A stretch of 64,000 nt of DNA. Origin: Sulfurimonas indica. Lineage in GTDB: Bacteria > Campylobacterota > Campylobacteria > Campylobacterales > Sulfurimonadaceae. The DNA lies in the NCBI RefSeq assembly GCF_009192995.1, contig NZ_SDID01000005.1, positions 1 to 64,000 of the forward strand, written 5' to 3'. This document shows positions 1 to 64,000 of this stretch, piece by piece; the stretch's first letter is position 1; every line of letters starts with the position of its first letter. The notes beneath the pieces are model-generated. The model ran no database searches, was not told the DNA's origin, and worked only from the letters and a program-made list of their open reading frames with translations. The position numbers were made by a program, and so were the translations under genes.

Positions 1-34
1 GTTAATGCGTACGGGTGGCCAAGTTGATGCGTAT

Positions 35-571
35 CTACATCGTTTTTACGGCATTTTTGAAATCTCTATCCATTAAGTAATATTCATAAAGTGTAATATA
101 GGGATCAAAAAAGAATTTATCTTCTTTAATCATAGCTTTGAGTACTTGAATGCTTTTTTTGATGTCGTTTTGGATGGGTGATTCTAAAAAATCAAAATAG
201 ATCTCACTGACTTCAAATCTATCTCTGTCAATAAACTCATAAGGCTCATTTTTCTTTTCATATCTTGCCATTCCATAGAGCCTATTTTCAACGTCAAATG
301 CTTTTTGAGATATAGCAGATGCCTTTACTTTAAAATACTCTCCTACACTTTTTGCAGTTATGCCGCCTCTACCATTTAGGTTGTTATGTTTAAGATAGAT
401 ATAGACTATAGCAGCAGCTAAAAGATGTGGTTTTTGAGCTTCTTCAATCATTTTAGGATTATTCTTGTTTAGCTTTTCTAGCATTTGCAGTGGTTCAGGG
501 CTTACTTTTAAAAATTCAAAGCTATATTTGCGGAGTTGGTGCTCTATGATTTGATAATTATCGTGAAACAA
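35..571 (-). CDS. Hypothetical protein, possible cyclin/TFIIB-like helical fold
   Basis: 178 residues, no signal peptide or membrane segment. I do not recognise a named family with certainty. The central part (about residues 48-95) reads as packed helices beginning HLLAAAIVYIYLKHN, followed by a segment (TAKSVGEYFKVKASAISQKA) that looks like a helix-turn-helix; this resembles the cyclin-box repeats of TFIIB-like proteins and some bacterial DUFs. The C-terminal part is helical and Tyr/Phe rich. It lies at the far left of an accessory region, on the same strand as and downstream of a broken integrase, so it is probably cargo of that element. Function unknown; the fold suggestion is inference. 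Confidence 0.55.
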   Translation of the reverse strand: MFHDNYQIIEHQLRKYSFEFLKVSPEPLQMLEKLNKNNPKMIEEAQKPHLLAAAIVYIYLKHNNLNGRGGITAKSVGEYFKVKASAISQKAFDVENRLYGMARYEKKNEPYEFIDRDRFEVSEIYFDFLESPIQNDIKKSIQVLKAMIKEDKFFFDPYITLYEYYLMDRDFKNAVKTM

Positions 572-622
572 GTGCTAACCTTTATAGAGTATTTTTAAAA
601 TTATATACTCTTTGGGACAATT

Positions 623-1755
623 TTATAAATTATCAAATATCATCTTTGTGCTGTGATGCCTCTCATCAGGTATAAGATGACTGTATCTCATGGTCATTTC
701 AAGTTTTTTATGTCCAAGTTGCTCTTTTATATGCATAATGCTTACACCTGCAATTGCCATCCATGAAGCATGGGTGTGTCTTAGGCTATGTATAGTTATT
801 CTGTATTTGCCAGCCTTGTCATTGTTTGGAAGCATCTCATCTACTATCTCTTGCCATTGACGAGGCATTTGAATGAGTTGCTTGCCATTGGATGCAGGGA
901 TAACAAGGTTATTTATTTTCTCATTAAAAAGCTCAACTAACACATTCAGTGCCAAATCTGAAATATATATTTTTCTATCATTACCATTTTTATTTGATTT
1001 GAAATATATAAGTCTGTTGTTAAAATCTATATCATCCCAAGTAAGTGAAGCAACCTCACTAAATCTGGCACCAGTATACAAAAGAAGAACTGTTAAGCGG
1101 TAAGTTAGCGGTGTTTTTTAGACTTTAATCTCTCTAAAAGCTCTTTTGCTTGATCTTTAGTTAAAAATCCTATCTGTTTATTATCAAATTTTGGCATTTT
1201 GACTTTGCCTTTAGAGATGGGGTTTGTATAGTTTAGTATCAGTTCATTATTTATGGCATAGTTGATGATTTGTCTTGCAAGCCCCAGTATCAGTTGTACT
1301 GTTCTTGGTTTATATCCATCTGTTAGTTTTTTCTGTTTTAGCTTTTCAAACATCTCTGATTTTAATTGTCTCAAATCATAGTTTTTAAACTCACTTAAAT
1401 GAAATTCAAAACTATTTGCATCTTGTTTCCAAGTCTTTTTGTTATGTTCAGCCCATTGTATATATTTTTTGAACACCTCATAAAAAGTAACTTTAGACTG
1501 TTTACTTACAAACTCACCATGTCTGATTTTATTTAAAATATCTATCCGTTTGGCTTTGCAAAACTCTAGTCGTATTCCTTCACTAAATTTACCAACAGTC
1601 ATCTGCTTGTCGGTATAGTTTTCTCTATATCGAATGAGAAATATTTTATCAACAACTTTGTTGTTTTCATTGACTATCTCTTTGTAAAAGACACCTTCAT
1701 ATTTGGTTGATATTTTTTTATTTAATGTTTTTAGAGTTGCCATCACTTTTTCCAT
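623..1755 (-). pseudogene. Tyrosine recombinase/integrase split by a -1 frameshift
   Basis: Two adjacent minus-strand frames together make one phage-type integrase. The upstream part (1755-1105, 216 residues) has the N-terminal arm-binding and SAM-like core-binding regions and stops at TAA (1107-1105). The downstream part carries the catalytic domain: YTGARFSE (first Arg), HSLRHTHAS (His-x-x-Arg), a GH box and the RYSH tyrosine. Translating the second frame upstream of its first possible start gives TPLTYRLTVLLLYTGAR, the usual lead into the catalytic Arg, so the frames join at an A6 run (T6 on the plus strand, 1114-1119). One extra A restores the gene. The phase does not fit a standard X-XXY-YYZ slippery site. 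A sequencing error or transcriptional slippage is possible; a disabling mutation is the simplest reading. Confidence 0.85.
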
Positions 1756-1875
1756 TTAGAATGAAATCTATAAGTGATAGTAAAATAAAAATGCTGTTGC
1801 TTCCCTTATGCTGGGAAATAGAGGAGATTTGATAAAAGATGAAGAAGTTTGATAATCTCAAAAAATAGCTAAATG

Positions 1876-1884
1876 TGCTATAAT
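1876..1884 (+). promoter_or_regulatory. Extended -10 promoter of the zeta-toxin operon
   Basis: The sequence TGCTATAAT sits 25 bp before the ATG at 1909 and combines a consensus TATAAT (1879-1884) with the TG extension. No convincing -35 is spaced correctly. A strong ribosome binding site (AGAGGGGGAG) lies between it and the ATG. Confidence 0.55.
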
Positions 1885-1908
1885 TATAAAAAAGAGGGGG
1901 AGTGTGTG

Positions 1909-2160
1909 ATGCAAACTAAATTTCAACCAATGTTACTTTTAACTGTAAACAACTCCATAGATAATAAAAAGAAGCATTTTACTATAGATAAATTGTGTCG
2001 ACTTTTTAATAAAGAACAAAATTTTACTAATGTAGAAAAATATGCACTCGACACTATAAAAACGGAAGCATTACCTGAAGAATTATCTTGGTTTAGTAAA
2101 GATTATCATATTCCTCTTTCGAAAATAAAACATGTTTTATCAATAAGTTTATATAATTAG
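1909..2160 (+). CDS. Small protein upstream of zeta-type toxin, candidate antitoxin
   Basis: 83 residues from the ATG at 1909, which is preceded by a purine-rich ribosome binding site; a longer reading from 1873 would start inside the promoter and is unlikely. It contains a short helical region (HFTIDKLCRLFNKEQN) and no membrane segment. It ends 5 bp before the zeta-like kinase gene and so shares its transcript. In epsilon-zeta and PezA-PezT systems the gene before the kinase is the antitoxin, which makes this the natural candidate. It shows no recognisable similarity to Epsilon or to the HTH protein PezA, so the role rests on position only. Confidence 0.5.
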   Translation: MQTKFQPMLLLTVNNSIDNKKKHFTIDKLCRLFNKEQNFTNVEKYALDTIKTEALPEELSWFSKDYHIPLSKIKHVLSISLYN

Positions 2161-2165
2161 ACTAT

Positions 2166-2837
2166 ATGAAGACAAAACAAAAGCTTGAAAAAACAGCAAT
2201 CAAATATTTAAAAGAAAATAGAAAAGATTTCTTTAACCATTATATTTCCGATAAATTTCCCATAGATGAAAAAATTGCATATTTTACAGCTGGTCCCAGT
2301 GGTGCTGGTAAAACAGAATTTATTCAAAAATTTATTGAATTTGAGAGTAATCTTTTACATCTGGATATAGATATAATACGGGATTTTTTTAAACCAGTTG
2401 GATATGATGGCAAAAATAGTGATATATTTCAAAAGCCTGCAAGCTGGGGTGTACAGTTTTTATTTGATGAAGCTGTAAAGTATAGAGGACTATCTTTGGT
2501 TGTTGATTCAAATTTTTCCCATTTACAAACAGCTAAAGAAAATATGTTAAAATTATTAAAACAAGATTACAAAATAGAAATATTTTATATCTATAATGAC
2601 TTAGAAAAATGCTTTTTATATACAAAAAAACGAGAATCAGTAACAAATCGGCTTGTTCCTGAAGATGTTTTTTTAAATAGTGTTGTAAAGTCAAGAAGTG
2701 TAACAGCTGAAATAAAAAAGTTATTTGGGGAAAATATAGCTTTACATGTAATTGATAAAAGAGATAATAGCTATTACAAAGATGTTAGTTATACTCAATT
2801 TAACGACATAATTCCAGAATATAAGGCTCAAATATGA
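2166..2837 (+). CDS. Zeta-toxin-family P-loop kinase
   Basis: 223 residues. Walker A GPSGAGKT at residues 43-50, followed by the HLDIDIIRDF segment (Asp67/Asp69) that in zeta toxins holds the catalytic Asp and binds the sugar substrate, then VVDSNFSH near 120 and an Arg-rich stretch (YTKKRESVTNR) expected to contact phosphates. This is the layout of the zeta/PezT family, whose studied members phosphorylate UDP-N-acetylglucosamine and block cell-wall synthesis. The 3' end overlaps the next gene (ATGA at 2834-2837), so the two are translationally coupled. Family assignment is fairly firm; toxicity and substrate are inferred. A zeta-like nucleotide kinase without toxin function cannot be excluded. 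Confidence 0.75.
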   Translation: MKTKQKLEKTAIKYLKENRKDFFNHYISDKFPIDEKIAYFTAGPSGAGKTEFIQKFIEFESNLLHLDIDIIRDFFKPVGYDGKNSDIFQKPASWGVQFLFDEAVKYRGLSLVVDSNFSHLQTAKENMLKLLKQDYKIEIFYIYNDLEKCFLYTKKRESVTNRLVPEDVFLNSVVKSRSVTAEIKKLFGENIALHVIDKRDNSYYKDVSYTQFNDIIPEYKAQI

Positions 2838-3019
2838 CGAAACAAATGAACCCGATGTTAAGAGAAGAAAATAGACAAAAACTTATAGAAGAAGCTATGC
2901 AGGCTATATCAGACAAGCAAGCTCAAGTGATAAAACAAGCTGATAAAATCATTGGAAATGTTGCAATGTTTGAAGCTAATGTTCACAAAAAATTTATGTC
3001 AAGTTTTGCAAAGCAATAA
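2834..3019 (+). CDS. 61-residue helical protein coupled to the zeta-type kinase
   Basis: Starts at the ATG of an ATGA overlap with the kinase stop codon. The protein is short, charged and predicted almost wholly helical (EENRQKLIEEAMQAISDKQA), like a small coiled coil. No family recognised. Tight coupling to the kinase gene suggests a partner, perhaps a second antitoxin or regulator. Known epsilon-zeta loci do not usually end with a coupled gene of this kind. The transcript ends about 165 bp before the tRNA-Asn fragment. Confidence 0.5.
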   Translation: MTKQMNPMLREENRQKLIEEAMQAISDKQAQVIKQADKIIGNVAMFEANVHKKFMSSFAKQ

Positions 3020-3184
3020 TATTATTTAGAGTGTATTAAGTCCTTGATAAGTCCGTACGAGATTATTTATTTTGAAATATTTTGATAAAATCTGAGGAAG
3101 ATGAAACTTGATTCAATCCCTTAAAGTAGGCTATTATATGGGGTGTGATAAGATTTAAGAAAATATGACAATTCGGTTTTAACC

Positions 3185-3231
3185 GACTGTTAATCACTTG
3201 GTCACTGGTTCGAATCCAGTATCCGGAGCCA
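3185..3231 (+). pseudogene. 3' fragment of tRNA-Asn (anticodon GTT)
   Basis: From the anticodon loop onward this matches tRNA-Asn: anticodon GTT in loop CTGTTAA, variable region, T arm (CTGGTTCGAATCCAG), acceptor strand ATCCGGA, discriminator G and encoded CCA. The sequence upstream (about 3140-3184) contains no D arm and no 5' acceptor strand (TCCGGAT would be needed), so this copy cannot fold as a tRNA. It is best read as an attachment-site duplicate left by an integrating element; the intact gene should lie to the left, outside the window. Confidence 0.85.
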
Positions 3232-3232
3232 C
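3215..3232 (+). repeat. attL-type direct repeat (18 bp, tRNA-Asn 3' end)
   Basis: TCCAGTATCCGGAGCCAC, identical to 12740-12757. It is the T-arm and acceptor end of tRNA-Asn plus one base. The pair brackets a region whose only intact integrase lies beside the right copy, the standard arrangement for a tRNA-targeted genomic island. Confidence 0.85.
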
Positions 3233-3284
3233 AACTTTAACAAACCCCTAAAATATGAACTTTTAAGAACTTTATAATTTATTC

Positions 3285-3303
3285 TGGCAACCTATTGGCA
3301 ACC
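3285..3303 (+). promoter_or_regulatory. Two arm-type integrase sites, left end of island
   Basis: TGGCAACC occurs at 3285-3292 and 3296-3303, 11 bp apart in the same orientation, 53-71 bp inside the left attachment repeat. The same word occurs at the right end beside the integrase gene. One-helical-turn spacing and placement at both termini are typical of arm-type binding sites. Inferred from position and repetition. Confidence 0.55.
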
Positions 3304-3307
3304 ATAG

Positions 3308-4417
3308 CTACTCATATAAATCAACTCCATTATGATAATGAAATAACATCTCATCATCTAATTGCTTCTCTCGAAGATACTCTTGATACTCCTCTTCAAC
3401 ATCACTAAGCTCTTCATTCCCGCTAGAGTTGAAAAATTTTCTTTTTACCATCTGCTCAATATATCTATCCATCTGCTGATACTCTTCTTCAAATACTGCA
3501 TATGAGATATGTCTTACAAGCGGTTCTTGTTTGTAACGATGGGTAACGATTTTCATTTGCCCTCCCTCTGGAATAAACTCATCATAGCTTGCAACTATCT
3601 CAAACCCATACTTTAATAGCTCTTTATTATAGAGTGTCTCAATAGTTTCTATATAATCTCTATTTTTGAGTTTTATGAAACCTTTGGCAATAAGCTTATC
3701 GATAGATGATGGAAGTACCTCTAAAGCTCTCATCCCATAATCAAATGCTTTTAGTTTTGACAGATTACAAACTTCTTCAGGTACTTGGTGCAAAGAATTA
3801 CATGCTAAAACCTCTAAGTTTTGCAAGTTTATTATCTCTGGTGGGAGTGTTCTTACTTCTGTAAAGTGCATCATTATACTTTTTAAACTTTTTATCTCTA
3901 GCAATGCTCTAGGAAAATCAAACAATGGCACATGGCAGAACTCAAGCTCTTCTAAATTTGGGAACTGTTTGATAAAGTGCAATATGAAGAGGTTTTCATT
4001 ATGATGTATCACTAATTTTTTTAAATTGTACAGAGGCTTTGGCAATGCAGGTAAACGAATGTGAAAACCACACTCAACTATAATCAATTCCTCTAAAGTT
4101 GGTAAATATAAATCAGAGTCCAGTATATACGGTAACCGCAAGCGTATAAGTCGTAAGATTTTTAATTTTTTAAACCTTGGAATTGCAACTGGTAACTCTT
4201 CTAAACCAAATACAGAATCTAAAATTAGAGTTTCAAGGTTTTGTAGATGTTCTATCTCTTGCGGTATAAACCCATCGCTCTTTCCAGATTTTTTAAAACT
4301 AATTTCTAAAAACTCAAGTGAAAGCAGTTCTTCTTTACTCTTGCCTATCAGCTCATCTATTTTATACTCGTCTGCCCATGTTAACAGCTTTTCTACCCAT
4401 ATCTCTTCTACCTGCAT
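3308..4417 (-). CDS. Leucine-rich-repeat protein
   Basis: 369 residues, no signal peptide, probably cytoplasmic. Residues about 30-235 form roughly nine leucine-rich repeats of bacterial type (for example LQNLETLILDSVFGLEELP, LPTLEELIIVECG, FPNLEELEFCHV, LQNLEVLACNSLHQVPEEV). The C-terminal 130 residues are a separate acidic region with a run of glutamates (NEELSDVEEEYQEYLREKQ). LRR solenoids bind other proteins; the partner here is unknown. The start ATG (4417-4415) overlaps the stop of the FtsZ-like gene in a TAATG junction, so translation is coupled and the two products are probably made in matched amounts. Possible roles are recognition or regulation of the FtsZ fragment or of a host or phage protein. 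Confidence 0.75.
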   Translation of the reverse strand: MQVEEIWVEKLLTWADEYKIDELIGKSKEELLSLEFLEISFKKSGKSDGFIPQEIEHLQNLETLILDSVFGLEELPVAIPRFKKLKILRLIRLRLPYILDSDLYLPTLEELIIVECGFHIRLPALPKPLYNLKKLVIHHNENLFILHFIKQFPNLEELEFCHVPLFDFPRALLEIKSLKSIMMHFTEVRTLPPEIINLQNLEVLACNSLHQVPEEVCNLSKLKAFDYGMRALEVLPSSIDKLIAKGFIKLKNRDYIETIETLYNKELLKYGFEIVASYDEFIPEGGQMKIVTHRYKQEPLVRHISYAVFEEEYQQMDRYIEQMVKRKFFNSSGNEELSDVEEEYQEYLREKQLDDEMLFHYHNGVDLYE

Positions 4418-4722
4418 TATTTACAAATTGCCTCTTTGATTACATCATAGCTCTCAAGCGCAGCATCTCTACCCACTTCCGGATTCATCCCTGCACCTTT
4501 TCCACCAGTGATTTTCTCTCCAATTTGTACTTTGTGAGGTACTTTAGAATTATCAAGAGCTTGTTTGTCTGTATTGATGGCTACTAATTTTACTTTGTCA
4601 GCTATATCACTTAGAGCGAGGTTGTCAACCATATTGCCTCCACCTCCGCCAACACCGACAACGACTATTTTTATGCTTGTCGTGTTATCTACTTCTGTAA
4701 CTGTGAAATTTTCTTTTTGCAT
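4417..4722 (-). CDS. FtsZ N-terminal fragment (101 residues)
   Basis: Clear similarity to the first third of FtsZ: nucleotide-loop T1 (GVGGGGGN, residues 23-30), strand end INTD (49-52), and T3-like segment (GGKGAGMNPEVG, 73-84). The protein stops just before the tubulin signature GGGTGTG and lacks everything after it, including the T7 catalytic loop and the C-terminal tail. It ends in a clean TAA overlapping the ATG of the LRR gene, and the remainder of ftsZ is absent, so this is not a simple frameshift of a full gene. It cannot be an autonomous GTPase. It might bind FtsZ and poison ring assembly, or serve as a decoy or sensor module. Decay of a captured gene is the alternative, but the intact frame and coupling argue for use. 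Confidence 0.7.
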   Translation of the reverse strand: MQKENFTVTEVDNTTSIKIVVVGVGGGGGNMVDNLALSDIADKVKLVAINTDKQALDNSKVPHKVQIGEKITGGKGAGMNPEVGRDAALESYDVIKEAICK

Positions 4723-4935
4723 CGCTCTATCCTCACTCTTTTCATAATGGTATCATCTTTATTATTTATAGACAATTAATAACAAAGATGTCCCATCTCC
4801 AAGGGCAATGGCAGTGCCGATGCTACAAAGTAGCGAGGTTCTGGGTGGGTGGGTTCAGAGAGTAACGATTGAAACCATCTCACACAGAAATGCCATAGCC
4901 CGATTATCTACGTATCTGCTTCCATGTGAAAAAAT

Positions 4936-4966
4936 AAAAAAAAAAGAGTAGCACTCACGCTACTCT
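4936..4966 (-). terminator. Intrinsic terminator of ardA
   Basis: On the minus strand AGAGTAGC (4966-4959) pairs perfectly with GCTACTCT (4952-4945) across a 6-nt loop and is followed by nine T (4944-4936). The stem begins inside the last codons of ardA. Confidence 0.85.
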
Positions 4967-5491
4967 TCCAACTACCCCATGCTCAAACTCTACATAATCA
5001 TAGCTCAAATCTCTACCGATAGCACCATAATCTATATAGTTCTCTAAATATGTGGGAACATCACCAAATAAACCCTCTTGCACCATATCGTACGCCAGCA
5101 GCTCATAAATATCGGTAAAACTCGTATCGTTGCTATAATCATAAATATCGACATCATAGTTATCTATGCCTTGCGTGAGCACTTCTCGTTCGTTGTAGCC
5201 CTCATGTGAGAGTAGTTTTAGTTTCAGTAACTCATCCTCACGCAGTGTATCAATAATTTCTGCCAACTCATTTAGCTTGTAAATATCATCATACTCATCT
5301 ATAGCTATATCTGCCTCGTAATCTGTAATGAACAGCTCTTCGTGGTTATCTGTACCACTTACTACTTCGCCCTCATTAAGCACCTCTGAGAGAGCCTGTG
5401 TGAGTTCAAATTTACTCACTGGTAGTTCTAGCCATCTGCCGACTAAATGCCCTTCATTGTACGCTTGTAGGTCTGTTATATAAACTCGCAT
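4955..5491 (-). CDS. ardA: ArdA-like antirestriction protein
   Basis: 178 residues from the ATG at 5491, which has AAGGA six bases upstream; the TTG at 5509 is less likely. The opening RVYITDLQAYNEGHLVGRW matches the ArdA start (adduct-like YxxYNxGxLxGxW), and the segment EELFITDYEADI...DEYDDIYKLNELAEII matches the conserved middle. The protein is very acidic (many Asp/Glu in YDVDIYDYSNDTSF), as ArdA must be because it mimics the phosphate path of bent B-DNA to occupy type I restriction enzymes. ArdA genes usually sit in the leading region of conjugative elements and are expressed on entry. Here a kilobase of hairpin-rich non-coding DNA lies immediately upstream. Confidence 0.75.
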   Translation of the reverse strand: MRVYITDLQAYNEGHLVGRWLELPVSKFELTQALSEVLNEGEVVSGTDNHEELFITDYEADIAIDEYDDIYKLNELAEIIDTLREDELLKLKLLSHEGYNEREVLTQGIDNYDVDIYDYSNDTSFTDIYELLAYDMVQEGLFGDVPTYLENYIDYGAIGRDLSYDYVEFEHGVVGRVA

Positions 5492-5768
5492 TTTTAATCC
5501 TTTTATCAAATGTTTTTGTAAAATATTTGTCGCTCTAAAGCGAAACTAGCGACTGCGTAAGCAAGTCAAGACTTCCATGTTTCTTTTGGCTCAAAAGCCT
5601 TTTAAACTCTGACTGCTTGCACTGCTACTCTTATAAATAAACTGGATAGCTATTCATTTTAATTTCATGGTAGTGGTGTATGCTCTAAGAATTTAAAAGG
5701 ATGTTGTGTCAAAAGAATCAACTAATAAATATAAATCTCACACAAGTGAGTACCCTTATAGGTAAAAG

Positions 5769-5858
5769 CCAAGTGGCGTTTGAACGATAGAACATAGATA
5801 TAAGAGCTGTTCCGTAGGATGGTTAACATCAACACGACATTCTTTTAAACGCAGTAAT
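5769..5858 (+). repeat. Repeat unit A of non-coding block
   Basis: Begins with CCAAGTGGCGTTTGAACG (5769-5786) and ends with TAAACGCAGTAAT (5846-5858). Unit B at 6049-6154 has the same two ends (17 of 18 and 13 of 13 identical) but an unrelated middle. Within the unit GCGTTT (5776-5781) can pair with AAACGC (5847-5852), so the conserved ends may form a closing stem. Confidence 0.6.
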
Positions 5859-5930
5859 TAACTTATGACTGCTTGCAGGCATCAGTTATAAAAGAATGTG
5901 TGTTATGTCTAAAGCTAACTTAATTCATCC
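5817..5930. repeat. Long imperfect hairpin
   Basis: The outer arms ACATTCTTTT (5837-5846) and AAAAGAATGT (5890-5899) pair perfectly over 10 bp. Inside, AACT/AGTT, ATG/CAT and CTGC/GCAG (5860-5887) stack with single mismatches. Outside, GGATGGTTAAC...AACACG and GTGTTATGTC...GCTAAC...CATCC continue the pairing imperfectly to 5817 and 5930. Total span about 114 nt. It resembles a folded single-strand DNA element or RNA. Confidence 0.55.
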
Positions 5931-6048
5931 GCTGTGAATGTAAGGAGGTAAGGATAGCTTCATACTCGTTTGGAGATATACTTAGCTCTCTCATTCACGG
6001 CTGTAGGTGCATTCAGTTTGCGTCCAAAGCTATACCGCTTTATAAAGA

Positions 6049-6154
6049 CCAAGTGTCGTTTGAACGGCAGGCTTCATAGGCGTATAATAATAGTGAAGTG
6101 AGGAACGAACGGAGCTTACATGTAAAGAAGAAAAAAGAGACTAAACGCAGTAAT
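6049..6154 (+). repeat. Repeat unit B of non-coding block
   Basis: Begins with CCAAGTGTCGTTTGAACG (6049-6066) and ends with TAAACGCAGTAAT (6142-6154), the same ends as unit A. The middle is different and contains GTGAGGAACGAA (6098-6109), a word found inverted in the second non-coding block at 8955-8966. Confidence 0.6.
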
Positions 6155-6226
6155 CTAAACACGCAGAACTAAAGAGAAAAAAACAATAAAAAAGATATAA
6201 GCCGTACCGTGTAGGCTTCTAACGAA

Positions 6227-6271
6227 AGCAGACCTTGGCTGCTGTAGTAACGAAGTGAGACCTTGGCTCAC
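6227..6271 (+). repeat. Twin hairpins with identical ACCTTGG loops
   Basis: AGCAG-ACCTTGG-CTGCT (6227-6243) and GTGAG-ACCTTGG-CTCAC (6255-6271), each preceded by TAACGAA and 28 bp apart. The 7-nt loops are identical, while the 5-bp stems differ at several positions yet remain fully complementary. That is the pattern expected when base pairing, not stem sequence, is under selection. Confidence 0.6.
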
Positions 6272-6308
6272 GGAGTGGTGTATTGTGTAACGTGTAAGAG
6301 TGTGTAGT

Positions 6309-6360
6309 GGGAACAAGTGAGCTACCTCTCGGTAACATATAAGGGATTCACTATGTTCCC
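6309..6360 (+). repeat. Two-level stem-loop
   Basis: GGGAAC (6309-6314) pairs with GTTCCC (6355-6360). After small internal loops AGTGA (6316-6320) pairs with TCACT (6348-6352), and an inner TACC-TCTC-GGTA hairpin sits at 6323-6334. Confidence 0.5.
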
Positions 6361-6427
6361 AAATTAGTAGTTCATTTATGTAAGTTCATCATAGTTTTTT
6401 TAATAGGCGGGGGATGCTTACATGTGA

Positions 6428-6471
6428 GCGTGTGGGTTATTTACTATGTGCTTCCTCACGCAGAATATTTT
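6428..6471 (+). terminator. Possible intrinsic terminator ending the non-coding block
   Basis: GCGTGTGG (6428-6435) pairs with CCTCACGC (6454-6461) with one mismatch, and a T-rich tract (TATTTTT) follows at 6465-6471. If real, it would end a plus-strand transcript crossing the block. The long loop and weak T tract keep confidence low. Confidence 0.35.
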
Positions 6472-6552
6472 TAGCATTAAAGTAATTTTTAGTTTGAAGT
6501 TAGTTTGAAGTGTATATTAAATTTAAAAGTAGAGTGATTTGAAGTATTGGCA

Positions 6553-6834
6553 CTACATGTATTCTTGAGTTGTGGTATCTTCTGTATCTGCAAACAAGTC
6601 ACAAAGTTTGCATTCGAGTATATAGGCTATTTTATACAGATGTTCAATATTGAAGTGTTGTTTTTTAAGGTATATCTCTGCCTGTGAAACTAAACCTACA
6701 GATTTGTGCCCAAGTGCTTGAGCCAGTTGAAGCTGTGTATATCCTTTTAGTTTTCGTTGTTTTTTAACATTGTTGCCAATTTGTTTATAGAAGTTATCTA
6801 TTGTTTCAGATGGTAACTCTTCAGCATTTCTCAA
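6553..6834 (-). CDS. XRE-family helix-turn-helix regulator
   Basis: 93 residues from a TTG start at 6834; no in-frame ATG precedes the domain. Residues about 18-78 form an HTH_3/XRE domain (IGNNVKKQRKLKGYTQLQLA...HKSVGLVSQAEI). It is divergent from the lipoprotein gene at 6933, and the 98-bp gap contains several CAACTAG half-sites, one overlapping its own start, so autoregulation together with control of the lipoproteins is likely. The expected Q/S recognition-helix pattern is present. The target is inferred from the operator position. Confidence 0.8.
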   Translation of the reverse strand: MRNAEELPSETIDNFYKQIGNNVKKQRKLKGYTQLQLAQALGHKSVGLVSQAEIYLKKQHFNIEHLYKIAYILECKLCDLFADTEDTTTQEYM

Positions 6835-6891
6835 CTAGCTATACCTATTTTTCAGATTAGTTGAATAATAGGATGTTATTATTTTTCTATC

Positions 6892-6909
6892 AACTAGTGT
6901 TTACTAGTT
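6892..6909 (+). promoter_or_regulatory. Operator palindrome between XRE and lipoprotein genes
   Basis: AACTAGT-GTTT-ACTAGTT, 7-bp perfect arms with a 4-bp spacer, 24 bp before the lipoprotein start. Further half-sites occur at 6832-6838 (CAACTAG, over the XRE start) and 6858-6864 (TTAGTTG). Likely binding sites for the adjacent XRE protein. Confidence 0.6.
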
Positions 6910-6932
6910 TTAATATATAAGAGGATTTAAAT

Positions 6933-8054
6933 ATGAAAGCGAAATATATAATTGCACTGACAATTACCATTCTTTTTATATTTGCAGGTTGTGGAGGAGG
7001 TAGTGGAAGTGGTGGAAGTTCATCTTCAGCGGCTACTACACAAACAGGTACATTTATAGACGCTCCAGTAAAAGGGCTGAGATATGAAACAGCTACATTT
7101 TCAGGATTCACGGATTATCAAGGTAGCTTTCAATACAAAAGTGGCGAAAAAGTAAAATTTTTTCTTGCCAACTTAGAGCTTGGAACTGTTACAGGTGCCA
7201 AATGGATAACACCTTTAACACTAAATGGAGAAAGCGATTTAAATAATATAAGCAACAAAGCAATTGGTTTAGCAAGAATATTACAAACTATAGATAATAA
7301 TTCATCTAATGGTGCCTTATTGATTGTGCCAGATTCATTAAAAGATTTAAATATTACAGGGTTAAATTTAGACTCTGATGCAGATTTAAATACAATTTTA
7401 GCAAAAGCACAAATAAAAACAGGAATTAACTATATGTTGAAAAATGCAATGGATGCTCAACTAGAAATGAAAAAACAAATTCAAGCGACTACTACCTATC
7501 CATTGATAAATACATTAGAAAATTCAGGTATGGGAGTTACTTATTATCTATTGAGATTAACAGAAGAGAGTAATGTATTGATGCATATATATGGTAGAAA
7601 TTCATATGAAGTAGGTTTAACATTAGGAAGTGGTAATGGTATTAGTATCTATGATTTAGATTTAAATCAAGTAACTGAACATAATGGTAAACTTTATGCT
7701 GGAACGTATATTATTAAAGTTCTTCATGATGATGTAGTAAATAGTGTTTTTTTAATCAACTATCCTGCTCTTATAGACCAAACTGCTCACACAAAGCTGC
7801 AAAATGGAATTTTTAATTTTAATGGTGAAAAATTTTATAGTTTACATATGCAAGCAAGTGGTCAAGTAGATTTTACATATGATTCAGGATTGGCAGGGAA
7901 TAGTTATCCAGCATATATTTATGATACGAATCTTAGTTTAATAAGTCATATTAATGGTACAATCTCTCTTGATGCTGGAGACTATGTTGTATTTTTCGAC
8001 CATGGAGCAATAGATAAATCTTCTAACCCATTAACAGTTTCTTTTTTACCATAA
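6933..8054 (+). CDS. Putative lipoprotein with Ser/Gly linker
   Basis: 373 residues. Signal peptide with lipobox FAGC (Cys about residue 20) followed by a Gly/Ser linker (GGGSGSGGSSSS), then TGTFIDAPVKGLRYET...YQGSFQYKSGEKVKFF, a module that I recall from many surface or secreted proteins of Sulfurimonas-like bacteria (about residues 38-90). The rest is beta-rich and Asn/Asp-rich, with two similar C-terminal stretches (VLMHIYGRNSYEVGL... and YSLHMQASGQVDFTYD...) that look like paired beta-sandwich domains. Ends 9 bp before the next lipoprotein gene. Function unknown; a cell-surface adhesin-like or effector role is possible. Confidence 0.65.
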   Translation: MKAKYIIALTITILFIFAGCGGGSGSGGSSSSAATTQTGTFIDAPVKGLRYETATFSGFTDYQGSFQYKSGEKVKFFLANLELGTVTGAKWITPLTLNGESDLNNISNKAIGLARILQTIDNNSSNGALLIVPDSLKDLNITGLNLDSDADLNTILAKAQIKTGINYMLKNAMDAQLEMKKQIQATTTYPLINTLENSGMGVTYYLLRLTEESNVLMHIYGRNSYEVGLTLGSGNGISIYDLDLNQVTEHNGKLYAGTYIIKVLHDDVVNSVFLINYPALIDQTAHTKLQNGIFNFNGEKFYSLHMQASGQVDFTYDSGLAGNSYPAYIYDTNLSLISHINGTISLDAGDYVVFFDHGAIDKSSNPLTVSFLP

Positions 8055-8063
8055 GAGGATAAA

Positions 8064-8609
8064 ATGATGCGAATGGTAAAATATGTTTTCTTTTTAATAG
8101 TCGTATTGTTCATTAGTGGATGTACAACACACCAAGGTAATGCTCAAATACCTTTAACTCCAATTTCATACATCTCAGATGAAGATAACAATATGTCAAC
8201 GATAATGTATTATCGTGCGGTAGACTTTTCGGGAGCATTGAGGTTTGGCAATTATACATGTTTCATTGATTTTGATTTTCATCATGATGATAAATATGAA
8301 GTCCAAGATATTATCATGTATGCTGATAGGAATCAATATACAGTTAAAAAAGTAACACCCGGTGTACATAAATTTTCTTTGGTAAATTTATTTAATGGTG
8401 AGCTTTCTTCTATTACAGCTAATATTGAATCAAACAAAACTTATTTTTTGGCTGTTACTTATAATCCTTTCAATCCTATTCCAACATTACAATTTAGAAC
8501 AAAAAAAGACTTTGAGGATAATGCGAAAGACGATAAGCAGGTCATTGTTGATGGAAAATGTTTTCCTAAACTTGATGGTTGCCATTTTAAAGAGGTAACA
8601 AGTAAATAA
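8064..8609 (+). CDS. Putative lipoprotein
   Basis: 181 residues. N-terminal signal peptide with lipobox ISGC (Cys about residue 20), then a soluble beta-rich domain (residues 45-165) that includes an aromatic/acidic segment CFIDFDFHHDDKYE. No recognised family, though the layout (bound to the envelope, DUF2846-like FLAV-type strand YFLAVTYNPF) is common among small lipoproteins. Co-transcribed with the preceding lipoprotein; both probably fall under the XRE regulator. Confidence 0.6.
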   Translation: MMRMVKYVFFLIVVLFISGCTTHQGNAQIPLTPISYISDEDNNMSTIMYYRAVDFSGALRFGNYTCFIDFDFHHDDKYEVQDIIMYADRNQYTVKKVTPGVHKFSLVNLFNGELSSITANIESNKTYFLAVTYNPFNPIPTLQFRTKKDFEDNAKDDKQVIVDGKCFPKLDGCHFKEVTSK

Positions 8610-9159
8610 TTCCTCCTCTTTTAAATATTAATATTCTTGGCTACCAAGAAAGATATAGCATTAAAGCAAAAAAAATAAAAATTTTATATTGTTTAAACCT
8701 GAAGATAGTTGAGGCTAGACCCAATATCTTACTCTTGCACATTGAAAAACTACAAGCATTATATTGGGTTGGCTTATGTTTTTCTTTGCGTGAGAGGCTT
8801 CTTAAAGGTTGTATTTACAATGTCTTGACGACAGTCTAAGCTACAGTTTACAAACTGAGTACGAGCCTTAACAGGCTCTACTATTTCGATAATGAAATAT
8901 TGCTTTAGCTTGGTACTCAGTCGGATGAACCTATCAATGCTTTGCATTCGTCACTTCGTTCCTCACCCTAACGGGTTGATAGAACCAATCCTCCCTCGAC
9001 CAGCTACGCATATTTCATATCTCAGTAGAGATGTGAGGAGTAGTAGTTGTAAGTGTTTTTAGTGCATCTATTAACTATATATGGATACACTTGAGCTGGA
9101 TGCACTTCTAAGCCCCTATTTTACGAGGTTTAAGTGTATCCTAAGAGGAAGTGTAAATT
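8610..9159. other. 550-bp non-coding block with hairpins and iteron-like repeats
   Basis: No supported gene. Contents in order: TTCTTGG-CTA-CCAAGAA hairpin (8634-8650, just after the lipoprotein operon); ACCCAATAT/ATATTGGGT inverted repeat (8719-8769); CAGTTT/AAACTG (8844-8857); a three-way-junction-like structure (8854-8921); AACGAAGTGA and GTGAGGAACGAA on the minus strand (8951-8966), both also found on the plus strand of the first non-coding block; and several copies of a GGATACACTT-like word from 9061 onward. The shared words suggest that the two blocks are related in inverted orientation. Confidence 0.55.
8854..8921. ncRNA. Candidate structured RNA: three-way junction
   Basis: The outer stem ACTGAGTAC (8854-8862) pairs perfectly with GTACTCAGT (8913-8921). 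Inside are two independent hairpins: GAGCCT-TAAC-AGGCTC (8863-8878) and TATTTC-GATAAT-GAAATA (8882-8899). All three helices are perfect in 68 nt, unlikely by chance in AT-rich DNA. No match to a named riboswitch or RNA recognised; the strand is undetermined and it could act as DNA. Confidence 0.45.
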
Positions 9160-9178
9160 TTAGGTCTGGATACACTTG
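9061..9178. repeat. Iteron-like repeats TGGATRCACTT
   Basis: TGGATACACTTG at 9082-9093 and 9167-9178, TGGATGCACTTC at 9097-9108, an inverted copy AAGTGTATCC at 9132-9141, and degenerate inverted copies at 9061-9070 (AGTGCATCTA) and near 9149. The last copy lies inside the final codons of the ATPase gene. Clustered 10-12-bp repeats next to a RepA/helicase-like ATPase are typical of plasmid-style replication origins; a terminator or regulatory role is the alternative. Confidence 0.5.
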
Positions 9179-10014
9179 GCAATCTTTTTTTTACCTACAA
9201 GATCTACTTCAATTAACTCGTTTTTGTGCCGAGCAAATGTATTTCGGGCTTCCGATGATAGTTTATTTGTCAGCTCTCTTACAGTAAGTTCCCCATTATC
9301 ATTTAAAATTTTATCTATAGCTTTTTTGACTTGCTTAATGGAATAAAGCCTGAAATCTGATAGATGCTCATTGGAGACTCTTGTTTTCTGTAGTTTTAAA
9401 TTTCGATATGATTCTGATGAATTATCTAAAAAATAGACAATATCACTTTTAGAGATGATAGTTTCAGCATTACCTTTAATCTTAGTTTCTTTACCTCCAA
9501 GCTTTTTGTTGTATTGTGTTGCGTGAGCAATAACTATGACGGTATAACCTGCTTTTGTAAACTCTCTAATAAACTCCATAGTTTTTTGAGCACCTGCATT
9601 TGTATCTAAATCTTCTCCATCTGCAAAGTCTTTTAAGCTATCAAAGACAACTATTTTACCATCGCCATCTACATCCAACAAAGCATCAAGAGCTATCTGC
9701 ATATTTGTATTGAGGTGGATAAAATTACTAAGATAATTTAGCAGTTCATCATTGATATTATAGTCGGCATCAAGCCAAATAACATCCTCTTGAGTCATTC
9801 CAGCATCTACTAATATCTGAGCTATAGAATAACTTTTACCACTCTTTGATAACCCATAGATAAGATGTAGGCAGTTATTGTAAAAAGGTGTGCCTTTAAT
9901 GTTTTCAACCTTTTTAGGTTTGCTATAGCATTTAGTACGCAAATCTGACAATATATCGGATAATGTCTCTTCCTCTTCATGAGTAGCCGGTTCTTTAACC
10001 GGCATAGCACTCAT
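9160..10014 (-). CDS. RecA-fold ATPase (AAA_25/RepA-helicase-like)
   Basis: 284 residues. Walker A GLSKSGKS (residues 54-61), Walker B IVVFDSL (about 118-124), then a TVIVIAHAT sensor strand near 163 and a basic KLQKTR segment near 210. This is the hexameric RecA/DnaB-like fold of plasmid RepA and phage replication ATPases. The C-terminal 60 residues (KQVKKAIDKILNDNGELTV...) look like a winged helix for DNA binding. It overlaps the upstream gene (ATGA) and ends at iteron-like repeats, consistent with a replication-initiation role for the excised island. It may instead act in island maintenance or DNA repair. Confidence 0.7.
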   Translation of the reverse strand: MSAMPVKEPATHEEEETLSDILSDLRTKCYSKPKKVENIKGTPFYNNCLHLIYGLSKSGKSYSIAQILVDAGMTQEDVIWLDADYNINDELLNYLSNFIHLNTNMQIALDALLDVDGDGKIVVFDSLKDFADGEDLDTNAGAQKTMEFIREFTKAGYTVIVIAHATQYNKKLGGKETKIKGNAETIISKSDIVYFLDNSSESYRNLKLQKTRVSNEHLSDFRLYSIKQVKKAIDKILNDNGELTVRELTNKLSSEARNTFARHKNELIEVDLVGKKKIAKCIQT

Positions 10015-10454
10015 GAGGCTTCCTTTATCATAGTTATTGACAAATCTTTATAGTTTGCAGTTATCTGTGCTACATGTAGAGCTTTATCATTTAAAACTTC
10101 ATGTAATTTTTGACAGAAAATGCTAAAATTATCACAATTTTCTGCTAAAATACCGGTAGAAATGTTCTGGTTAGTTCTTTCTGCTGATGATACTGAGCTA
10201 TTGGTCGTAGCTCGTATCTCATCTACGGTTTTTGTTTGTTTCTTTCTAACGGTCCTCACTTTTGTTCCTTTATCTTTTGTAAAATACTCTATACCGTCGA
10301 TAGTTTTTACACCGTAACCAAGCTTTTGAGCTTGTCTTTTTAGAGCCCAGTGAGTTCTGCCTGGTAAAAGCTTTAAAACATCATTTACTTTCGCATCGTG
10401 CTTTACATTATCTTTTATTATCTGCTTTTCAGCATTAGTGTATCTTACTGCCAT
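10011..10454 (-). CDS. SANT/Myb-like DNA-binding protein
   Basis: 147 residues. The N-terminal 45 residues (YTNAEKQIIKDNVKHDAKVN...LLPGRTHWALKRQAQKLG) have the three-helix layout of bacterial SANT/Myb or phage HTH domains in which the third helix contains GRT-x-x-A. The middle is basic (KVRTVRKKQTKTVDE), then Ser/Asn-rich. It lies between the AlpA-type gene and the ATPase gene, overlapping the former by one base and the latter by four. It probably binds island DNA as a replication or excision accessory factor. No specific family name is certain. Confidence 0.6.
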   Translation of the reverse strand: MAVRYTNAEKQIIKDNVKHDAKVNDVLKLLPGRTHWALKRQAQKLGYGVKTIDGIEYFTKDKGTKVRTVRKKQTKTVDEIRATTNSSVSSAERTNQNISTGILAENCDNFSIFCQKLHEVLNDKALHVAQITANYKDLSITMIKEAS

Positions 10455-10687
10455 TATGCCACCTCCACTGTTTGAGCTAAAAATTTAGCTACTTCGTCTA
10501 TTGGAAATAGAACTCTAGAGTTCTTACTGTTTCCAACTTTGATATAGTTTGGAAGACCATAGCCTTCAGCCATCAGTTTAGAGACTGTTGAGAGTCCCAT
10601 GCCTAGTTCCTGTGCCAGCTCTTGTTTTGAGAGGGCAACTTTGCCATACTTCTCGTAAAGAGAATTATAAATTTGATGTGTCATCAA
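10454..10687 (-). CDS. AlpA/excisionase-type helix-turn-helix protein
   Basis: 77 residues, a MerR-like winged HTH of the AlpA/HTH_17 class: KQELAQELGMGLSTVSKLMAEG (helix-turn-helix), then a wing with NYIKVGNSKNSRVLFPIDEVAKFL. Such proteins act as excisionases or as activators of the integrase in P4-like islands, and as DNA-binding starters of small replication operons. First gene of a three-gene operon with the SANT-like protein and the ATPase. Confidence 0.75.
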   Translation of the reverse strand: MMTHQIYNSLYEKYGKVALSKQELAQELGMGLSTVSKLMAEGYGLPNYIKVGNSKNSRVLFPIDEVAKFLAQTVEVA

Positions 10688-10813
10688 AAATCCTTTTTAT
10701 TGTCAGATAACTTTAGAACTGCTTAGTTCTATCTGATCAACGATGGCATATTACCTTAGATTTTTTTTTAACATGGTGGTAGTAAGTAGATAGTTACTTA
10801 CTACCAGCAGTAT

Positions 10814-11461
10814 TTAAATATTCCAGAATAAAGTAGGTTTGTTTTGTAGTTTTGATGCTAATGGTTCATAATCAGAGGTTAATACTGCATCTTGAGGACA
10901 TAGATTAATATCTATTAGTTCGAAGTAATTATCTATATAAGCTTCACCAATTAACTTCCATTGTTTATAGTTATCAGTGTTCATATTGAGTTGTTTATCC
11001 GTTTTTTTACCATCTATAATAGCTAAGATTTTTTGAACCTTTTTCCATGTATTGATTTCTATATAATTATACTTAAAATGATATAGTCTGGCAGGATAAG
11101 ATGTGTGTGAAGTATATAAGACATTATGTTCTGGTTGAGCTGTAAATCCATAAGGATGTAGCTTTAGTGTTAAGTATTTTTCTTGTTCTGAATATCCTAA
11201 AGTATCATAAAAATCCACTTGTTTACTTAAAGTTGATGCATTTTTTTTAATTTGTTTAACATCTTCATTTCTAATAGCAAATTCATAGGCTAATCTTCCA
11301 AGCCAATATTTTTGAACTACCGCAGGTTGTTCATTGATTTTAGCAGTTTGTTTTAACCTTTTTGCATCACTAAAATCAATATCTTCAATCTGTCTATTTG
11401 TTTGTAAAATAATATCTGCTTCTGTTTGAGCATCAAGTAATATACTTTTTAAATCATTCAT
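10814..11461 (-). CDS. Hypothetical protein coupled to integrase
   Basis: 215 residues from the ATG at 11461, which overlaps the integrase stop (ATGAATGA), giving translational coupling; a start at 11494 would extend 41 bases into the integrase and is less likely. The protein is cytoplasmic, Lys/Gln/Tyr-rich, with no recognisable motif; a mostly helical N-terminal half is followed by a region rich in aromatics (YPARLYHFKYNYIEINTW). Coupling to the integrase suggests a role in recombination or island stability, but this is only positional. Confidence 0.55.
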   Translation of the reverse strand: MNDLKSILLDAQTEADIILQTNRQIEDIDFSDAKRLKQTAKINEQPAVVQKYWLGRLAYEFAIRNEDVKQIKKNASTLSKQVDFYDTLGYSEQEKYLTLKLHPYGFTAQPEHNVLYTSHTSYPARLYHFKYNYIEINTWKKVQKILAIIDGKKTDKQLNMNTDNYKQWKLIGEAYIDNYFELIDINLCPQDAVLTSDYEPLASKLQNKPTLFWNI

Positions 11462-12569
11462 CCCACAACTCCATAACCTCTTCCATCCCTGCATCGGGAG
11501 CTAAGTGAGCATATCTAGCAGTAGTTTCTAATTCACTGTGATTTAAAAGCTTCTGCACCGTCTGTAATGAAGTACCCTTCATAACTAAGTTACTTGCAAA
11601 TGTATGTCTGAGCGTATGTACAACTACTCTGTTAACTCTATCATCACTCTCAAGCCCCTCATTGAAAAGTTTGTTCAGCACCCTTTGCAAGCGTTTTTGT
11701 AGTGATAGTTTGGATAGAGTAAAGATGTTGTCATTAGGTCTCAGTTCTTTTAATAGAGGTTCTAAAACTTGTAACACATCTTTATTCAGATAGCCTGTAT
11801 ATCGTTCATTACCGTCCTTTTCATCTACAAGGGTAACTTTGTTACCGGAGAAGTCTTTAGCTTTGAGTTGCATGATTGCACCCAGTCTAGCACCAGTAGA
11901 GAGTGCTAACTCTACAAATAGTTTTAACTCATGGTGTAAGTCTGCTACGGCTTCTTTGAGCTCTGCAACTTCGTCTGTAGTTAAAAATCTGTCTCTTTTG
12001 ACTTTACGGGCTTTTTTTTGTTTTTTAGTTATGTGGTCTCTGTCGTAGGTTCTGAGGTCTGTTACTGCATCATGGACTTTTAAAGTGTTTTGTGGTTGTG
12101 CATTGTAGTAACGAATAGCTGAACCAATCATCCCTATCATCATATCTATACTGCGTGCTGAAAGTGGCTTTTGCATGTTTTCAAGTCTTTCTCTAAAAGC
12201 TAACAATTTCTTTAGCGTAACCTCTTCACTAAAATCTTGCTTCATGTGTTTTTCCCATCGTCCTTGATAATCTTTGCGAATAGCATCACTTAAAGCTTTG
12301 TTATTTACATAATTATTCCACACATCTGCAAATCTAAATTTCTTTTTCTTTTTACTAGCTATTGGGTCTTCTCCATGACGAACCATATTGATAGCTTCAG
12401 CACGCTTTATGTTGGCATAGTTTTCTGTAATACCCTCACTCTTCTTTCCAACCGTTACTCTTTGTGTTTTATTGTTAGCATCTTTGTATGTGTAGCTGTA
12501 GCTAATATCTCCATTGGCAAGATGATTTTTGTATACACCGACATACTTCTTCGATTTTTCTCTACCCAT
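11454..12569 (-). CDS. Tyrosine integrase of the tRNA-Asn island
   Basis: 371 residues from the ATG at 12569; the TTG at 12578 is an alternative. N-terminal arm-binding domain (about 10-70), core-binding domain (75-180), catalytic domain with Arg228 (STGARLGA), His318-x-x-Arg321 (HTLRHTFAS), His344 (LLNHSE) and Tyr353 (TARYAHL): a complete active site. It reads away from the right attachment repeat 170 bp upstream. A TGGCAACC arm motif lies 4-11 bp before the ATG, over the ribosome binding region, so the integrase could repress its own synthesis. It differs clearly from the broken integrase at 623-1755. Confidence 0.92.
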   Translation of the reverse strand: MGREKSKKYVGVYKNHLANGDISYSYTYKDANNKTQRVTVGKKSEGITENYANIKRAEAINMVRHGEDPIASKKKKKFRFADVWNNYVNNKALSDAIRKDYQGRWEKHMKQDFSEEVTLKKLLAFRERLENMQKPLSARSIDMMIGMIGSAIRYYNAQPQNTLKVHDAVTDLRTYDRDHITKKQKKARKVKRDRFLTTDEVAELKEAVADLHHELKLFVELALSTGARLGAIMQLKAKDFSGNKVTLVDEKDGNERYTGYLNKDVLQVLEPLLKELRPNDNIFTLSKLSLQKRLQRVLNKLFNEGLESDDRVNRVVVHTLRHTFASNLVMKGTSLQTVQKLLNHSELETTARYAHLAPDAGMEEVMELWDE

Positions 12570-12572
12570 CTC

Positions 12573-12610
12573 TGGCAACCTTTATGTAAAATGGCAACTT
12601 TTTGGCAACC
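12573..12610 (+). promoter_or_regulatory. Three arm-type integrase sites, right end of island
   Basis: TGGCAACC at 12573-12580, TGGCAACT at 12592-12599 and TGGCAACC at 12603-12610, all in the same orientation as the two copies at the left end; the last two are 11 bp apart, like the left pair. They lie 130-167 bp inside the right attachment repeat and just upstream of the integrase start. Confidence 0.55.
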
Positions 12611-12739
12611 ATTTATTAGATTTATGTAGATAATTATAGTGAAATAGAGATAAGAGAAAGCTTTTAAATATCGTTAAATAGCCGTAAAATAGGTGATAGA
12701 AGATTTGTGAATTGGTTTTTAAAATTTTATAGTTTCAGC

Positions 12740-12757
12740 TCCAGTATCCGGAGCCAC
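12740..12757 (+). repeat. attR-type direct repeat (18 bp)
   Basis: Identical to 3215-3232. Only the last 18 bases of the tRNA-Asn end remain here, followed by a T run and the promoter of pglB; core chromosome resumes at 12758. Confidence 0.85.
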
Positions 12758-12764
12758 TTTTTTA

Positions 12765-12773
12765 TGTTATAAT
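12765..12773 (+). promoter_or_regulatory. Extended -10 promoter of pglB
   Basis: TGTTATAAT, with consensus TATAAT at 12768-12773, 27 bp before the TTG start and 7 bp after the island boundary. Any -35 element would lie within the attachment repeat or island DNA, so island integration could affect pglB transcription. Confidence 0.5.
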
Positions 12774-12800
12774 TCCTCCACTTTATCCGAGGAATAGAAC

Positions 12801-14969
12801 TTGACAGAAACTTCACAAGAAACAAAATTAACACTTTTTTATATCTCCATAGCTTTTACTTTTTCAGTTCTGATGCGTCTTATTTGGGTTTATCATTTTG
12901 CGGATTATGAACCTTTTTATTTTAATGGGCAGTTTATGATAAATACTAATGATGGTTATATTTGGGCTGAAGGTGCTAGAGATCTGCTCTTGGGAACGAC
13001 TACAAATCCAAATGCAAAAGAGTACTTTGACAAATTCCATCAGCTTTATGACCTCTCTCCTGTAACTTCTGCAGCATCACAGCTGACAGCTTTATTCGCA
13101 AAAATCTTACCATTTTCTTTTGAATCAGTCATCTTTTATATGCCGGTATTTTTAAGCTCTTTAGTGGTTATTCCAATCATTTTAATTGCACGAGTGATGA
13201 AAAACTTGGAGATGGGGCTTATCGCTGCACTGCTCGCATCTATCGCTTGGAGTTACTATAACCGTACGATGGCAGGGTATTATGATACCGATATGCTCAA
13301 CATTGTACTTCCAATGTTCTTACTTTGGTCTATTATCTGGGCAGTAGAGACAAACAGAAATATCTACTTAATTATAACAGCGATAGATATTCTGATCTAT
13401 CGCTGGTGGTATCCGCAATCTTACTCTTTGGAGTTCTCATTTTTTGGCCTTATATTAGCATATGCGTTGATTTTTGATCGTAAAAATCTTTTTAATTATA
13501 AACTGCTTGCAATTATGATGCTTGCTATGATGAATGGCGATGGCTTCTTACGTCTTGGTCTTGTAGTTGTAGTATATATTCTTTTTAGAGATAAAAAATA
13601 TGACAAATATGTTTTTTATATTTTAGGTCTTGCCGTTGCTGCATTCTTAGTCTCCGGTGGGCTCTCTCCTATCTGGGCACAGTTAAAGGGCTATGTATTT
13701 AGAGACAGTGTCAGTGCTACTGATAAAGGACTTGGACTCCACTTTTTTACTGTTATGCAAACCGTACGTGAGGCAGGGCATATCCCATTTGAGACATTTG
13801 CAAATCGCATAAGTGGGCATACTGTTACATTTTTAATCTCACTGGCAGGGTATCTCTACCTACTCTATAAACACCGCATTATGCTCTTTTCTCTTCCACT
13901 GGTCGGGCTTGGCTTTTTAGCTTATGTTGGCGGGCTTCGTTTTACTATCTATGCTGTGCCTGTTTTGGCTTTTGGTATTGCATATCTCATCATAGAAATA
14001 GCGCGTATAATGCCTACTGCAAAGTTAAAATATCTCAGTATGATAGCATTTACGCTTGCCATTATATTCCCAAACTACAAACATATAGAAGCTTATAACG
14101 TACCAACTGTTTTTAATGCCAATGAGGTCCAAGTACTTCAAGATTTAGGCAAAAAAGCAGACAGAGAAGATTATGTCATCTCTTGGTGGGACTATGGTTA
14201 TCCGATTCGTTACTATGCAGATGTAAAGACTTTGAGTGACGGAGGAAAGCACAGTGGGTCTGTGAATTTTCCGGTAAGTTTTATGCTCACGCATACACAA
14301 GAAGAAGCCGCAAAGATGGCACGCCTTGATGTTGAGTATACGGAAAAGACATATGCTTTTAGAGATACACATAAAGAAGAGATATCTGATAAAAACTTGA
14401 CAATTTTCTCAAATATTGAGCAGATGACAAAAGATTATGGTTTTAAAAATACAAATGATTTTCTTGCAACACTCAAGTCTGATATAAAACTACCGAAAAA
14501 GACAAGAGACATCTACTTTTATCTACCGTTTCGTATGACGAGTATCTATCCTACGGTTACACTTTTTTCAAATATTGACTTGATGAATGGGCGACAAGGA
14601 AGACAGCCATTCTTTTATGTTGCTAGAAGTTTTAAAGATCTAGGATCAAAGATTCAGCTTGGAGCCAATATATTTTTAGATAAAAGAACACTGAATCTGA
14701 CAATTGGCAATAAAACAATGCCAATTCGCAGATTTGTAAAAACACAATATACAAAAGATATGAAACTCCAAAAAAATGTGCAGCTTGTAAATTTTAGCTC
14801 GGACATTAGTGTGATATATATGGTTAATTATAATACTATGCTTCTTGTTGATGAAAAAACATATAACTCTATGTATATACAACTGATGGTACTTGAAGAT
14901 TATGATCCAAAACTTTTTGAACCGGTTATTTTAACGCCGAGTGCAAAAGTCTATAAATTAAAAATATGA
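12801..14969 (+). CDS. pglB: Oligosaccharyltransferase PglB (STT3 family)
   Basis: 722 residues, close to the roughly 710 of Campylobacter PglB. Transfers a preassembled glycan from a polyprenyl-diphosphate carrier to Asn in D/E-x-N-x-S/T sequons of periplasmic proteins. About 13 N-terminal membrane segments precede a periplasmic C-terminal domain. External-loop DxD-like acidic motif (TNDGYIWAEG near residue 50), YYDTDMLN (about 153), and the family signature WWDYG near residues 461-465. Starts at TTG (12801) with GAGGA seven bases upstream. It stands alone at the island boundary instead of in a full pgl cluster. Two hairpins follow. Confidence 0.95.
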   Translation: MTETSQETKLTLFYISIAFTFSVLMRLIWVYHFADYEPFYFNGQFMINTNDGYIWAEGARDLLLGTTTNPNAKEYFDKFHQLYDLSPVTSAASQLTALFAKILPFSFESVIFYMPVFLSSLVVIPIILIARVMKNLEMGLIAALLASIAWSYYNRTMAGYYDTDMLNIVLPMFLLWSIIWAVETNRNIYLIITAIDILIYRWWYPQSYSLEFSFFGLILAYALIFDRKNLFNYKLLAIMMLAMMNGDGFLRLGLVVVVYILFRDKKYDKYVFYILGLAVAAFLVSGGLSPIWAQLKGYVFRDSVSATDKGLGLHFFTVMQTVREAGHIPFETFANRISGHTVTFLISLAGYLYLLYKHRIMLFSLPLVGLGFLAYVGGLRFTIYAVPVLAFGIAYLIIEIARIMPTAKLKYLSMIAFTLAIIFPNYKHIEAYNVPTVFNANEVQVLQDLGKKADREDYVISWWDYGYPIRYYADVKTLSDGGKHSGSVNFPVSFMLTHTQEEAAKMARLDVEYTEKTYAFRDTHKEEISDKNLTIFSNIEQMTKDYGFKNTNDFLATLKSDIKLPKKTRDIYFYLPFRMTSIYPTVTLFSNIDLMNGRQGRQPFFYVARSFKDLGSKIQLGANIFLDKRTLNLTIGNKTMPIRRFVKTQYTKDMKLQKNVQLVNFSSDISVIYMVNYNTMLLVDEKTYNSMYIQLMVLEDYDPKLFEPVILTPSAKVYKLKI

Positions 14970-14980
14970 AAACCTAAAGG

Positions 14981-15045
14981 GCAGGGTTAAAACCCTGCTT
15001 CCAAAAGAGTTGCCAACTGTCTTTGGAATCCGGGATTTATCCCGG
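14981..15045. terminator. Two hairpins between pglB and galU
   Basis: GCAGGGTTAAAACCCTGC (14981-14998) is a perfect palindrome, and CCGGGAT (15030-15036) pairs with ATCCCGG (15039-15045), followed by GAAAAAA. Neither is followed by a clear T run on the plus strand; the first is followed by TTCC. They may slow or end the pglB transcript or be small repeats. Confidence 0.4.
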
Positions 15046-15071
15046 GAAAAAAACTGATACAAAGGATACCA

Positions 15072-15899
15072 ATGAAACCGATCAAAAAATGTCTTTTCCC
15101 TGCAGCAGGTTATGGAACACGATTTTTACCGGCTACCAAAGCCATTCCAAAAGAGATGTTGCCTGTTCTTACAAAACCACTTTTACAGTATGGTGTTGAA
15201 GAGGCCATTGAAGCAGGGCTGAGTACGATGGCCATAGTTACCGGTCGTGGAAAACGGGCAATCGAAGATCATTTTGATATCTCTTACGAGCTTGAGCATC
15301 AGATAAAAGGAACTACAAAAGAAGAGTACCTCACGCAGATTCGTAATGTTATCAATGCTTGTACATTCTCTTACACGAGACAGATTGAGATGAAAGGTTT
15401 GGGGCATGCTATTTTAACAGGTGAGACTTTGATAGGGCAGGAGCCTTTTGCCGTTATACTAGCAGATGATTTGTGTGACAATGACTCAGATGGGGTTTTA
15501 ACACAGATGGTAAAACTATATGAAGAGCATAAGTGCTCCATTGTTGCCGTTGAAGAGGTTCCACAGGCAGACACAAATAAATACGGTGTCATAGCAGGAG
15601 ATTTTATTGCGGATGATTTAGTCCGTGTAAAAGATATGGTGGAAAAGCCGGATCCAAAAGATGCCCCTTCAAATCTGGCGATTATAGGTCGATATATCTT
15701 AACACCAGATATCTTTGATATCTTGCGTGAGACAAAACCTGGAAAAGGCGGAGAGATTCAGATAACGGATGCACTTCTAGAACAGGCAAAAGAGGGAAGA
15801 GTTTTGGCTTACAAGTTTCAAGGAAAACGTTTTGACTGTGGAAGTGTAGATGGTTTTGTGGAGGCAACAAACTATTTTTATGCAAAGAGTAATAAATAA
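15072..15899 (+). CDS. galU: UTP-glucose-1-phosphate uridylyltransferase
   Basis: 275 residues, typical length. Makes UDP-glucose from glucose-1-phosphate and UTP for LPS and capsule sugars. Nucleotidyltransferase motif FPAAGYGTRFLPATKAIPKE at the N-terminus, then VEEAIEAG, AVILADDLCD (metal and UTP site), EKPDPKDAPSNLAIIGRY and a C-terminal GKRFDCGSVDGFVEA. The start follows AAAGGA. Its TAA overlaps the ATG of pgi (TAATG), so the two are coupled. Confidence 0.95.
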   Translation: MKPIKKCLFPAAGYGTRFLPATKAIPKEMLPVLTKPLLQYGVEEAIEAGLSTMAIVTGRGKRAIEDHFDISYELEHQIKGTTKEEYLTQIRNVINACTFSYTRQIEMKGLGHAILTGETLIGQEPFAVILADDLCDNDSDGVLTQMVKLYEEHKCSIVAVEEVPQADTNKYGVIAGDFIADDLVRVKDMVEKPDPKDAPSNLAIIGRYILTPDIFDILRETKPGKGGEIQITDALLEQAKEGRVLAYKFQGKRFDCGSVDGFVEATNYFYAKSNK

Positions 15900-17098
15900 T
15901 GCAATATAAGCACAACTTCAATCCAACTATCTCTGATGAAATTGTTTTTGCAGAGATTCTCAAAGAAAAAGAGCTGATTGGGTATTATGAACTTCCATTT
16001 ATTGATACAAATCCTTTTAAAGAGTATGCCCATAGTGTAAAACAGAGTAATATCGTCGTAATTGGAATCGGTGGAAGTACACTCGGTACATATGCGATTT
16101 ACAAGTTTTTAAAACACTCACGCAACTTAGAAAAAAAACTCTTCTTTTTAGAAACAACAGACCCCATAGATATCAAATCAAAGATAGAAGCAATAGATTT
16201 AGAAGATACTCTCTTTATTGTCATCTCTAAATCAGGTACAACCATAGAGACAGTCTCAATCTTCAAGTACATTAATTCTCTTGTAAAATGCGATAAAAAC
16301 AACACTATAGTCGTCACAGAGAGTGATTCGAAACTACAAGCCTTTGCAAATGCCAATGAGATGGTGAGTTTTGAGATACCCAAAAATGTAGGTGGGCGTT
16401 TCTCTGTATTTTCAGCTGTTGGACTGCTGCCTCTTGCTATTGTAGGTATAGATATAGATGAGCTCTTATGTGGTGCTAAAAAAATACATGATGATTTTTT
16501 TGCAAAACGAGAGTTTTATACACGCATCTTGAAAAAGGCACGTTTTTTAGTAGAGTATAAGTACAGCTTTAACATTAACGTTGTCTTTTCATACTCTTCA
16601 AGACTCGAGGGATTTAATAAATGGTATATTCAGCTCTGGGGAGAGAGTTTAGGTAAAGTGGATATTAATGATACAAGGCAGGGACTTACCCCTATTGGTA
16701 TCATAGGTCCAATTGATCAGCACTCTTTTTTACAACTTATAGTAGAAGGAAGACGTGACAAGACCGTTACAGTCATTAAAGTAGAGAACTTTGATAATGA
16801 TTTGAAGATTCCAGACATTCAGCTTGAAGGCTTGGAAGACTTGGATTATCTCAATGGTATAGCTTTTTCTGATCTGATTAACAAACAGGCTGATGCAACT
16901 ATTGAGTCTATCAATAACCTCAATGATATTCCCTGTGATGTCATTACAATAGATGGAGTATGTGAGAGTGCTATAGCTGCTTTAATGTATGAATATGAAC
17001 TTCTCACATCCCTCTGTGCAAAGTTTATGTATATAGATGCATATAATCAGCCAGGTGTTGAAGCTGGAAAAATTATTTTAAACAAAAAACTTCAATAA
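15899..17098 (+). CDS. pgi: Glucose-6-phosphate isomerase (short form)
   Basis: 399 residues, shorter than the 550-residue E. coli enzyme but usual for Campylobacterota. Interconverts glucose-6-phosphate and fructose-6-phosphate in the cytoplasm. Signature segments: VIGIGGSTLGTYAI (about 43-56), VISKSGTTIETVS (about 103-115, phosphate binding), NVGGRFSVFSAVG, DQHSFLQLIVEGRRDK, and near the end NQPGVEAGK with the catalytic Lys. Coupled to galU by overlapping stop and start codons; together they channel hexose phosphates to surface sugars. Confidence 0.93.
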   Translation: MQYKHNFNPTISDEIVFAEILKEKELIGYYELPFIDTNPFKEYAHSVKQSNIVVIGIGGSTLGTYAIYKFLKHSRNLEKKLFFLETTDPIDIKSKIEAIDLEDTLFIVISKSGTTIETVSIFKYINSLVKCDKNNTIVVTESDSKLQAFANANEMVSFEIPKNVGGRFSVFSAVGLLPLAIVGIDIDELLCGAKKIHDDFFAKREFYTRILKKARFLVEYKYSFNINVVFSYSSRLEGFNKWYIQLWGESLGKVDINDTRQGLTPIGIIGPIDQHSFLQLIVEGRRDKTVTVIKVENFDNDLKIPDIQLEGLEDLDYLNGIAFSDLINKQADATIESINNLNDIPCDVITIDGVCESAIAALMYEYELLTSLCAKFMYIDAYNQPGVEAGKIILNKKLQ

Positions 17099-17128
17099 TC
17101 CGGCAAATTGTAACGCCATTTTTATAGT

Positions 17129-18310
17129 CTAATCGACTATAACATGCCCTACAAATTTACTCATATTATCTAAAATCTCTCCACCTTTTCGAAATCCGAG
17201 TCCACAGGCTTCATAGGCAAAGAAAACACCTGCTTGGTATTTTGCCCTTTGTTTATCGTTTGGAAACTCTACATATTGTTGGTAAACTTTGTTGTAATTA
17301 TCATAAGGACCATCTGTCTGAGTGAGTATCTTTCCATCGGCATCTATGATTTTTGTATTTGCCCCTTCTCTACCAAAAAGGGATTTTTCAACCTGTTTTA
17401 TTCCTTGAAAAGGTTCAAAAGATGTTTTTAGCAGGTATGGAGAGTCTGGAAAGAGTTTTGACAAGATCGCCAGCATTCCTTTTGATTGAAAAAGGAGGGT
17501 ATAGGCTGGGTTTAAAATAATGGCTTTTTGATTCTCCATGATATGTGTCAGTGTTGTAGCAAGCTCTGGTTCATCCGTAGCGATATCCTCCCAAGGATAG
17601 AGCTTGAACCAGTACTCATAAGGGTTTTTCTCTTTATCATAGATGCCCTCATCATCAAAACCGACATTCTGTAAAAATTCAAATCCTGTAACAAATCCGG
17701 CATCACTTGCCATCTGCTGCAGCAGTTTGACTGTAGCTTCTTCTTCATCATTACCTGCAACAGAAGAAAAAAGTATCTTCCATCCACCATAGAGTTCATT
17801 AAACTTTTCTGTATCATCAAAAAGTGTAATGAGCCGTTTGAAATTATCAGAAATAGCTTCATAGACATTGTTAAATTGTTTTGCCTCATCCATCTCATTA
17901 TGTTTTAATATTGCCCACTGTAGAAGTGCTGTTTCAAAGAGTGCTGTTGGTGTATCAGCATTGAATTCTATGAGTTTAATAGGCTCTCCATTAATGCCAC
18001 CTGCAAAATCAAAACGTCCGTAAATATGCCAGTGAACATCATTTTCCCATGATTTTTTTATTATATCTATCAGATTAAAGGGAATGCCAAGTTCAAAAAA
18101 GAGATTGTTCTCTATGACATACTCAGCAGCTTCAACATACATGTCATATATCGTATTTGCAGCTTCGTAGTAGGCTTCTGCCTCATCTTGTGCGATGACT
18201 ACAAGTTCATCACTTACATATTTACTGCCATCACTGTCTGTATGCCATGTAAAACCTATCTCATCAAGCGTTGTATCATCAATGGGTTTGACTTTAAGTG
18301 TTTGTATCAT
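17129..18310 (-). CDS. Glutathionylspermidine synthase-like ATP-grasp protein
   Basis: 393 residues, about the size of the synthetase domain of E. coli Gss and of YgiC/YjfC. Conserved blocks: HWHIYGRFDFAG near 97, LIEFNADTPTALFETA (about 117-132, metal and ATP site), NEEEATVK-like stretch, LYPWED, ILNPAYTLLFQSKGMLAIL and YLLKTSFEP. ATP-dependent ligation of a peptide carboxyl to an amine is the family chemistry; the actual substrate is unknown because the amidase half is absent. Follows the UPF0323 lipoprotein by 3 bp and closes the operon that starts at fabZ or carB. Confidence 0.85.
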   Translation of the reverse strand: MIQTLKVKPIDDTTLDEIGFTWHTDSDGSKYVSDELVVIAQDEAEAYYEAANTIYDMYVEAAEYVIENNLFFELGIPFNLIDIIKKSWENDVHWHIYGRFDFAGGINGEPIKLIEFNADTPTALFETALLQWAILKHNEMDEAKQFNNVYEAISDNFKRLITLFDDTEKFNELYGGWKILFSSVAGNDEEEATVKLLQQMASDAGFVTGFEFLQNVGFDDEGIYDKEKNPYEYWFKLYPWEDIATDEPELATTLTHIMENQKAIILNPAYTLLFQSKGMLAILSKLFPDSPYLLKTSFEPFQGIKQVEKSLFGREGANTKIIDADGKILTQTDGPYDNYNKVYQQYVEFPNDKQRAKYQAGVFFAYEACGLGFRKGGEILDNMSKFVGHVIVD

Positions 18311-18313
18311 ATA

Positions 18314-18874
18314 TTAACCACCAAAAAAACCACCACTGCTTTTTTTATAAGAGGAGCTTTTTGAACTTCCAAAAAAACTTTTTTTAGAAGATGCACGAGC
18401 TGTTTTTTTCTTATATGCTGAAGCTGTGTAGGCACTTCGGGTGTTTCGAGAGAAGGCTTTGTTGTTCATAAGTGAGTTTGCTATCATATTTCCAAGCAGA
18501 CTCCCCGCTGCAACGGCGAGGATGGTTCCTGCTAGTCCCATTCCTGCACTGCTGCTGTTTTCTTGAATGGTCTCACTTGTACCGTTTTGTACTTTTTCAT
18601 ACTCTTGTGCAGCGAGTGCTTTCATCTCTTCTTCATTCATAAAACGCTCACGAATATTGCCAAATTTATCACGTTCACGGATAATTGCACGAGTTGGACC
18701 TTCTGTAGGCATCTCTTCTACCACTTTATATTTTCCGTTTGGAAGTTGCTCAATGACCAAAAACTTGTTTTGTGCCTCTTGCTGTCTCTGCTCACATCCC
18801 GTGAGTGTACTCATCATCATGATACCGGCAGTGCCAAGAACGACACCGCTTGCAATCGAAGATATATGTTTCAT
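18314..18874 (-). CDS. UPF0323-family lipoprotein
   Basis: 186 residues. Signal peptide with lipobox (TLTGC, Cys27), a middle with EQLPNGKYKVVEEMPT and RDKFGNIRERFMNEEEM, a hydrophobic Gly/Ala segment (GMGLAGTILAVAAGSLLGNM), and a very Ser/Lys/Phe-Gly-rich tail ending GGFFGG. This is the pattern of the UPF0323 lipoprotein found across Helicobacter, Campylobacter and Sulfurimonas. Function unknown; in this window it precedes a glutathionylspermidine-synthase-like gene, a link worth noting. Confidence 0.85.
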   Translation of the reverse strand: MKHISSIASGVVLGTAGIMMMSTLTGCEQRQQEAQNKFLVIEQLPNGKYKVVEEMPTEGPTRAIIRERDKFGNIRERFMNEEEMKALAAQEYEKVQNGTSETIQENSSSAGMGLAGTILAVAAGSLLGNMIANSLMNNKAFSRNTRSAYTASAYKKKTARASSKKSFFGSSKSSSYKKSSGGFFGG

Positions 18875-18876
18875 TA

Positions 18877-19323
18877 CTAATAACTACCTTGAAGTTTATT
18901 TTTTGGAAGAATTATAACTTTTTTTAGTTCATAATCGTAAAATGTAATCTCTTTTCTTCCATTATAAAGTATATCTCCATGATAGCTAAATCTATCTGTT
19001 TGTAAAACAGTGTTTTTTTGCATCAATAACAACTCGCCCACAGCAGCTCCAACAGGAGGAATTAGCGTAGATGCAGAAAGCAAGAAAAGTGTTCCAATAA
19101 CGATTATGGCAAGTTTGTTACTGAGATACATAACAATGTAACCGGTAATGAGAGTAAAGAACAGGTAGATAATAAGGGATTGATGGTCTGCAAATAAAAT
19201 ATTGTAATAGACTTGAATATTATGTGCATCAATATAGTTCTCTTTTATTCCCAAAAAGAGAAAAAAATCACAAAAAAAGGTAAAAAACATTCCACTGAGT
19301 ATCATCTGTATAACTTTGCTCAT
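18877..19323 (-). CDS. Hypothetical membrane protein
   Basis: 148 residues with four hydrophobic segments: MILSGMFFTFFCDFFLFLG, SLIIYLFFTLITGYIVMYL, LAIIVIGTLFLLSASTL and a weaker one at PPVGAAVGELLLM, followed by a soluble C-terminus (HGDILYNGRKEITFYDYELK). No family recognised. It overlaps the stop of the YrdC-like gene by four bases and ends 2 bp before the UPF0323 lipoprotein start, so it belongs to the carB operon. Confidence 0.7.
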   Translation of the reverse strand: MSKVIQMILSGMFFTFFCDFFLFLGIKENYIDAHNIQVYYNILFADHQSLIIYLFFTLITGYIVMYLSNKLAIIVIGTLFLLSASTLIPPVGAAVGELLLMQKNTVLQTDRFSYHGDILYNGRKEITFYDYELKKVIILPKNKLQGSY

Positions 19324-19793
19324 CGTAACCTCTTTATTTTCGTATTGTTTATTTTATAGAGTCTTGAAGCTCTTCCTTCAAAGAGTCCCTGTTTATCTTC
19401 TACTATTATATCAGCTTTTTGCTCACAAAAACTTCTCTCATAGTTTCTACCGCTCTCATTTGCTGATGTCGAATAACTCCACTCTAGTTTTCTTAACACT
19501 TCAGAGTCTAAAGAGTATGGCGCAATCCGAAAGGCTTGATTTTTTACTATAAAGGTGGTTTTTTTTGCTCGTCTGAGCATCTTTTTTCTACTTTTTGGTA
19601 TGCGAATATTTGTTTTTTGCAATGTTTTAAAATTTTGAAATACTTTGATAAAGGGTTTGTTTGATTGACGTGATTTTATCTCACGCAGCTTGGCTGCATC
19701 TTGAGATAAAAAACCGACAGTTGTGTCGGTTTGCGCGAGGATGATACTCTTTTTTATACGAGAAAGTCTTGAAGTGCTGTTGCTTTGGACCAT
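19320..19793 (-). CDS. Sua5/YciO/YrdC-family protein (short)
   Basis: 157 residues. [15 protein letters not shown] near residue 18 corresponds to the YrdC segment that carries the threonylcarbamoyl-AMP-forming fold, and [14 protein letters not shown] (about 105-118) to its conserved SANxSG motif. It is shorter than TsaC (about 190) and has lost some canonical positions, so it may not be the main t6A enzyme. The start at 19793 overlaps carB by 40 bases; no later start keeps the N-terminal strand. Membership in the family is clear, activity uncertain. Confidence 0.75.
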
Positions 19794-22700
19794 TTGTCAT
19801 CTTTCATCTCATCAAGTGCCAAGATGAGTGCACGTGCAGCACTGAGTGTAGTAAAGTATGGGATGCTGCGTTTGAGTACCTCTTGACGAATGACAACCGC
19901 ATCTTTTTTACTTGTATTGTTATCTGAAGTATTGATTGCCATTGCAATCTCATCATTTTTCATACTGTCTTCAATATTTGGACGACCCTCTGAAATTTTA
20001 AGCACTCTTTCACACTCTATACCTGCAGCTACGATTGCCTCTTGTGTTCCTTTTGTCGCAACGAGTTTGAATCCATGTTTAACAAGTCCTGCTGCGATCT
20101 CAGCAGCGTGCTGTTTATCAGAATCTACAAAAGAGAGGAAACATGTGCCACCCGTTGGAATCTTGTTACCGGCACTCAGTTGTGATTTTGCAAAAGATAC
20201 ACCGAAGTTTTTACTGATTCCCATAACTTCACCAGTTGATTTCATCTCAGGGCTGAGAACCAAGTCTGCACCATAGAGTTTATGGAAAGGAAATACTGCC
20301 TCTTTTACTGAAACATGCCCTTTAAGACGAGGACGAAGCAGACCGTTTGTCTCTTCAACGATATCATACTTGTCATAGTATGCAAGAGAGTCACGAAGAT
20401 TCTCTCCCATCATAACACGTGTTGCCACTTTTGCCAAAGGCATACCTGTTGCTTTGCTTACAAACGGTACAGTACGGCTTGCACGAGGATTTACTTCTAT
20501 AAGATAAATTTCACCCTCATAGATAGCATACTGAACATTCATAAGTCCTCGAACACCAAGACCAAGTGCGATCGTTTTAGTTTGGAGTTCTACTTTTTCT
20601 ATCATCTCTTGGCTTAGATTTACCGGAGGCAGTGAACACGCAGAGTCACCTGAGTGAATTCCAGCCTCTTCGATATGCTGCATAACACTTCCGATGTAGA
20701 CATCTTCTCCATCAGAGATACAATCCACATCAAGCTCAATGGCCTGGTCAAGGAACTTGTCAATTAGTACCGGTGCTTCATTACTTACAGAGATTGCAAG
20801 GTCCATATACTCTTTAAGCTCTGCCTCTGAGTAAACGATACGCATGCCACGTCCACCAAGAACAAATGAAGGACGAACAAGTACAGGATATCCGAGTTTT
20901 TCAGCGATTACGTACGACTCCTCTTTTGTACGAGCCAGACCATTTGCAGGTTGTTTGAGTCTATGACGGTTTACAAAGTCAGAGAACTGCTCTCTGTCTT
21001 CTGCAAGATCAATGACCGCTGATGGAGTTCCAGATATCTTTGCACCGATTTTTGTCAGACCATCTGCGAGTTTGAGTGGTGTTTGTCCACCAAAATGAAC
21101 GATGATACCGTCTGGATTTTCCGCTTCGATTACCTCACGCACATGTTCAAAATCAATCGGCTCAAAATAAAGTACATCAGAAGTATCGTAGTCCGTTGAG
21201 ACTGTTTCAGGGTTACAGTTGTACATAATAGTCTCTATACCCATCTCTTTAAGTGCAAATGCAGCATGAACACAACAGTAATCAAACTCGATTCCCTGAC
21301 CGATTCTATTTGGTCCACCACCAAGGATGAGTACTTTTTTCTTGTCACTTTGACGTGGTGCAGTTTTAGGAAGTTTTGTAATGTTTGTTGTGGAATAAAG
21401 ATACGGTGTAAGCGCTTCAAACTCTGCCGCACATGTATCTACTTCATTGTACTCTAGGCTGATTCCAAGTTTTTTTCTTGCTTCATAGACAAGCTCTTCA
21501 CTGACACTCTCCCCCGAGTTTTTCTTGATAAGTTGTGCAATGCGTTTATCAGAGAATCCATCAACTTTTACTTCTCTCATCAAATCAGCATCAAAGAGGA
21601 TTTTATCTGTGATTGTCTTCTCTTTTTCCATTAACTCTTGAAGCTGGTATAAAAACCATGGATCGATCTGGCATGTATCAAACATCTCTTTGATGCTCAT
21701 ACTACGTCTAAAACCTTCTGCAACATATAAAATTCTGTCTGCATTAGGGCGACGGATCTCATGACGAACAAACTCATCATCCGCATCGATTTCATCAAAT
21801 CCACATAGACCTGTCTCTAAAGAACAGAGTGCTTTTTGAACAGACTCTTTAAAAGTACGACCGATTGCCATAACTTCACCGACTGACTTCATAGAAGTAG
21901 AGAGTGTGCTTACTGCTTCTGGGAATTTTTCAAATGTAAAACGCGGTACTTTTGTAACAATATAGTCAATGACAGGTTCAAATGCCGCAGGAGTACCTGT
22001 GATGTCGTTCGTAATCTCATCAAGTGTAAATCCAACTGCTAAAAGAGTTGCTACTTTTGCGATAGGGTATCCAGTTGCTTTAGATGCCAGTGCAGATGAA
22101 CGAGATACACGAGGATTCATCTCGATAACAATCATACGTCCGGTTTTTGGATCTATCGAGAACTGAACGTTAGAGCCACCAGTATCGACACCAATCTCAC
22201 GCAGGATTGCAAAAGATGCATCACGCATTCTTTGGTACTCTTTGTCTGTTAGTGTAAGAGCAGGTGCTACTGTGATACTATCACCTGTGTGAACACCCAT
22301 AGGGTCAAAGTTTTCAATAGAACAGACGATGATACAGTTGTCCGCTTTATCACGGATAACTTCCATCTCATACTCTTTCCAACCAAGCATAGACTCCATT
22401 ATCTCTATCTCATTGATAGGAGATGCACTGATACCTTCTGCTGCGAGTTTTTCAAACTCCTCCATATTGTAGGCTACTCCACTACCACCACCGGCAAGTG
22501 TAAAAGAAGCACGAGAAATTACCGGAAAACCAATCTCTTTTGCTACTTCTATAGCCTCTTCAACGCTGTATGCATTTTTACTCTTTGGCAGGTCCATACC
22601 GATTTTAATCATCGCTTCATTAAAAAGGTGTCTATCTTCCCCTTTTTTGATAGCTTGTGGGTCTGCACCTAGAAACTCTACACCCTCAAGCATTCCTTTT

Positions 22701-23011
22701 TCATACATGCTCATTGCAACATTAAGTGCAGTTTGTCCACCCATTGTAGGCAAGATGGCATCTACATTTTCATCTTTGATGATTTTTTCAATGATATCTT
22801 CTTTGATTGGTTCAATGTAGGTTCTGTCTGCAAATTCAGGGTCTGTCATAATCGTAGCAGGATTTGAGTTGATAAGAACAACACGGTATCCAAGCTCTTT
22901 TAGTGTCTTTACTGCTTGTGTTCCTGAGTAGTCAAATTCACATGCCTGACCGATTACAATCGGACCAGAACCTATAAGTAAAATAGTTTTAATGTCGGTG
23001 CGTTTTGGCAT
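19754..23011 (-). CDS. carB: Carbamoyl-phosphate synthase large subunit
   Basis: 1085 residues, full length. Uses ammonia from CarA, bicarbonate and two ATP to make carbamoyl phosphate for pyrimidines and arginine. Two homologous ATP-grasp halves: the first starts [20 protein letters not shown], the second [20 protein letters not shown] near 557, each with [17 protein letters not shown] metal-site motifs. An oligomerisation region lies between, and the C-terminal allosteric domain (MGS-like, about 940-1070) contains [18 protein letters not shown]. carA is not adjacent. First gene of a minus-strand run that continues into the YrdC-like gene. Confidence 0.97.
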
Positions 23012-23082
23012 TTGTTACCTCTTAAATAATCTCTATAAAATTTAGAGATTATAGCTAAGAAGCACTTAATATTTGATGAGGA

Positions 23083-23832
23083 TTAATACTCAAATGTGTA
23101 AATCAGAGAAAAAAGTCCTGAATAAATGTAGTTTTTATTGGTAAGTGGAGAGTTTTTTGCACTTTTTGGAATTATGTCATAACGAAGATTGATAAGTGCA
23201 GAAAGTTCTTTTGTAAAAGGGTATTTAATGTACGTCTGTGCTCCATATTCTAAACCATTACCAGGTGAGTAAGCAGGTCGGTCTGTTCTTACTTCTGTTG
23301 TTTTAACACCATAATAATAATCTATAAATTTTCTTGATTGATAGAGCAAAATAATACTTGGATAAAAAGTGAATTTTCCAGCTTCATATTTGTTGCCAAT
23401 TTCCATTCTTGTGACCCATGAATTATAGGTCTTGAGCATATCAGCTAAGAGCATAATCTCAATATAGGTCGATTTTTGATAACTTGCAGAAAATGCCAAA
23501 CCACCTTCCAAGGTTGACTTTCTCTCATCCATACCTTCTAAATAAGTAGAGTCGGATGCTTTATATCCAAGTGTACGAGGCTGGGCAGTAAGTGAAAACC
23601 CCCATGCATAATCTTCTTCTCTCTCACCTAGAAAATAGAGCCCAAAACGACTCCATCGTGCATAAACGATGCCATTGTCAAAGAAGATGACAGGTGATGG
23701 AAGAATCAAGTCATCTGCACCTTTATATGGTTCAGACTGGATGTAAGGACCAAATCCAAGAGTAAGTTTTTGCTTCTCATCTGCAAAAAGATGTGTGCTA
23801 AAAAAGAGTAAGAGAACTAAGAGAAATTTCAT
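23083..23832 (-). CDS. MipA/OmpV-family outer-membrane protein
   Basis: 249 residues. Signal peptide MKFLLVLLLFFSTHLFA, then an outer-membrane beta-barrel with alternating aromatic strands that ends in Tyr (IYTFEY). GFGPYIQSEPYKGADDLILP (about 27-46) and FFDNGIVYARWSRFGLYFLG match the MipA/OmpV family; E. coli MipA links a murein synthase and hydrolase. It overlaps the mreC stop by four bases, so it is coupled to the rod-shape genes, which suits an envelope role. The specific partner is unknown. Confidence 0.8.
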   Translation of the reverse strand: MKFLLVLLLFFSTHLFADEKQKLTLGFGPYIQSEPYKGADDLILPSPVIFFDNGIVYARWSRFGLYFLGEREEDYAWGFSLTAQPRTLGYKASDSTYLEGMDERKSTLEGGLAFSASYQKSTYIEIMLLADMLKTYNSWVTRMEIGNKYEAGKFTFYPSIILLYQSRKFIDYYYGVKTTEVRTDRPAYSPGNGLEYGAQTYIKYPFTKELSALINLRYDIIPKSAKNSPLTNKNYIYSGLFSLIYTFEY

Positions 23833-24590
23833 CGAACACTCCTGATAATATGAAAATAACTTGGCTCATTTGAGTTGTAATACTGTTCAATAATGGCATT
23901 TTGATAGCCTTGCGATTTTGAAATGGAGATAACACGTCCAACTTTAAGACCCTTAAAAAAGATATTGTCAAGTCCGGAAGTTGTCACTTCATCACCTACT
24001 TTTATATCAAACCATGCAGGTATAAAGTTTACGACAAGATTTTTATCATTGTTCCCGTGAGCAATGCCGGGTGCTTTGACATCACCGATGTAGACGGCAT
24101 AGGTACTTTTTATATCTGAGTTGAGTAGTGCAAGAGCTTTTGCATCTTTTGGGATAACAATGCCGGCTACCATTTCTTTATAAATAAGGCCATAAATTTT
24201 TGAAGCATTGTAGTCGGGAATTTCAAGCCAAACTCGGTTGAGATTTCCAAACTTTTCATAAGAGATGGCACGTACAAGTTCCGTTCTTGGATCTGTAGCT
24301 AATGAAGAGTTGTTCTCTTTATACATATCATCGATTTCGGAAGCAAGTTGTTGCATAACAAGATGATTGTTCTCATATTTTTGGAGTTTTTCTTTTAAGT
24401 CTGTAATTTTTTGTACTTGGAAAAAGTGCTTGTTAATTGTGTTCTCAATACTCCGAGTAGTGTTGTGATATGAGATTTTAATACTGTTTAAAAAGGAGAG
24501 CAGGGGAGATTGTATTGTATTTGTATAGTAAAGAGCACCCATAAAGAGTGCTAGTAAGATAAGTAAGTATGTAAATAACTTCTTATTCAT
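23829..24590 (-). CDS. mreC: Rod-shape protein MreC
   Basis: 253 residues from the ATG at 24590, which overlaps the mreB stop (ATGAATAA); a TTG at 24596 adds two residues. One N-terminal membrane anchor (YLLILLALFMGALYYTN), a coiled coil (about 50-90), and the periplasmic beta domain with the IVIPKDAKALALLNSD, VTTSGLDNIFFKGLKVGRV blocks typical of MreC. Scaffolds the elongasome between MreB inside and PBP2/RodA outside. Follows mreB; mreD is not seen. Confidence 0.9.
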   Translation of the reverse strand: MNKKLFTYLLILLALFMGALYYTNTIQSPLLSFLNSIKISYHNTTRSIENTINKHFFQVQKITDLKEKLQKYENNHLVMQQLASEIDDMYKENNSSLATDPRTELVRAISYEKFGNLNRVWLEIPDYNASKIYGLIYKEMVAGIVIPKDAKALALLNSDIKSTYAVYIGDVKAPGIAHGNNDKNLVVNFIPAWFDIKVGDEVTTSGLDNIFFKGLKVGRVISISKSQGYQNAIIEQYYNSNEPSYFHIIRSVR

Positions 24591-25620
24591 TCTCAAAAAG
24601 TTCTTGTAAGAGGTCTATCTCTTCAAGTGCACGACCAGTTCCGCGTGCAACAGCAAGCAGTGGCTCATCAGCTACAAAAACAGGAATTTTTACAATATCT
24701 GAGAGATATTTGTCAAGCTGGCGAATAAGTGCTCCACCACCTGTTAAGATAATACCGTGATTGACAATATCTCCTGCCAAGTCAGGTGGCATCTGCTCTA
24801 GCACATCACGAAGTGCTTCTGCGATCTCTTTGAGAGGCTCACGCATAGCATCTTTGGCATCATCTGAAGTCAGTTCTACTGAACTTAAAAGTCCTTCGAC
24901 CTGATCACGTCCGTTGATAACCATAGAGAGTTCCTGGTCAAGACTCACAGCTGTACCGATGTTGATTTTAATCTCTTCTGCAACACGTTCACCGATAAGA
25001 AGATTGTATTTTTTTCTTACGTAGTTCACAATCCCTTGATCAATCTTATCACCCGCTGTACGGATTGACTTTGAAAGTACAAGTCCACCAAGAGAAACTA
25101 CACCGATTTCTGTTGTACCGCCACCGATATCAACAACAAGATTTCCCTGTGGTTCGCGGATGTCTACACCAGCACCGATTGCTGCTGCCATTGGCTCTTC
25201 GATAAGAAATACCTCACGTGCACCGGCACTAAGAGCTGACTCCCGAACAGCTTTACGCTCAACTTGCGTGAGACCGTAAGGAACACAGATAATGATACGA
25301 GGAGAGATTAAAGAGCTTCTTCCATGTGCTTTTTCTATGAACTTTCGAATCATCTTCTCTGTCATATCAAAGTCAGCAATGACACCGTCACGCATAGGAC
25401 GAATAGCTTTGATATTTCCTGGAGTTTTACCTACCATCTCTTTTGCTTCATGTCCGACAGCCAAAACTCTTGTCTGCCCGTATTTTTCTGTTTTTACTGC
25501 AACTACAGATGGTTCGTTGATTATAATACCGCGACCTTTGGCAATTACAATCGTATTTGCAGTACCAAGGTCAATTGACAAGTCGTTTGAAAAAAGTCCT
25601 ACTATTTTGTTAAATATCAT
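24583..25620 (-). CDS. mreB: Rod-shape actin homologue MreB
   Basis: 345 residues. Actin fold with phosphate loops DLGTANT (about 17-23) and VDIGGGTTEIGV (about 159-170), and the adenosine motif GIILTGGGALIRQLD near 290. Forms membrane-bound filaments that orient lateral cell-wall synthesis. The short N-terminal amphipathic stretch (MIFNKIVGLF) may serve as the membrane anchor. Starts 10 bp after clpX and is coupled to mreC. Confidence 0.97.
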   Translation of the reverse strand: MIFNKIVGLFSNDLSIDLGTANTIVIAKGRGIIINEPSVVAVKTEKYGQTRVLAVGHEAKEMVGKTPGNIKAIRPMRDGVIADFDMTEKMIRKFIEKAHGRSSLISPRIIICVPYGLTQVERKAVRESALSAGAREVFLIEEPMAAAIGAGVDIREPQGNLVVDIGGGTTEIGVVSLGGLVLSKSIRTAGDKIDQGIVNYVRKKYNLLIGERVAEEIKINIGTAVSLDQELSMVINGRDQVEGLLSSVELTSDDAKDAMREPLKEIAEALRDVLEQMPPDLAGDIVNHGIILTGGGALIRQLDKYLSDIVKIPVFVADEPLLAVARGTGRALEEIDLLQELFENE

Positions 25621-25630
25621 CTATCTCGCC

Positions 25631-26875
25631 TTATGCTGTTTTTTGTGTTGATTTTTTAATATATACCGGCTTTTCACCATCTTCGATAACCTCTTTCGTA
25701 ATAAGAAGCTCATATCCTGCATACTCTGGAAGTTCATACATGATCTCTATCATACTCTCTTCCATAATTGCACGAAGACCACGTGCTCCGGTTTTACGTT
25801 TGATTGCTTTTTGTGCAATGGCACGAAGTGCATCTTCTTCAAAGTTGAGCTCTACATCATCGATTGCAAAAAGTTTTTTGTACTGTTTTACAAGAGAGTT
25901 TTTAGGCTCTGTGAGGATGCGCACCATATCATCTTCTGTGATTTCATTGAGAGATGCGATGATTGGGAGACGACCGACAAGTTCAGGAATAAGTCCATAA
26001 TGTACTAAATCATCAGGCTCTACCATATCAAAAGTAGGTTTTGCTTCATCTTTTGTCTTCTTCTCATGCCCAAAACCAAGAACATTTTCACCCTGTTTAC
26101 GCTTGAGAATCTCTTCTAAACCATCAAATGCTCCGCCACAGATAAAGAGGATATTTGTTGTGTCAATTGCAGTGAACTCCTGGTTTGGATGCTTTCTTCC
26201 ACCTTTTGGCGGGATATTTACAGATGAGCCTTCAATAATTTTAAGCAGTGCCTGTTGCACTCCCTCACCACTTACATCACGAGTGATAGAACGGTTTTCG
26301 CTCATACGTGAGACTTTGTCTATCTCATCGAGAAAGATGATCCCTTTTTGTGCACGCTCTACATCACCGTCTGCTGCCTGGATGAGTTTTGTCAAGATAT
26401 TTTCAACATCTTCACCAACGTATCCGGCTTCTGTCAGACTTGTCGCATCAGCAATGGCAATAGGAACATTCAGCACTCGTGCAATCGTCTGTGCCATCAA
26501 TGTTTTACCAGATCCTGTCGGACCAATGAGAAGAACATTTGATTTTGCAATCTCTGTATCATCGTCAACTGCATTATGCATTTTAAAGATTCTTTTGTAA
26601 TGGTTATAAACAGCTACACTGATAAGTTTTCTAGCTCTCTCTTGACCAATGACATAATCTCCTAAAAATTTGTCAAGTTCTTTAGGCGTCATCAGTTTTT
26701 CTACATGTTCCGTGAGTTTAGCATTATTTTGGCTTGCTAGCTCTTTTTCATCACCAAACATGATTTTATAAGCAGAGAAAACACAATTTTTACAGATGTA
26801 AACACCATTTCCAGCGATGAGTGGATTCTCTTCACTCTCGCTTGCATCACAAAAACTACAATGTCTGTGTATCAT
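25631..26875 (-). CDS. clpX: ATP-dependent Clp protease ATP-binding subunit ClpX
   Basis: 414 residues, full length. N-terminal zinc finger (Cys6, Cys9, Cys28, Cys31) that binds adaptors, then the AAA+ domain with Walker A GPTGSGKT (about 118-125), Walker [10 protein letters not shown], sensor and arginine-finger segments ([15 protein letters not shown]), and pore loop GYVGED. Unfolds proteins for ClpP. Its ATG overlaps the lpxA stop (ATGA), an arrangement giving coupling. Confidence 0.97.
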
Positions 26876-27669
26876 TTTTCTAACCCTTTTCTCTCAAATG
26901 GAATTCCGCGTTTTGTTTTAATAACGAAATTACATAAATCAATCACATAGTGATTTTTCGTATTTTCCAGTAGCTCACTTGCTGTATCTTTGAGCGGTTT
27001 TCCAGACTCAAAAAGCTCACGGTAAGCAGATTTGAGCGCGTTGATGTCTTCTCTTTCAATATTACGGCGAAGTCCCGTGAGGTTCAGTCCACGAAGCGTT
27101 GCACGGTTACCTTCAGCCATACAAAATGGAGGAATGTCTTGCGCGAGTGCTGAAGCACCGCCAACCATCGCATAATCTCCAATGTGCACAAACTGATGTA
27201 CCGGTGTCATTCCACCGATAACAACATAGTCACCAAGTTCTACATGACCGGCTAAGGTTGCGGCATTCGCCAAAATACAGTGGTTACCAATAATAACATC
27301 ATGTCCCAAGTGCACATAACCCATAAAAAGATTATGATTTCCGATGATAGTTTTTCCACCACCGCCTTTTGTTCCGGGATTAAAGAGTGTAAACTCCCGG
27401 ATAGTATTGTCATCACCGATAATAAGTTCTACATCTTCACCGTTGTATTTCAAATCTTGAGGGATGGAACCAATGACTGCGTGAGAGAAGATACGGTTGT
27501 TCTTTCCAATCGTTGTCTTTCCATAGATACATGTGTTTTGCGCAATCGTTGTACCATCACCAATCGTCGCATCTTTAGAGATAAAACAAAAGGGAGCTAT
27601 TTCAACATTTTCTCCAATGACTGCACCATCTTCAATAATGGCTAATTCAGATATCTTACGACTCGGCAT
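26872..27669 (-). CDS. lpxA: UDP-N-acetylglucosamine acyltransferase
   Basis: 265 residues, usual length. First acylation step of lipid A: transfers a 3-hydroxyacyl chain from ACP to UDP-GlcNAc. Left-handed beta-helix built from hexapeptide repeats ([33 protein letters not shown]), the catalytic His segment ([20 protein letters not shown]) and [14 protein letters not shown], then a helical C-terminal domain. Lies between fabZ, which makes a related hydroxyacyl-ACP substrate, and clpX. Confidence 0.96.
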
Positions 27670-27717
27670 TTAGTGCCTCCCTGCATTGAACTTTAGTTCT
27701 GATACTCAAAACTTTGC

Positions 27718-28167
27718 CTATTTGTCCACTATCATAGCTTTAAGTTCAGCTTCACTTGTTAATTTTCCATCAACATAAGCTTCCCCTTTAAGCAGCCAGA
27801 TAGCACCTTTGTTCTTAATAACAGAAATCTTGTACTCAAGTTTGTCACCTGGTTTTACAGGAGAACGAAACTTAGCCTTGTCAATGCTCATAAAATAAAC
27901 AACTTTGTTTTGAATCTCTTCTTCTGTAACATCGTCCATGCTTTTAAAAGCAAGGATTCCACCGGCTTGTGCCATACCTTCAAGTATCATAACACCCGGG
28001 TAGATTGGGTGACCTGGGAAGTGCCCTTCAAAAACAGGCTCAGAGATTGAGACGTTTTTATAAGCGATGATAGACTCTTTTGGGTTGAGTTCTGTAACGC
28101 GGTCTACGAGTAAGAAAGGGTAACGGTGCGGAAGAATTTTTTGTATGTCCATAACATCCATAAGCAT
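27718..28167 (-). CDS. fabZ: 3-hydroxyacyl-ACP dehydratase
   Basis: 149 residues. Hot-dog fold with the catalytic motif [11 protein letters not shown] near 14 and the active-site helix [22 protein letters not shown] (His and Glu) starting near 47. Removes water from 3-hydroxyacyl-ACP in fatty-acid elongation. It competes for the substrate of LpxA encoded just downstream, a common pairing that balances phospholipid and lipid A. Possibly uses ATG at 28167 or the second Met at 28161. Confidence 0.95.
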
Positions 28168-28216
28168 ATTGAAAAACCTTATAATAATAATTTTGGATAT
28201 TTTAGCAAAATTTTTA

Positions 28217-29299
28217 TTATAAAACGATTAGCTTTTCTCTAGTGTCTTCGTAGGTTTTTGTATCGAGTGTAAGTGTGAGCTTGGTATTAGGAATTTTTGA
28301 AACAACGATAATTGGGCTTAGATCATAAGCAAATCCGGAGATTTTTTCTCTTAAGTCTAACTCTTCATCTATACTTGGAGGATTATAGATAAGCTCTTTT
28401 ATATCTTTGTAAGAAGTTGAAAAAAAGTCATTACAAAACGCAAGTGTGATAAATTTTACCTCTTGGCGGTTCATATAATGCACATTGTCTATGGCAAATT
28501 CTATACGCCCTTGCGCACGTTTCCTTGGCAGTGTCGAGTAGGAGAGAGCATAGGCATCAATGAGCTCTTTTTTCCCAGAAATCAGCTTACAAAAAAACTG
28601 TCGGTAGTTTAAGAACTTTTGTCTGATGATTTTGTACTCTTTTTTCTCATCTTCAAGTTTGTTGCGTGAGCTGTAAAGTGCGAGTCTCTCTTCAATGGAA
28701 GCGGGCATAATCTGTCCTGAAATTGGTGAGAACATCTCATCCATCAGTTTGTCCTGCTGTTCACGCTGCATGGTAAGCCCATAGATACAGCCACAATAAT
28801 CTTGGCGATAAAGTTGTTCTTCTTTTGTCACTCTGCTTTGGTCTTGTGTCCCGCCACCGCTTCGATAGTCTACGGCAATAAACTCAACACCATGTTTTGC
28901 ATGAAAATCATCACCGACACGTTTGAGCTGCTCTTGGGACTTTAAAGGAGAAACCAAAAGTGTTGTAGTGATTTTATCTTCACCAAGTTCAAGGGCTTTT
29001 TGTGCGCTTGTTAAAAAACGCTTGTCAAAACAGACTTCACAGCGTGCACCTTTTTCAGGCTCTTGTTCAAGACCTCGTACAGCATTGAGCCATGACTCAT
29101 AATCATATTCGCCTTCAATCAGTTCAATACCAAGTTTTTTACAACTTCTCTCAACATCCAAAAGTCGGAGTTTATACTCGGAATAGGGATGGATGTTGGG
29201 GTCATAAAAAAAGCCCGTGAGCTTTTCATCAGGAAAATCCTCTTTGAGCTTCTCTAGAAAAAAATGTGAATCAACACTGCAACAGATATGGACTAAAAT
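28217..29299 (-). CDS. queH: Epoxyqueuosine reductase QueH, probable ATT start
   Basis: 360 residues if begun at ATT (29299-29297). Starting at the first ATG (29161) would lose the conserved N-terminus, yet the frame upstream reads [13 protein letters not shown]...[12 protein letters not shown], the QueH opening with its Cys-Cys pair and Asn-His-Pro-x-x-Glu block. There is no ATG, GTG or TTG between the cyclophilin stop (TAA 29311-29309, same frame) and this region; AAGGA lies 6 nt before the ATT. Other conserved parts: [24 protein letters not shown] and QDYCGCIYG with the Fe-S cysteines. Reduces epoxyqueuosine to queuosine in tRNA wobble position. Initiation could alternatively come from readthrough of the cyclophilin stop. 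Confidence 0.88.
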
Positions 29300-29308
29300 A
29301 AGATGTCC

Positions 29309-29818
29309 TTACGCTTTTGTTTCGTGAATCTCGATAGTTTTGATGTCATCTTGTCCCTCAATTGAATCAAGTACCGCAAAACTCTCTGTATCATCTTCTT
29401 CGATTCCGCCAAAAACAGTGTGAACACCGTCAAGGTGAGGACATGGAACAAAACAGATAAAGAACTGGCTTCCACCAGTGTTAGGACCTGCGTGAGCCAT
29501 TGAAAGTGTACCTTTTACGTGTCTGTGTGTGTTTTTATCCGTCTCACATGCGATCGCCCAATCCGGACCACCAGTACCAGTTCCATGCGGACAACCACCT
29601 TGAGCCATAAAGCCCGGGATTACGCGATGAAAGTTAAGGTTGTCATAAAAACCGCTTTGTGCCAGGTGAGCAAAGTTTGCTACCGTGTTTGGTGTTTCTT
29701 CTGGATAGAGCTTGATCCAGATATCACCCTTGTTTGTTACGATTTTTGCATATTGGAGTTTTGCCAACTCATCTTCGCTTAAATTATACTCTTTTAATTG
29801 TGTGCTTCTTCCAAACAT
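29309..29818 (-). CDS. Cyclophilin-type peptidyl-prolyl isomerase
   Basis: 169 residues from the ATG at 29818, preceded by AAGG; an in-frame Met farther upstream at 29902 would put 28 unlike residues in front. Cyclophilin fold: FHRVIPGFMAQGG (catalytic Arg and Phe), GTLSMAHAGPNTGGSQFFIC and HLDGVHTVFGGI with the binding-pocket Trp replaced by His. Accelerates prolyl bond rotation during folding. No signal peptide, so cytoplasmic. The stop is followed in the same frame by queH. Confidence 0.95.
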   Translation of the reverse strand: MFGRSTQLKEYNLSEDELAKLQYAKIVTNKGDIWIKLYPEETPNTVANFAHLAQSGFYDNLNFHRVIPGFMAQGGCPHGTGTGGPDWAIACETDKNTHRHVKGTLSMAHAGPNTGGSQFFICFVPCPHLDGVHTVFGGIEEDDTESFAVLDSIEGQDDIKTIEIHETKA

Positions 29819-29878
29819 TTTTTGAAACCTTTTATTTTTTAAATTTGTGAAATTATAGTTAAATTTTTTAAATCTTAG

Positions 29879-29884
29879 TATAAT
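29879..29884 (+). promoter_or_regulatory. -10 element before histidine kinase
   Basis: TATAAT at 29879-29884, only 6 bp before the ATG at 29891. Transcription would begin at or just before that ATG, implying a leaderless message or a start at the downstream ATG (29918), which has GGA nearby. Confidence 0.5.
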
Positions 29885-29890
29885 CACCCT

Positions 29891-31117
29891 ATGAAAACGC
29901 ACTCACTCTTTGGAAATATGACGATAAAAAAAGCCAATATCTTAACGATTATTGTTATATTTATTTTTAGTCTGATTTTTGTCTCTTTGCTTGTCAATGA
30001 GATGTATAAAGATTATGAATTGGCACTACACCAGAGTGTCATGATGCAGGTTGATGGAAAAGTAAATACCGAGCTTATAAAAGAAAATAAACAAAAGCTC
30101 AAAACTCTTCTCATAAAAACAGTTCTTGCCATCGTAACACTCTCTTTTATCATCTTTGCCATAGCTCTTGGGTTTTACAAAATTTTAAATATGATTTTAC
30201 AGAGTGATATAGAGAAGTTTTTAGAGTTCTTTGAAAAAGCTGCTCATGAAGAGAAACTGATAGACCCCAAAGAGATATTTTTTCAAGATTTTAAATATAT
30301 GGTTACGTATGCAAATGAGATGGTAAGAACGATAGCCGAGCAAAAGCATTCCCTGCGTGAGCTTAATCTACACCTAGAAGATAGAGTAAAAGAAAAAACT
30401 CGTTCTTTAGAAATCATTAACGAGAATTTAGGAAAAGAAAAACAGTTTTCAGAAGAGATTTTAAAAGCACAAAAAGAGTTTTTACGTTACACAGTTCATG
30501 AAACAAACACGCCTCTAAGTGTAATCTTGACAAATATTGAGCTCCATACGATGAAGCATGGTAGAGATAAACATCTCTCAAAGATAGAAGCTGCTGTAAA
30601 GAATATATTTAGTATTTATGATGATTTGAGCTATCTTGTTAAAAAAGATCAGCTTGAGTATCCAAAAAGCGTAATAAATTTAGAAAAATACATACAGAGT
30701 CGAATAGAGTTCTTTAGTGAGGTTGCAGAACAATCTTTGCTACATTTTGATTATACAACAAAGGTTTTGGATGCGCATATCTATTTTAATGAAACCAAAC
30801 TACAAAGAGTAGTGGACAATACGCTTACAAATGCGATTAAATATACATTGCCAAAAGAGACGATTTTTGTAACACTTAAACGTGTCGGTTCAAATGTGGA
30901 GTTTGCGGTCGGTAGTAAATCAAAAGCCATTGAAAATCAAGAGAAGATATTTGAACCTTTTTATAGAGAGGGAAATGTTATCAAAGAGCGAGATGGTTTT
31001 GGACTTGGGCTCAAGTTGGTGCAAAAAATATGTGAAGAAGAAGATATAGATATACTTTTAGACTCCAATGAAGAGAGAACAACATTTGCATACAGATTTA
31101 AAATGATGGGTGAATAA
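29891..31117 (+). CDS. Sensor histidine kinase
   Basis: 408 residues. Two membrane segments (ILTIIVIFIFSLIFVSLLV and LAIVTLSFIIFAIALGF) enclose a very short external loop, so the signal may come from the membrane or cytoplasm. A coiled coil follows (about 150-195), then the HisKA domain with phospho-acceptor His203 (VHETNTPL), N box VDNTLTNAIKYT and G box DGFGLGLKLV. Overlaps the response-regulator start by one base (TAATG). The ATG at 29918 is an alternative start. Next to an acetate-uptake module it could sense acetate-related signals; that is inferred from position. Confidence 0.92.
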   Translation: MKTHSLFGNMTIKKANILTIIVIFIFSLIFVSLLVNEMYKDYELALHQSVMMQVDGKVNTELIKENKQKLKTLLIKTVLAIVTLSFIIFAIALGFYKILNMILQSDIEKFLEFFEKAAHEEKLIDPKEIFFQDFKYMVTYANEMVRTIAEQKHSLRELNLHLEDRVKEKTRSLEIINENLGKEKQFSEEILKAQKEFLRYTVHETNTPLSVILTNIELHTMKHGRDKHLSKIEAAVKNIFSIYDDLSYLVKKDQLEYPKSVINLEKYIQSRIEFFSEVAEQSLLHFDYTTKVLDAHIYFNETKLQRVVDNTLTNAIKYTLPKETIFVTLKRVGSNVEFAVGSKSKAIENQEKIFEPFYREGNVIKERDGFGLGLKLVQKICEEEDIDILLDSNEERTTFAYRFKMMGE

Positions 31118-31776
31118 TGAAGATACTTTTACTAGAAGATGAGGTTATGCTCAATGAATCGATCAGAGAATATCTAGAATCTGATGGTCATATTGTAGAT
31201 GCATTTTTTGACGGTATGCAGGCTTTTGATGTGATACAAAAAAATGCCTATGATTTGCTTGTCTTAGATATCAATGTACCTGGGATTGATGGGCTGAGTG
31301 TATTAGAGAAGATTCACACGCTTAAAATTCATATACCGACAATTTATATCAGTGCATTAGTAGATATTGAAGATATCTCACGTGCCTATGATTTAGGCTG
31401 TAATGATTACCTGAAAAAACCTTTTCATCTAAAAGAGCTCTCTTTAAAGATAGATAGAATAAAACTTGCAGATGACACACCACAACTGCATTTGCGTCTT
31501 TCAAAAAATTATTCATATGACCAAGAGCACAACAGACTACTTTTTAAGCAAGAGCCACAGACTTTGACAAAACGTCAATCACAAATCATAGATATTTTGG
31601 CTCGAAATAGAGGCATGGTTGTCAACTTTGAACAATTCAGTGAATATGTTTGGGATGATTATCTTGTTGATAATGCCACAATTCGTGCAGAGGTCAACCG
31701 GCTCAAAAAAATCCTTCATGAAGATATCATAGTTAATGTACGTGGTATGGGATATATGATAGAGAAATACTCGTAA
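31117..31776 (+). CDS. OmpR/PhoB-family response regulator
   Basis: 219 residues. Receiver domain with acidic pocket EDE (about 7-9), phospho-acceptor Asp51 (LVLDINVPG), switch Ser (YISALVD) and Lys (YLKKPFH), then a winged-helix Trans_reg_C domain (about 130-217, YDQEHNRLLFK...NATIRAEVNRLKKIL...VRGMGYMIE). Partner of the kinase upstream. A pair of TGCTATATT repeats 11 bp apart lies downstream, before the porin gene, and is the obvious candidate target. Confidence 0.95.
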   Translation: MKILLLEDEVMLNESIREYLESDGHIVDAFFDGMQAFDVIQKNAYDLLVLDINVPGIDGLSVLEKIHTLKIHIPTIYISALVDIEDISRAYDLGCNDYLKKPFHLKELSLKIDRIKLADDTPQLHLRLSKNYSYDQEHNRLLFKQEPQTLTKRQSQIIDILARNRGMVVNFEQFSEYVWDDYLVDNATIRAEVNRLKKILHEDIIVNVRGMGYMIEKYS

Positions 31777-31839
31777 AGTTGTTGCAACTCTGCACAACTG
31801 CTGTATAAAAGATATGATTTATCATCGAAAATAGTCAAT

Positions 31840-31859
31840 TGCTATATTCATGCTATATT
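31840..31859 (+). promoter_or_regulatory. Candidate response-regulator box upstream of porin
   Basis: TGCTATATT occurs at 31840-31848 and 31851-31859, exactly 11 bp apart, the spacing used by OmpR/PhoB-type dimers; a weaker third copy (ATATCTTATT) follows at 31861. It sits 40-60 bp before the porin ATG and 64 bp after the response-regulator stop. Confidence 0.4.
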
Positions 31860-31899
31860 TATATCTTATTATTGCTCCATCACTATAAGGAGTTTATAA

Positions 31900-33351
31900 A
31901 TGAGAAAGATAGCATTTAGTGTAGTGTCATTAATGGCAGTGACAGCTTTAAGTGCAGGTACCGATGGTGTAAACACCAAGTTGCAACATGGGAAAGATGC
32001 AGCAAAAGTATCTGCAAGTTCAGAGTCTGTAGATGATTTGAGTTCAATGTTTAGTGAAGGTACAGTTAGTGGACAAATCCGTATGTTCTATGTTGATAGA
32101 AAATATCAAGGTAGTTTGGGAGTTAATACTCATAGAGCTACAACAGCGCTTGGGGGACATTTGAAATTTGAAACTGCTAAATTCAATGGTTTTAATATGG
32201 CAGCTGCTTTTTATACAACACAAGATACAGGATTAAATCCATATGATGTACAAGATCCATCACTGTTAGGTACAGGACTTGAATCATATTCTATTTTAGG
32301 AGAAGGTTATATAGGGTACAGTTTTGCGGATTTAGGTTATAAAACAGATGCAAAACTTGGGTACCAACGTTATGATGTACCTATGATGGGTTCTGATGAT
32401 GCACGTATGCTTCCAAATACATTTAGAGCATATAAACTTGTAAGTCATGATATAACAAATACAACATTACAAATTGCACATGTTGATAGAATTGCTTATG
32501 GTACATTTAGAAACGTATATAGTTTTACAGGAACAAATGCAGCAAAAGCTATGTTGGCTACAACATCAGGTTATCCAGCAAATGGAGAAATAGAAGCTGG
32601 AAAATACTATAATTTAGGAATGGCTACAGTTGGTAAAAAAACCGATGGGGTAACAAATGTTCTTGTTAAATATACTACAAAACATTTTCATGTAAAGGTA
32701 TCTAATGATTATGCATGGGATATGTATAATACACTTTATGCAGATGCTGGAACTTCATGGGATTGTTTATTAAATAGTGATATTCATCCATTTTTACAGG
32801 CACAAATAATTAAACAAAATAGTGTTGGTGCTAAATATATGAAAAATTTAGCAGAGAGTGATAATGGGGAGATAGATTCTCTATATTGGGCTGCTAAGTT
32901 TGGAGCAAAATATGCAGGATTTGCTGCTTATATAGCCTATTCACAAACAAGTGAGAATAGTGATACAGATATAGTAAATAATCAATATAAAAATGCAATC
33001 ATTTCTCAATTTGGTGGTATGCCAGCATATACACAAGGTATGGTGACACGTCATCAATTTTTAGCGGGAACAAAAGCAACAAAAGTTGCTGCAGTTTACT
33101 CATTTAAAAATCTTGGTGTAAATCTTTCAGCAGCAGCATATTATACATCATTTGATATGGATAAAAATAGTGGTTATGGTATAGCTAGAACAGCGACTGA
33201 ACCAGGTTTTGATATCAAGTACTATCCTAAAGCACTAAAAAACAAACTGCAGCTTCGTTTTCGTGGAAACTTTCCTAGAAAGTTTTATGAAAGTACAAGC
33301 GGAGATTTAGGCTGGAATGAGTACAGATTTATCGCAAATTATAACTTCTAA
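31900..33351 (+). CDS. Outer-membrane porin (OprD-like, Campylobacterota type)
   Basis: 483 residues. Signal peptide MRKIAFSVVSLMAVTALSAG, then a 16-18-strand beta-barrel with alternating polar/aromatic segments and a terminal Phe (RFIANYNF). SGQIRMFYVDRKYQG near 55 and AALGGHLKFETAKFNGFNMAAAFYTT-like strands (given here in part) match the epsilonproteobacterial OprD-like porins. It stands between a two-component pair and an acetate permease, so it likely admits small carboxylates. Codon use is unusually even and Ala/Thr rich, as for a highly expressed membrane protein. AAGGAG lies before the ATG. Confidence 0.85.
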   Translation: MRKIAFSVVSLMAVTALSAGTDGVNTKLQHGKDAAKVSASSESVDDLSSMFSEGTVSGQIRMFYVDRKYQGSLGVNTHRATTALGGHLKFETAKFNGFNMAAAFYTTQDTGLNPYDVQDPSLLGTGLESYSILGEGYIGYSFADLGYKTDAKLGYQRYDVPMMGSDDARMLPNTFRAYKLVSHDITNTTLQIAHVDRIAYGTFRNVYSFTGTNAAKAMLATTSGYPANGEIEAGKYYNLGMATVGKKTDGVTNVLVKYTTKHFHVKVSNDYAWDMYNTLYADAGTSWDCLLNSDIHPFLQAQIIKQNSVGAKYMKNLAESDNGEIDSLYWAAKFGAKYAGFAAYIAYSQTSENSDTDIVNNQYKNAIISQFGGMPAYTQGMVTRHQFLAGTKATKVAAVYSFKNLGVNLSAAAYYTSFDMDKNSGYGIARTATEPGFDIKYYPKALKNKLQLRFRGNFPRKFYESTSGDLGWNEYRFIANYNF

Positions 33352-33363
33352 AAGGAGAAGAAA

Positions 33364-33678
33364 ATGGAAAAAGATATTGTTGAAAAAATTAAGGCCAATC
33401 CTGATTATCAGGAGTTGGTTTCTAAAAGAACAAGTTTTTCTATAAAACTTACAATTGCAATGCTGGTAGTTTATTTTGCATTCATATTAACTATCGCATT
33501 TAACCCGTCTGCATTGGCTGTTCCACTCTCTGAGGGTTCGGTTACTACTATTGGTATTCCAATTGGTATGGCTGTTATAGCATTTGCTTTTATTTTAACA
33601 GGCATCTATACAAAAAGAGCAAACGGTGAGTTTGACGACTTGGCAAACAAAATTAAAGAATCGATAAAGGATAATTAG
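33364..33678 (+). CDS. DUF485 membrane protein
   Basis: 104 residues with two membrane helices (IKLTIAMLVVYFAFILTIAF and IGIPIGMAVIAFAFILTGIYT) and the DUF485 opening NPDYQELVSKRTSF. This family is regularly encoded just before ActP-type solute:sodium symporters (YjcH in E. coli), as here; it ends directly before the actP ATG. Likely an accessory subunit of the transporter. Confidence 0.93.
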   Translation: MEKDIVEKIKANPDYQELVSKRTSFSIKLTIAMLVVYFAFILTIAFNPSALAVPLSEGSVTTIGIPIGMAVIAFAFILTGIYTKRANGEFDDLANKIKESIKDN

Positions 33679-35346
33679 ATGTTTAACAGAGTATTTTTAT
33701 TTTTAATACTGGGTTCTATTGCTGTTTTTGCATCTGGAACGATCGAAGGTGAGATACAAAAACAAGCGCTTAACATTCCTGCAATTGTAATGTTCATTAT
33801 CTTTGTAGGGGCGACTTTAGGTATTACATACTGGGCAGCAAAACGTACAAAGAGTGCTAAGGACTTCTACACAGCAGGTGGAGGAATTACAGGTTTTCAA
33901 AATGGTATGGCAATCGCGGGTGACTATATGTCTGCGGCGTCATTCTTGGGTATTTCCGGACTTGTATATTTAAAAGGATATGATGGGCTTATCTACTCTA
34001 TTGGTTTCTTGGTTGGTTGGCCAATTATTCTTTTCATTATCGCTGAGCCTTTAAGAAATTTAGGAAAATATACGTTTGCTGATGTTGCTTCATATCGACT
34101 GCGTCAAACGCCTATTCGTACTTTAGCGGCATCTGGTTCTATTGCTACTGTAATTTTATATCTTATCGCACAGATGGTTGGGTCTGGTAAACTTATTCAA
34201 CTTCTCTTTGGTCTACAGTATGAAGTAGCGGTCATCTTAGTTGGTGTGTTGATGATTTTATATGTAACATTTGGTGGTATGCTAGCTACTACATGGGTAC
34301 AGATTATCAAGGCGTTTTTACTCCTTTCAGGTGCGACATTTATGGCGATAGCTGTTATGGCACATTATGACTTTAGTTTTGGTTCACTCTTTGCTCACGC
34401 AACAGAACTTAAAGGTGTAGAGATCATGAATCCTGGTGGATTGGTAAGTGATCCGGTTTCAGCTATTTCACTGGCAGTTGCACTGATGTTTGGTACAGCT
34501 GGTCTGCCACATATTTTGATGAGATTTTTTACTGTAAGTGATGCAAAAGAGGCTCGTAAATCAGTATTTTTTGCAACTGGATTTATCGGGTATTTTTATA
34601 TTTTGACATTTATCATCGGTTTTGGTGCTATCGTTATGGTTTATAAAAATCCACACTATTTAGATCTTGCAAAGCAAGCAGTTAGTGGAGGTTTTCCAAT
34701 CTTAGGTGGAAACAATATGGCAGCGATTCACCTCTCTCACGCAGTTGGTGGTGACTTCTTCTTAGGATTTATTTCAGCAGTTGCATTTGCTACAATTTTA
34801 GCAGTTGTATCTGGTCTGACACTTGCAGGTGCTTCTGCAATCAGTCATGACCTTTATGCTTCAGTATTTAAAAAAGGTCAAGTTGATGGTCTTAAAGAGA
34901 TGCGAGTAAGTAAAATAGCTACAGTTGGTCTTGGAATCGTTGCTATCATTATGGGTATTGCATTTGAGAAACAAAATATTGCTTTCGTTGTTGGTCTTGC
35001 TTTTGCTATTGCAGCATCTGCAAACTTCCCAGTACTGCTTCTTTCAATGTACTGGAAAAAACTTACAACGCGTGGTGCTGTAATTGGTGGAAGTCTTGGA
35101 CTTGCAACAGCTGTTATCCTTGTTATATTAGGTCCTATTGTATGGGTTCAAATCTTAGGAAATGCAGAAGCAATTTTCCCATATAAATATCCGGCACTTT
35201 TCTCTGTAACGGTATCATTTATAGCGATTTACTTCTTGAGTATTACAGATAACTCTGAGAATGCAAAAGAGGAGAGAGAAAAATTTGAGGCACAATACAT
35301 TAGAAGTCAAACAGGTATTGGTGCTGAGGGTGCAAGTGAGCATTAA
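33679..35346 (+). CDS. actP: Cation/acetate symporter ActP
   Basis: 555 residues, solute:sodium symporter family, with an N-terminal signal-like helix and about 13 further membrane segments. ActP-like blocks: [46 protein letters not shown] and [15 protein letters not shown]. Imports acetate with a cation. DUF485 protein upstream and acetyl-CoA synthetase downstream support the substrate. The following nucleotidyltransferase/CBS gene is 26 bp away. Confidence 0.93.
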
Positions 35347-35372
35347 GAACTTATAAAAAGATGGAGTAGGAA

Positions 35373-37187
35373 ATGAGTATTTTAGACCAAAGAGAGCTGA
35401 TAGCTTCTATTCATCCATTTGGGCAGTTAAGCTCACGTGAGCTTGATGCTTTGATGAAGAAGATAGATATTGCTTACTATACAAAAGATACTCTTTTGAT
35501 CTCCAAAGATATTGAATCGATTGCCTTTTATATTGTTATAAAAGGTACGGTTCATGAATACATCGATGAACAGCTGCATAATGTCTATTCCCATGGTGAT
35601 AGTTTTGATGCAGATGCTCTTATCTACGGTAAAACTGAAAGTAGATTTGTTGTTGATGAAGATTTGATTTGTTATGAGATTAAGAAAGAAGATTTTCTTG
35701 ATTTGATGCAGAACAAAAAGATTCAAAGTTATTTTCTACAAGACTTCATCTCACGTCATAAACATCTCAAAGAGTTTGATAGTCAGAGTGACTTAACACC
35801 GTTTCTTATGGCAAAGGTTTCAGAAATTTTTCTTCATAAAGCCTGCATTGTAGATGCTGATGTCTCTATATATGAAGCCCTGCAAGAACAAACAAAACTG
35901 CAAGCAAAAGTTATAATTGTCCAAGAAGAAGACGAGTACTACATAGTAACAGATACAGATCTGCGTGAGAAAGTTCTTCTTGAGAGTTTGTCTACGGACG
36001 AGAAAATCATAAAAATTGCAAGCAATAAAATCATCACGATTGAGAGTAGTGACTTTTTATTTAATGCACTTTTGATTATGACACACAAAGGGATCAAACG
36101 TCTTGTTGTGACAGAAGATGAAAAAATCATAGGTGTTTTAGAACAACTTGACCTGCTTAGCTACTTTGCAAGTCATTCTCATCTAGTAGCTGTACAAATC
36201 CAAAAAGCAAAATCCATAGATGAGTTGAAATCTGTTAGTGAGGATATCAAAAATCTTATAGTGATGCTCCGTGCAAAAGGTGTTAAAGTTCGCTACATAA
36301 CAAAACTTGTCTCAGCACTCAATGAAAAGATATATAAAAAAGTCTTTGAGATGAGTGTATCAAAAGAGTTGCTAGAGAAATGTTCATTGATAGTTATGGG
36401 AAGTGAAGGCAGGGCAGAACAAACCATAAAAACTGACCAAGACAATGCACTTGTTATTGATGATAATGTGAATGAAGAGCTTTTTGTTGCACCGATGGAA
36501 CAGTTAAATGCTTATCTTTTAGAGTTAGGCTTTCCGACGTGTAAGGGTAATGTCATGGTTAGCAATCCGTTTTGGAGAAAAAGCCTTCATGATTTTAAAG
36601 GCCAGATTGAAGAGTGGTCTAACTCTTTGGACGAAAAAGAGCTGCAAAACCTGAGCATTTTCTTAGATGCAAAATCAGTTGCCGGAGATGAAACGTATCT
36701 GCAAACATTACGAAATTATCTTTATGAGAATTTTTCTCAGCGTGAGGATGTATTGGCCCATTTAGCAAAGGCCGTTTTAAACTTTGAGACACCGCTTTCA
36801 CTCTTTAGTGGTTTTGTTTTAGAAAAAGAGCATAACAATAAACTTGATCTAAAAAAAGGAGGTCTTTTTGCCATAGTTCATGGTGTAAGAGTGCTTGCAT
36901 TACAGTATGAAATAGATGAGACAAATACAGTAGAGCGTATCAAAGCACTCAACAACAAAGGCATTATAGATAAAAATTTTGCAGAAGAGTTGATTGAGAG
37001 CTTTGATACGATATCTTCCATACGTCTTATTACTCTTTTAGAGGCAAAAGAGTTGGAAGAAGAGAACTACATCAACCCGAAAAATCTCTCAAAAAATCAA
37101 AGAGATCTGCTCAAAGACAGTTTTAAAGTGGTCAATAAGTTTAAAAAGTTTATGAACTTTCATTTTCATCTCAATATGGTTGTCTAA
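35373..37187 (+). CDS. cNMP-binding/CBS/DUF294 nucleotidyltransferase protein
   Basis: 604 residues. Domains in order: cyclic-nucleotide-binding-like barrel (about 10-125), two CBS motifs (about 150-270), DUF294 nucleotidyltransferase with GSEGRAEQT (about 344-352) and TDQDNALVID, and DUF294_C helical domain (about 460-600). The layout resembles GlnD-type regulators and is often found beside acetate permease and acetyl-CoA synthetase genes. It probably senses adenylates through CBS and modifies or regulates the transporter or Acs; target not shown. Overlaps the exonuclease start by one base. Confidence 0.88.
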   Translation: MSILDQRELIASIHPFGQLSSRELDALMKKIDIAYYTKDTLLISKDIESIAFYIVIKGTVHEYIDEQLHNVYSHGDSFDADALIYGKTESRFVVDEDLICYEIKKEDFLDLMQNKKIQSYFLQDFISRHKHLKEFDSQSDLTPFLMAKVSEIFLHKACIVDADVSIYEALQEQTKLQAKVIIVQEEDEYYIVTDTDLREKVLLESLSTDEKIIKIASNKIITIESSDFLFNALLIMTHKGIKRLVVTEDEKIIGVLEQLDLLSYFASHSHLVAVQIQKAKSIDELKSVSEDIKNLIVMLRAKGVKVRYITKLVSALNEKIYKKVFEMSVSKELLEKCSLIVMGSEGRAEQTIKTDQDNALVIDDNVNEELFVAPMEQLNAYLLELGFPTCKGNVMVSNPFWRKSLHDFKGQIEEWSNSLDEKELQNLSIFLDAKSVAGDETYLQTLRNYLYENFSQREDVLAHLAKAVLNFETPLSLFSGFVLEKEHNNKLDLKKGGLFAIVHGVRVLALQYEIDETNTVERIKALNNKGIIDKNFAEELIESFDTISSIRLITLLEAKELEEENYINPKNLSKNQRDLLKDSFKVVNKFKKFMNFHFHLNMVV

Positions 37188-37804
37188 TGTTTAAAAAGCT
37201 TTTTTCAAACTTTGTAAAAAAACGAAACCTTGCAAAACTAAAAGATGAGCGATTTCGATTTTTATTTGAGGAGGACACAAGTGGAGAGTATGTTGTCTTT
37301 GATACAGAAACAACAGGACTGGATCCAAAAAAAGATGAGATACTCTCAATAGGGGCTGTAAAGATTAAGGATAATAAGATTTTAACGTCACAGACTTTTG
37401 AAATTTATCTCAAAAATTCAGCAGAGATAAGTTCTAAGAGTATCGAGATACATCATATAAGGCCATGTGATTTAGAAAATGCAATTAATGCGAAGGAGGG
37501 AATTGAAAAATTTTTACACTTTATAGGTTCACGAACATTGGTAGGGTACTATTTAGAGTTTGATGTAGCGATGGTAAACAAATATATAAAAGAGAGTTTG
37601 GGCATACAATTACCAAATGAGATTATAGAAGTTTCTGAAATTTACTTTGATAAAATGATGCCACTAATTCCTCAAGGAAATATTGATTTACGATTCGATA
37701 CAATCTTAAAAAAATGTGGGATTCCAAACATAGGAGCACATAATGCTGTTAATGATGCAATAATGACAGCAATGATATATCTGAAATTAACACAGGAGAG
37801 ATAG
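37187..37804 (+). CDS. DnaQ-like 3'-5' exonuclease
   Basis: 205 residues. RNase-H-like DEDDh exonuclease: Exo [21 protein letters not shown] (Asp and Glu, from about residue 38), Exo [16 protein letters not shown] (Asp), Exo [18 protein letters not shown] (His and Asp). The family includes the proofreading epsilon subunit, but in this locus, between the DUF294 regulator and acs, it is a conserved companion in several proteobacteria and need not be a polymerase subunit. Ends 2 bp before acs. Confidence 0.9.
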
Positions 37805-37806
37805 TA

Positions 37807-39759
37807 ATGTCAAAACCGGTATATAAACCAAACAAAGAGTTTGCAAAAAATGCAAGAATAAAAAATATGTGTGAGTATAATGACCTTCAAGAGTGGGCTT
37901 CAGAGGACTATGAAGGTTTTTGGGGACACTATGCTAATGAAAAATTAGATTGGATTGAGCCATTTACAAATGTAATGGATGAGTCTAATTTCCCGTTTGT
38001 AAAATGGTTTGAAGGTGGAAAACTCAATGTTGCTGCGCAGTGTATCGACCGTCATTTAGATACGCGTAAAAATAAAGCAGCGATTATCTTTGAGGGTGAC
38101 AGAGGTGATAAGCAAATCATTACATATTTAGAGCTTTACTACAATGTAAACAGATTTGCAAACCTTTTAAAGAAAAAATTTGGTGTAAAAAAAGGTGACA
38201 GAGTTGTTATCTATATGCCGATGATTCCTGAAGCTGCGTATGCAATGCTTGCGTGTGCAAGAATCGGTGCTATCCACTCTATCGTATTTGGTGGATTCTC
38301 AGCGGAGGCACTTCGTGATAGAATCGAAGATGCGGAGGCAAAAGTAGTTCTTACGGCAGATGGTGCATATAGAAAAGACAAACCATATATGCTAAAACCT
38401 GTTGTTGATACTGCACTAGAAGGTGATACAACGGTTGAAAAAGTACTTGTTGTTGAGAGAAACGGTGAAGATATTGAGTGGGTTGCAGGACGTGACTACT
38501 CTTATAATGAACTCATTGAGACTCAGGATGTTCATTGTGAGTCAGAAGTGATGGATAGTGAAGATCCACTTTTCTTACTCTATACATCAGGTTCAACAGG
38601 GAAACCAAAAGGTGTTCAGCATAACTCTGCAGGATATATCCTTTGGGCACAGATGACTATGGAGTGGGTATTTGATGTAAAAGAGAATGACACTTACTGG
38701 TGTACAGCTGATATTGGTTGGATTACGGGACATACATACATCGTTTATGGTCCACTTGCAATGGGTGCTACAACGGTAATGTTTGAAGGGGTTCCAACAT
38801 ACCCAGATGCCGGACGTCCTTGGAAAATGGTTGAAGAGTATAAGATCAATCAGTTCTATACAGCGCCTACTGCCATCAGAGTTCTGCATAAAATGGGTGA
38901 AGATGAGCCGAAGAAGTATGACCTTAGCAGCTTGAAAGTCCTTGGAACTGTTGGTGAGCCGATCGATCCACCGGCATGGAAATGGTACTATGAGGAAGTT
39001 GGTGCAAGTAAATGTGCTATCGTTGATACATATTGGCAGACTGAAACTGGCGGGCATATAGTATCACCACTGCCAGGTGCTACTCCAATTAAACCTGCAT
39101 GTGCAACATTCCCACTTCCGGGAATTATGGCTGAGATCTTGGACCCTGCAACAGGTGAGAGAGTAGAAGCAGGTGAGACTGGTTATATGTGTGTAACACG
39201 TCCTTGGCCATCAATGATTCGTGGTGTTTGGGGCGACGCGGAGCGTTTTGTAAAATCATACTTCGGTGATGTGAAAAAAGATGGCAAACCGGTTTACTTT
39301 ACAGGTGACGGCGCTGTTTATGATGAAGATGGTTACATCACAATCACGGGACGTACAGATGATGTTATCAATGTAAGTGGACATAGAATGGGTACTGCTG
39401 AAATTGAAGCGGCCATCAAAAAACATCCAAATGTAGCTGAGGTTGCCGTAGTTGGTAAACCACATGATATCAAAGGTGAGGGTATTTTTGCTTACATCGT
39501 TTTAAAATCTGATGATGGTATAGCTGATGAGGTAGAAGAGGTAAAAGCTATCAACAATGTTATCAAAAAAGAGATAGGAAATATTGCACTTTGTGATGAT
39601 ATTGTATTTGCTCCGGGACTTCCAAAAACACGTTCAGGAAAAATTATGCGTCGTATCTTGCGTTCAATTGCAAAAGGTGAGGCAATCACGCAAGACATCT
39701 CAACACTTGAGGACCCATCAGTAGTTGAGAAAATCGAAAATATGGTTAAGTCAAAATAA
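37807..39759 (+). CDS. acs: Acetyl-CoA synthetase
   Basis: 650 residues, full length. Makes acetyl-CoA from acetate, ATP and CoA by an acetyl-AMP intermediate. ANL-family P-loop [14 protein letters not shown] (about 258-271), acyl/AMP motif YWQTETGGH, hinge [17 protein letters not shown], and C-terminal [11 protein letters not shown] (about 605-615) whose Lys is the target of acetylation control in other bacteria. Last gene of the acetate module. Confidence 0.97.
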
Positions 39760-39778
39760 GGCTTAACCAAAACAAAAA

Positions 39779-39787
39779 TGCTATAAT
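39779..39787 (+). promoter_or_regulatory. Extended -10 promoter of pyrF
   Basis: TGCTATAAT, 27 bp before the pyrF ATG. A GGTTAAG/CTTAACC hairpin (39744-39768) overlapping the acs stop lies immediately upstream and may separate the two transcripts. Confidence 0.55.
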
Positions 39788-39814
39788 TCCATAAATAAAC
39801 AACAAAGAGTATTT

Positions 39815-40498
39815 ATGGAATTATGTGTAGCCCTTGACCTCCCAACACAAGAAGAGAATCTCGCTTTAATCGAAAAAATCAAAAACTATAATGTTTGGCT
39901 AAAAGTCGGACTTCGTTCTTACATTCGTGACGGTGAAGCGTTTTTAAAAGCCATCAAAGCAATCAATCCTGATTTTAAAATCTTTTTAGACCTCAAACTT
40001 TATGATATCCCAAATACTATGGCTGATGCTGCAGAGTCGATAATGGGACTCGGTGTTGATATGTTCAATGTTCATGCAAGTGCAGGGCGTCGTGCTATGA
40101 GTACGGTCATGCAGCGACTGCAGAAGTATGAAAACCGTCCTATCGTTTTAGCGGTAACGGCACTTACTTCATTTAGCGAAGATGAGTTTCGTGCTGTCTA
40201 TGAAAAGGACATTGCAAGTAAAGCAGATCAGTTTGCAAAAGATGCACAAGAGAGTGGACTTGACGGTGTTGTTTGTTCTGCTTTTGAATCACTCTCAATC
40301 AAAAACATCACAGATGAGCGTTTTATGACACTCACTCCAGGAATTCGTCCTTTTGGTGAAGATGCAGGGGATCAAAAACGTGTTGCTGATGTTGCATTTG
40401 CAAAAGAGCAGAGAGTTGATTTTATCGTAGTTGGGCGTCCAATCTATCAGGCTCATAATCCTGCAGAAGTAGTAGAGAAAATACTCCAAGAACTTTAA
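39815..40498 (+). CDS. pyrF: Orotidine-5'-phosphate decarboxylase
   Basis: 227 residues. Last step of UMP synthesis. Catalytic segment FLDLKLYDIPNTMADAA (Asp-Lys-x-x-Asp network, about 57-73), N-terminal LCVALDLPT, and phosphate loop VVGRPIYQA near the end. Has its own promoter and is followed by an 11-bp palindrome, then two tRNA genes. Confidence 0.96.
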   Translation: MELCVALDLPTQEENLALIEKIKNYNVWLKVGLRSYIRDGEAFLKAIKAINPDFKIFLDLKLYDIPNTMADAAESIMGLGVDMFNVHASAGRRAMSTVMQRLQKYENRPIVLAVTALTSFSEDEFRAVYEKDIASKADQFAKDAQESGLDGVVCSAFESLSIKNITDERFMTLTPGIRPFGEDAGDQKRVADVAFAKEQRVDFIVVGRPIYQAHNPAEVVEKILQEL

Positions 40499-40507
40499 GC
40501 GATATAT

Positions 40508-40531
40508 CAGAATTATATCAATATAATTCTG
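40508..40531 (+). terminator. Palindrome after pyrF
   Basis: CAGAATTATAT (40508-40518) and ATATAATTCTG (40521-40531) form a perfect 11-bp stem separated by CA. It lies 10 bp after the pyrF stop and 10 bp before tRNA-Ser. No T run follows, so it may instead be an RNA-processing or 3'-stability element. Confidence 0.45.
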
Positions 40532-40541
40532 ACCTGCAAAT

Positions 40542-40631
40542 GGAGAAGTGGGTGAGTGGCTGAAACCACATCCCTGCTAAGGATGCGTATGGGTAACTGT
40601 ACCGAGGGTTCGAATCCCTCCTTCTCCACCA
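40542..40631 (+). tRNA. tRNA-Ser (anticodon GCT)
   Basis: Acceptor GGAGAAG pairs with CTTCTCC, discriminator A and encoded CCA follow. Anticodon loop CTGCTAA with GCT; the long variable arm (CGTATGGGTAACTGTACCG region) is the class II feature of serine tRNAs; T arm GAGGGTTCGAATCCCTC. Reads AGC/AGU. Confidence 0.97.
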
Positions 40632-40677
40632 GACATAAAATTTCTCCCTTTAGATATATTATAAAAAGCAGATATTT

Positions 40678-40754
40678 GCCGACATAGCTCAGTTGGCTAG
40701 AGCAGCTGATTTGTAATCAGCAGGCCCGGGGTTCAAATCCTCGTGTCGGCACCA
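40678..40754 (+). tRNA. tRNA-Thr (anticodon TGT)
   Basis: Acceptor GCCGACA pairs with TGTCGGC, encoded ACCA end, D arm GCTCAGTTGGCTAGAGC, anticodon stem CTGAT/ATCAG around loop TTTGTAA (TGT), T arm with GGTTCAAATCC. Reads ACA/ACG. Directly after tRNA-Ser, probably one transcript. Confidence 0.97.
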
Positions 40755-40757
40755 CTT

Positions 40758-41870
40758 CTACAAGAAACTTTTCGTACCACTTTTATCATACAGATCTTTA
40801 TAGCGAAAGGTGATAAGGTTTTGCATAATCGCAAACAAAATCATAAAGTTTAAAAAACTACTTCCTCCATAGCTAAACATCGGTAGAGGGACTCCTACAA
40901 CGGGTGCGTAGCCTATGGTCATTGAGATATTGACTCCCATATATATGAAAATCATAAAAGAGATAGATACCGTTACTACCTTGATGTAGTAGTCTTTGTT
41001 AAAGACTGCAAGACTTAAAAGATGTAAGATAAGCATCACATAGATAAGAATCAGCCCAAGTGCCCCTAAAAATCCTGTACGCTCAACTACAAAGGCAAAG
41101 ATAAAGTCACTTGTCGCAATTGGAAGGAATTTCATTTGTGTCTGCGTGGCATTTTCTTTGTCTTTTCCAGTCCATCCTCCTGAGCCGATAGCGATGATGG
41201 ATTGCTGAACGTGGTAAGAGGGTTTTTCACTTAAAAAGTCTTTGATACGTGTCTTTTGATAATCATGTAGGCCGTATTTGTAAACAAGTGGAGAGATGAG
41301 CAAAATGGAAGCGACAATAGTTGCTACTATTTTCCAGTAGATGCCGACAAAAAACAAAACACCGTAACCGATAAGTAAGAGTACAAGAGCAGTTCCCAAA
41401 TCAGGCTCTTTTGCGATGAGAATAAAAGGCAGTAAAATATAAAAACTGATCTTTAAAAAGTCTTTGATCCTATAGCCGCCAATTGGTGGAGGATTTTTGT
41501 TGATGAGGTATGCCAGCATCAAGATAAGTGCCGGTTTTACGAACTCTGAAGGCTGAATCGTTGCATTGATAAAAGGGATGTCTATCCAGCGCTGTGCTCC
41601 AAGACGTGAGTGTCCAAAAAACTCAACTGCCAAAAGTAGCAGGATGTTTCCCCAGTAGATAAAAGGAATAAGCCAGCTCATACGTCGAATAGGGAGAAAA
41701 AACACGGCTATAAAGGCTAAAAACGCTACACCGACATAGGCTATCTGTTTCTCTGCCAGAGCAGGGACCGCTTCTCCTATGAGCCAATTGGACATAATGA
41801 TGAGAGGAATGATAAGAATGATGGAAAGAAAGTCAAATTGTGATAAAATACTCTTATCAAATCTCCACAA
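40758..41870 (-). CDS. rodA: Rod-shape glycosyltransferase RodA (FtsW/RodA/SpoVE)
   Basis: 370 residues from a TTG start at 41870 with GGAG eight bases upstream. About ten membrane helices. SEDS motifs: HSRLGAQRWIDIPFINATIQPSEFVKPALIL-region (about 88-118), EPDLGTALVLLLIGYGVLF with the catalytic Asp, GSGGWTGK, FLPIATSDFIFAFVVERTG and a C-terminal GVPLPMFSYGGSSF. Polymerises lipid II during cell elongation, working with MreB/MreC encoded elsewhere in the window. Convergent with the tRNA genes. Confidence 0.93.
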   Translation of the reverse strand: MWRFDKSILSQFDFLSIILIIPLIIMSNWLIGEAVPALAEKQIAYVGVAFLAFIAVFFLPIRRMSWLIPFIYWGNILLLLAVEFFGHSRLGAQRWIDIPFINATIQPSEFVKPALILMLAYLINKNPPPIGGYRIKDFLKISFYILLPFILIAKEPDLGTALVLLLIGYGVLFFVGIYWKIVATIVASILLISPLVYKYGLHDYQKTRIKDFLSEKPSYHVQQSIIAIGSGGWTGKDKENATQTQMKFLPIATSDFIFAFVVERTGFLGALGLILIYVMLILHLLSLAVFNKDYYIKVVTVSISFMIFIYMGVNISMTIGYAPVVGVPLPMFSYGGSSFLNFMILFAIMQNLITFRYKDLYDKSGTKSFL

Positions 41871-41921
41871 GTTTGTAACTCCAAAATAAAATTACATGAT
41901 TGTATCATAAAGGGAATAACA

Positions 41922-42920
41922 GTGAGAAACACACAAGAGTACAGATGTGATGTGCCGCAGCGTTTAGACACATTTTTAGCTCAAGAAATAGGCCAAACTC
42001 GCTCACAGGTAGCACAGCTTATCAAGCAAGAAGCGGTTTATATTGATGGGAAAAAAGTTTCTCGTCCCGGTATTAAACTCAAAAGCGGACAAAATATAAA
42101 AGTAGAGTTTCCAGAAGTTACAGAGTCTCAGCCGCAAGAGGTTGATTTTCTCAAAGAGGTTGCTTGGGCAACAGATGTAGAGATTTTATATGAAGATGAG
42201 GATGTGTTGGTCATTAATAAACCAAGTGGTGTGACAGTCCACCCAGCACCAAGTGTAAAAGAGCCGACTTTGGTTGACTGGCTAAAGCACAAAGGCATCA
42301 GACTCTCTACAATCAGTGGAGAAGAACGTCACGGTATTGTGCACCGTCTCGATAAGGGAACAAGTGGTGCAATGGTCGTGGCAAAGAACAATGAAGCACA
42401 TGAATTTCTCTCCAAACAGCTCCAAGATAAGAGCATGGGACGATATTATTTAGCTCTTGTTACCCCTCCTTTAAAAGATGATGTTACAATAATAGAATCA
42501 AACATAGGAAGAAGTCCTCATAACCGTCTCAAGATGGCTTGCGGACTCGAACACGGTAAATATGCCAAGACTATGTTTAAACATTTGGCTTTAAGCGATG
42601 ATGAAAAGACAGAGCTTCTTGCATGTAAACTCTTTACAGGAAGAACGCATCAGATACGTGTACATTTGGAGAGTTTGAACCGTCATATTTTGGGAGACCA
42701 TATCTATGGATTGAGCCCTAAAATAGAGAAGGCGGAACGAATTTTGCTGCATGCATATCTGATATATTTTATTCATCCAAAGACAAAAGAGAAACTATTT
42801 TTCACAGCAGGATTTGATACTGTTATGGAAGAGACAATAAATAAAAAATTTGAGAGGGAGATTTTAAATGAAGTTATCACTTCTGACTACATTATGCGCA
42901 GCTTCACTGCTGCTTCTTAG
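41922..42920 (+). CDS. RluA/RluD-family pseudouridine synthase
   Basis: 332 residues from GTG (41922) with AAAGGGA seven bases before. N-terminal S4 RNA-binding domain (LDTFLAQEIGQTRSQVAQLI), then the pseudouridine synthase domain with EDVLVINKPSGVTVHPAP and catalytic HRLDKGTSGAMVVAKN (Asp), TGRTHQIRVHLESL and GDHIYG. RluD-like arrangement, which modifies helix 69 of 23S rRNA, but RluA/RluC-type specificity cannot be excluded. Its last 53 bases overlap the next gene. Confidence 0.93.
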   Translation: MRNTQEYRCDVPQRLDTFLAQEIGQTRSQVAQLIKQEAVYIDGKKVSRPGIKLKSGQNIKVEFPEVTESQPQEVDFLKEVAWATDVEILYEDEDVLVINKPSGVTVHPAPSVKEPTLVDWLKHKGIRLSTISGEERHGIVHRLDKGTSGAMVVAKNNEAHEFLSKQLQDKSMGRYYLALVTPPLKDDVTIIESNIGRSPHNRLKMACGLEHGKYAKTMFKHLALSDDEKTELLACKLFTGRTHQIRVHLESLNRHILGDHIYGLSPKIEKAERILLHAYLIYFIHPKTKEKLFFTAGFDTVMEETINKKFEREILNEVITSDYIMRSFTAAS

Positions 42921-44253
42921 CGGTTGTGCTGAGATAACACCGAAACCAAAAGAGAAGGTTGTCGTTGATTCTACACTGCCTACTATATCACTGACGAAAA
43001 ACGGCATTATCACAGATATGAAAACAGTGGCTTTTGAGTGGAAGAGTATAACAGACCCACGTGTAGAAGGGATTTATGTATATAAAAAATCTCCTCAAGA
43101 CAAAGCAGCGAATGAACTTGAATATTATGACACGATAGATACACGATACTCTACACATTATGTCGATAGAACGGTTGAACCTGATACAAAATACTCATAT
43201 GCTTTTCGAGTCTTTACAAAAGAGTCTCAAGGTGTAAATTCTAAAGTATTTGTAGTCAATACACTTCCTGTTCTGCAGTCTGTTTCATGGATTCACTCTA
43301 TCACAGGACTTCCAAGAATTGCTAAGATAATCTGGAGACCTCACGTGAGTGAAAGAGTTTCTACTTATATTATCGAGAGAAAGACTTTTGAAGATAAAGA
43401 GTGGCATCAAATCGATGAGTTAAGTGGAAGACTCAATGCAGAGTATATTGATACAGGACTTGAAGATAATCATGTCTATATGTATAGAATCAGAGTAAAA
43501 ACGTATGATGGCATCATCTCTACACCATCTCAAATCGTAAAATCTATTACAAAACCATTGCCTGTAAGTGTAACAAAAATAGAAGCGAGTAAAAATCTTC
43601 CAAAAGCGATAAAAATCACATGGAGTCCTTCAAAACAGAAAGATTTTGAGAGATACTATCTCTATAGAGCAGATGATATTGATGGCTCATATGAACTTAT
43701 AGCAAAACTTTACAACAACCATTTCACTGATAAAATCGATGAAGATGGTAAAACTTACTTTTATAAAGTCAGTGTTCTTGATAAAGACGGTCTTGAGAGT
43801 GAGCATGATAAAAACAAAGTTATGGGTATGACCTTGACAAAACCAAATGCACCAGCAATTGTTGAAGCAAAACTACAAGGCAATAAAATAGAACTGAAAT
43901 GGGGGAAAAGTGACCCAAGAACAGTCTCATATATCGTTGTCAAAAAATCTAAAAAAGGATGGTTTGATAAGATCTCAAAAGAGTATAAAGGGCTTACAAA
44001 GAGTCTCTTTATCGATGCAGCCATAGAACCTGATACACTCTATACATACACAGTTTACAGTGTTGATAAAAATGGTATAGTTTCTGAGCCAAGTATTGAG
44101 GTACAAATCAAAACACCGGAATCACAAGAGATTATCTCTGCATCTAAAGCAAAAGCTACACAAGAAGAGTCAGTGAAAGCTGTGAGTACAAAAAGTAGTA
44201 GCAGTGAGACAACAGTCGCACCTGCTGAAGAACTTGACTTGAATGGACTTTAA
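42868..44253 (+). CDS. Fibronectin type III-repeat lipoprotein
   Basis: 461 residues. Signal peptide with lipobox LLSGC (Cys about residue 20), then four fibronectin-III-like repeats (about 38-125, 132-225, 230-325, 330-420), each ending with motifs like [47 protein letters not shown] and [17 protein letters not shown] Ser/Thr/Glu-rich tail follows. Envelope-anchored, probable adhesion or structural scaffold. Start has GGAG upstream, inside the pseudouridine synthase 3' end, and its stop overlaps trmB (TAATG). Confidence 0.88.
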
Positions 44254-45428
44254 TGCCACATCTTCATATAAAAGAGTTTAAAGATATTTCACTTCCCGCG
44301 TCTGTTGATGGGGTTGCATTTGATTTTATAGCATCAAATGTACACCATCCGGATGAAAAGCTCATTGCTGTAAAATATGAAGGAGAAGATTTCTTTTTGC
44401 TTCTCAAAGAGGATGAAAAAAGAACGCTTTTAAAAACAGATAAGCTGACACGTCCTGCTTCTATCTATAATGTTCACCGTGCACTGCTTGCCTATGCGAA
44501 AGCCGCAGGTCTTGAAGTGTTGGCTTCTAATGTACCAGATACACAAAAAAATGTGCATCTCCAAGAAGCAACAGCACTCAAAAAGATAGAGTACTTTGCA
44601 GAGAATTTTCCAAAAGAGAAAGAGGTACGTATAGAGGTCGGATTTGGCTCCGGGCGTCATCTACTGCACCAGGCCGCACAAAATCCGGATGTGCTTTTCA
44701 TAGGCATCGAGATTCATCGTCCGTCAATCGAGCAGGTTTTAAAGCAGATAGTTATCCAAAAACTGGACAATGTTATGGTGCTTGACTATGATGCCAGACT
44801 CTTTATGGAACTGGTACCTTCCAATCTTGTTGGGGCAATTTATGTGCATTTTCCGGTTCCTTGGGACAAAAAACCACACCGCCGTGTAATCTCGACAAAC
44901 TTCATCAAAGAGGCTCGTCGTATCTTAAAGGTAGGTGGTACTTTGGAGCTTCGTACAGATAGTGAGAATTATTATGCCTACTCCTATGAGACTTTTATAG
45001 CATTTCCTAAAATCTCTTTGCAGATACATAAAAACAGAGATATTGCAGTGAGTTCCAAATATGAAGAGAGATGGAAAAGGATGGAAAAGAACATCTATGA
45101 TGTCATTATGACAAATGATGAAGAGTCTCCTGCATTGGAGATTGAAGGTGATTTCTCATTTCCAAAAAAAATAAATTTATCCAATGAAGAGCTCATTGGA
45201 CTGCATAATAAAACGATTCGCTTTGAGGGTGGATTTATCCATTTTGAAAGAGTTTACAAGCTTGATAATGGTGTGATGTTACGCATATCTATGGGGAGTT
45301 TTGACAGACCGGAACATCTTTATCTTATCATAACAGATAATAGACTATCATTCTATCCAGAATTGCCTCTTCGTTCACCAAGCAACTTAGAAGCGCACAA
45401 ACATTTACTGAAGGCTTTAGATGGATAA
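44253..45428 (+). CDS. trmB: tRNA (guanine-N7-)-methyltransferase
   Basis: 391 residues, much longer than the 240 of E. coli TrmB but normal for Campylobacterota, with about 120 extra N-terminal residues and a C-terminal extension. SAM motif [15 protein letters not shown] (about 129-143), then [14 protein letters not shown] and [13 protein letters not shown] (active site), and [13 protein letters not shown]. Makes m7G46 in tRNAs. Coupled to the lipoprotein upstream and overlaps ftsE by eight bases. Confidence 0.92.
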
Positions 45429-46092
45429 AGTAATCATTGCTGAGAATTTATCGCTTGCATATTCTAATGATGAAACAATTATAAATAAAGCAAACTTCTC
45501 TATAGATTCTGGTAGTTTTGTATTTATTACCGGAGCGAGCGGTAGTGGAAAATCAACACTCTTAAAGTCACTCTACGGAGCACTCAAACCCATTGAGGGA
45601 AGTCTCGTTGTCGGTGGTGTTGAGCTGCGTGGGGTATCAAGTTCCAAACTGAACTTCTTACGGAAACATTTAGGTATTGTTTTTCAGGATTATAAGCTGG
45701 TAAAAGAGTGGACAATAGAAAAAAACATAATGCTTCCTCTTATCATAAATGGCTATGAAAAAACTGTAACGCAAAATCAGGTTGATTCTCTTCTTAAGCA
45801 TGTAAAACTACGTCATCAGGCAGGAAAATATCCACTAGAACTCAGTGGTGGTGAGCAGCAGCGTGTTGCAATGGCACGTGCACTTGCACATAATCCTATC
45901 TTGATTTTAGCCGATGAGCCCACGGGTAACCTTGATGATTACTCTTCGCAACTGATTTGGAACCTTTTAGAGGGTGCAAACGAGCAGCTAAAGACTACAA
46001 TTATCGTTGTTACACACCATATTCCAGAGACGATGAAGGTTGACTATAAGCATTACCATATAGAGTTTGGAGATATTCGTGAAGTCATTTAA
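45421..46092 (+). CDS. ftsE: Cell-division ABC ATPase FtsE
   Basis: 223 residues. ABC ATPase: Walker [10 protein letters not shown] (38-46), Q loop VFQDYKLV, signature LSGGEQQRV (about 139), Walker [12 protein letters not shown] loop VTHH. Works with FtsX to control septal peptidoglycan hydrolysis. It overlaps the ftsX start by 26 bases, and the EnvC-like gene follows, the classic functional trio. Confidence 0.96.
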
Positions 46093-46891
46093 AAATCATC
46101 TCTCTTTGGTTATTGCACTTTTAAGCATACTCTTTTCTCTACAGGTTTTTACCATTGTGGAGAGAGCAATTGATGCTTATAAAGAGAATTTGGCAAAAAA
46201 CTATGCTTTGGTTGTTGTCGCACAAAAAAGAGTAGATGTTGATAAACTCCTAGAGAAGAGCGAACTGATAGCAAGTATCAATGAAATCTCTCCAGATAGT
46301 ATCATTACAAAACTCAACAGTGGTATCAGCAAGCAAAATATAGCACTTCTAAAAGTGACACTGCCAAAGTTTTATAAAGTAAAACTCAAACGTTATCCAT
46401 CACCAAATGAGCTTGAAAAACTGACAAAACTACTGCTTCGTTCACAGTCTATAGAAAAAGTAGAAGCCTTTAGTAAAACACATGATACAACATATAAACT
46501 GCTCCTGCTTTTTAAAACAGTTATCTCTGTTTTTGCTTTTACAGTCATCATCGTTACAATCTTGCTTATCTTTAAAGAGCTTCGTATCTGGCAGTTCAAA
46601 CATAATGAGCGAATGAGTATCATGGGACTCTTTGGTGCTCCTGTTTGGCTGCGTTCGGCTGTACTGTTTCGACTAGCGATTGTTGATGCAGTAATCGCAT
46701 CGATTCTCTCATTTGTGATATTTTCCTATCTTTCATCACTCTCATGGATAGAAGAACAGTTCAGTAACATTGGCATTTCCATAGTGCTGTTTGATAAAAT
46801 ATACGATTTTTTAATTATGCTTGGAGTATCAATAGTGGTTTCAATGCTACTTGCGACTTTTATTGTTCTAGGACATAAAGAAGAGGTATGA
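46067..46891 (+). CDS. ftsX: Cell-division membrane protein FtsX
   Basis: 274 residues. One N-terminal membrane helix, a periplasmic loop (about 35-140) and three C-terminal helices (LLLLFKTVISVFAFTVIIVTILLI region, AVLFRLAIVDAVIASILSFVIF, FLIMLGVSIVVSMLLATFIVL), the FtsX/permease topology. Starts at an ATG inside the ftsE end. In other bacteria the periplasmic loop binds EnvC or RipC; here the EnvC-like product is encoded next, overlapping by four bases. Confidence 0.9.
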   Translation: MEIFVKSFKNHLSLVIALLSILFSLQVFTIVERAIDAYKENLAKNYALVVVAQKRVDVDKLLEKSELIASINEISPDSIITKLNSGISKQNIALLKVTLPKFYKVKLKRYPSPNELEKLTKLLLRSQSIEKVEAFSKTHDTTYKLLLLFKTVISVFAFTVIIVTILLIFKELRIWQFKHNERMSIMGLFGAPVWLRSAVLFRLAIVDAVIASILSFVIFSYLSSLSWIEEQFSNIGISIVLFDKIYDFLIMLGVSIVVSMLLATFIVLGHKEEV

Positions 46892-48117
46892 TGTATCATC
46901 GCTTAGTAGTTCTCTTTTTTCTTTTTGCTTCGCTTTTATATGCTCAAGGAGAGATAGACAAGAAGATAAAAAAGACCAGTTCGAAACTCTCTTCTTACAG
47001 TAAGAACTACTCTAATCTCAACAGAAAAATGGCGCGTACTGCAAAAGCCATTTTACGACAGAAACAAGAGATACTTAAGCAGGATGCCTACTTAAAGAAA
47101 CTTCAAGAAGAACTCAAGGAAAAAGAGAGCAGTTACAAGCTTAATTCACAAGAGCTGTCACTCTTAAAACAGAGACAACTGCAGCTGAAAAAAAGACAAA
47201 ACAGAATCGAAGAAGAGCTTGTTTTTGTTATAGCGCAAAGTGTTTCACTCTCTGTCATACTTGATGAGGAGTATCCGACGAATGAGAATGCTTTGATAGA
47301 GTTAGAAGTACTCAAATCAATGCTCAAAGACTCTAAAGAAAAAGCAAATCGTTTAAGTAGACTCTTTTTTGAGAATGCAAAAGTTATCAAGCTTTTAAAT
47401 AACAAAACAGATGCACTTGAGAAGTCCATCGCAAGTATAGATGCCAAAAGAAAAGAGCTACTGAAGAAAAAAGCAGAAAACAAAAGAGCACTCAAAAAAC
47501 TAAAAATCGCAAAAGCCTCTTATAAAAAAGAGCTCAAAAAACTCCTCAAAAGGCAAAATGCACTTAAAAAGACACTCTCACAATTAAACCTCATTAAAAT
47601 AGATAAGATAAAAAAAGCAAAAGAGGAACAAGCAAGAAAAGAGGCCTTTCAAAGACAGAAGATTGCACTTAATGAAAATCTTCCAAAGGTTAAAAAACAT
47701 GGAAGCTCTTACCAGAGTGTCAAGACAATTCGTTACCGTGGACCAAAAACGATAGCTCCGCTTACTTCTTATTCAATTACGAAGAAGTATGGAACATATA
47801 CAGATCCGATTTACGGAATCAAAATTTTCAATGAGTCGATTTCACTCAAACCAAGAGAGCAAGATGCCAAAGTAAAGACTGTATTTAACGGGAAAGTGAT
47901 TTATGCTGATAAAACGGCAGTGTTGAACAATATAGTTATCGTTGAACACAGAAATGGTCTGCATACCATCTATGCAAACCTTTCACAAATCGCTCCTGGT
48001 ATAAAAAAGGGTAAAAAAGTAAAAAGAGGTGCTGTTGTAGGGCGTGTCAAAGAGGAACTGGTCTTTGAAGTGACACAAAAAAGTGCACACATCAATCCTA
48101 TACGATTGTTTAGGTAA
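46888..48117 (+). CDS. EnvC-like activator with degenerate M23/LytM domain
   Basis: 409 residues. Signal peptide (MMYHRLVVLFFLFASLLYAQG), a long Lys/Glu-rich coiled coil (about 25-260) and a C-terminal LytM/peptidase M23-like domain (about 290-405). The metal-binding His/Asp positions are not conserved: GIKIFNESI lacks HxxxD, IYANLS replaces YAHLS, and LVFEVT replaces HFEI. That is the state of EnvC, which activates amidases instead of cutting murein itself. Third gene of ftsE-ftsX-envC. Confidence 0.85.
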   Translation: MMYHRLVVLFFLFASLLYAQGEIDKKIKKTSSKLSSYSKNYSNLNRKMARTAKAILRQKQEILKQDAYLKKLQEELKEKESSYKLNSQELSLLKQRQLQLKKRQNRIEEELVFVIAQSVSLSVILDEEYPTNENALIELEVLKSMLKDSKEKANRLSRLFFENAKVIKLLNNKTDALEKSIASIDAKRKELLKKKAENKRALKKLKIAKASYKKELKKLLKRQNALKKTLSQLNLIKIDKIKKAKEEQARKEAFQRQKIALNENLPKVKKHGSSYQSVKTIRYRGPKTIAPLTSYSITKKYGTYTDPIYGIKIFNESISLKPREQDAKVKTVFNGKVIYADKTAVLNNIVIVEHRNGLHTIYANLSQIAPGIKKGKKVKRGAVVGRVKEELVFEVTQKSAHINPIRLFR

Positions 48118-48153
48118 GAACTATATATTAGCTCTTACTTAGATAGTTTTAGA

Positions 48154-48159
48154 TATAAT
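48154..48159 (+). promoter_or_regulatory. -10 element of thrC
   Basis: TATAAT 31 bp before the thrC ATG, in the short gap after the EnvC-like gene, consistent with independent transcription of thrC. Confidence 0.5.
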
Positions 48160-48190
48160 TGCGCAAAAATTTAAGAGTAGAGATAAAAGA

Positions 48191-49663
48191 ATGAAATTTA
48201 TTCAAACACGTGGTGTAGATAGCACAAAGCCAGAGACAGTGACATTTTCAGAAGCGATTCTTAGTCCTATTGCTTCTTTTGGCGGTCTGTATGTTCCCCA
48301 AAAACTACCTGATTTAGGAGAAGAGTTTTTACAAAAGCATAGAGATTCTTCTTATAAAGAACTTGCAAAGGATATGCTTGATGCTTTTGCAATTGACATC
48401 GATGGAGATGTTATCGATGAGGCATTATCTTTGTATGACAAATTTGATGATGCAAAAAATCCTGTACCGGTAGTAAAAGTAAAAGAAAATCTCTACGTCA
48501 GTGAGCTTTATCACGGACCAACACGTGCATTTAAAGATATGGCACTGCAGCCTTTTGGTGTTGTACTTTCATCAATTGCACAAAGACTCAATGAAAATTA
48601 TCTTATTTTAGCAGCTACGAGCGGAGATACCGGTCCGGCAGCATTAGAGACATTTAAAAATCGTGCAAATGTAAAAGTGGCATGTTTGTATCCTGATGGC
48701 GGAACAAGTGATGTTCAGCGCCTGCAAATGGTTACAGAAGATGCTGCTAACTTAAAAGTGATTGGCATTCATGGTGTGTTTGATGATGCGCAGAGCGCTT
48801 TGAAACGTCTTTTGGCAAGTGAGAACTTTAAAGAGGCACTTCAAGAAAAAGAGACAAAACTCTCAGCTGCAAACTCTGTGAACTTTGGTCGTATCATCTT
48901 TCAGATTATCTATCATATTCACTCTTATTTAGAGCTAGTCCGTCAGAATGCCATTACTATGGGTGAGAAAGTTTACCTCAATGTTCCATCAGGAAATTTT
49001 GGAAATGCTCTTGGTGGATACTATGCTTGGAAAATGGGTCTTCCAGTCGAGAAGATCATCATCTCTTCTAATGAGAACAATGTTCTAACGCGTCTTATTC
49101 GTGATGGTAAATATGATCTGCGTGAATGTGAGGTTGTAAGTACGACGTCTCCTGCAATGGATATCTTAAAATCTTCCAATGTTGAGAGAGTTCTGTTTGA
49201 CCTGTTGGGTGAAGTACGTACAAAAGAGTTGATGATGGACCTTGAAGCCAAAAACTTCTATGAGCTGCGTGAGGATGAGCTTGCAAAACTGCGAGAGTGT
49301 TTTGATGCTGACTGGTGTAGTGGTGATGAAGGGAAAAAGTACATCAAAGAGACTTTTGAGCAATACAACTATCTGATGGACCCACATACTGCTACATGTA
49401 TGAAGTCATATGAGAGTGTCTCAAAACCTGAGATTACAAGTATTATCTATTCAACTGCAGAGTGGACGAAATTTTCACCTGTCATAGCTAATGCACTCAC
49501 CGGTGAAGTTGATATGAAAGACATTGATGCTCTTGAATCGATTTCAAAAGTAGCAAACCTTGAAATTCCTGCAATGATACAAGAGCTTTTTACAAAAGAG
49601 ATAGCTCAAAAAACTGTTATTGAGAAAGAGGAGATCGAGGCGGAGATACTGAAGTTTTTATAA
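48191..49663 (+). CDS. thrC: Threonine synthase
   Basis: 490 residues, class with an N-terminal extension. Converts O-phosphohomoserine to threonine with pyridoxal phosphate. Lys115 in LYHGPTRAFKDMALQP is the cofactor lysine; ILAATSGDTGPAALE binds phosphate, PSGNFGNALGGYYAWKMGLP is the conserved PLP-phosphate Gly loop. Convergent with the MORN-repeat gene, 10 bp away. Confidence 0.96.
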   Translation: MKFIQTRGVDSTKPETVTFSEAILSPIASFGGLYVPQKLPDLGEEFLQKHRDSSYKELAKDMLDAFAIDIDGDVIDEALSLYDKFDDAKNPVPVVKVKENLYVSELYHGPTRAFKDMALQPFGVVLSSIAQRLNENYLILAATSGDTGPAALETFKNRANVKVACLYPDGGTSDVQRLQMVTEDAANLKVIGIHGVFDDAQSALKRLLASENFKEALQEKETKLSAANSVNFGRIIFQIIYHIHSYLELVRQNAITMGEKVYLNVPSGNFGNALGGYYAWKMGLPVEKIIISSNENNVLTRLIRDGKYDLRECEVVSTTSPAMDILKSSNVERVLFDLLGEVRTKELMMDLEAKNFYELREDELAKLRECFDADWCSGDEGKKYIKETFEQYNYLMDPHTATCMKSYESVSKPEITSIIYSTAEWTKFSPVIANALTGEVDMKDIDALESISKVANLEIPAMIQELFTKEIAQKTVIEKEEIEAEILKFL

Positions 49664-49673
49664 ACTTTAGTAG

Positions 49674-50285
49674 TTAACGTATACGCTCCTCTTTAGGGGC
49701 CTCTTTTGGCATAAGACCATACTTGGCAAGATCTACAAAAATCTCTTTTCGTTTATCTTCGAGTATTTTTTGGATAACGGGATTTCTATCCATTTTATAG
49801 TGCTCGGTTTTAATTACCTGACCATTTTTATCAAAATATTTTTTGACACCGACTTTGTAGTTGTTCTTATAAAAAACTTCTGAACTTTTATAACCAGTGA
49901 AATCCCACTCTGTTAAAACACCCTCTCGCTTACCATTGACATAATTGACTTGTGAACCTAACTGTCCGTTGTCATAATATATTTTTTGTATACCTACTTT
50001 TTGACCATTTTTATAATGCACTACCAACTTTTCTTGACCGTTTGCATAGTAGGAAGTATAGAGACCATTCTCTTTGTCATTGCTAAAGTTGACTTTTGAT
50101 TTTATATCTCCATTGTCGTTATACCAATATGTCATACCATTTCGTTTACACTCTTTATATGTTGAAGATTGTGCCTTGTCCCGTACTACATAGGTCTGTG
50201 GATTACGACAGAGTAACTCGGCATTTAAAGAGTTTACTTCAAGAATAAGATAAATTAATGATAAAGATATAATTTTTTGTTGCAT
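49674..50285 (-). CDS. MORN-repeat (YwqK-like) secreted protein
   Basis: 203 residues with an N-terminal signal peptide (about 1-20). Five to six MORN-like repeats: YWYNDNGDIKSKVNFSNDK, LYTSYYANGQEKLVVHYKNG, KIYYDNGQLGSQVNYVNG, LTEWDFTGYKSSEVFYKNN, KKYFDKNGQVIKTEHYK. Databases often label such proteins as YwqK-family antitoxins, but this secreted, single-gene form gives no sign of a toxin partner. Likely periplasmic protein-binding; function unknown. Confidence 0.8.
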   Translation of the reverse strand: MQQKIISLSLIYLILEVNSLNAELLCRNPQTYVVRDKAQSSTYKECKRNGMTYWYNDNGDIKSKVNFSNDKENGLYTSYYANGQEKLVVHYKNGQKVGIQKIYYDNGQLGSQVNYVNGKREGVLTEWDFTGYKSSEVFYKNNYKVGVKKYFDKNGQVIKTEHYKMDRNPVIQKILEDKRKEIFVDLAKYGLMPKEAPKEERIR

Positions 50286-50413
50286 AATATAGCTCCTTAT
50301 ATAAAAAAATATGATAACATATTTTTATTACATTTGACTGTTTAATCATAGAAAATAACATATTAAGGCATAGTTAATTTATTTGATTGTAGAATTAGAG
50401 TATAGGATATGTT

Positions 50414-50818
50414 ATGAATGAAACAATAGAAGACGAATTAACTAAAAAAAGAAATATGCTCTATTATAACCAGCTTGTGATGAATGAAAGAAAAGCGAAA
50501 GCTGGTCATCATAAACATAAAAAAAAGAAAAAATCGGCAAGTTTTGGGTCTCAAGAGGTAAACTTTAAAGATTTCCTTTATATTCCAGAGAACTGGGAGG
50601 CTGCATTTTATGTATTGTATGGAGTAGGGGTTCCATATCTTGCAGGTGCAATATTTCTCTTTTTCTTTGTAGCTGGTGGAAGCTATGAGAACTTCAAACT
50701 GCTCAATATGAATGCATTTTTGATCATTTGGTTGATTGGATATGAGATTGTTGCAATTTTTTCACTTATTTGGATACTCATCCTTTACTTACAGTATGAT
50801 GCAGAAGAGGAGTACTAA
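50414..50818 (+). CDS. Hypothetical protein, two membrane helices and His/Lys-rich N-terminus
   Basis: 134 residues. N-terminal 45 residues are strongly basic (KAGHHKHKKKKKSASF), then two membrane segments (AFYVLYGVGVPYLAGAIFLFFFV and AFLIIWLIGYEIVAIFSLIWIL). The basic stretch should stay in the cytoplasm by the positive-inside rule and could bind nucleic acid or acidic lipid. Similar short proteins occur in related bacteria; no function known. Confidence 0.75.
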   Translation: MNETIEDELTKKRNMLYYNQLVMNERKAKAGHHKHKKKKKSASFGSQEVNFKDFLYIPENWEAAFYVLYGVGVPYLAGAIFLFFFVAGGSYENFKLLNMNAFLIIWLIGYEIVAIFSLIWILILYLQYDAEEEY

Positions 50819-50821
50819 TAA

Positions 50822-50846
50822 ACTGAGCTTTTTTTTATAGCTCAGT
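50822..50846. terminator. Bidirectional terminator
   Basis: ACTGAGCT (50822-50829) pairs with AGCTCAGT (50839-50846) around a T-rich loop. Serves the plus-strand gene ending at 50818 and the proC end at 50835, since both run into it. Confidence 0.6.
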
Positions 50847-51593
50847 TGCTTTTTTATAGGCTTTCTCAATCGCATTGATACAAGCACTTCGTACATTTCC
50901 ATCTTCAAGCGCACCATAACCTGCAGCAGTTGTACCGCCTGGACTCATGACACCATCTTTTAAGAGAGCTGGATGTATATCTTGAATCAGTTTTGAAAAA
51001 CCATCAAAAAGACCGCGCATAATAATTAATGCATCATCACGTTTGAGTCCCTGTTTTACTGCACCATCTGCCAAAGATTCGGCAACAAGTGCCAAATATG
51101 CCGGACCGCTTCCTGCAAGTGCAGTTGCGATATCTATCTCTTTTTCACTAGAGAGCCATTGTGATGAACCAATAGCATTGAAGAGTTTTTCTGCTTCTTC
51201 TTTGTAGGCTTTTTCACCAGTTAATGTTGTCATGGATGCACCCACAGAAGCTGCAAGATTTGGCATAGCTCTGACAACTGCTTTTGCTTGAAAATTAGTA
51301 GAGAGCTTTTCTAAACTTGTCCCTGCTAAAACAGAGTAGAGTACTGCTGCTTCACCCTTTAGTTTTTGACCGACCTCTTCGACATTTGCAGGTTTTATAC
51401 AGAGCATCACAGTTTTGTTAGATATATCAAAATTATCAAGAAGATGTTTGTCTATTTGTATACCAAGACTCTTTTCAAATTGTTTGAGTTTCTGGATATC
51501 TCTTCCCACTACCTCTATCTTATACTCTTCTTTGAGACCTTTGGCAATGCTAAGCGCCATATTGCCATTTCCAATAAATGTTAACGTTTTCAT
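50835..51593 (-). CDS. proC: Pyrroline-5-carboxylate reductase
   Basis: 252 residues. Last step of proline synthesis with NAD(P)H. N-terminal Rossmann motif TFIGNGNMALSIAKGL, CIKPANVEE, VRAMPNLAA (signature) and ALAGSGPAYLALVAESLADGA-like helix region, then the conserved MSPGGTTAAGYGALE near the end. Divergent from proA across a 68-bp gap; the two make successive intermediates of the same pathway. Confidence 0.95.
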   Translation of the reverse strand: MKTLTFIGNGNMALSIAKGLKEEYKIEVVGRDIQKLKQFEKSLGIQIDKHLLDNFDISNKTVMLCIKPANVEEVGQKLKGEAAVLYSVLAGTSLEKLSTNFQAKAVVRAMPNLAASVGASMTTLTGEKAYKEEAEKLFNAIGSSQWLSSEKEIDIATALAGSGPAYLALVAESLADGAVKQGLKRDDALIIMRGLFDGFSKLIQDIHPALLKDGVMSPGGTTAAGYGALEDGNVRSACINAIEKAYKKATEL

Positions 51594-51661
51594 AAAAGTC
51601 CTAAATATTTTATGGTAGTATTATACCATTTAATTAATTTAATAAATTTAGGTGAAGAACA

Positions 51662-52894
51662 ATGAAAAAATTTTTACAAGAGGCAAAAGCTGCAAGCAGA
51701 GTTTTTAATACACTCAGTGGTGCAGAGATAAACAGAATATTAAAAGAGATGGCAGAAGCACTGCGTGCCAATACAATGGAGCTTCTTGAAGCCAATGCAA
51801 AAGATATGGCTGATGGTGAGAAAAATCAGCTCTCATCAGCACTTATGGATAGACTTTTTTTAGATGAAAGTCGTATAGATGCCATGGCTGTGGCTATCGA
51901 AGAGATAGCAGGATTAAAAGATCCTGTTGGAAGAATTTTAGATGGTTGGGTAACAGAAGATGGGCTAAAAATTGAGAAAGTCTCCATTCCTATCGGTGTG
52001 ATTGGTATTATCTATGAATCACGTCCAAATGTAACAAGTGATACAGCAGCACTCTGCTTTAAAAGCTCAAATGTCTGTGTACTTAAAGGTGGAAAAGAGG
52101 CAGAGAACTCAAATAAGACGATTGCTAAAGTATTGCAGGCTACTTTAGAGAAAAACGGTTTGCCAAAAGAGCTTATCTCTTTAATCCCAGACTCCTCACG
52201 TGAGGGTGTGGCGCAACTAATCAAGATGGATAAATATGTTGATTTAATTATTCCTCGTGGTGGGGAAGGGCTTATCAAGTATGTAAGTCAAAATGCTACT
52301 GTAAGTGTTGTTAAGCATGACAAAGGACAGTGTCATACTTACATAGATAGAGATGCAAATATGGAAGATGCCATTAAAATTGCCATCAATGCAAAAGTAC
52401 AGCGTCCAGGTGTTTGTAATGCTATGGAAACACTGCTTGTTGACAGAGCAATCGCAAAAGAGGCACTACCAAAACTCAAAGAGGCGTTTGATGAGGCTCA
52501 TACTGAGTTAAAAGGGTGTGCTTCTACACAGGAAATTATTACAGTAGCTCACGCAACAGATGCTGATTTTGATACTGAATATTTGGCAAATATCTTAAAT
52601 ATAAAAGTAGTGGAGGGTGTTGAAGGGGCAATTGAGCATATTGTACGCTTTGGATCAGGACACTCTGAGTCTATCATTACGGAGAACATCAAAGCAGCAG
52701 AGACATTTTTAAATGCCATAGATGCCGCAGCAGTTTATGTAAATGCTTCAACACGTTTTACTGATGGGGGTGCTTTTGGTTTTGGTGCAGAAGTTGGTAT
52801 ATCAACAAATAAGCTGCATGCGAGAGGTCCAATGGGGATTGAAGGACTGACAACATATAAGTATAAAATTTATGGAAATGGACAGATTAGATAA
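51662..52894 (+). CDS. proA: Gamma-glutamyl-phosphate reductase
   Basis: 410 residues. Reduces gamma-glutamyl phosphate to the semialdehyde for proline. Aldehyde-dehydrogenase fold with the ProA signature: RPNVTSDTAALCFKSSN, VLKGGKEAENSN, catalytic Cys in QRPGVCNAMETLL, and FTDGGAFGFGAEVGIST. proB is not adjacent. Its TAA overlaps the ATG of the CRP/FNR gene by one base. Confidence 0.96.
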   Translation: MKKFLQEAKAASRVFNTLSGAEINRILKEMAEALRANTMELLEANAKDMADGEKNQLSSALMDRLFLDESRIDAMAVAIEEIAGLKDPVGRILDGWVTEDGLKIEKVSIPIGVIGIIYESRPNVTSDTAALCFKSSNVCVLKGGKEAENSNKTIAKVLQATLEKNGLPKELISLIPDSSREGVAQLIKMDKYVDLIIPRGGEGLIKYVSQNATVSVVKHDKGQCHTYIDRDANMEDAIKIAINAKVQRPGVCNAMETLLVDRAIAKEALPKLKEAFDEAHTELKGCASTQEIITVAHATDADFDTEYLANILNIKVVEGVEGAIEHIVRFGSGHSESIITENIKAAETFLNAIDAAAVYVNASTRFTDGGAFGFGAEVGISTNKLHARGPMGIEGLTTYKYKIYGNGQIR

Positions 52895-53538
52895 TGCAAA
52901 GTGTAAATGAATTAAGGGATATTAAGTTTTTTGAAAATCTTTCTCAAGAGGAGTTAGACCAGCTTGCGACTATCTCACGTAAAAGAAGATTTTCCAAAGG
53001 AGAGGTGCTTTTTTATGAGAAGGATGAACCTCGTTTTTTGACACTTTTAACTGATGGTATTTTAAAAGTCTATAAAACAGACCCAAAAAACAATGAGATA
53101 GTCCTGCATCGTTTTAATCCTAAGTCATTGATAGCTGAGATGGCAGTTTTTGAAGGAGTTCCCTATCCTGCATCTGCTGCCTTTGAGACAGACGGTACAG
53201 TTATAGAGATAGATTTTATAAAGTTTAAAGAGAATTTTTTATGTTCTCCTGATATCGCTTTTGCCTTTTTTAAATCTCTCACACAGAAGATCAAATATCT
53301 TGAGGATGTCATAGCACTCAACATTGTTCTCGATTCAACTGCAAGAGTAGCAAAATATATCTGTGAAAATGAAGATGCACTGCAGATGAAACACAATCAA
53401 CTTGCGCAATATCTTCATATGACACCTGAAACACTCTCACGAGTGTTTAAAAAGTTTGCTAAGCTAGGCTTTATTGAGAAAGAGGGCAGCAGCTATACTA
53501 TTAAAAATCATGAAGCATTAACGATACTTTTTGAATAA
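52894..53538 (+). CDS. CRP/FNR-family regulator (DNR/NssR-like)
   Basis: 214 residues. Cyclic-nucleotide-binding-fold sensor domain (about 10-120), dimer helix (about 125-150) and winged HTH whose recognition helix reads TPETLSRVFKKF. The E-x-x-SR pattern is the FNR-type contact for TTGAT half-sites, and a perfect TTGAT-ATAT-ATCAA lies 13 bp after this gene. There is no N-terminal Cys cluster, so it is not an oxygen-sensing FNR; NO- or heme-sensing DNR/NssR/NnrR-type regulators have this form. It stands before the heme d1 region, which fits denitrification control. Confidence 0.9.
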   Translation: MQSVNELRDIKFFENLSQEELDQLATISRKRRFSKGEVLFYEKDEPRFLTLLTDGILKVYKTDPKNNEIVLHRFNPKSLIAEMAVFEGVPYPASAAFETDGTVIEIDFIKFKENFLCSPDIAFAFFKSLTQKIKYLEDVIALNIVLDSTARVAKYICENEDALQMKHNQLAQYLHMTPETLSRVFKKFAKLGFIEKEGSSYTIKNHEALTILFE

Positions 53539-53550
53539 TTTAGTTATTTG

Positions 53551-53564
53551 TTGATATATATCAA
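53551..53564 (+). promoter_or_regulatory. Perfect FNR/DNR-type box
   Basis: TTGATATATATCAA, a full consensus TTGAT-N4-ATCAA palindrome. Centred near 53557, 67 bp before the ATG at 53625; a start site about 41 bp downstream (near 53599) is compatible with class II activation and with a TATCTT -10 near 53574 being secondary. Confidence 0.75.
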
Positions 53565-53624
53565 CGCATACTTTATCTTATTAAATTACAATCTTATATA
53601 TATTTAATAGATAAAGGATTTTTG

Positions 53625-53972
53625 ATGTCACATATTCCCCAAGACGCACAAAAGATAACTGTAGAAGGTGCAACTGTAGATTTTTATAAACTCGAAAAAG
53701 ATGGGCAGAGCACATACTATTTTGACACATCAAAGGAGGGCCCTCCACATCCAATGGTCAATGCAATGAGTGGGCTTGGACTGATTAAAGGAACAAATGA
53801 CACACTTGTAATGATTAACCACAAAACTCCAGGAGGACTTTTTGGAAAACTTGAAGATGATGTCCGTTATGTTGTCCAAGATTTGCCTGATGGGCTTGTA
53901 AAGGTGGTTTTTTCCTATAATCCTGATGCTGCTTCAGAATCAGACCTCACGCAGACCAGCTGTGGAGGGTGA
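53625..53972 (+). CDS. Hypothetical protein (DUF2249-like?)
   Basis: 115 residues from the ATG at 53625 (AAAGGA before it); TTG at 53622 is in frame but weaker. Soluble. The stretch LVMINHKTPGGLFGKLEDDVRYVVQDLPDGLVKVVFSY resembles, in part, the C-terminal pattern of DUF2249 proteins common in denitrification clusters; only a loose match. Ends with a Cys-Gly-Gly (SCGG) tail that could bind metal or be a thiol handle. First gene after the FNR box; co-transcribed with the membrane protein that follows. Confidence 0.6.
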   Translation: MSHIPQDAQKITVEGATVDFYKLEKDGQSTYYFDTSKEGPPHPMVNAMSGLGLIKGTNDTLVMINHKTPGGLFGKLEDDVRYVVQDLPDGLVKVVFSYNPDAASESDLTQTSCGG

Positions 53973-53981
53973 TAAAAACTA

Positions 53982-55217
53982 ATGGTTAAAATATCGCAAG
54001 ATTTTGCCCCGCCTTTTAAACTAATAGCTCCCTTTTTTATTGTGGGGAGTCTTTTTTACTTTTTTTCATCATTTTATCTTTTTTTCTTTGATGCTACAAT
54101 GCTTAGTTTTGCAGAGCCAAAAATGCTTGCTTTTGTGCATCTTTTTCTGCTTGGTTTTGTAATGATGATTATTTTTGGTGCGATGGCACAACTTGTTCCT
54201 GTTGTATTGGAAGTTGGACATTTTGGAGTAGAACTTTTTTATGCCATATGGCCACTACTGTTAATTGGTAGTCTGTTAATGGTATTTGGCTTTTTGTACT
54301 CTCCTGCACTGCTTCCCTATGGGGGAGTTGTTGTTCTAATCTCAATGATGATATTTGTGGGTGAAATTTTTCTGACAATGTTTAAAGTAGAGAAGCTGAC
54401 ACTGGTTATGAGCAGTGTTCTGATATCCAATACTTTTTTATTTTTTGGGATTATCTTTGGTCTTTTAATGGCTCTTGCATATGCAGGGACACTCTCTTTT
54501 GATATCAATGTACTTTTAAAGGCACATGTCTACTCTGTCATTGGTGGATATATTGTTATTACGATTATGGGACTCTCAATTGTACTGGTCCCTATGTTTA
54601 CACTTTCACACAGTTTCTCTTTAAAGCCCTTGGAGATAGGTATGACACTGATGAGTGTAGCTGTTGTCTTTGTGATAATTTCTTCATTGTTTAATATTTC
54701 ATGGCTTGCATATTTGGCGTATGCTATGGCATTTGTTGCAATGATTTCCTATTTTTATCTGATTTATGTCATCTATAAAACAAGGCCAAGAAAAGAGAAT
54801 GATGTTTATGCACTTTCACTGATGTTTTCATACAGTGCGATGCTTTTTGTTTTAGTGATTGGAGCACTCTATTTTTTAGTTGGCAAGGAGAGTTATCTGC
54901 TTGCTGCTGCATGGCTGCTCTTTTTTGGATTTTTTGCTTTTCTCATTACTGGGCATATCTATAAAATCATTCCTTTTTTAGTATGGTTTGAAAAGTTCTC
55001 TCCACTTGTAGGAAAGCAAAAAGTTCCAATGCTCGCAGATATGGTGCCTTATAAAAGCTCTCAGGCTCAGCTTATCTATTCTGCGACTGGAGTCTTGCTT
55101 GTAACTGCTGCAATACTACTAGGCTCCAATCTACTTATGGGTGCAGGCGCTTCATTTTTAGTCATTGGTTCACTAGCCTTTGTACGAAGTGTTTTTTATA
55201 TGATAAATTTTAAATAA
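53982..55217 (+). CDS. NnrS/COX1-like membrane protein
   Basis: 411 residues with about 12 membrane helices. Conserved His in membrane-face segments: LAFVHLFLLGFVMMIIFGAM, LLKAHVYSVIGGYIVITIMGL and ITGHIYKIIPFLVWFEKF. This spacing resembles heme-copper oxidase subunit I-related and NnrS-type proteins that accompany nitric-oxide handling. No catalytic Cu-site pattern can be confirmed, so I would not call it an oxidase. Placed behind an FNR-type box and ahead of a DUF59 gene. Confidence 0.65.
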   Translation: MVKISQDFAPPFKLIAPFFIVGSLFYFFSSFYLFFFDATMLSFAEPKMLAFVHLFLLGFVMMIIFGAMAQLVPVVLEVGHFGVELFYAIWPLLLIGSLLMVFGFLYSPALLPYGGVVVLISMMIFVGEIFLTMFKVEKLTLVMSSVLISNTFLFFGIIFGLLMALAYAGTLSFDINVLLKAHVYSVIGGYIVITIMGLSIVLVPMFTLSHSFSLKPLEIGMTLMSVAVVFVIISSLFNISWLAYLAYAMAFVAMISYFYLIYVIYKTRPRKENDVYALSLMFSYSAMLFVLVIGALYFLVGKESYLLAAAWLLFFGFFAFLITGHIYKIIPFLVWFEKFSPLVGKQKVPMLADMVPYKSSQAQLIYSATGVLLVTAAILLGSNLLMGAGASFLVIGSLAFVRSVFYMINFK

Positions 55218-55229
55218 AAGGATATATTT

Positions 55230-55538
55230 ATGGCAATGTATACTAAAGAGGAACTCTTTAAAGCAATATCAACAGTGATTGACCCAGAGGTGGGATTTAA
55301 CCTTGTTGAGATGGGACTTATCTATGATGCAAGCAGTGATGATGAAGGAAATGTCAAAGTAACTATGACACTCTCAACAAAAGCGTGTCCCCTTCATCAG
55401 ATGATACTGCAGTGGGTAAAAGAGGCCGTAGAAAAACTGCCAAATGTCAAAGATGTAGATGTTGAAGTGGTTTGGGAGCCTGAGTGGAATATCTCAATGG
55501 CTGATGATAATGTCAAAAAAGCATTGGGAGCTTTATAA
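55230..55538 (+). CDS. DUF59/MIP18-family protein
   Basis: 102 residues. EELFKAISTVIDPEVGFNLVEMGLIY (about 6-31) is the DUF59 opening, with the DPE motif, and TMTLSTKACPLHQMI gives the conserved Cys. Related proteins (SufT, PaaD) help assemble Fe-S clusters. Ends at a strong bidirectional terminator. May serve maturation of the metalloenzymes of this region. Confidence 0.9.
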   Translation: MAMYTKEELFKAISTVIDPEVGFNLVEMGLIYDASSDDEGNVKVTMTLSTKACPLHQMILQWVKEAVEKLPNVKDVDVEVVWEPEWNISMADDNVKKALGAL

Positions 55539-55563
55539 AAAGTAAAGGAGTACTTTACTTTTT
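55537..55563. terminator. Bidirectional terminator
   Basis: AAAAAGTAAAG (55537-55547) and CTTTACTTTTT (55553-55563) form an 11-bp stem with a 5-nt loop and T runs in both directions. Ends the DUF59 operon and the opposing four-gene operon. Confidence 0.85.
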
Positions 55564-55848
55564 ATTTTTATGTTCTAAATAGCTATTTTTAATTTTGATA
55601 AGCTCATAGAGTGATACTTCAGGCATTGCCTCTTCTATGAGTTTATCTGTCTCTTCATATTTTCCCTGCATCTTTTTGATCTCATCGTATGCTTTTGGTT
55701 TTACCTCACTTGTAGCAACTGAGATAACTCCTGCCCAGATGAGTATAATAGCTGTCCATACAATCTTTTTCGCACCTGCATAGACACCAATAAAGTGAAA
55801 AATTACAGTGATTACAATTCCAATACCAAGTAGTAGTGCAAGACTCAT
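55555..55848 (-). CDS. Hypothetical membrane protein (operon end)
   Basis: 97 residues with two membrane segments (SLALLLGIGIVITVIFHFIGVYA and IVWTAIILIWAGVISVATS), then a charged helical tail (KKMQGKYEETDKLIEEAMPE). Overlaps the small gene upstream (ATGA). Last gene of the siroheme-decarboxylase operon. No family recognised. Confidence 0.7.
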   Translation of the reverse strand: MSLALLLGIGIVITVIFHFIGVYAGAKKIVWTAIILIWAGVISVATSEVKPKAYDEIKKMQGKYEETDKLIEEAMPEVSLYELIKIKNSYLEHKNKK

Positions 55849-56006
55849 AACGCTATCCTTTCTCCTTCAGGTTTGATTGTAATGTTTGCATCTTTAAAGA
55901 GATGGTCACCAAAACTTTTGACACCAAGTGTGCCTGCAAGCATTAAAATAATGACCAAGAGCAAAAAAAGAAGCGCCATAGAGTATCTTTTGAATATTTG
56001 CATCAT
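55845..56006 (-). CDS. 53-residue membrane protein
   Basis: Small gene on the minus strand starting at ATG 56006, which overlaps the previous stop (ATGATG/TGA), and ending in TGA that overlaps the next ATG. It encodes a single membrane helix (MALLFLLLVIILMLAGTLG) and a short soluble tail (KSFGDHLFKDANITIKPEGE). Perfect nesting between two overlapping genes supports it as real. Function unknown; possibly a subunit of a small membrane complex with its neighbours. Confidence 0.7.
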   Translation of the reverse strand: MMQIFKRYSMALLFLLLVIILMLAGTLGVKSFGDHLFKDANITIKPEGERIAL

Positions 56007-56407
56007 TGTTTGTTGTCTTCTTTTGCTTTTGCAGCTATGGGTGCATAATCAACACAGCGAGCTGTATGAAAATCTCTTACATAGTCAGGATTTTTAAAAT
56101 AATCCCCATCAATATGCCATCCAAGCTCTTTTGAAATAAGTACCGACTGCGATATTGTTCTTCTCATTTTATTTTCACAGATGATGGTCTCACCTTTGTT
56201 GAAAATCTCTTTGACACCTTCCATTCGTGCACTTGTAACATAGTAGTGAATACCGATCATTATGGCAAAGATGCCAAAAACACCTAGCATACCACGTTTA
56301 AAAGCAACACGAGGCATAAAGTCTCTTGTTGTAACAAAAGCAGTGACTGCCAAGAAAAATAGCATTATCACTATGTATGGAATTTCCAGTTCAAAAAATC
56401 TATCCAT
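56003..56407 (-). CDS. Hypothetical membrane protein
   Basis: 134 residues. Two N-terminal membrane helices (IPYIVIMLFFLAVTAFV and MLGVFGIFAIMIGIHYYVTS), then a soluble domain with three Cys (TIICENK, ARCVDYAP). The Cys spacing is not a CxxCH heme site. Overlaps the siroheme decarboxylase stop by eight bases and the 53-residue gene by four. Probably acts beside heme d1 synthesis or the nitrite reductase electron path; no direct evidence. Confidence 0.65.
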   Translation of the reverse strand: MDRFFELEIPYIVIMLFFLAVTAFVTTRDFMPRVAFKRGMLGVFGIFAIMIGIHYYVTSARMEGVKEIFNKGETIICENKMRRTISQSVLISKELGWHIDGDYFKNPDYVRDFHTARCVDYAPIAAKAKEDNKQ

Positions 56408-57395
56408 TGTTTTCCTCCCATTCTTTAAATGCTGGTGTGAAGTACTCTATACGAACTTTTTTAAACTCACGTGAAGAGTAGAGCGGCATATGAGACTTGG
56501 ACTCTATCTCACTTGCCATCTCTTCGATAATAGCATTTGTCTCTTCTGTAGTTTTTCCATGGACCATTGTAAAAAGATTGTATGGCCAGTTTGGATATTT
56601 TGGACGCAGATAACAGTGTGATACTGCAGAAAATGCAGCAGCTTTTTCTCCGATACTCTCTCCATTTTCTTCATCAACATCCCAGACAACCATCGCATTT
56701 GCATTGAAACCGGCTTTACGATGATTGAGAATCGATGCAAAACGTCGCATGATTCCTGCATCTTGCAATTCCTGTAAAATAGAGAAGAATGTATCATAGT
56801 CAATATTTAGCTCATCTACAATCTTTTTAAAAGGCTCACTGATAAATTCGATGTCATATTGAGCCTTCATGATAATATTATGATGCAGTGGTGTGAGCTC
56901 TATCTCTTTGTGAACGACTTTTTTGACCGTCTCCTTTTTCTCATCTTTTCCTGTAGTGTTGAGCTTTACATTGATTTTAAAGAGTTTGAGTGTTGGAAGC
57001 ATGATATAATCTTCAGCCTCTGTCAATTTCGCTAGAATCTCTATGGTTCTCTCAAGTCCTAAAGCAGAGTCAGGTGCAACAGCCATTGTAAACCAGATGT
57101 TAAAATCATGGTTTCTTTCATAATTGTGTGAAACGCCAGGGTGGGCATTAATAACTTTTACAGCAGCAATTATCTTCTCTTTTGGAATTTTAAAAGCTAC
57201 GAGCGATGATTTATAGCCTAATCTCTTTGTATCAAAGATAGCAGAAGTTTGACGAATAATATTTGCTTTTTTCTCTTCTTGCAAAATTTTTAAAACTTCA
57301 TCCTCACTGATACCAAGTTCATCTGCTATAACAGCAAAAGGTTTTGGTACTAAAGGAAACTTCTTTTGTATTCTTGATAATATCTCTTGTTTCAT
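56400..57395 (-). CDS. Fused siroheme decarboxylase (AhbA-AhbB / NirDL-type)
   Basis: 331 residues made of two similar halves (about 1-155 and 170-325), each an AsnC-type winged helix followed by the RAM-like decarboxylase domain. Half one contains RQTSAIFDTKRLGYKSSLVA and HNYERNHDFNIWFT, half two MRRFASILNHRKAGFNANAM and SHCYLRPKYPNWPYNLFTMV: the conserved His of siroheme decarboxylases sits in each. It removes acetate side-chain carboxyls from siroheme, giving didecarboxysiroheme for heme d1. One fused gene replaces the separate nirD, nirL, nirG, nirH genes. First gene of a four-gene operon. Confidence 0.88.
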   Translation of the reverse strand: MKQEILSRIQKKFPLVPKPFAVIADELGISEDEVLKILQEEKKANIIRQTSAIFDTKRLGYKSSLVAFKIPKEKIIAAVKVINAHPGVSHNYERNHDFNIWFTMAVAPDSALGLERTIEILAKLTEAEDYIMLPTLKLFKINVKLNTTGKDEKKETVKKVVHKEIELTPLHHNIIMKAQYDIEFISEPFKKIVDELNIDYDTFFSILQELQDAGIMRRFASILNHRKAGFNANAMVVWDVDEENGESIGEKAAAFSAVSHCYLRPKYPNWPYNLFTMVHGKTTEETNAIIEEMASEIESKSHMPLYSSREFKKVRIEYFTPAFKEWEENNG

Positions 57396-57458
57396 CTATT
57401 GTTTTCTTTATTATTTATTTGTATTTGATGATTGTATCTATCTTTATATAAATTTAAA

Positions 57459-57472
57459 TTGATGTTTGTCAA
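57459..57472 (+). promoter_or_regulatory. FNR/DNR-type box (one mismatch)
   Basis: TTGAT-GTTT-GTCAA in the gap between two divergent heme d1 genes. Centre near 57465, 64 bp before the siroheme-synthase ATG; TATGAT at 57494-57499 is properly placed for a -10 with the start near 57507, which puts the box at about -41. Confidence 0.6.
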
Positions 57473-57528
57473 TAAAGTATTGTAATAATATGATATGATT
57501 TTACAATTAGCTAAAAAGAAAGGTATAA

Positions 57529-58095
57529 ATGAGCTATTTTCCAGCTTTTTTAAAACTAGATGATAAAAAGATTTTAATTGTAGGCGGTGGTAATATTGCC
57601 TATGAGAAGTTAGTGCATCTTTTAGACTTTACAGATGATATCGATCTGATAGCACAGGAGTTTTCAGATGAGATGTTAGAAAAGGTAAAAGAAAATAATC
57701 TACACTTTGAAAAAAGAGCATATAAGGAAGGTGATATCGCAGCATATGCCGTTGTTATCATCGCAGTAGATGATATTCCTCTACAAGCTGCAATTTTTGA
57801 GGAGTCAAAAAAATATAAATGCTTGTGTAATGCAGTGGATTCAGTAGATTATTGTGATTTTATCTTTCCATCTTACATAAAAAAAGATGATTTGACCATT
57901 GCCGTTTCCACTTCAGGTGCTTCACCTGCAATGGCAAAACATCTAAGACGATATCTGCAGAATTTGATTCCTGAGAATATCGGTACATTTTTACGTGAGA
58001 TGCGAAGTCTGCGTGAGAGCTTGCCAAAAGGCAAAGAGAGAATGAAGATGCTTGATGAAAAAGCAAAAAAATATATACAAAATTGGAGTAAATAA
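57529..58095 (+). CDS. Precorrin-2 dehydrogenase/sirohydrochlorin ferrochelatase (Met8-type)
   Basis: 188 residues, the size of the stand-alone Met8/CysG N-domain. NAD motif ILIVGGGNIAYEKLVHLL (about 14-31), then VIIAVDDIPLQAAIFEE, CNAVDSVDYCDFIFPSYI and VSTSGASPAMAKHLRRYL. Oxidises precorrin-2 and inserts iron to give siroheme. Takes SUMT product (cobA here at 62170) and supplies the fused decarboxylase encoded divergently. Its stop overlaps the next start (TAATG). Confidence 0.93.
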   Translation: MSYFPAFLKLDDKKILIVGGGNIAYEKLVHLLDFTDDIDLIAQEFSDEMLEKVKENNLHFEKRAYKEGDIAAYAVVIIAVDDIPLQAAIFEESKKYKCLCNAVDSVDYCDFIFPSYIKKDDLTIAVSTSGASPAMAKHLRRYLQNLIPENIGTFLREMRSLRESLPKGKERMKMLDEKAKKYIQNWSK

Positions 58096-58472
58096 TGAAT
58101 GTTAAAAAAGGTATTTTTCTAGGTGTTATGTTCGCATTTTTCATACTTGGATTTATTGCTATACAAAAAGCGACACCAAATGAGAAAGAGGCAAGAATTT
58201 ATAAAGAAATCAAAGTATACAGTCCCTATAAGTTTGAAAAAAGAATGGGAGGACTTACAATTTTAAATGTAAAGACAGGTGAAAAAGAGAAGCCAAATGC
58301 TGCAGATGCTCTTTATAGAATGGATGATCTGGACCAACAATGGGGTAAAAAGCATTTAAGAGTCGAAGGGAACGAAGTAGTTGTAATAGGAGATAACAAT
58401 CAAACGATTACGAAAATCTTTATTCAAACACAAAAAGAGAGAGAATGGTTACATAACTTTTTTGGTATATAG
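58095..58472 (+). CDS. Hypothetical membrane-anchored protein
   Basis: 125 residues: one N-terminal membrane anchor (IFLGVMFAFFILGFIAIQ), then a soluble domain facing the periplasm with beta-rich repeats (LTILNVKTGEKEKPNAADAL, VEGNEVVVIGDNNQTITK). No Cys or His pairs for metal. Coupled to siroheme synthase, followed by the peroxidase gene 27 bp on. Function unknown. Confidence 0.65.
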   Translation: MNVKKGIFLGVMFAFFILGFIAIQKATPNEKEARIYKEIKVYSPYKFEKRMGGLTILNVKTGEKEKPNAADALYRMDDLDQQWGKKHLRVEGNEVVVIGDNNQTITKIFIQTQKEREWLHNFFGI

Positions 58473-58499
58473 CTCTTAAAAAAGAGGGAAGGGAGTTTT

Positions 58500-59573
58500 A
58501 TGATGAGAGGAATAGGTTTGTTACTTGCCTTTGTAATGGTAGTAAGTGGATATGATGACTTACGTCAAAAAGCATTGGATAAAGGTTTAAAGCCTATTCC
58601 TAAAGATTATGAGACTTTAAAAAGTGAAGTTGATGACAAGTACAATCCTCTTCGTAAAGAGAAAATCATCTTGGGTAAAAAGCTCTTTTTCGATAAAAAT
58701 CTCTCACGTGACAGAACGATTGCCTGTGCAACATGTCATGACCTTAAAAAGGGTGGTGTTGATGGAAAACCAACTGCCATAGGTTACAAACAGCGTCCAA
58801 ATCCCTCTCATCTTAACTCTCCAACAGTACTCAATACCGCATATTCAAAACATCTTTTTTGGGATGGTAGAGCTAAGTCTCTGCGTGAGCAGGCAAAAGG
58901 CCCGTCTCAGGCAACATTCGAGATGGCATCTACTCCAGAACTAATAGAGCAGAGAGTCAAAGAAAATCCAGAGTATGTCAATGCTTTTGAAGATATTGAC
59001 GGCGAAGATGAGATTACATTTGACAATATTACAAAAGCAATCGCTGCATATGAGAAAACTTTAGTTACACGAAGCCGTTATGATGATTTTTTAGAGGGAA
59101 ATGAAAAGGTCCTTACGCAAAAAGAGCAGTATGGACTCAATCTTTTTATAGACATGGGGTGTAAGGCTTGCCATTTTGGTCCGGCTGTCGGTGGTCAGAA
59201 AATTCAAAAGTTTCCACTGCGAGACTATAACAGCATCATAGATTTGACAACGACTTTTGATGACAAAACACATAAGCGACATTTTTCACAGATGAGTTTT
59301 AATTTTAAAAAGTACCATCCATACCCATTTGAAAACATTGGTGATTTTTTAGGAAAAGACCAGACTCGTTATTTTCGTGTGCCAATACTACGAAATGTTT
59401 CCAAAACTGCTCCATACTTTCATAACGGTGTAGTTAAAACACTTCCCGAAGCAATAAAAATCATGGCAAAGTATCAACTTGGAATTGATCTGACGAAAAA
59501 GCAGCTAGATGGACTTGAAGCTTTTTTAAAGTCTCTTGATGGTGAGATAGTCGATTATGGAATTACAAAGTAA
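58500..59573 (+). CDS. Di-heme cytochrome c peroxidase family protein
   Basis: 357 residues. Weak signal peptide (MMRGIGLLLAFVMVVSG), two c-type heme sites: CATCH at 76-80 and CKACH at 221-225, with ligand and hinge segments FDKNLSRDRTIA and RVPILRNVSKTAPYFHNGVV as in bacterial cytochrome c peroxidases and MauG relatives. Reduces hydrogen peroxide in the periplasm or does other di-heme chemistry. Overlaps the following gene by 17 bases. Co-location with siroheme synthase suggests shared anaerobic expression. Confidence 0.88.
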   Translation: MMRGIGLLLAFVMVVSGYDDLRQKALDKGLKPIPKDYETLKSEVDDKYNPLRKEKIILGKKLFFDKNLSRDRTIACATCHDLKKGGVDGKPTAIGYKQRPNPSHLNSPTVLNTAYSKHLFWDGRAKSLREQAKGPSQATFEMASTPELIEQRVKENPEYVNAFEDIDGEDEITFDNITKAIAAYEKTLVTRSRYDDFLEGNEKVLTQKEQYGLNLFIDMGCKACHFGPAVGGQKIQKFPLRDYNSIIDLTTTFDDKTHKRHFSQMSFNFKKYHPYPFENIGDFLGKDQTRYFRVPILRNVSKTAPYFHNGVVKTLPEAIKIMAKYQLGIDLTKKQLDGLEAFLKSLDGEIVDYGITK

Positions 59574-59976
59574 AAAGTGCTTCTCTCTTCATCTAATAGT
59601 AGTTTTTTTACTTTGCAGTGTACTTTCTCACGCAAGTCATGTTGCTTGGCAGAGTGATTATGAATCTGTAAGGAAACAAGCAAATCAAGAGTATAAAAAT
59701 ATCTTAGTGTTTTTGATAGAAGAGGACACAAAAGAAAGTAATGCGATTATCAAAGAGAGCTTTTTAAATCAAAAATATATAAAAGATATCAATAAAGATT
59801 TTATAGCTGTTATTGTACGTAGTCATGCTAAAAAGAGTTATCCGATAGAGTTACTTTACACGACAACATATCCGGCACTCTTTTTTTTAAGCTCTGAGGA
59901 GCTTTTTTTATGTGACCCTCTTGAAGGTATCATAACTCCTAGAAAAATAGTAGAGAAACTCTCAGAGTGCCATTAA
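59557..59976 (+). CDS. Thioredoxin-fold periplasmic protein lacking CxxC
   Basis: 139 residues. Signal peptide (LHLIVVFLLCSVLSHAS), then a thioredoxin-like core: NILVFLIEEDTKESNAIIKESFLNQKYIK, with the usual CxxC replaced (EEDTKES), and TTYPALFFLSSEELFL where the cis-Pro loop is kept. Such SoxW/DUF255-like thiol-fold proteins without the active Cys pair bind rather than reduce. Overlaps the peroxidase end and is convergent with the TrpD2-like gene by four bases. Confidence 0.7.
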   Translation: MELQSKKCFSLHLIVVFLLCSVLSHASHVAWQSDYESVRKQANQEYKNILVFLIEEDTKESNAIIKESFLNQKYIKDINKDFIAVIVRSHAKKSYPIELLYTTTYPALFFLSSEELFLCDPLEGIITPRKIVEKLSECH

Positions 59977-60866
59977 GAGAGCATATCATACGCATCCTCA
60001 ATAGTTGGCGCATTTTGTGTTACAAAAAGATAAACAGCAGCATTTAAGCGTGCTAGTTTTAAGAACTCATCGGATGGACTGTGTAACTGCTGGGATGACT
60101 CTTCTAGAGATATTTTATCCCATGATTTTTTATAGTGTATACCAAAATATTCAGGGTCAATAATGTACTCTTGAACATCTTCATTCTCTACCATCCATAG
60201 ACGACCTTTTGAAAAGAGTTCAGGTGTTCCCTCATTCCCTTGGATGAGTGCAAATTTTTTATATCTGTCAGAAAAAATCTGTGCATATTTTTTTACATAA
60301 GGTTTATGAAAAACTCCTATAATTGCATATTCACTTTTTGCAACTCCGGGGAGCTTCTCAATTGTGTTAAATCCACTTCGTAGACCAAGCCTGTTCCTTA
60401 TCTCTGTAAGTTTATGAAGTTTGTTAAAAAACTCTTTTCTGTCAAAATAGTGTATATTAGGATGTAATTTGATTTGTGAGACTATCTCTTTAATCGTTAT
60501 ACCATCTTTAGCAGGTTGTTTTTCATCGCCGATAATGACAAGCTTTAGATTTTGTTTCTCAAGTGCTTTGGCCACTAGTGGAAAAATATAAGGATTTTTG
60601 GCTTTCCCGTCAAAAGGATAACCAAGTTCAAGAGAGTTTTTTATTTCAGATTTTGTAATATGTTCATCGCAAGCAGCAATCGCACCACGAAACTCTTCTG
60701 TCGTTTCCGGTTTGAGTCTCCATCCAAGTAAAAAAGCCGCAATTTGCTCACTTGGAACACTTTGGTTTAGAACCTGTTGCATCATATCTTTTGCTTCATC
60801 GAAACTAAGATCTCGATTCCCTTTTAGACCTGTGCCGACAGCGTGTATATATTTGAAAAAATCCAT
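59973..60866 (-). CDS. TrpD2-like (anthranilate phosphoribosyltransferase family) protein
   Basis: 297 residues. N-terminal helical domain typical of the family (SFDEAKDMMQQVLNQSVPSEQIAAFLLGWRLKPET), then the alpha/beta domain with KNPYIFPLVAKALEKQNLKLVIIGD and LRSGFNTIEKLPG. The GTGGD phosphoribosyl-diphosphate signature is missing and residues for anthranilate are not apparent, so it is probably a TrpD2/YbiB-like protein, members of which bind DNA, not a tryptophan enzyme. Monocistronic, opposite to its neighbours. Confidence 0.75.
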   Translation of the reverse strand: MDFFKYIHAVGTGLKGNRDLSFDEAKDMMQQVLNQSVPSEQIAAFLLGWRLKPETTEEFRGAIAACDEHITKSEIKNSLELGYPFDGKAKNPYIFPLVAKALEKQNLKLVIIGDEKQPAKDGITIKEIVSQIKLHPNIHYFDRKEFFNKLHKLTEIRNRLGLRSGFNTIEKLPGVAKSEYAIIGVFHKPYVKKYAQIFSDRYKKFALIQGNEGTPELFSKGRLWMVENEDVQEYIIDPEYFGIHYKKSWDKISLEESSQQLHSPSDEFLKLARLNAAVYLFVTQNAPTIEDAYDMLS

Positions 60867-60925
60867 GATTTTACTACCCTTATCTATTGATAGATAAAGT
60901 GTAGCAAAATTATATAAATAGGAGT

Positions 60926-61261
60926 TTATAATCCAAGTTTATCTTCGATTGCATCCTCTAAATCACCATTATGTGGTGTCACATGAAAATAATCTTTTGA
61001 AAACTCAACTGTTACAGCTTTTGTTTCACCATTTTCTGTTTTTTCTGCTATAAGTTCATTTTCTTTAAATTCTGTCATTCTCCAACCATCATCTTCACCC
61101 GCTTCTACAATGAGCTTATGAACTTTTTGCAATGGCATCTCTTTAAAGTATGTATAATCTGCAGTTTTTGCATCAACATGAGCTCCTGTTGTGGCACTAC
61201 ATGATACAAAAAGTAATGAAGAGAGTAGAACAGTTACGCTTAAGATAATAATTTTTTTCAT
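60926..61261 (-). CDS. Small lipoprotein
   Basis: 111 residues. Signal peptide with lipobox FVSC (Cys about residue 21), then a compact alpha/beta domain (GWRMTEFKENELIAEKTENG, VEFSKDYFHVTPHNGDLEDA). Reminiscent of DUF-type lipoproteins with one helix and four strands. Function unknown. The start is preceded by AAAGGAA. Confidence 0.75.
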   Translation of the reverse strand: MKKIIILSVTVLLSSLLFVSCSATTGAHVDAKTADYTYFKEMPLQKVHKLIVEAGEDDGWRMTEFKENELIAEKTENGETKAVTVEFSKDYFHVTPHNGDLEDAIEDKLGL

Positions 61262-61360
61262 TTTGTTTTCCTTTTATATTTTTCAACCCATAAACAAGTT
61301 AGGTATCCTTAATATGATATAATAATAATTATAAAAAAACTTTGAATTGAATGGATTTTA

Positions 61361-61555
61361 ATGGGTTCACAAGACATAGTCATTATTTTAGTTATGACAT
61401 TTCCAATGTTGTTATTTAGTATCTATCCGGGAATAAAAGCAAGTGAATATTTGGAAAAAAAATATAATATCGAAGAGTCGAAAAAAAGAGCTGTAATGGT
61501 TTCAGTGACGTTTCTGTTTGCTTTGACACTGTCACTGCTGCTTTATTATGTTTAG
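61361..61555 (+). CDS. Small membrane protein
   Basis: 64 residues with two helices (IVIILVMTFPMLLFSIYPGI and AVMVSVTFLFALTLSLLLYYV). The stop lies just before the RBS of the Sel1-repeat gene, so they are likely co-transcribed. No family recognised. Confidence 0.6.
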   Translation: MGSQDIVIILVMTFPMLLFSIYPGIKASEYLEKKYNIEESKKRAVMVSVTFLFALTLSLLLYYV

Positions 61556-61565
61556 GAGTTTGTAT

Positions 61566-62168
61566 ATGAAAATTCTATTAGTGTTTTTAATGGTAGTTTC
61601 TCTTTATGCTTCAACACAAGAAGCATTGCAGGCATATAAAAATCAAGAATATAAAAAAGCATTTAGACTTTATAAAGAGGCTGCTGAGAAAGGTGATATA
61701 ACTGCACAAAATGCAGTGAGTTACCTTTACTTTAATGGTATCGGCATACAAAAAAGTCAGCAAAAAGGACTCAAATGGTTACAAACGGCTGCTGATAGTA
61801 GTGATAAAAGAGCCTGCTTTGATTTGGGAATGATGTATCTCTCAGGTATAAATGTCGAAAAAGATTTACAAAAAGCGGCAAAATATCTGCAAATCGCTTC
61901 TGAGAAAGGTAATAGTGACGCTACATACAATCTGGCACTCATGTACTATAACGGTGATGGAGTAAAACAGGACCTAAATTATGCAGCATCACTTTTAGAA
62001 AAAGCGGCCGAATCAGGACATATCGCTGCACAACATAATGTTGGAAGAGTTTATATGCAAGCATTAAATTTTAAAAAGGCAAAACAGTGGCTGAGTGAAA
62101 ATGTAAAAGATGGAGATATTCAGGCAGCTGATCTCTTAAAAGAGATAGAGGCTGCTAAAAAAGAGTAG
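61566..62168 (+). CDS. Sel1-repeat periplasmic protein
   Basis: 200 residues from the ATG at 61566, eight bases after AGGAG; an ATG at 61548 would place six residues before a good signal peptide and lacks that site. Signal peptide MKILLVFLMVVSLYAS, then four to five Sel1/TPR-like helical repeats (EAAEKGDITAQNAVSYLYFNG, AADSSDKRACFDLGMMYLSG, ASEKGNSDATYNLALMYYNG, AAESGHIAAQHNVGRVY). Likely a protein-interaction scaffold in the periplasm. Convergent with cobA. Confidence 0.85.
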   Translation: MKILLVFLMVVSLYASTQEALQAYKNQEYKKAFRLYKEAAEKGDITAQNAVSYLYFNGIGIQKSQQKGLKWLQTAADSSDKRACFDLGMMYLSGINVEKDLQKAAKYLQIASEKGNSDATYNLALMYYNGDGVKQDLNYAASLLEKAAESGHIAAQHNVGRVYMQALNFKKAKQWLSENVKDGDIQAADLLKEIEAAKKE

Positions 62169-62169
62169 T

Positions 62170-62907
62170 TTAGTTTTTCTCAAACCATTTCAGTTGCTCA
62201 CGCAACTCAACAACATGTCCGACAATAATAAGTGCAGGAGTAGGGACACCTTTTGCTTTTTGGACAATATTCTCCAATGTCCCAATCACAACACTCTGGT
62301 CTTTTGTAGTACCACGTGAGATAACGGCACACGGATAATCTTTCGGTTTTCCTACTTCTTGGAGTTTTGAAGAGATTTTTTCTAGATTATGAAGTCCCAT
62401 TAAAAAGACAATCGTATCATCTGTTTTAAAGTTTTCCCATGGGATCTGTGACTCTTTTTTATTTGGGGATTCATGTCCTGTTACTACGCGAAAACTAACA
62501 GCTACTCCACGATGAGTTACAGGAATGCCTGCATAGGCAGGCACACTTACAGCTGAGGTGATACCTGGAATAATCTCGAACTTTATATCTCGCTCATGAA
62601 GATATGCTCCTTCTTCACCACCACGACCAAAGACAAAAGGGTCACCACCTTTGAGACGTACTACAACATTGTGCTTGAGAGCATTTTGATAGATAACTTC
62701 ATTTATCTCATCTTGTGGTAATGTGTGTTTCCCATCCTCTTTTCCGACATAAACAAACTCACATCCATCTTTTGCCATATCTAAAATCTCAGGATTGGCA
62801 AGACGGTCATAAATGATAACATCGGCTTGGGTAATAACTCTGTGTGCTTTGATCGTTAAAAGCTCAACATCTCCTGGACCAGCGCCTGTTAAATATACTT
62901 TGCCCAT
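62170..62907 (-). CDS. cobA: Uroporphyrinogen-III C-methyltransferase (SUMT)
   Basis: 245 residues. Methylates uroporphyrinogen III twice to precorrin-2, entry step to siroheme and heme d1. SUMT signatures: VYLTGAGPGDVELLT (about 4-18), DVIIYDRLANPEIL, VRLKGGDPFVFGRGGEE, GITSAVSVPAYAGIPVTHR and VFLMGLHNLEKI. Single-domain form without the uroporphyrinogen synthase or Met8 partner. Start overlaps the nirF stop by one base. Confidence 0.95.
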   Translation of the reverse strand: MGKVYLTGAGPGDVELLTIKAHRVITQADVIIYDRLANPEILDMAKDGCEFVYVGKEDGKHTLPQDEINEVIYQNALKHNVVVRLKGGDPFVFGRGGEEGAYLHERDIKFEIIPGITSAVSVPAYAGIPVTHRGVAVSFRVVTGHESPNKKESQIPWENFKTDDTIVFLMGLHNLEKISSKLQEVGKPKDYPCAVISRGTTKDQSVVIGTLENIVQKAKGVPTPALIIVGHVVELREQLKWFEKN

Positions 62908-64000
62908 TATCTCTTCTCCTCATAGATGAAAATCCCTGATGGTTTTTTAATTGTAAATATCTCTTTTTGTAACCACCAGCCTTTTGTATTGATTATCGCT
63001 AATTTATTTGTATCGTTTACAGAAACATAGAGTTTCGGTGCTTCATTCGACCATCTGACATGAAGTATCTTACCATCAAATGCAAATCTTTTGATGACTT
63101 TTAGCGTTTTTGTGTCAATAATTTGAATGACCGGAAATTTGTTCCCGGAAAAGGTAACAGCTAAATATTTTTTATCAGGAGATAGCGCAGTAAATACTGG
63201 TAAACCTTCTGTTTTTATCGCTTTTAAAAATTTAAAATCAGGTGTATAAACAAAGACTTTGTTATCTCCAACTGCAGGAATGAAAACTTTTGAATCGCTG
63301 ATGGACCAAAAACCAAAATGAGGGACTTTCAGTACCGGTTTTCTATCATCGAGTTTAAGTTGAATCTTTTCAAATTGCATGCTGTCTAAATCAACAACAC
63401 CAAACCAAGGACTTTGGAAAAAACCATTGATATATTTATCCCCTTTTATCATTGCATCAAAAGGCATAACACCGACATCTTTGAACTCTTTATAGAGTTT
63501 GAACTTTGGTTGTCCCTTTTTTTCATTTTCATCTTTATAGATAGCAATGGCATCATTGTCCATCTCTGAAAAAATCAGATAGTTTTTATAGATTTTTATA
63601 CCCACGTTACGAGAGCCGGTTTTGATCTTTTGTAGTGGCTTTAAATCACGTGAGAGAATATCTACACTCTTGTCATCATAGTTTGCAACCGCTACATAGT
63701 TTTTTGCTATGACAAAACCGATAGCACTTTTACTTGTTTTGTACTCATCAAGTTTTTTCTCACTGCGAGGATCAAATCGCACAACATAACCATCACGAGA
63801 GATAAGATAGCCATCATTCCCATAAAATTTGATAACTCCATGGTTCATATTGTGCATACCTGTCATATGTGATTTTGGCAGGTCATTGATAACAACAGCA
63901 ACAGAATTGCTTTCTCGCTCTACAACAAAGATTTTCTCTTTTGCATTCAGATAGTTATTAGCTAAGAGCAATAATAGGATTGTGGTAAAAAGTTTTTGTA
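62907..64000 (-). CDS. nirF: Heme d1 biosynthesis protein NirF (5' end outside window)
   Basis: Open to the window edge at 64000; at least 364 residues visible. Read from the edge the frame begins with a hydrophobic signal-like stretch (KLFTTILLLLLANNYLNA) before KEKIFVVERESNSVAVV, so the true start lies just outside and the TTG at 63971 is not needed. Beta-propeller like cytochrome cd1: FDPRSEKKLDEYKTSKSA, SVDILSRDLKPLQKIKTGSRNVGI, FSEMDNDAIAIY, LSPDKKYLAVTFSG and PKLYVSVNDTNKL. It binds heme d1 precursors in the periplasm in late synthesis. Upstream neighbours are likely nirS or nirJ. Confidence 0.9.
   Translation of the reverse strand, partial: QKLFTTILLLLLANNYLNAKEKIFVVERESNSVAVVINDLPKSHMTGMHNMNHGVIKFYGNDGYLISRDGYVVRFDPRSEKKLDEYKTSKSAIGFVIAKNYVAVANYDDKSVDILSRDLKPLQKIKTGSRNVGIKIYKNYLIFSEMDNDAIAIYKDENEKKGQPKFKLYKEFKDVGVMPFDAMIKGDKYINGFFQSPWFGVVDLDSMQFEKIQLKLDDRKPVLKVPHFGFWSISDSKVFIPAVGDNKVFVYTPDFKFLKAIKTEGLPVFTALSPDKKYLAVTFSGNKFPVIQIIDTKTLKVIKRFAFDGKILHVRWSNEAPKLYVSVNDTNKLAIINTKGWWLQKEIFTIKKPSGIFIYEEKR

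Follow-up and report, generated by a model that had tools for sequence, protein, structure and literature searches.

A short N-terminal FtsZ segment encoded with a leucine-rich repeat protein on an integrative element of Sulfurimonas indica

Genes and features of the locus

The window analyzed here is a stretch of 64,000 nucleotides from Sulfurimonas indica (contig NZ_SDID01000005.1). On its reverse strand, positions 4417-4722 encode a protein of 101 residues, hereafter abbreviated as mFz, which its open reading frame, Pfam and PDB matches and fold model identify as an N-terminal segment of FtsZ with the order S1-T1-H1-S2-T2-H2-S3-T3-H3. A profile search aligns mFz with the Tubulin/FtsZ family of Pfam (PF00091, 1.2e-16) over profile positions 1-103 of 190, and a sequence search matches its residues 17-99 to FtsZ chains of the PDB (up to 7.2e-21). 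The nucleotide loops T1 (GGGGN), T2 (NTD) and T3 (GAGxxPEVG) are all present, and the frame ends just 5' of the T4 signature; loops T4 to T7 are missing and, among the hallmarks of a functional FtsZ, the T4 signature GGGTGTG, the T7 synergy loop and the C-terminal domain are absent. mFz covers only the first quarter of FtsZ. A tblastn search of the window with host FtsZ found no FtsZ segment besides mFz, in agreement with the preliminary description, which had stated that no other part of ftsZ remains.

The stop codon of mFz overlaps the start codon of the following gene in a TAATG junction, in which TAA and ATG share one A (the sequence reads ...TGTAAATAATGCAG). This second gene (3308-4417, reverse strand) encodes a leucine-rich repeat (LRR) protein of 369 residues (LRR_14, 7.4e-13), and the initial account of a coupled pair, with the first product ending before T4, is borne out by the open frames, the Pfam and PDB matches and the junction itself. 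The LRR horseshoe spans approximately residues 30-230 and is followed by an uncharacterized C-terminal region; the LRR family is the sole Pfam match above cut-off, and the same search found no NTPase domain of the kind expected in NLR-like receptors (STAND NTPase plus LRR). No effector domain was recognized in this protein by the domain search and the PADLOC scan, and no PADLOC-DB profile matched mFz, the LRR protein or the neighboring ArdA at E<=0.01. A fold search with the model of the LRR protein, the C-terminal third of which is of low confidence, retrieved generic LRR proteins only. A promoter-like site (TTCACA-16-GATAAT, 4903-4930, reverse strand; consensus match only) lies upstream of mFz, and a terminator-like hairpin (4942-4969, reverse strand; also a consensus match only, with one found vs 0.9 expected by chance) follows ardA, which suggests that mFz and the LRR gene form their own transcription unit.

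The pair lies inside an integrative element of 9.5 kb (3215-12757), for which both an integrase and flanking att repeats are present, as had been proposed in describing it as part of a mobile island. These are exact direct repeats of 18 bp, TCCAGTATCCGGAGCCAC, located at 3215-3232 and at 12740-12757; chance alone would be expected to yield none. Their sequence is that of the tRNA-Asn(gtt) 3' end, and the first copy forms the end of a 47-nt 3' half of tRNA-Asn (3185-3231, one mismatch). The integrase, a tyrosine recombinase (11457-12578, reverse strand; PF00589, 1.5e-24), adjoins the right end of the element, and mFz and the LRR gene occupy the opposite end. Other genes of the element, all on the reverse strand, encode the antirestriction protein ArdA as cargo neighbor of mFz (4955-5509; PF07275, 2e-29), an AAA ATPase that may be RepA-like (9160-10014) and a small DNA-binding protein of the HTH_17/AlpA type (10454-10687); an XRE-type regulator is also present. 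Outside the left att copy, the window contains a Zeta-toxin-like kinase with a 95-aa frame just 5' of it (1873-2837), which form a candidate toxin-antitoxin pair, and another tyrosine recombinase gene, broken into two frames (623-1755) and probably the decayed integrase of a neighboring element.

Conservation and origin of mFz

The host genome has one normal ftsZ elsewhere, an open frame of 371 residues located after an ftsA-type gene, and mFz shows 43-44% identity to the first 100 residues of its product. All 135 Sulfurimonas genomes were searched for orthologs with the window fragment as query, and short homologs with 68-75% identity were found in genomes G047, G083 and G145, together with partial ones in G011. 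Those of G047 (107 aa) and G083 (99 aa), which are two other Sulfurimonas species, are intact and have nearly coinciding ends, so that of the six loci (window included) three contain an intact frame of 99-107 residues and three a broken one. In G145 residues of T1 are lost by deletion and a stop is present; in locus B of G011 the N-terminal half is gone and the second half is left; and in locus A of G011 an in-frame deletion of 216 nt leaves MQKEKFTVTEV joined to GRDAALESYDAIKDAICK. The homologous loci thus include variably broken forms (3/6), and none has the FtsZ part at full length.

Pairwise dN/dS among the intact copies ranges between 0.09 and 0.14, values that are approximate because dS (1.2-2.1) is near saturation; the corresponding figures for the partner genes described below are 0.24 for LRR, 0.13-0.26 for AAA+ and 0.23 for the 94-aa protein p94. 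These rates place mFz as the most strongly conserved of these genes. In a phylogenetic tree including 23 FtsZ rows, the three intact copies and that of G145 form a single clade (support 100/99), the position of which among FtsZ proteins is unsure because of its long stem. No full-length relative of mFz is found in the 135 genomes of the genus. An order-wide search of 299 genomes returned no mFz outside the genome of the window among the matches listed, which extend down to scores far below that of intact mFz, and a scan of genome contigs recovered mFz in at least one named genome among the matches listed; no copy from another genus was seen in these listings, and viral contigs gave none either.

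These data bear on gene decay, which the preliminary description had considered the main alternative and according to which mFz would be the remnant of a former full-length ftsZ copy. Decay is real in other lineages, namely G145 and both loci of G011. For the window copy we reject it, given the three intact orthologs, the dN/dS of about 0.1 and the single origin: orthologs at 71-82% identity have retained a single reading frame with a common length and end, whereas substitution alone at 0.3 per site would leave only about 8% of frames still open, even without indels. With no full-length relative among the 135 genomes either, we regard decay as very improbable.

Three other sources of mFz were considered and rejected. 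Recent duplication of the host ftsZ conflicts with the 44% identity and the separate clade. For a phage-borne origin, the matches in phage records are partial and below 60% identity (of the ten listed, two carry an ftsZ annotation and the others none), and for a plasmid origin only FtsZ-type matches below 60% identity were obtained.

Another reading would make the product of mFz incidental and its short frame mainly a device coupling the translation of the LRR gene. The TAATG junction of the window is consistent with this idea, as are the overlap with the p94 gene in G047 and the fact that mFz stays first while the partner gene changes. However, the strong amino acid conservation across the whole of mFz counts against it, since a leader cistron needs no such conservation, and we consider it quite improbable. 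On comparative grounds, mFz is instead a distinct, strongly conserved and stably inherited short protein of mobile islands.

Partner genes in related loci

The preliminary description had envisaged a coupled pair of FtsZ fragment and LRR protein on a mobile island. The coupling, the mobile element and a conserved end of the fragment are supported; direct adjacency to an LRR gene is confined to the window, and elsewhere the partner is an AAA+ protein or p94. In G083 an AAA+ gene, ortholog of that in G011, follows mFz after 15 nt, and in G047 mFz overlaps the gene of p94, a homolog of which also lies 3' of the mFz relic in locus B of G011. In G145 the AAA+ gene adjoins an LRR gene, about 5 kb away from the broken mFz. 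The order in G011 is lipoprotein, mFz relic, AAA+ and LRR. The last two genes overlap by 8 nt, and the fragment between lipoprotein and AAA+ has collapsed to a possible peptide of 29 residues; this genome is also the only one of the 135 with an ortholog of the LRR protein (54-58% identity in the search, 56% overall). We infer from these arrangements that the ancestral order may have been mFz-AAA+-LRR, with AAA+ lost in the window.

The AAA+ gene is found in 8 of the 135 genomes and co-occurs with mFz in three of them, vs 0.3 expected (p=0.0013, with genomes that are not independent). Its product is ClpX-like, with retention of Walker A and B motifs, the arginine finger and a hydrophobic-G-F loop, the latter represented by an MGF or VGF tripeptide at the site of the ClpP-binding loop of ClpX. 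It has no N-terminal zinc-binding domain, and the pore motif GYVG is changed to G(I)xG, with the pore tyrosine missing.

Pieces of other essential proteins accompany the same AAA+. In G139 genes for an SSB paralog, AAA+, a DnaB paralog and an HTH protein lie in a row, with the SSB paralog between lipoprotein and AAA+, that is, in the slot of the mFz relic in G011. Fusions of a DnaB N-terminal domain with LRRs stand beside AAA+ in G071 (above the Pfam cut-off) and G131 (below it), and relatives of these fusions occur in G005 and in G069, where genes for an SSB paralog and a WYL regulator are found in the vicinity. A fusion of the DnaB C-terminal domain with LRRs is located near the mFz relic in locus B of G011, together with a reverse-transcriptase-like gene. 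Further WYL regulators neighbor AAA+ in two genomes, G080 and G071, and mFz in G047. Since the partners of mFz vary and DnaB/LRR fusions lie beside the same AAA+, the pair of the window can be viewed as one version of a larger locus of modular make-up. We suggest that it exemplifies a modular accessory system assembled from parts of essential host proteins; the pattern hints at a single system but does not prove it.

The coordinates of these and other LRR-associated genes are as follows. Proteins combining a DnaB N-terminal-like region with LRRs were located in four Sulfurimonas genomes (L133:4810-6162, L135:6771-8237, L019:7037-8488 and L156:1782-3233); two were scanned for the DnaB N-terminal domain, with a match above the Pfam cut-off in L133 and below it in L135. 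L027:5161-6408 encodes a DnaB C-terminal domain without the Walker A part fused to LRRs. A TmtA-like protein of 1383 residues (L158:7649-11797, G104; PADLOC, 4.1e-47) lies beside LRR, AAA and PcfJ-like genes in a defense-island setting, and PcfJ-like zinc proteins occur near AAA+/LRR loci in Sulfurimonas L031, L156 and L158.

Two further readings draw on this gene content. The pair could serve the maintenance of its element through replication, segregation or addiction, alongside ArdA and the RepA-like ATPase and in parallel with the SSB, DnaB and ClpX paralogs of its relatives. The location within an integrative element and the row of SSB, AAA+, DnaB and HTH genes in G139 are consistent with such a role, for which the FtsZ relatives TubZ and RepX, which serve plasmids, offer a precedent (PMC2875224). 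Yet no replication genes are obviously shared by the other mFz loci, LRR-fused DnaB fragments are not replicative helicases and mFz alone should not form filaments; we consider a maintenance role unlikely.

Equally unlikely, in our estimate, is an arrangement of bait and guard, in which mFz would copy a surface of FtsZ attacked by proteins of phages or rival elements and the LRR protein would hold mFz and signal when it is bound or altered. Extended to the related loci, this reading implies a decoy-type immune module in which FtsZ, DnaB and SSB are copied as short baits, paired or fused with LRRs and a ClpX-like unfoldase, and attack on the bait triggers a response; we find this wider proposal doubtful too. 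The bait reading accounts for the recurrence in the genus of LRRs beside pieces of essential proteins, including the DnaB/LRR fusions and the SSB paralog described above, and for the WYL regulators and antirestriction genes close by, and it has a precedent in CapRel, which senses the complex of FtsZ with the phage protein Gp0.4 (PMC13423816). Against it, a bait is expected to evolve fast whereas mFz is the most conserved of the set, Gp0.4 has been modeled on the synergy-loop face of FtsZ, which is absent from mFz (PMC13423816), the LRR protein has no recognized effector domain, also in the PADLOC scan, and the DnaB N-terminal match of G131 falls under the Pfam cut-off. If mFz were a bait, the system would be a bacterial parallel to plant receptors with decoys, and effector-triggered immunity based on FtsZ could be tested with a two-gene construct.

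Predicted fold and possible action on FtsZ

The AlphaFold2 model of mFz has pLDDT values of about 92-96 for residues 21-100, in the order strand-helix-strand-helix-strand-helix. Among the best matches of the fold search, all of them FtsZ, many crystal structures superimpose on the model at 0.8-1.1 Å; this agreement is partly built in because the input alignment included FtsZ sequences. The predicted fold corresponds to the half of the FtsZ nucleotide-binding domain with three strands and would carry much of its 'top' (plus) surface. In the alignment, intact copies share an SDIADKVK loop, and all have K at position 75, which is L in each of the FtsZ rows compared. Position 75, which we take to be L68 of E. 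coli FtsZ, lies in the T3 loop, a loop believed to face the filament contact in FtsZ, and for this reason the change from L to K could weaken or alter docking. mFz keeps the top-surface residues Q54 and D93, the latter presumably equivalent to D86 of E. coli FtsZ, also on the top surface. Q54 corresponds to Q47 of E. coli FtsZ, which has been named as a residue of the GTP-binding surface (PMC13423816).

Our preferred reading, held tentatively, is that mFz, a cargo protein of mobile islands, is a stand-alone half-subunit that binds host FtsZ under the control of an LRR or AAA+ protein. Lacking the T4 phosphate loop, the synergy loop and the C-terminal domain, it should neither polymerize nor hydrolyze GTP. 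It would dock on the synergy-loop face of host FtsZ so that filaments become capped or marked, and division would be slowed or redirected. The co-translated partner, which is LRR in the window and in relatives a ClpX-like AAA+ unfoldase, or AAA+ plus LRR, would control mFz or reach FtsZ through it; the action of ClpX on FtsZ is documented (PMC3983244, PMC5256927, PMC2897852). The shared end, low dN/dS, single clade, FtsZ-like model and top-surface residues are points in favor of this half-subunit effector, as are the translational overlaps in the window and in G047, the ClpX-like nature of AAA+ and its co-occurrence with mFz. The low dN/dS is as expected if mFz touches a very conserved target. 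Conversely, an intact mFz is missing from G011, which has both AAA+ and LRR, and AAA+ is missing from the window, which has mFz and LRR; half of the interface (T5, T6, H7) is missing from mFz, and only three intact sequences are available; because it is broken in three of six loci, mFz must also be dispensable. We favor an active effector over a bait on account of the conservation of mFz and of the face on which Gp0.4 has been modeled. The earlier idea of a division effector with its controller is a plausible proposal. As for a toxin-antitoxin pair, in which one product would be toxic alone and neutralized by the other, the feature seen at the locus is the tight, coupled gene order.

Comparison with known systems sets mFz apart in several respects. 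It aligns with FtsZ over residues 1-100, keeps T1-T3 and is 43-44% identical to the host protein but, beyond lacking the T4 signature, T5-T7, H7 and the C-terminal domain, it belongs to a separate clade and resides on a mobile island. If it caps filaments, mFz would resemble the small blockers of FtsZ assembly SulA, MciZ, T7 Gp0.4 and CbtA, none of which, to our knowledge, has been reported as a piece of FtsZ; an mFz that blocks division would be an inhibitor of a new kind, derived by truncation from a subunit of the very protein it targets. CbtA further differs in pairing with CbeA (PMC5624674), whereas mFz pairs with LRR or AAA+. The proteins FtsZl1 and FtsZl2 are likewise accessory FtsZ relatives outside division clusters, but they keep the GGGTG(S/T)G loop and long C-terminal parts (PMC2875224), whereas mFz ends before this loop and has no family-specific C-terminal region. 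CapRel-Ebc would share with mFz, if the latter is a bait, the use of FtsZ as a phage-sensing component, but it is a fused toxin-antitoxin that exploits the cell's own FtsZ, and a CapRel domain is absent at the mFz-LRR locus. The AAA+ of mFz relatives is 24-29% identical to host ClpX and shares its Walker motifs and the MGF/VGF loop, but it has its own N-terminal region in place of the zinc-binding domain and a changed pore, and no AAA+ lies next to mFz in the window. Literature searches on FtsZ with LRR defense or PcfJ yielded no described system, in line with the preliminary description, which knew of none that combines an FtsZ fragment with an LRR protein. Being conserved and limited to the first ~100 residues of FtsZ, mFz would offer a natural probe of the part of FtsZ that suffices for partner binding, and the recurrence in one genus of LRRs beside DnaB and FtsZ pieces provides a concrete list of loci to test.

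Other FtsZ-like proteins were encountered in the same searches. Membrane-anchored ones of about 250-258 residues (L037:5191-8069 in G139, L038:3336-6214 in G053 and L033:4203-7087 in G097) are encoded by genes that overlap or abut one for a double-AAA Cdc48-like protein of about 700 residues; that of G139 matches Tubulin (1.3e-23) and its Cdc48-like neighbor matches IetA of PADLOC (8.5e-42). At these loci an FtsZ relative and an AAA+ protein have been paired independently. An FtsZ-like protein of 315 residues with N-terminal membrane segments (L031:7246-8193, G145) is encoded adjoining the broken mFz, and on the Marinomonas algicola plasmid NZ_CP061942.1 (L028:3361-5942) a gene with a PcfJ domain overlaps one for an FtsZ-like protein that is annotated only as hypothetical. 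Finally, a divergent FtsZ-like mini protein of 83 residues in G097 (L032:788-1039), the gene of which abuts that of a WYL-type regulator, has no T1 and T3 motifs and may be of separate origin.
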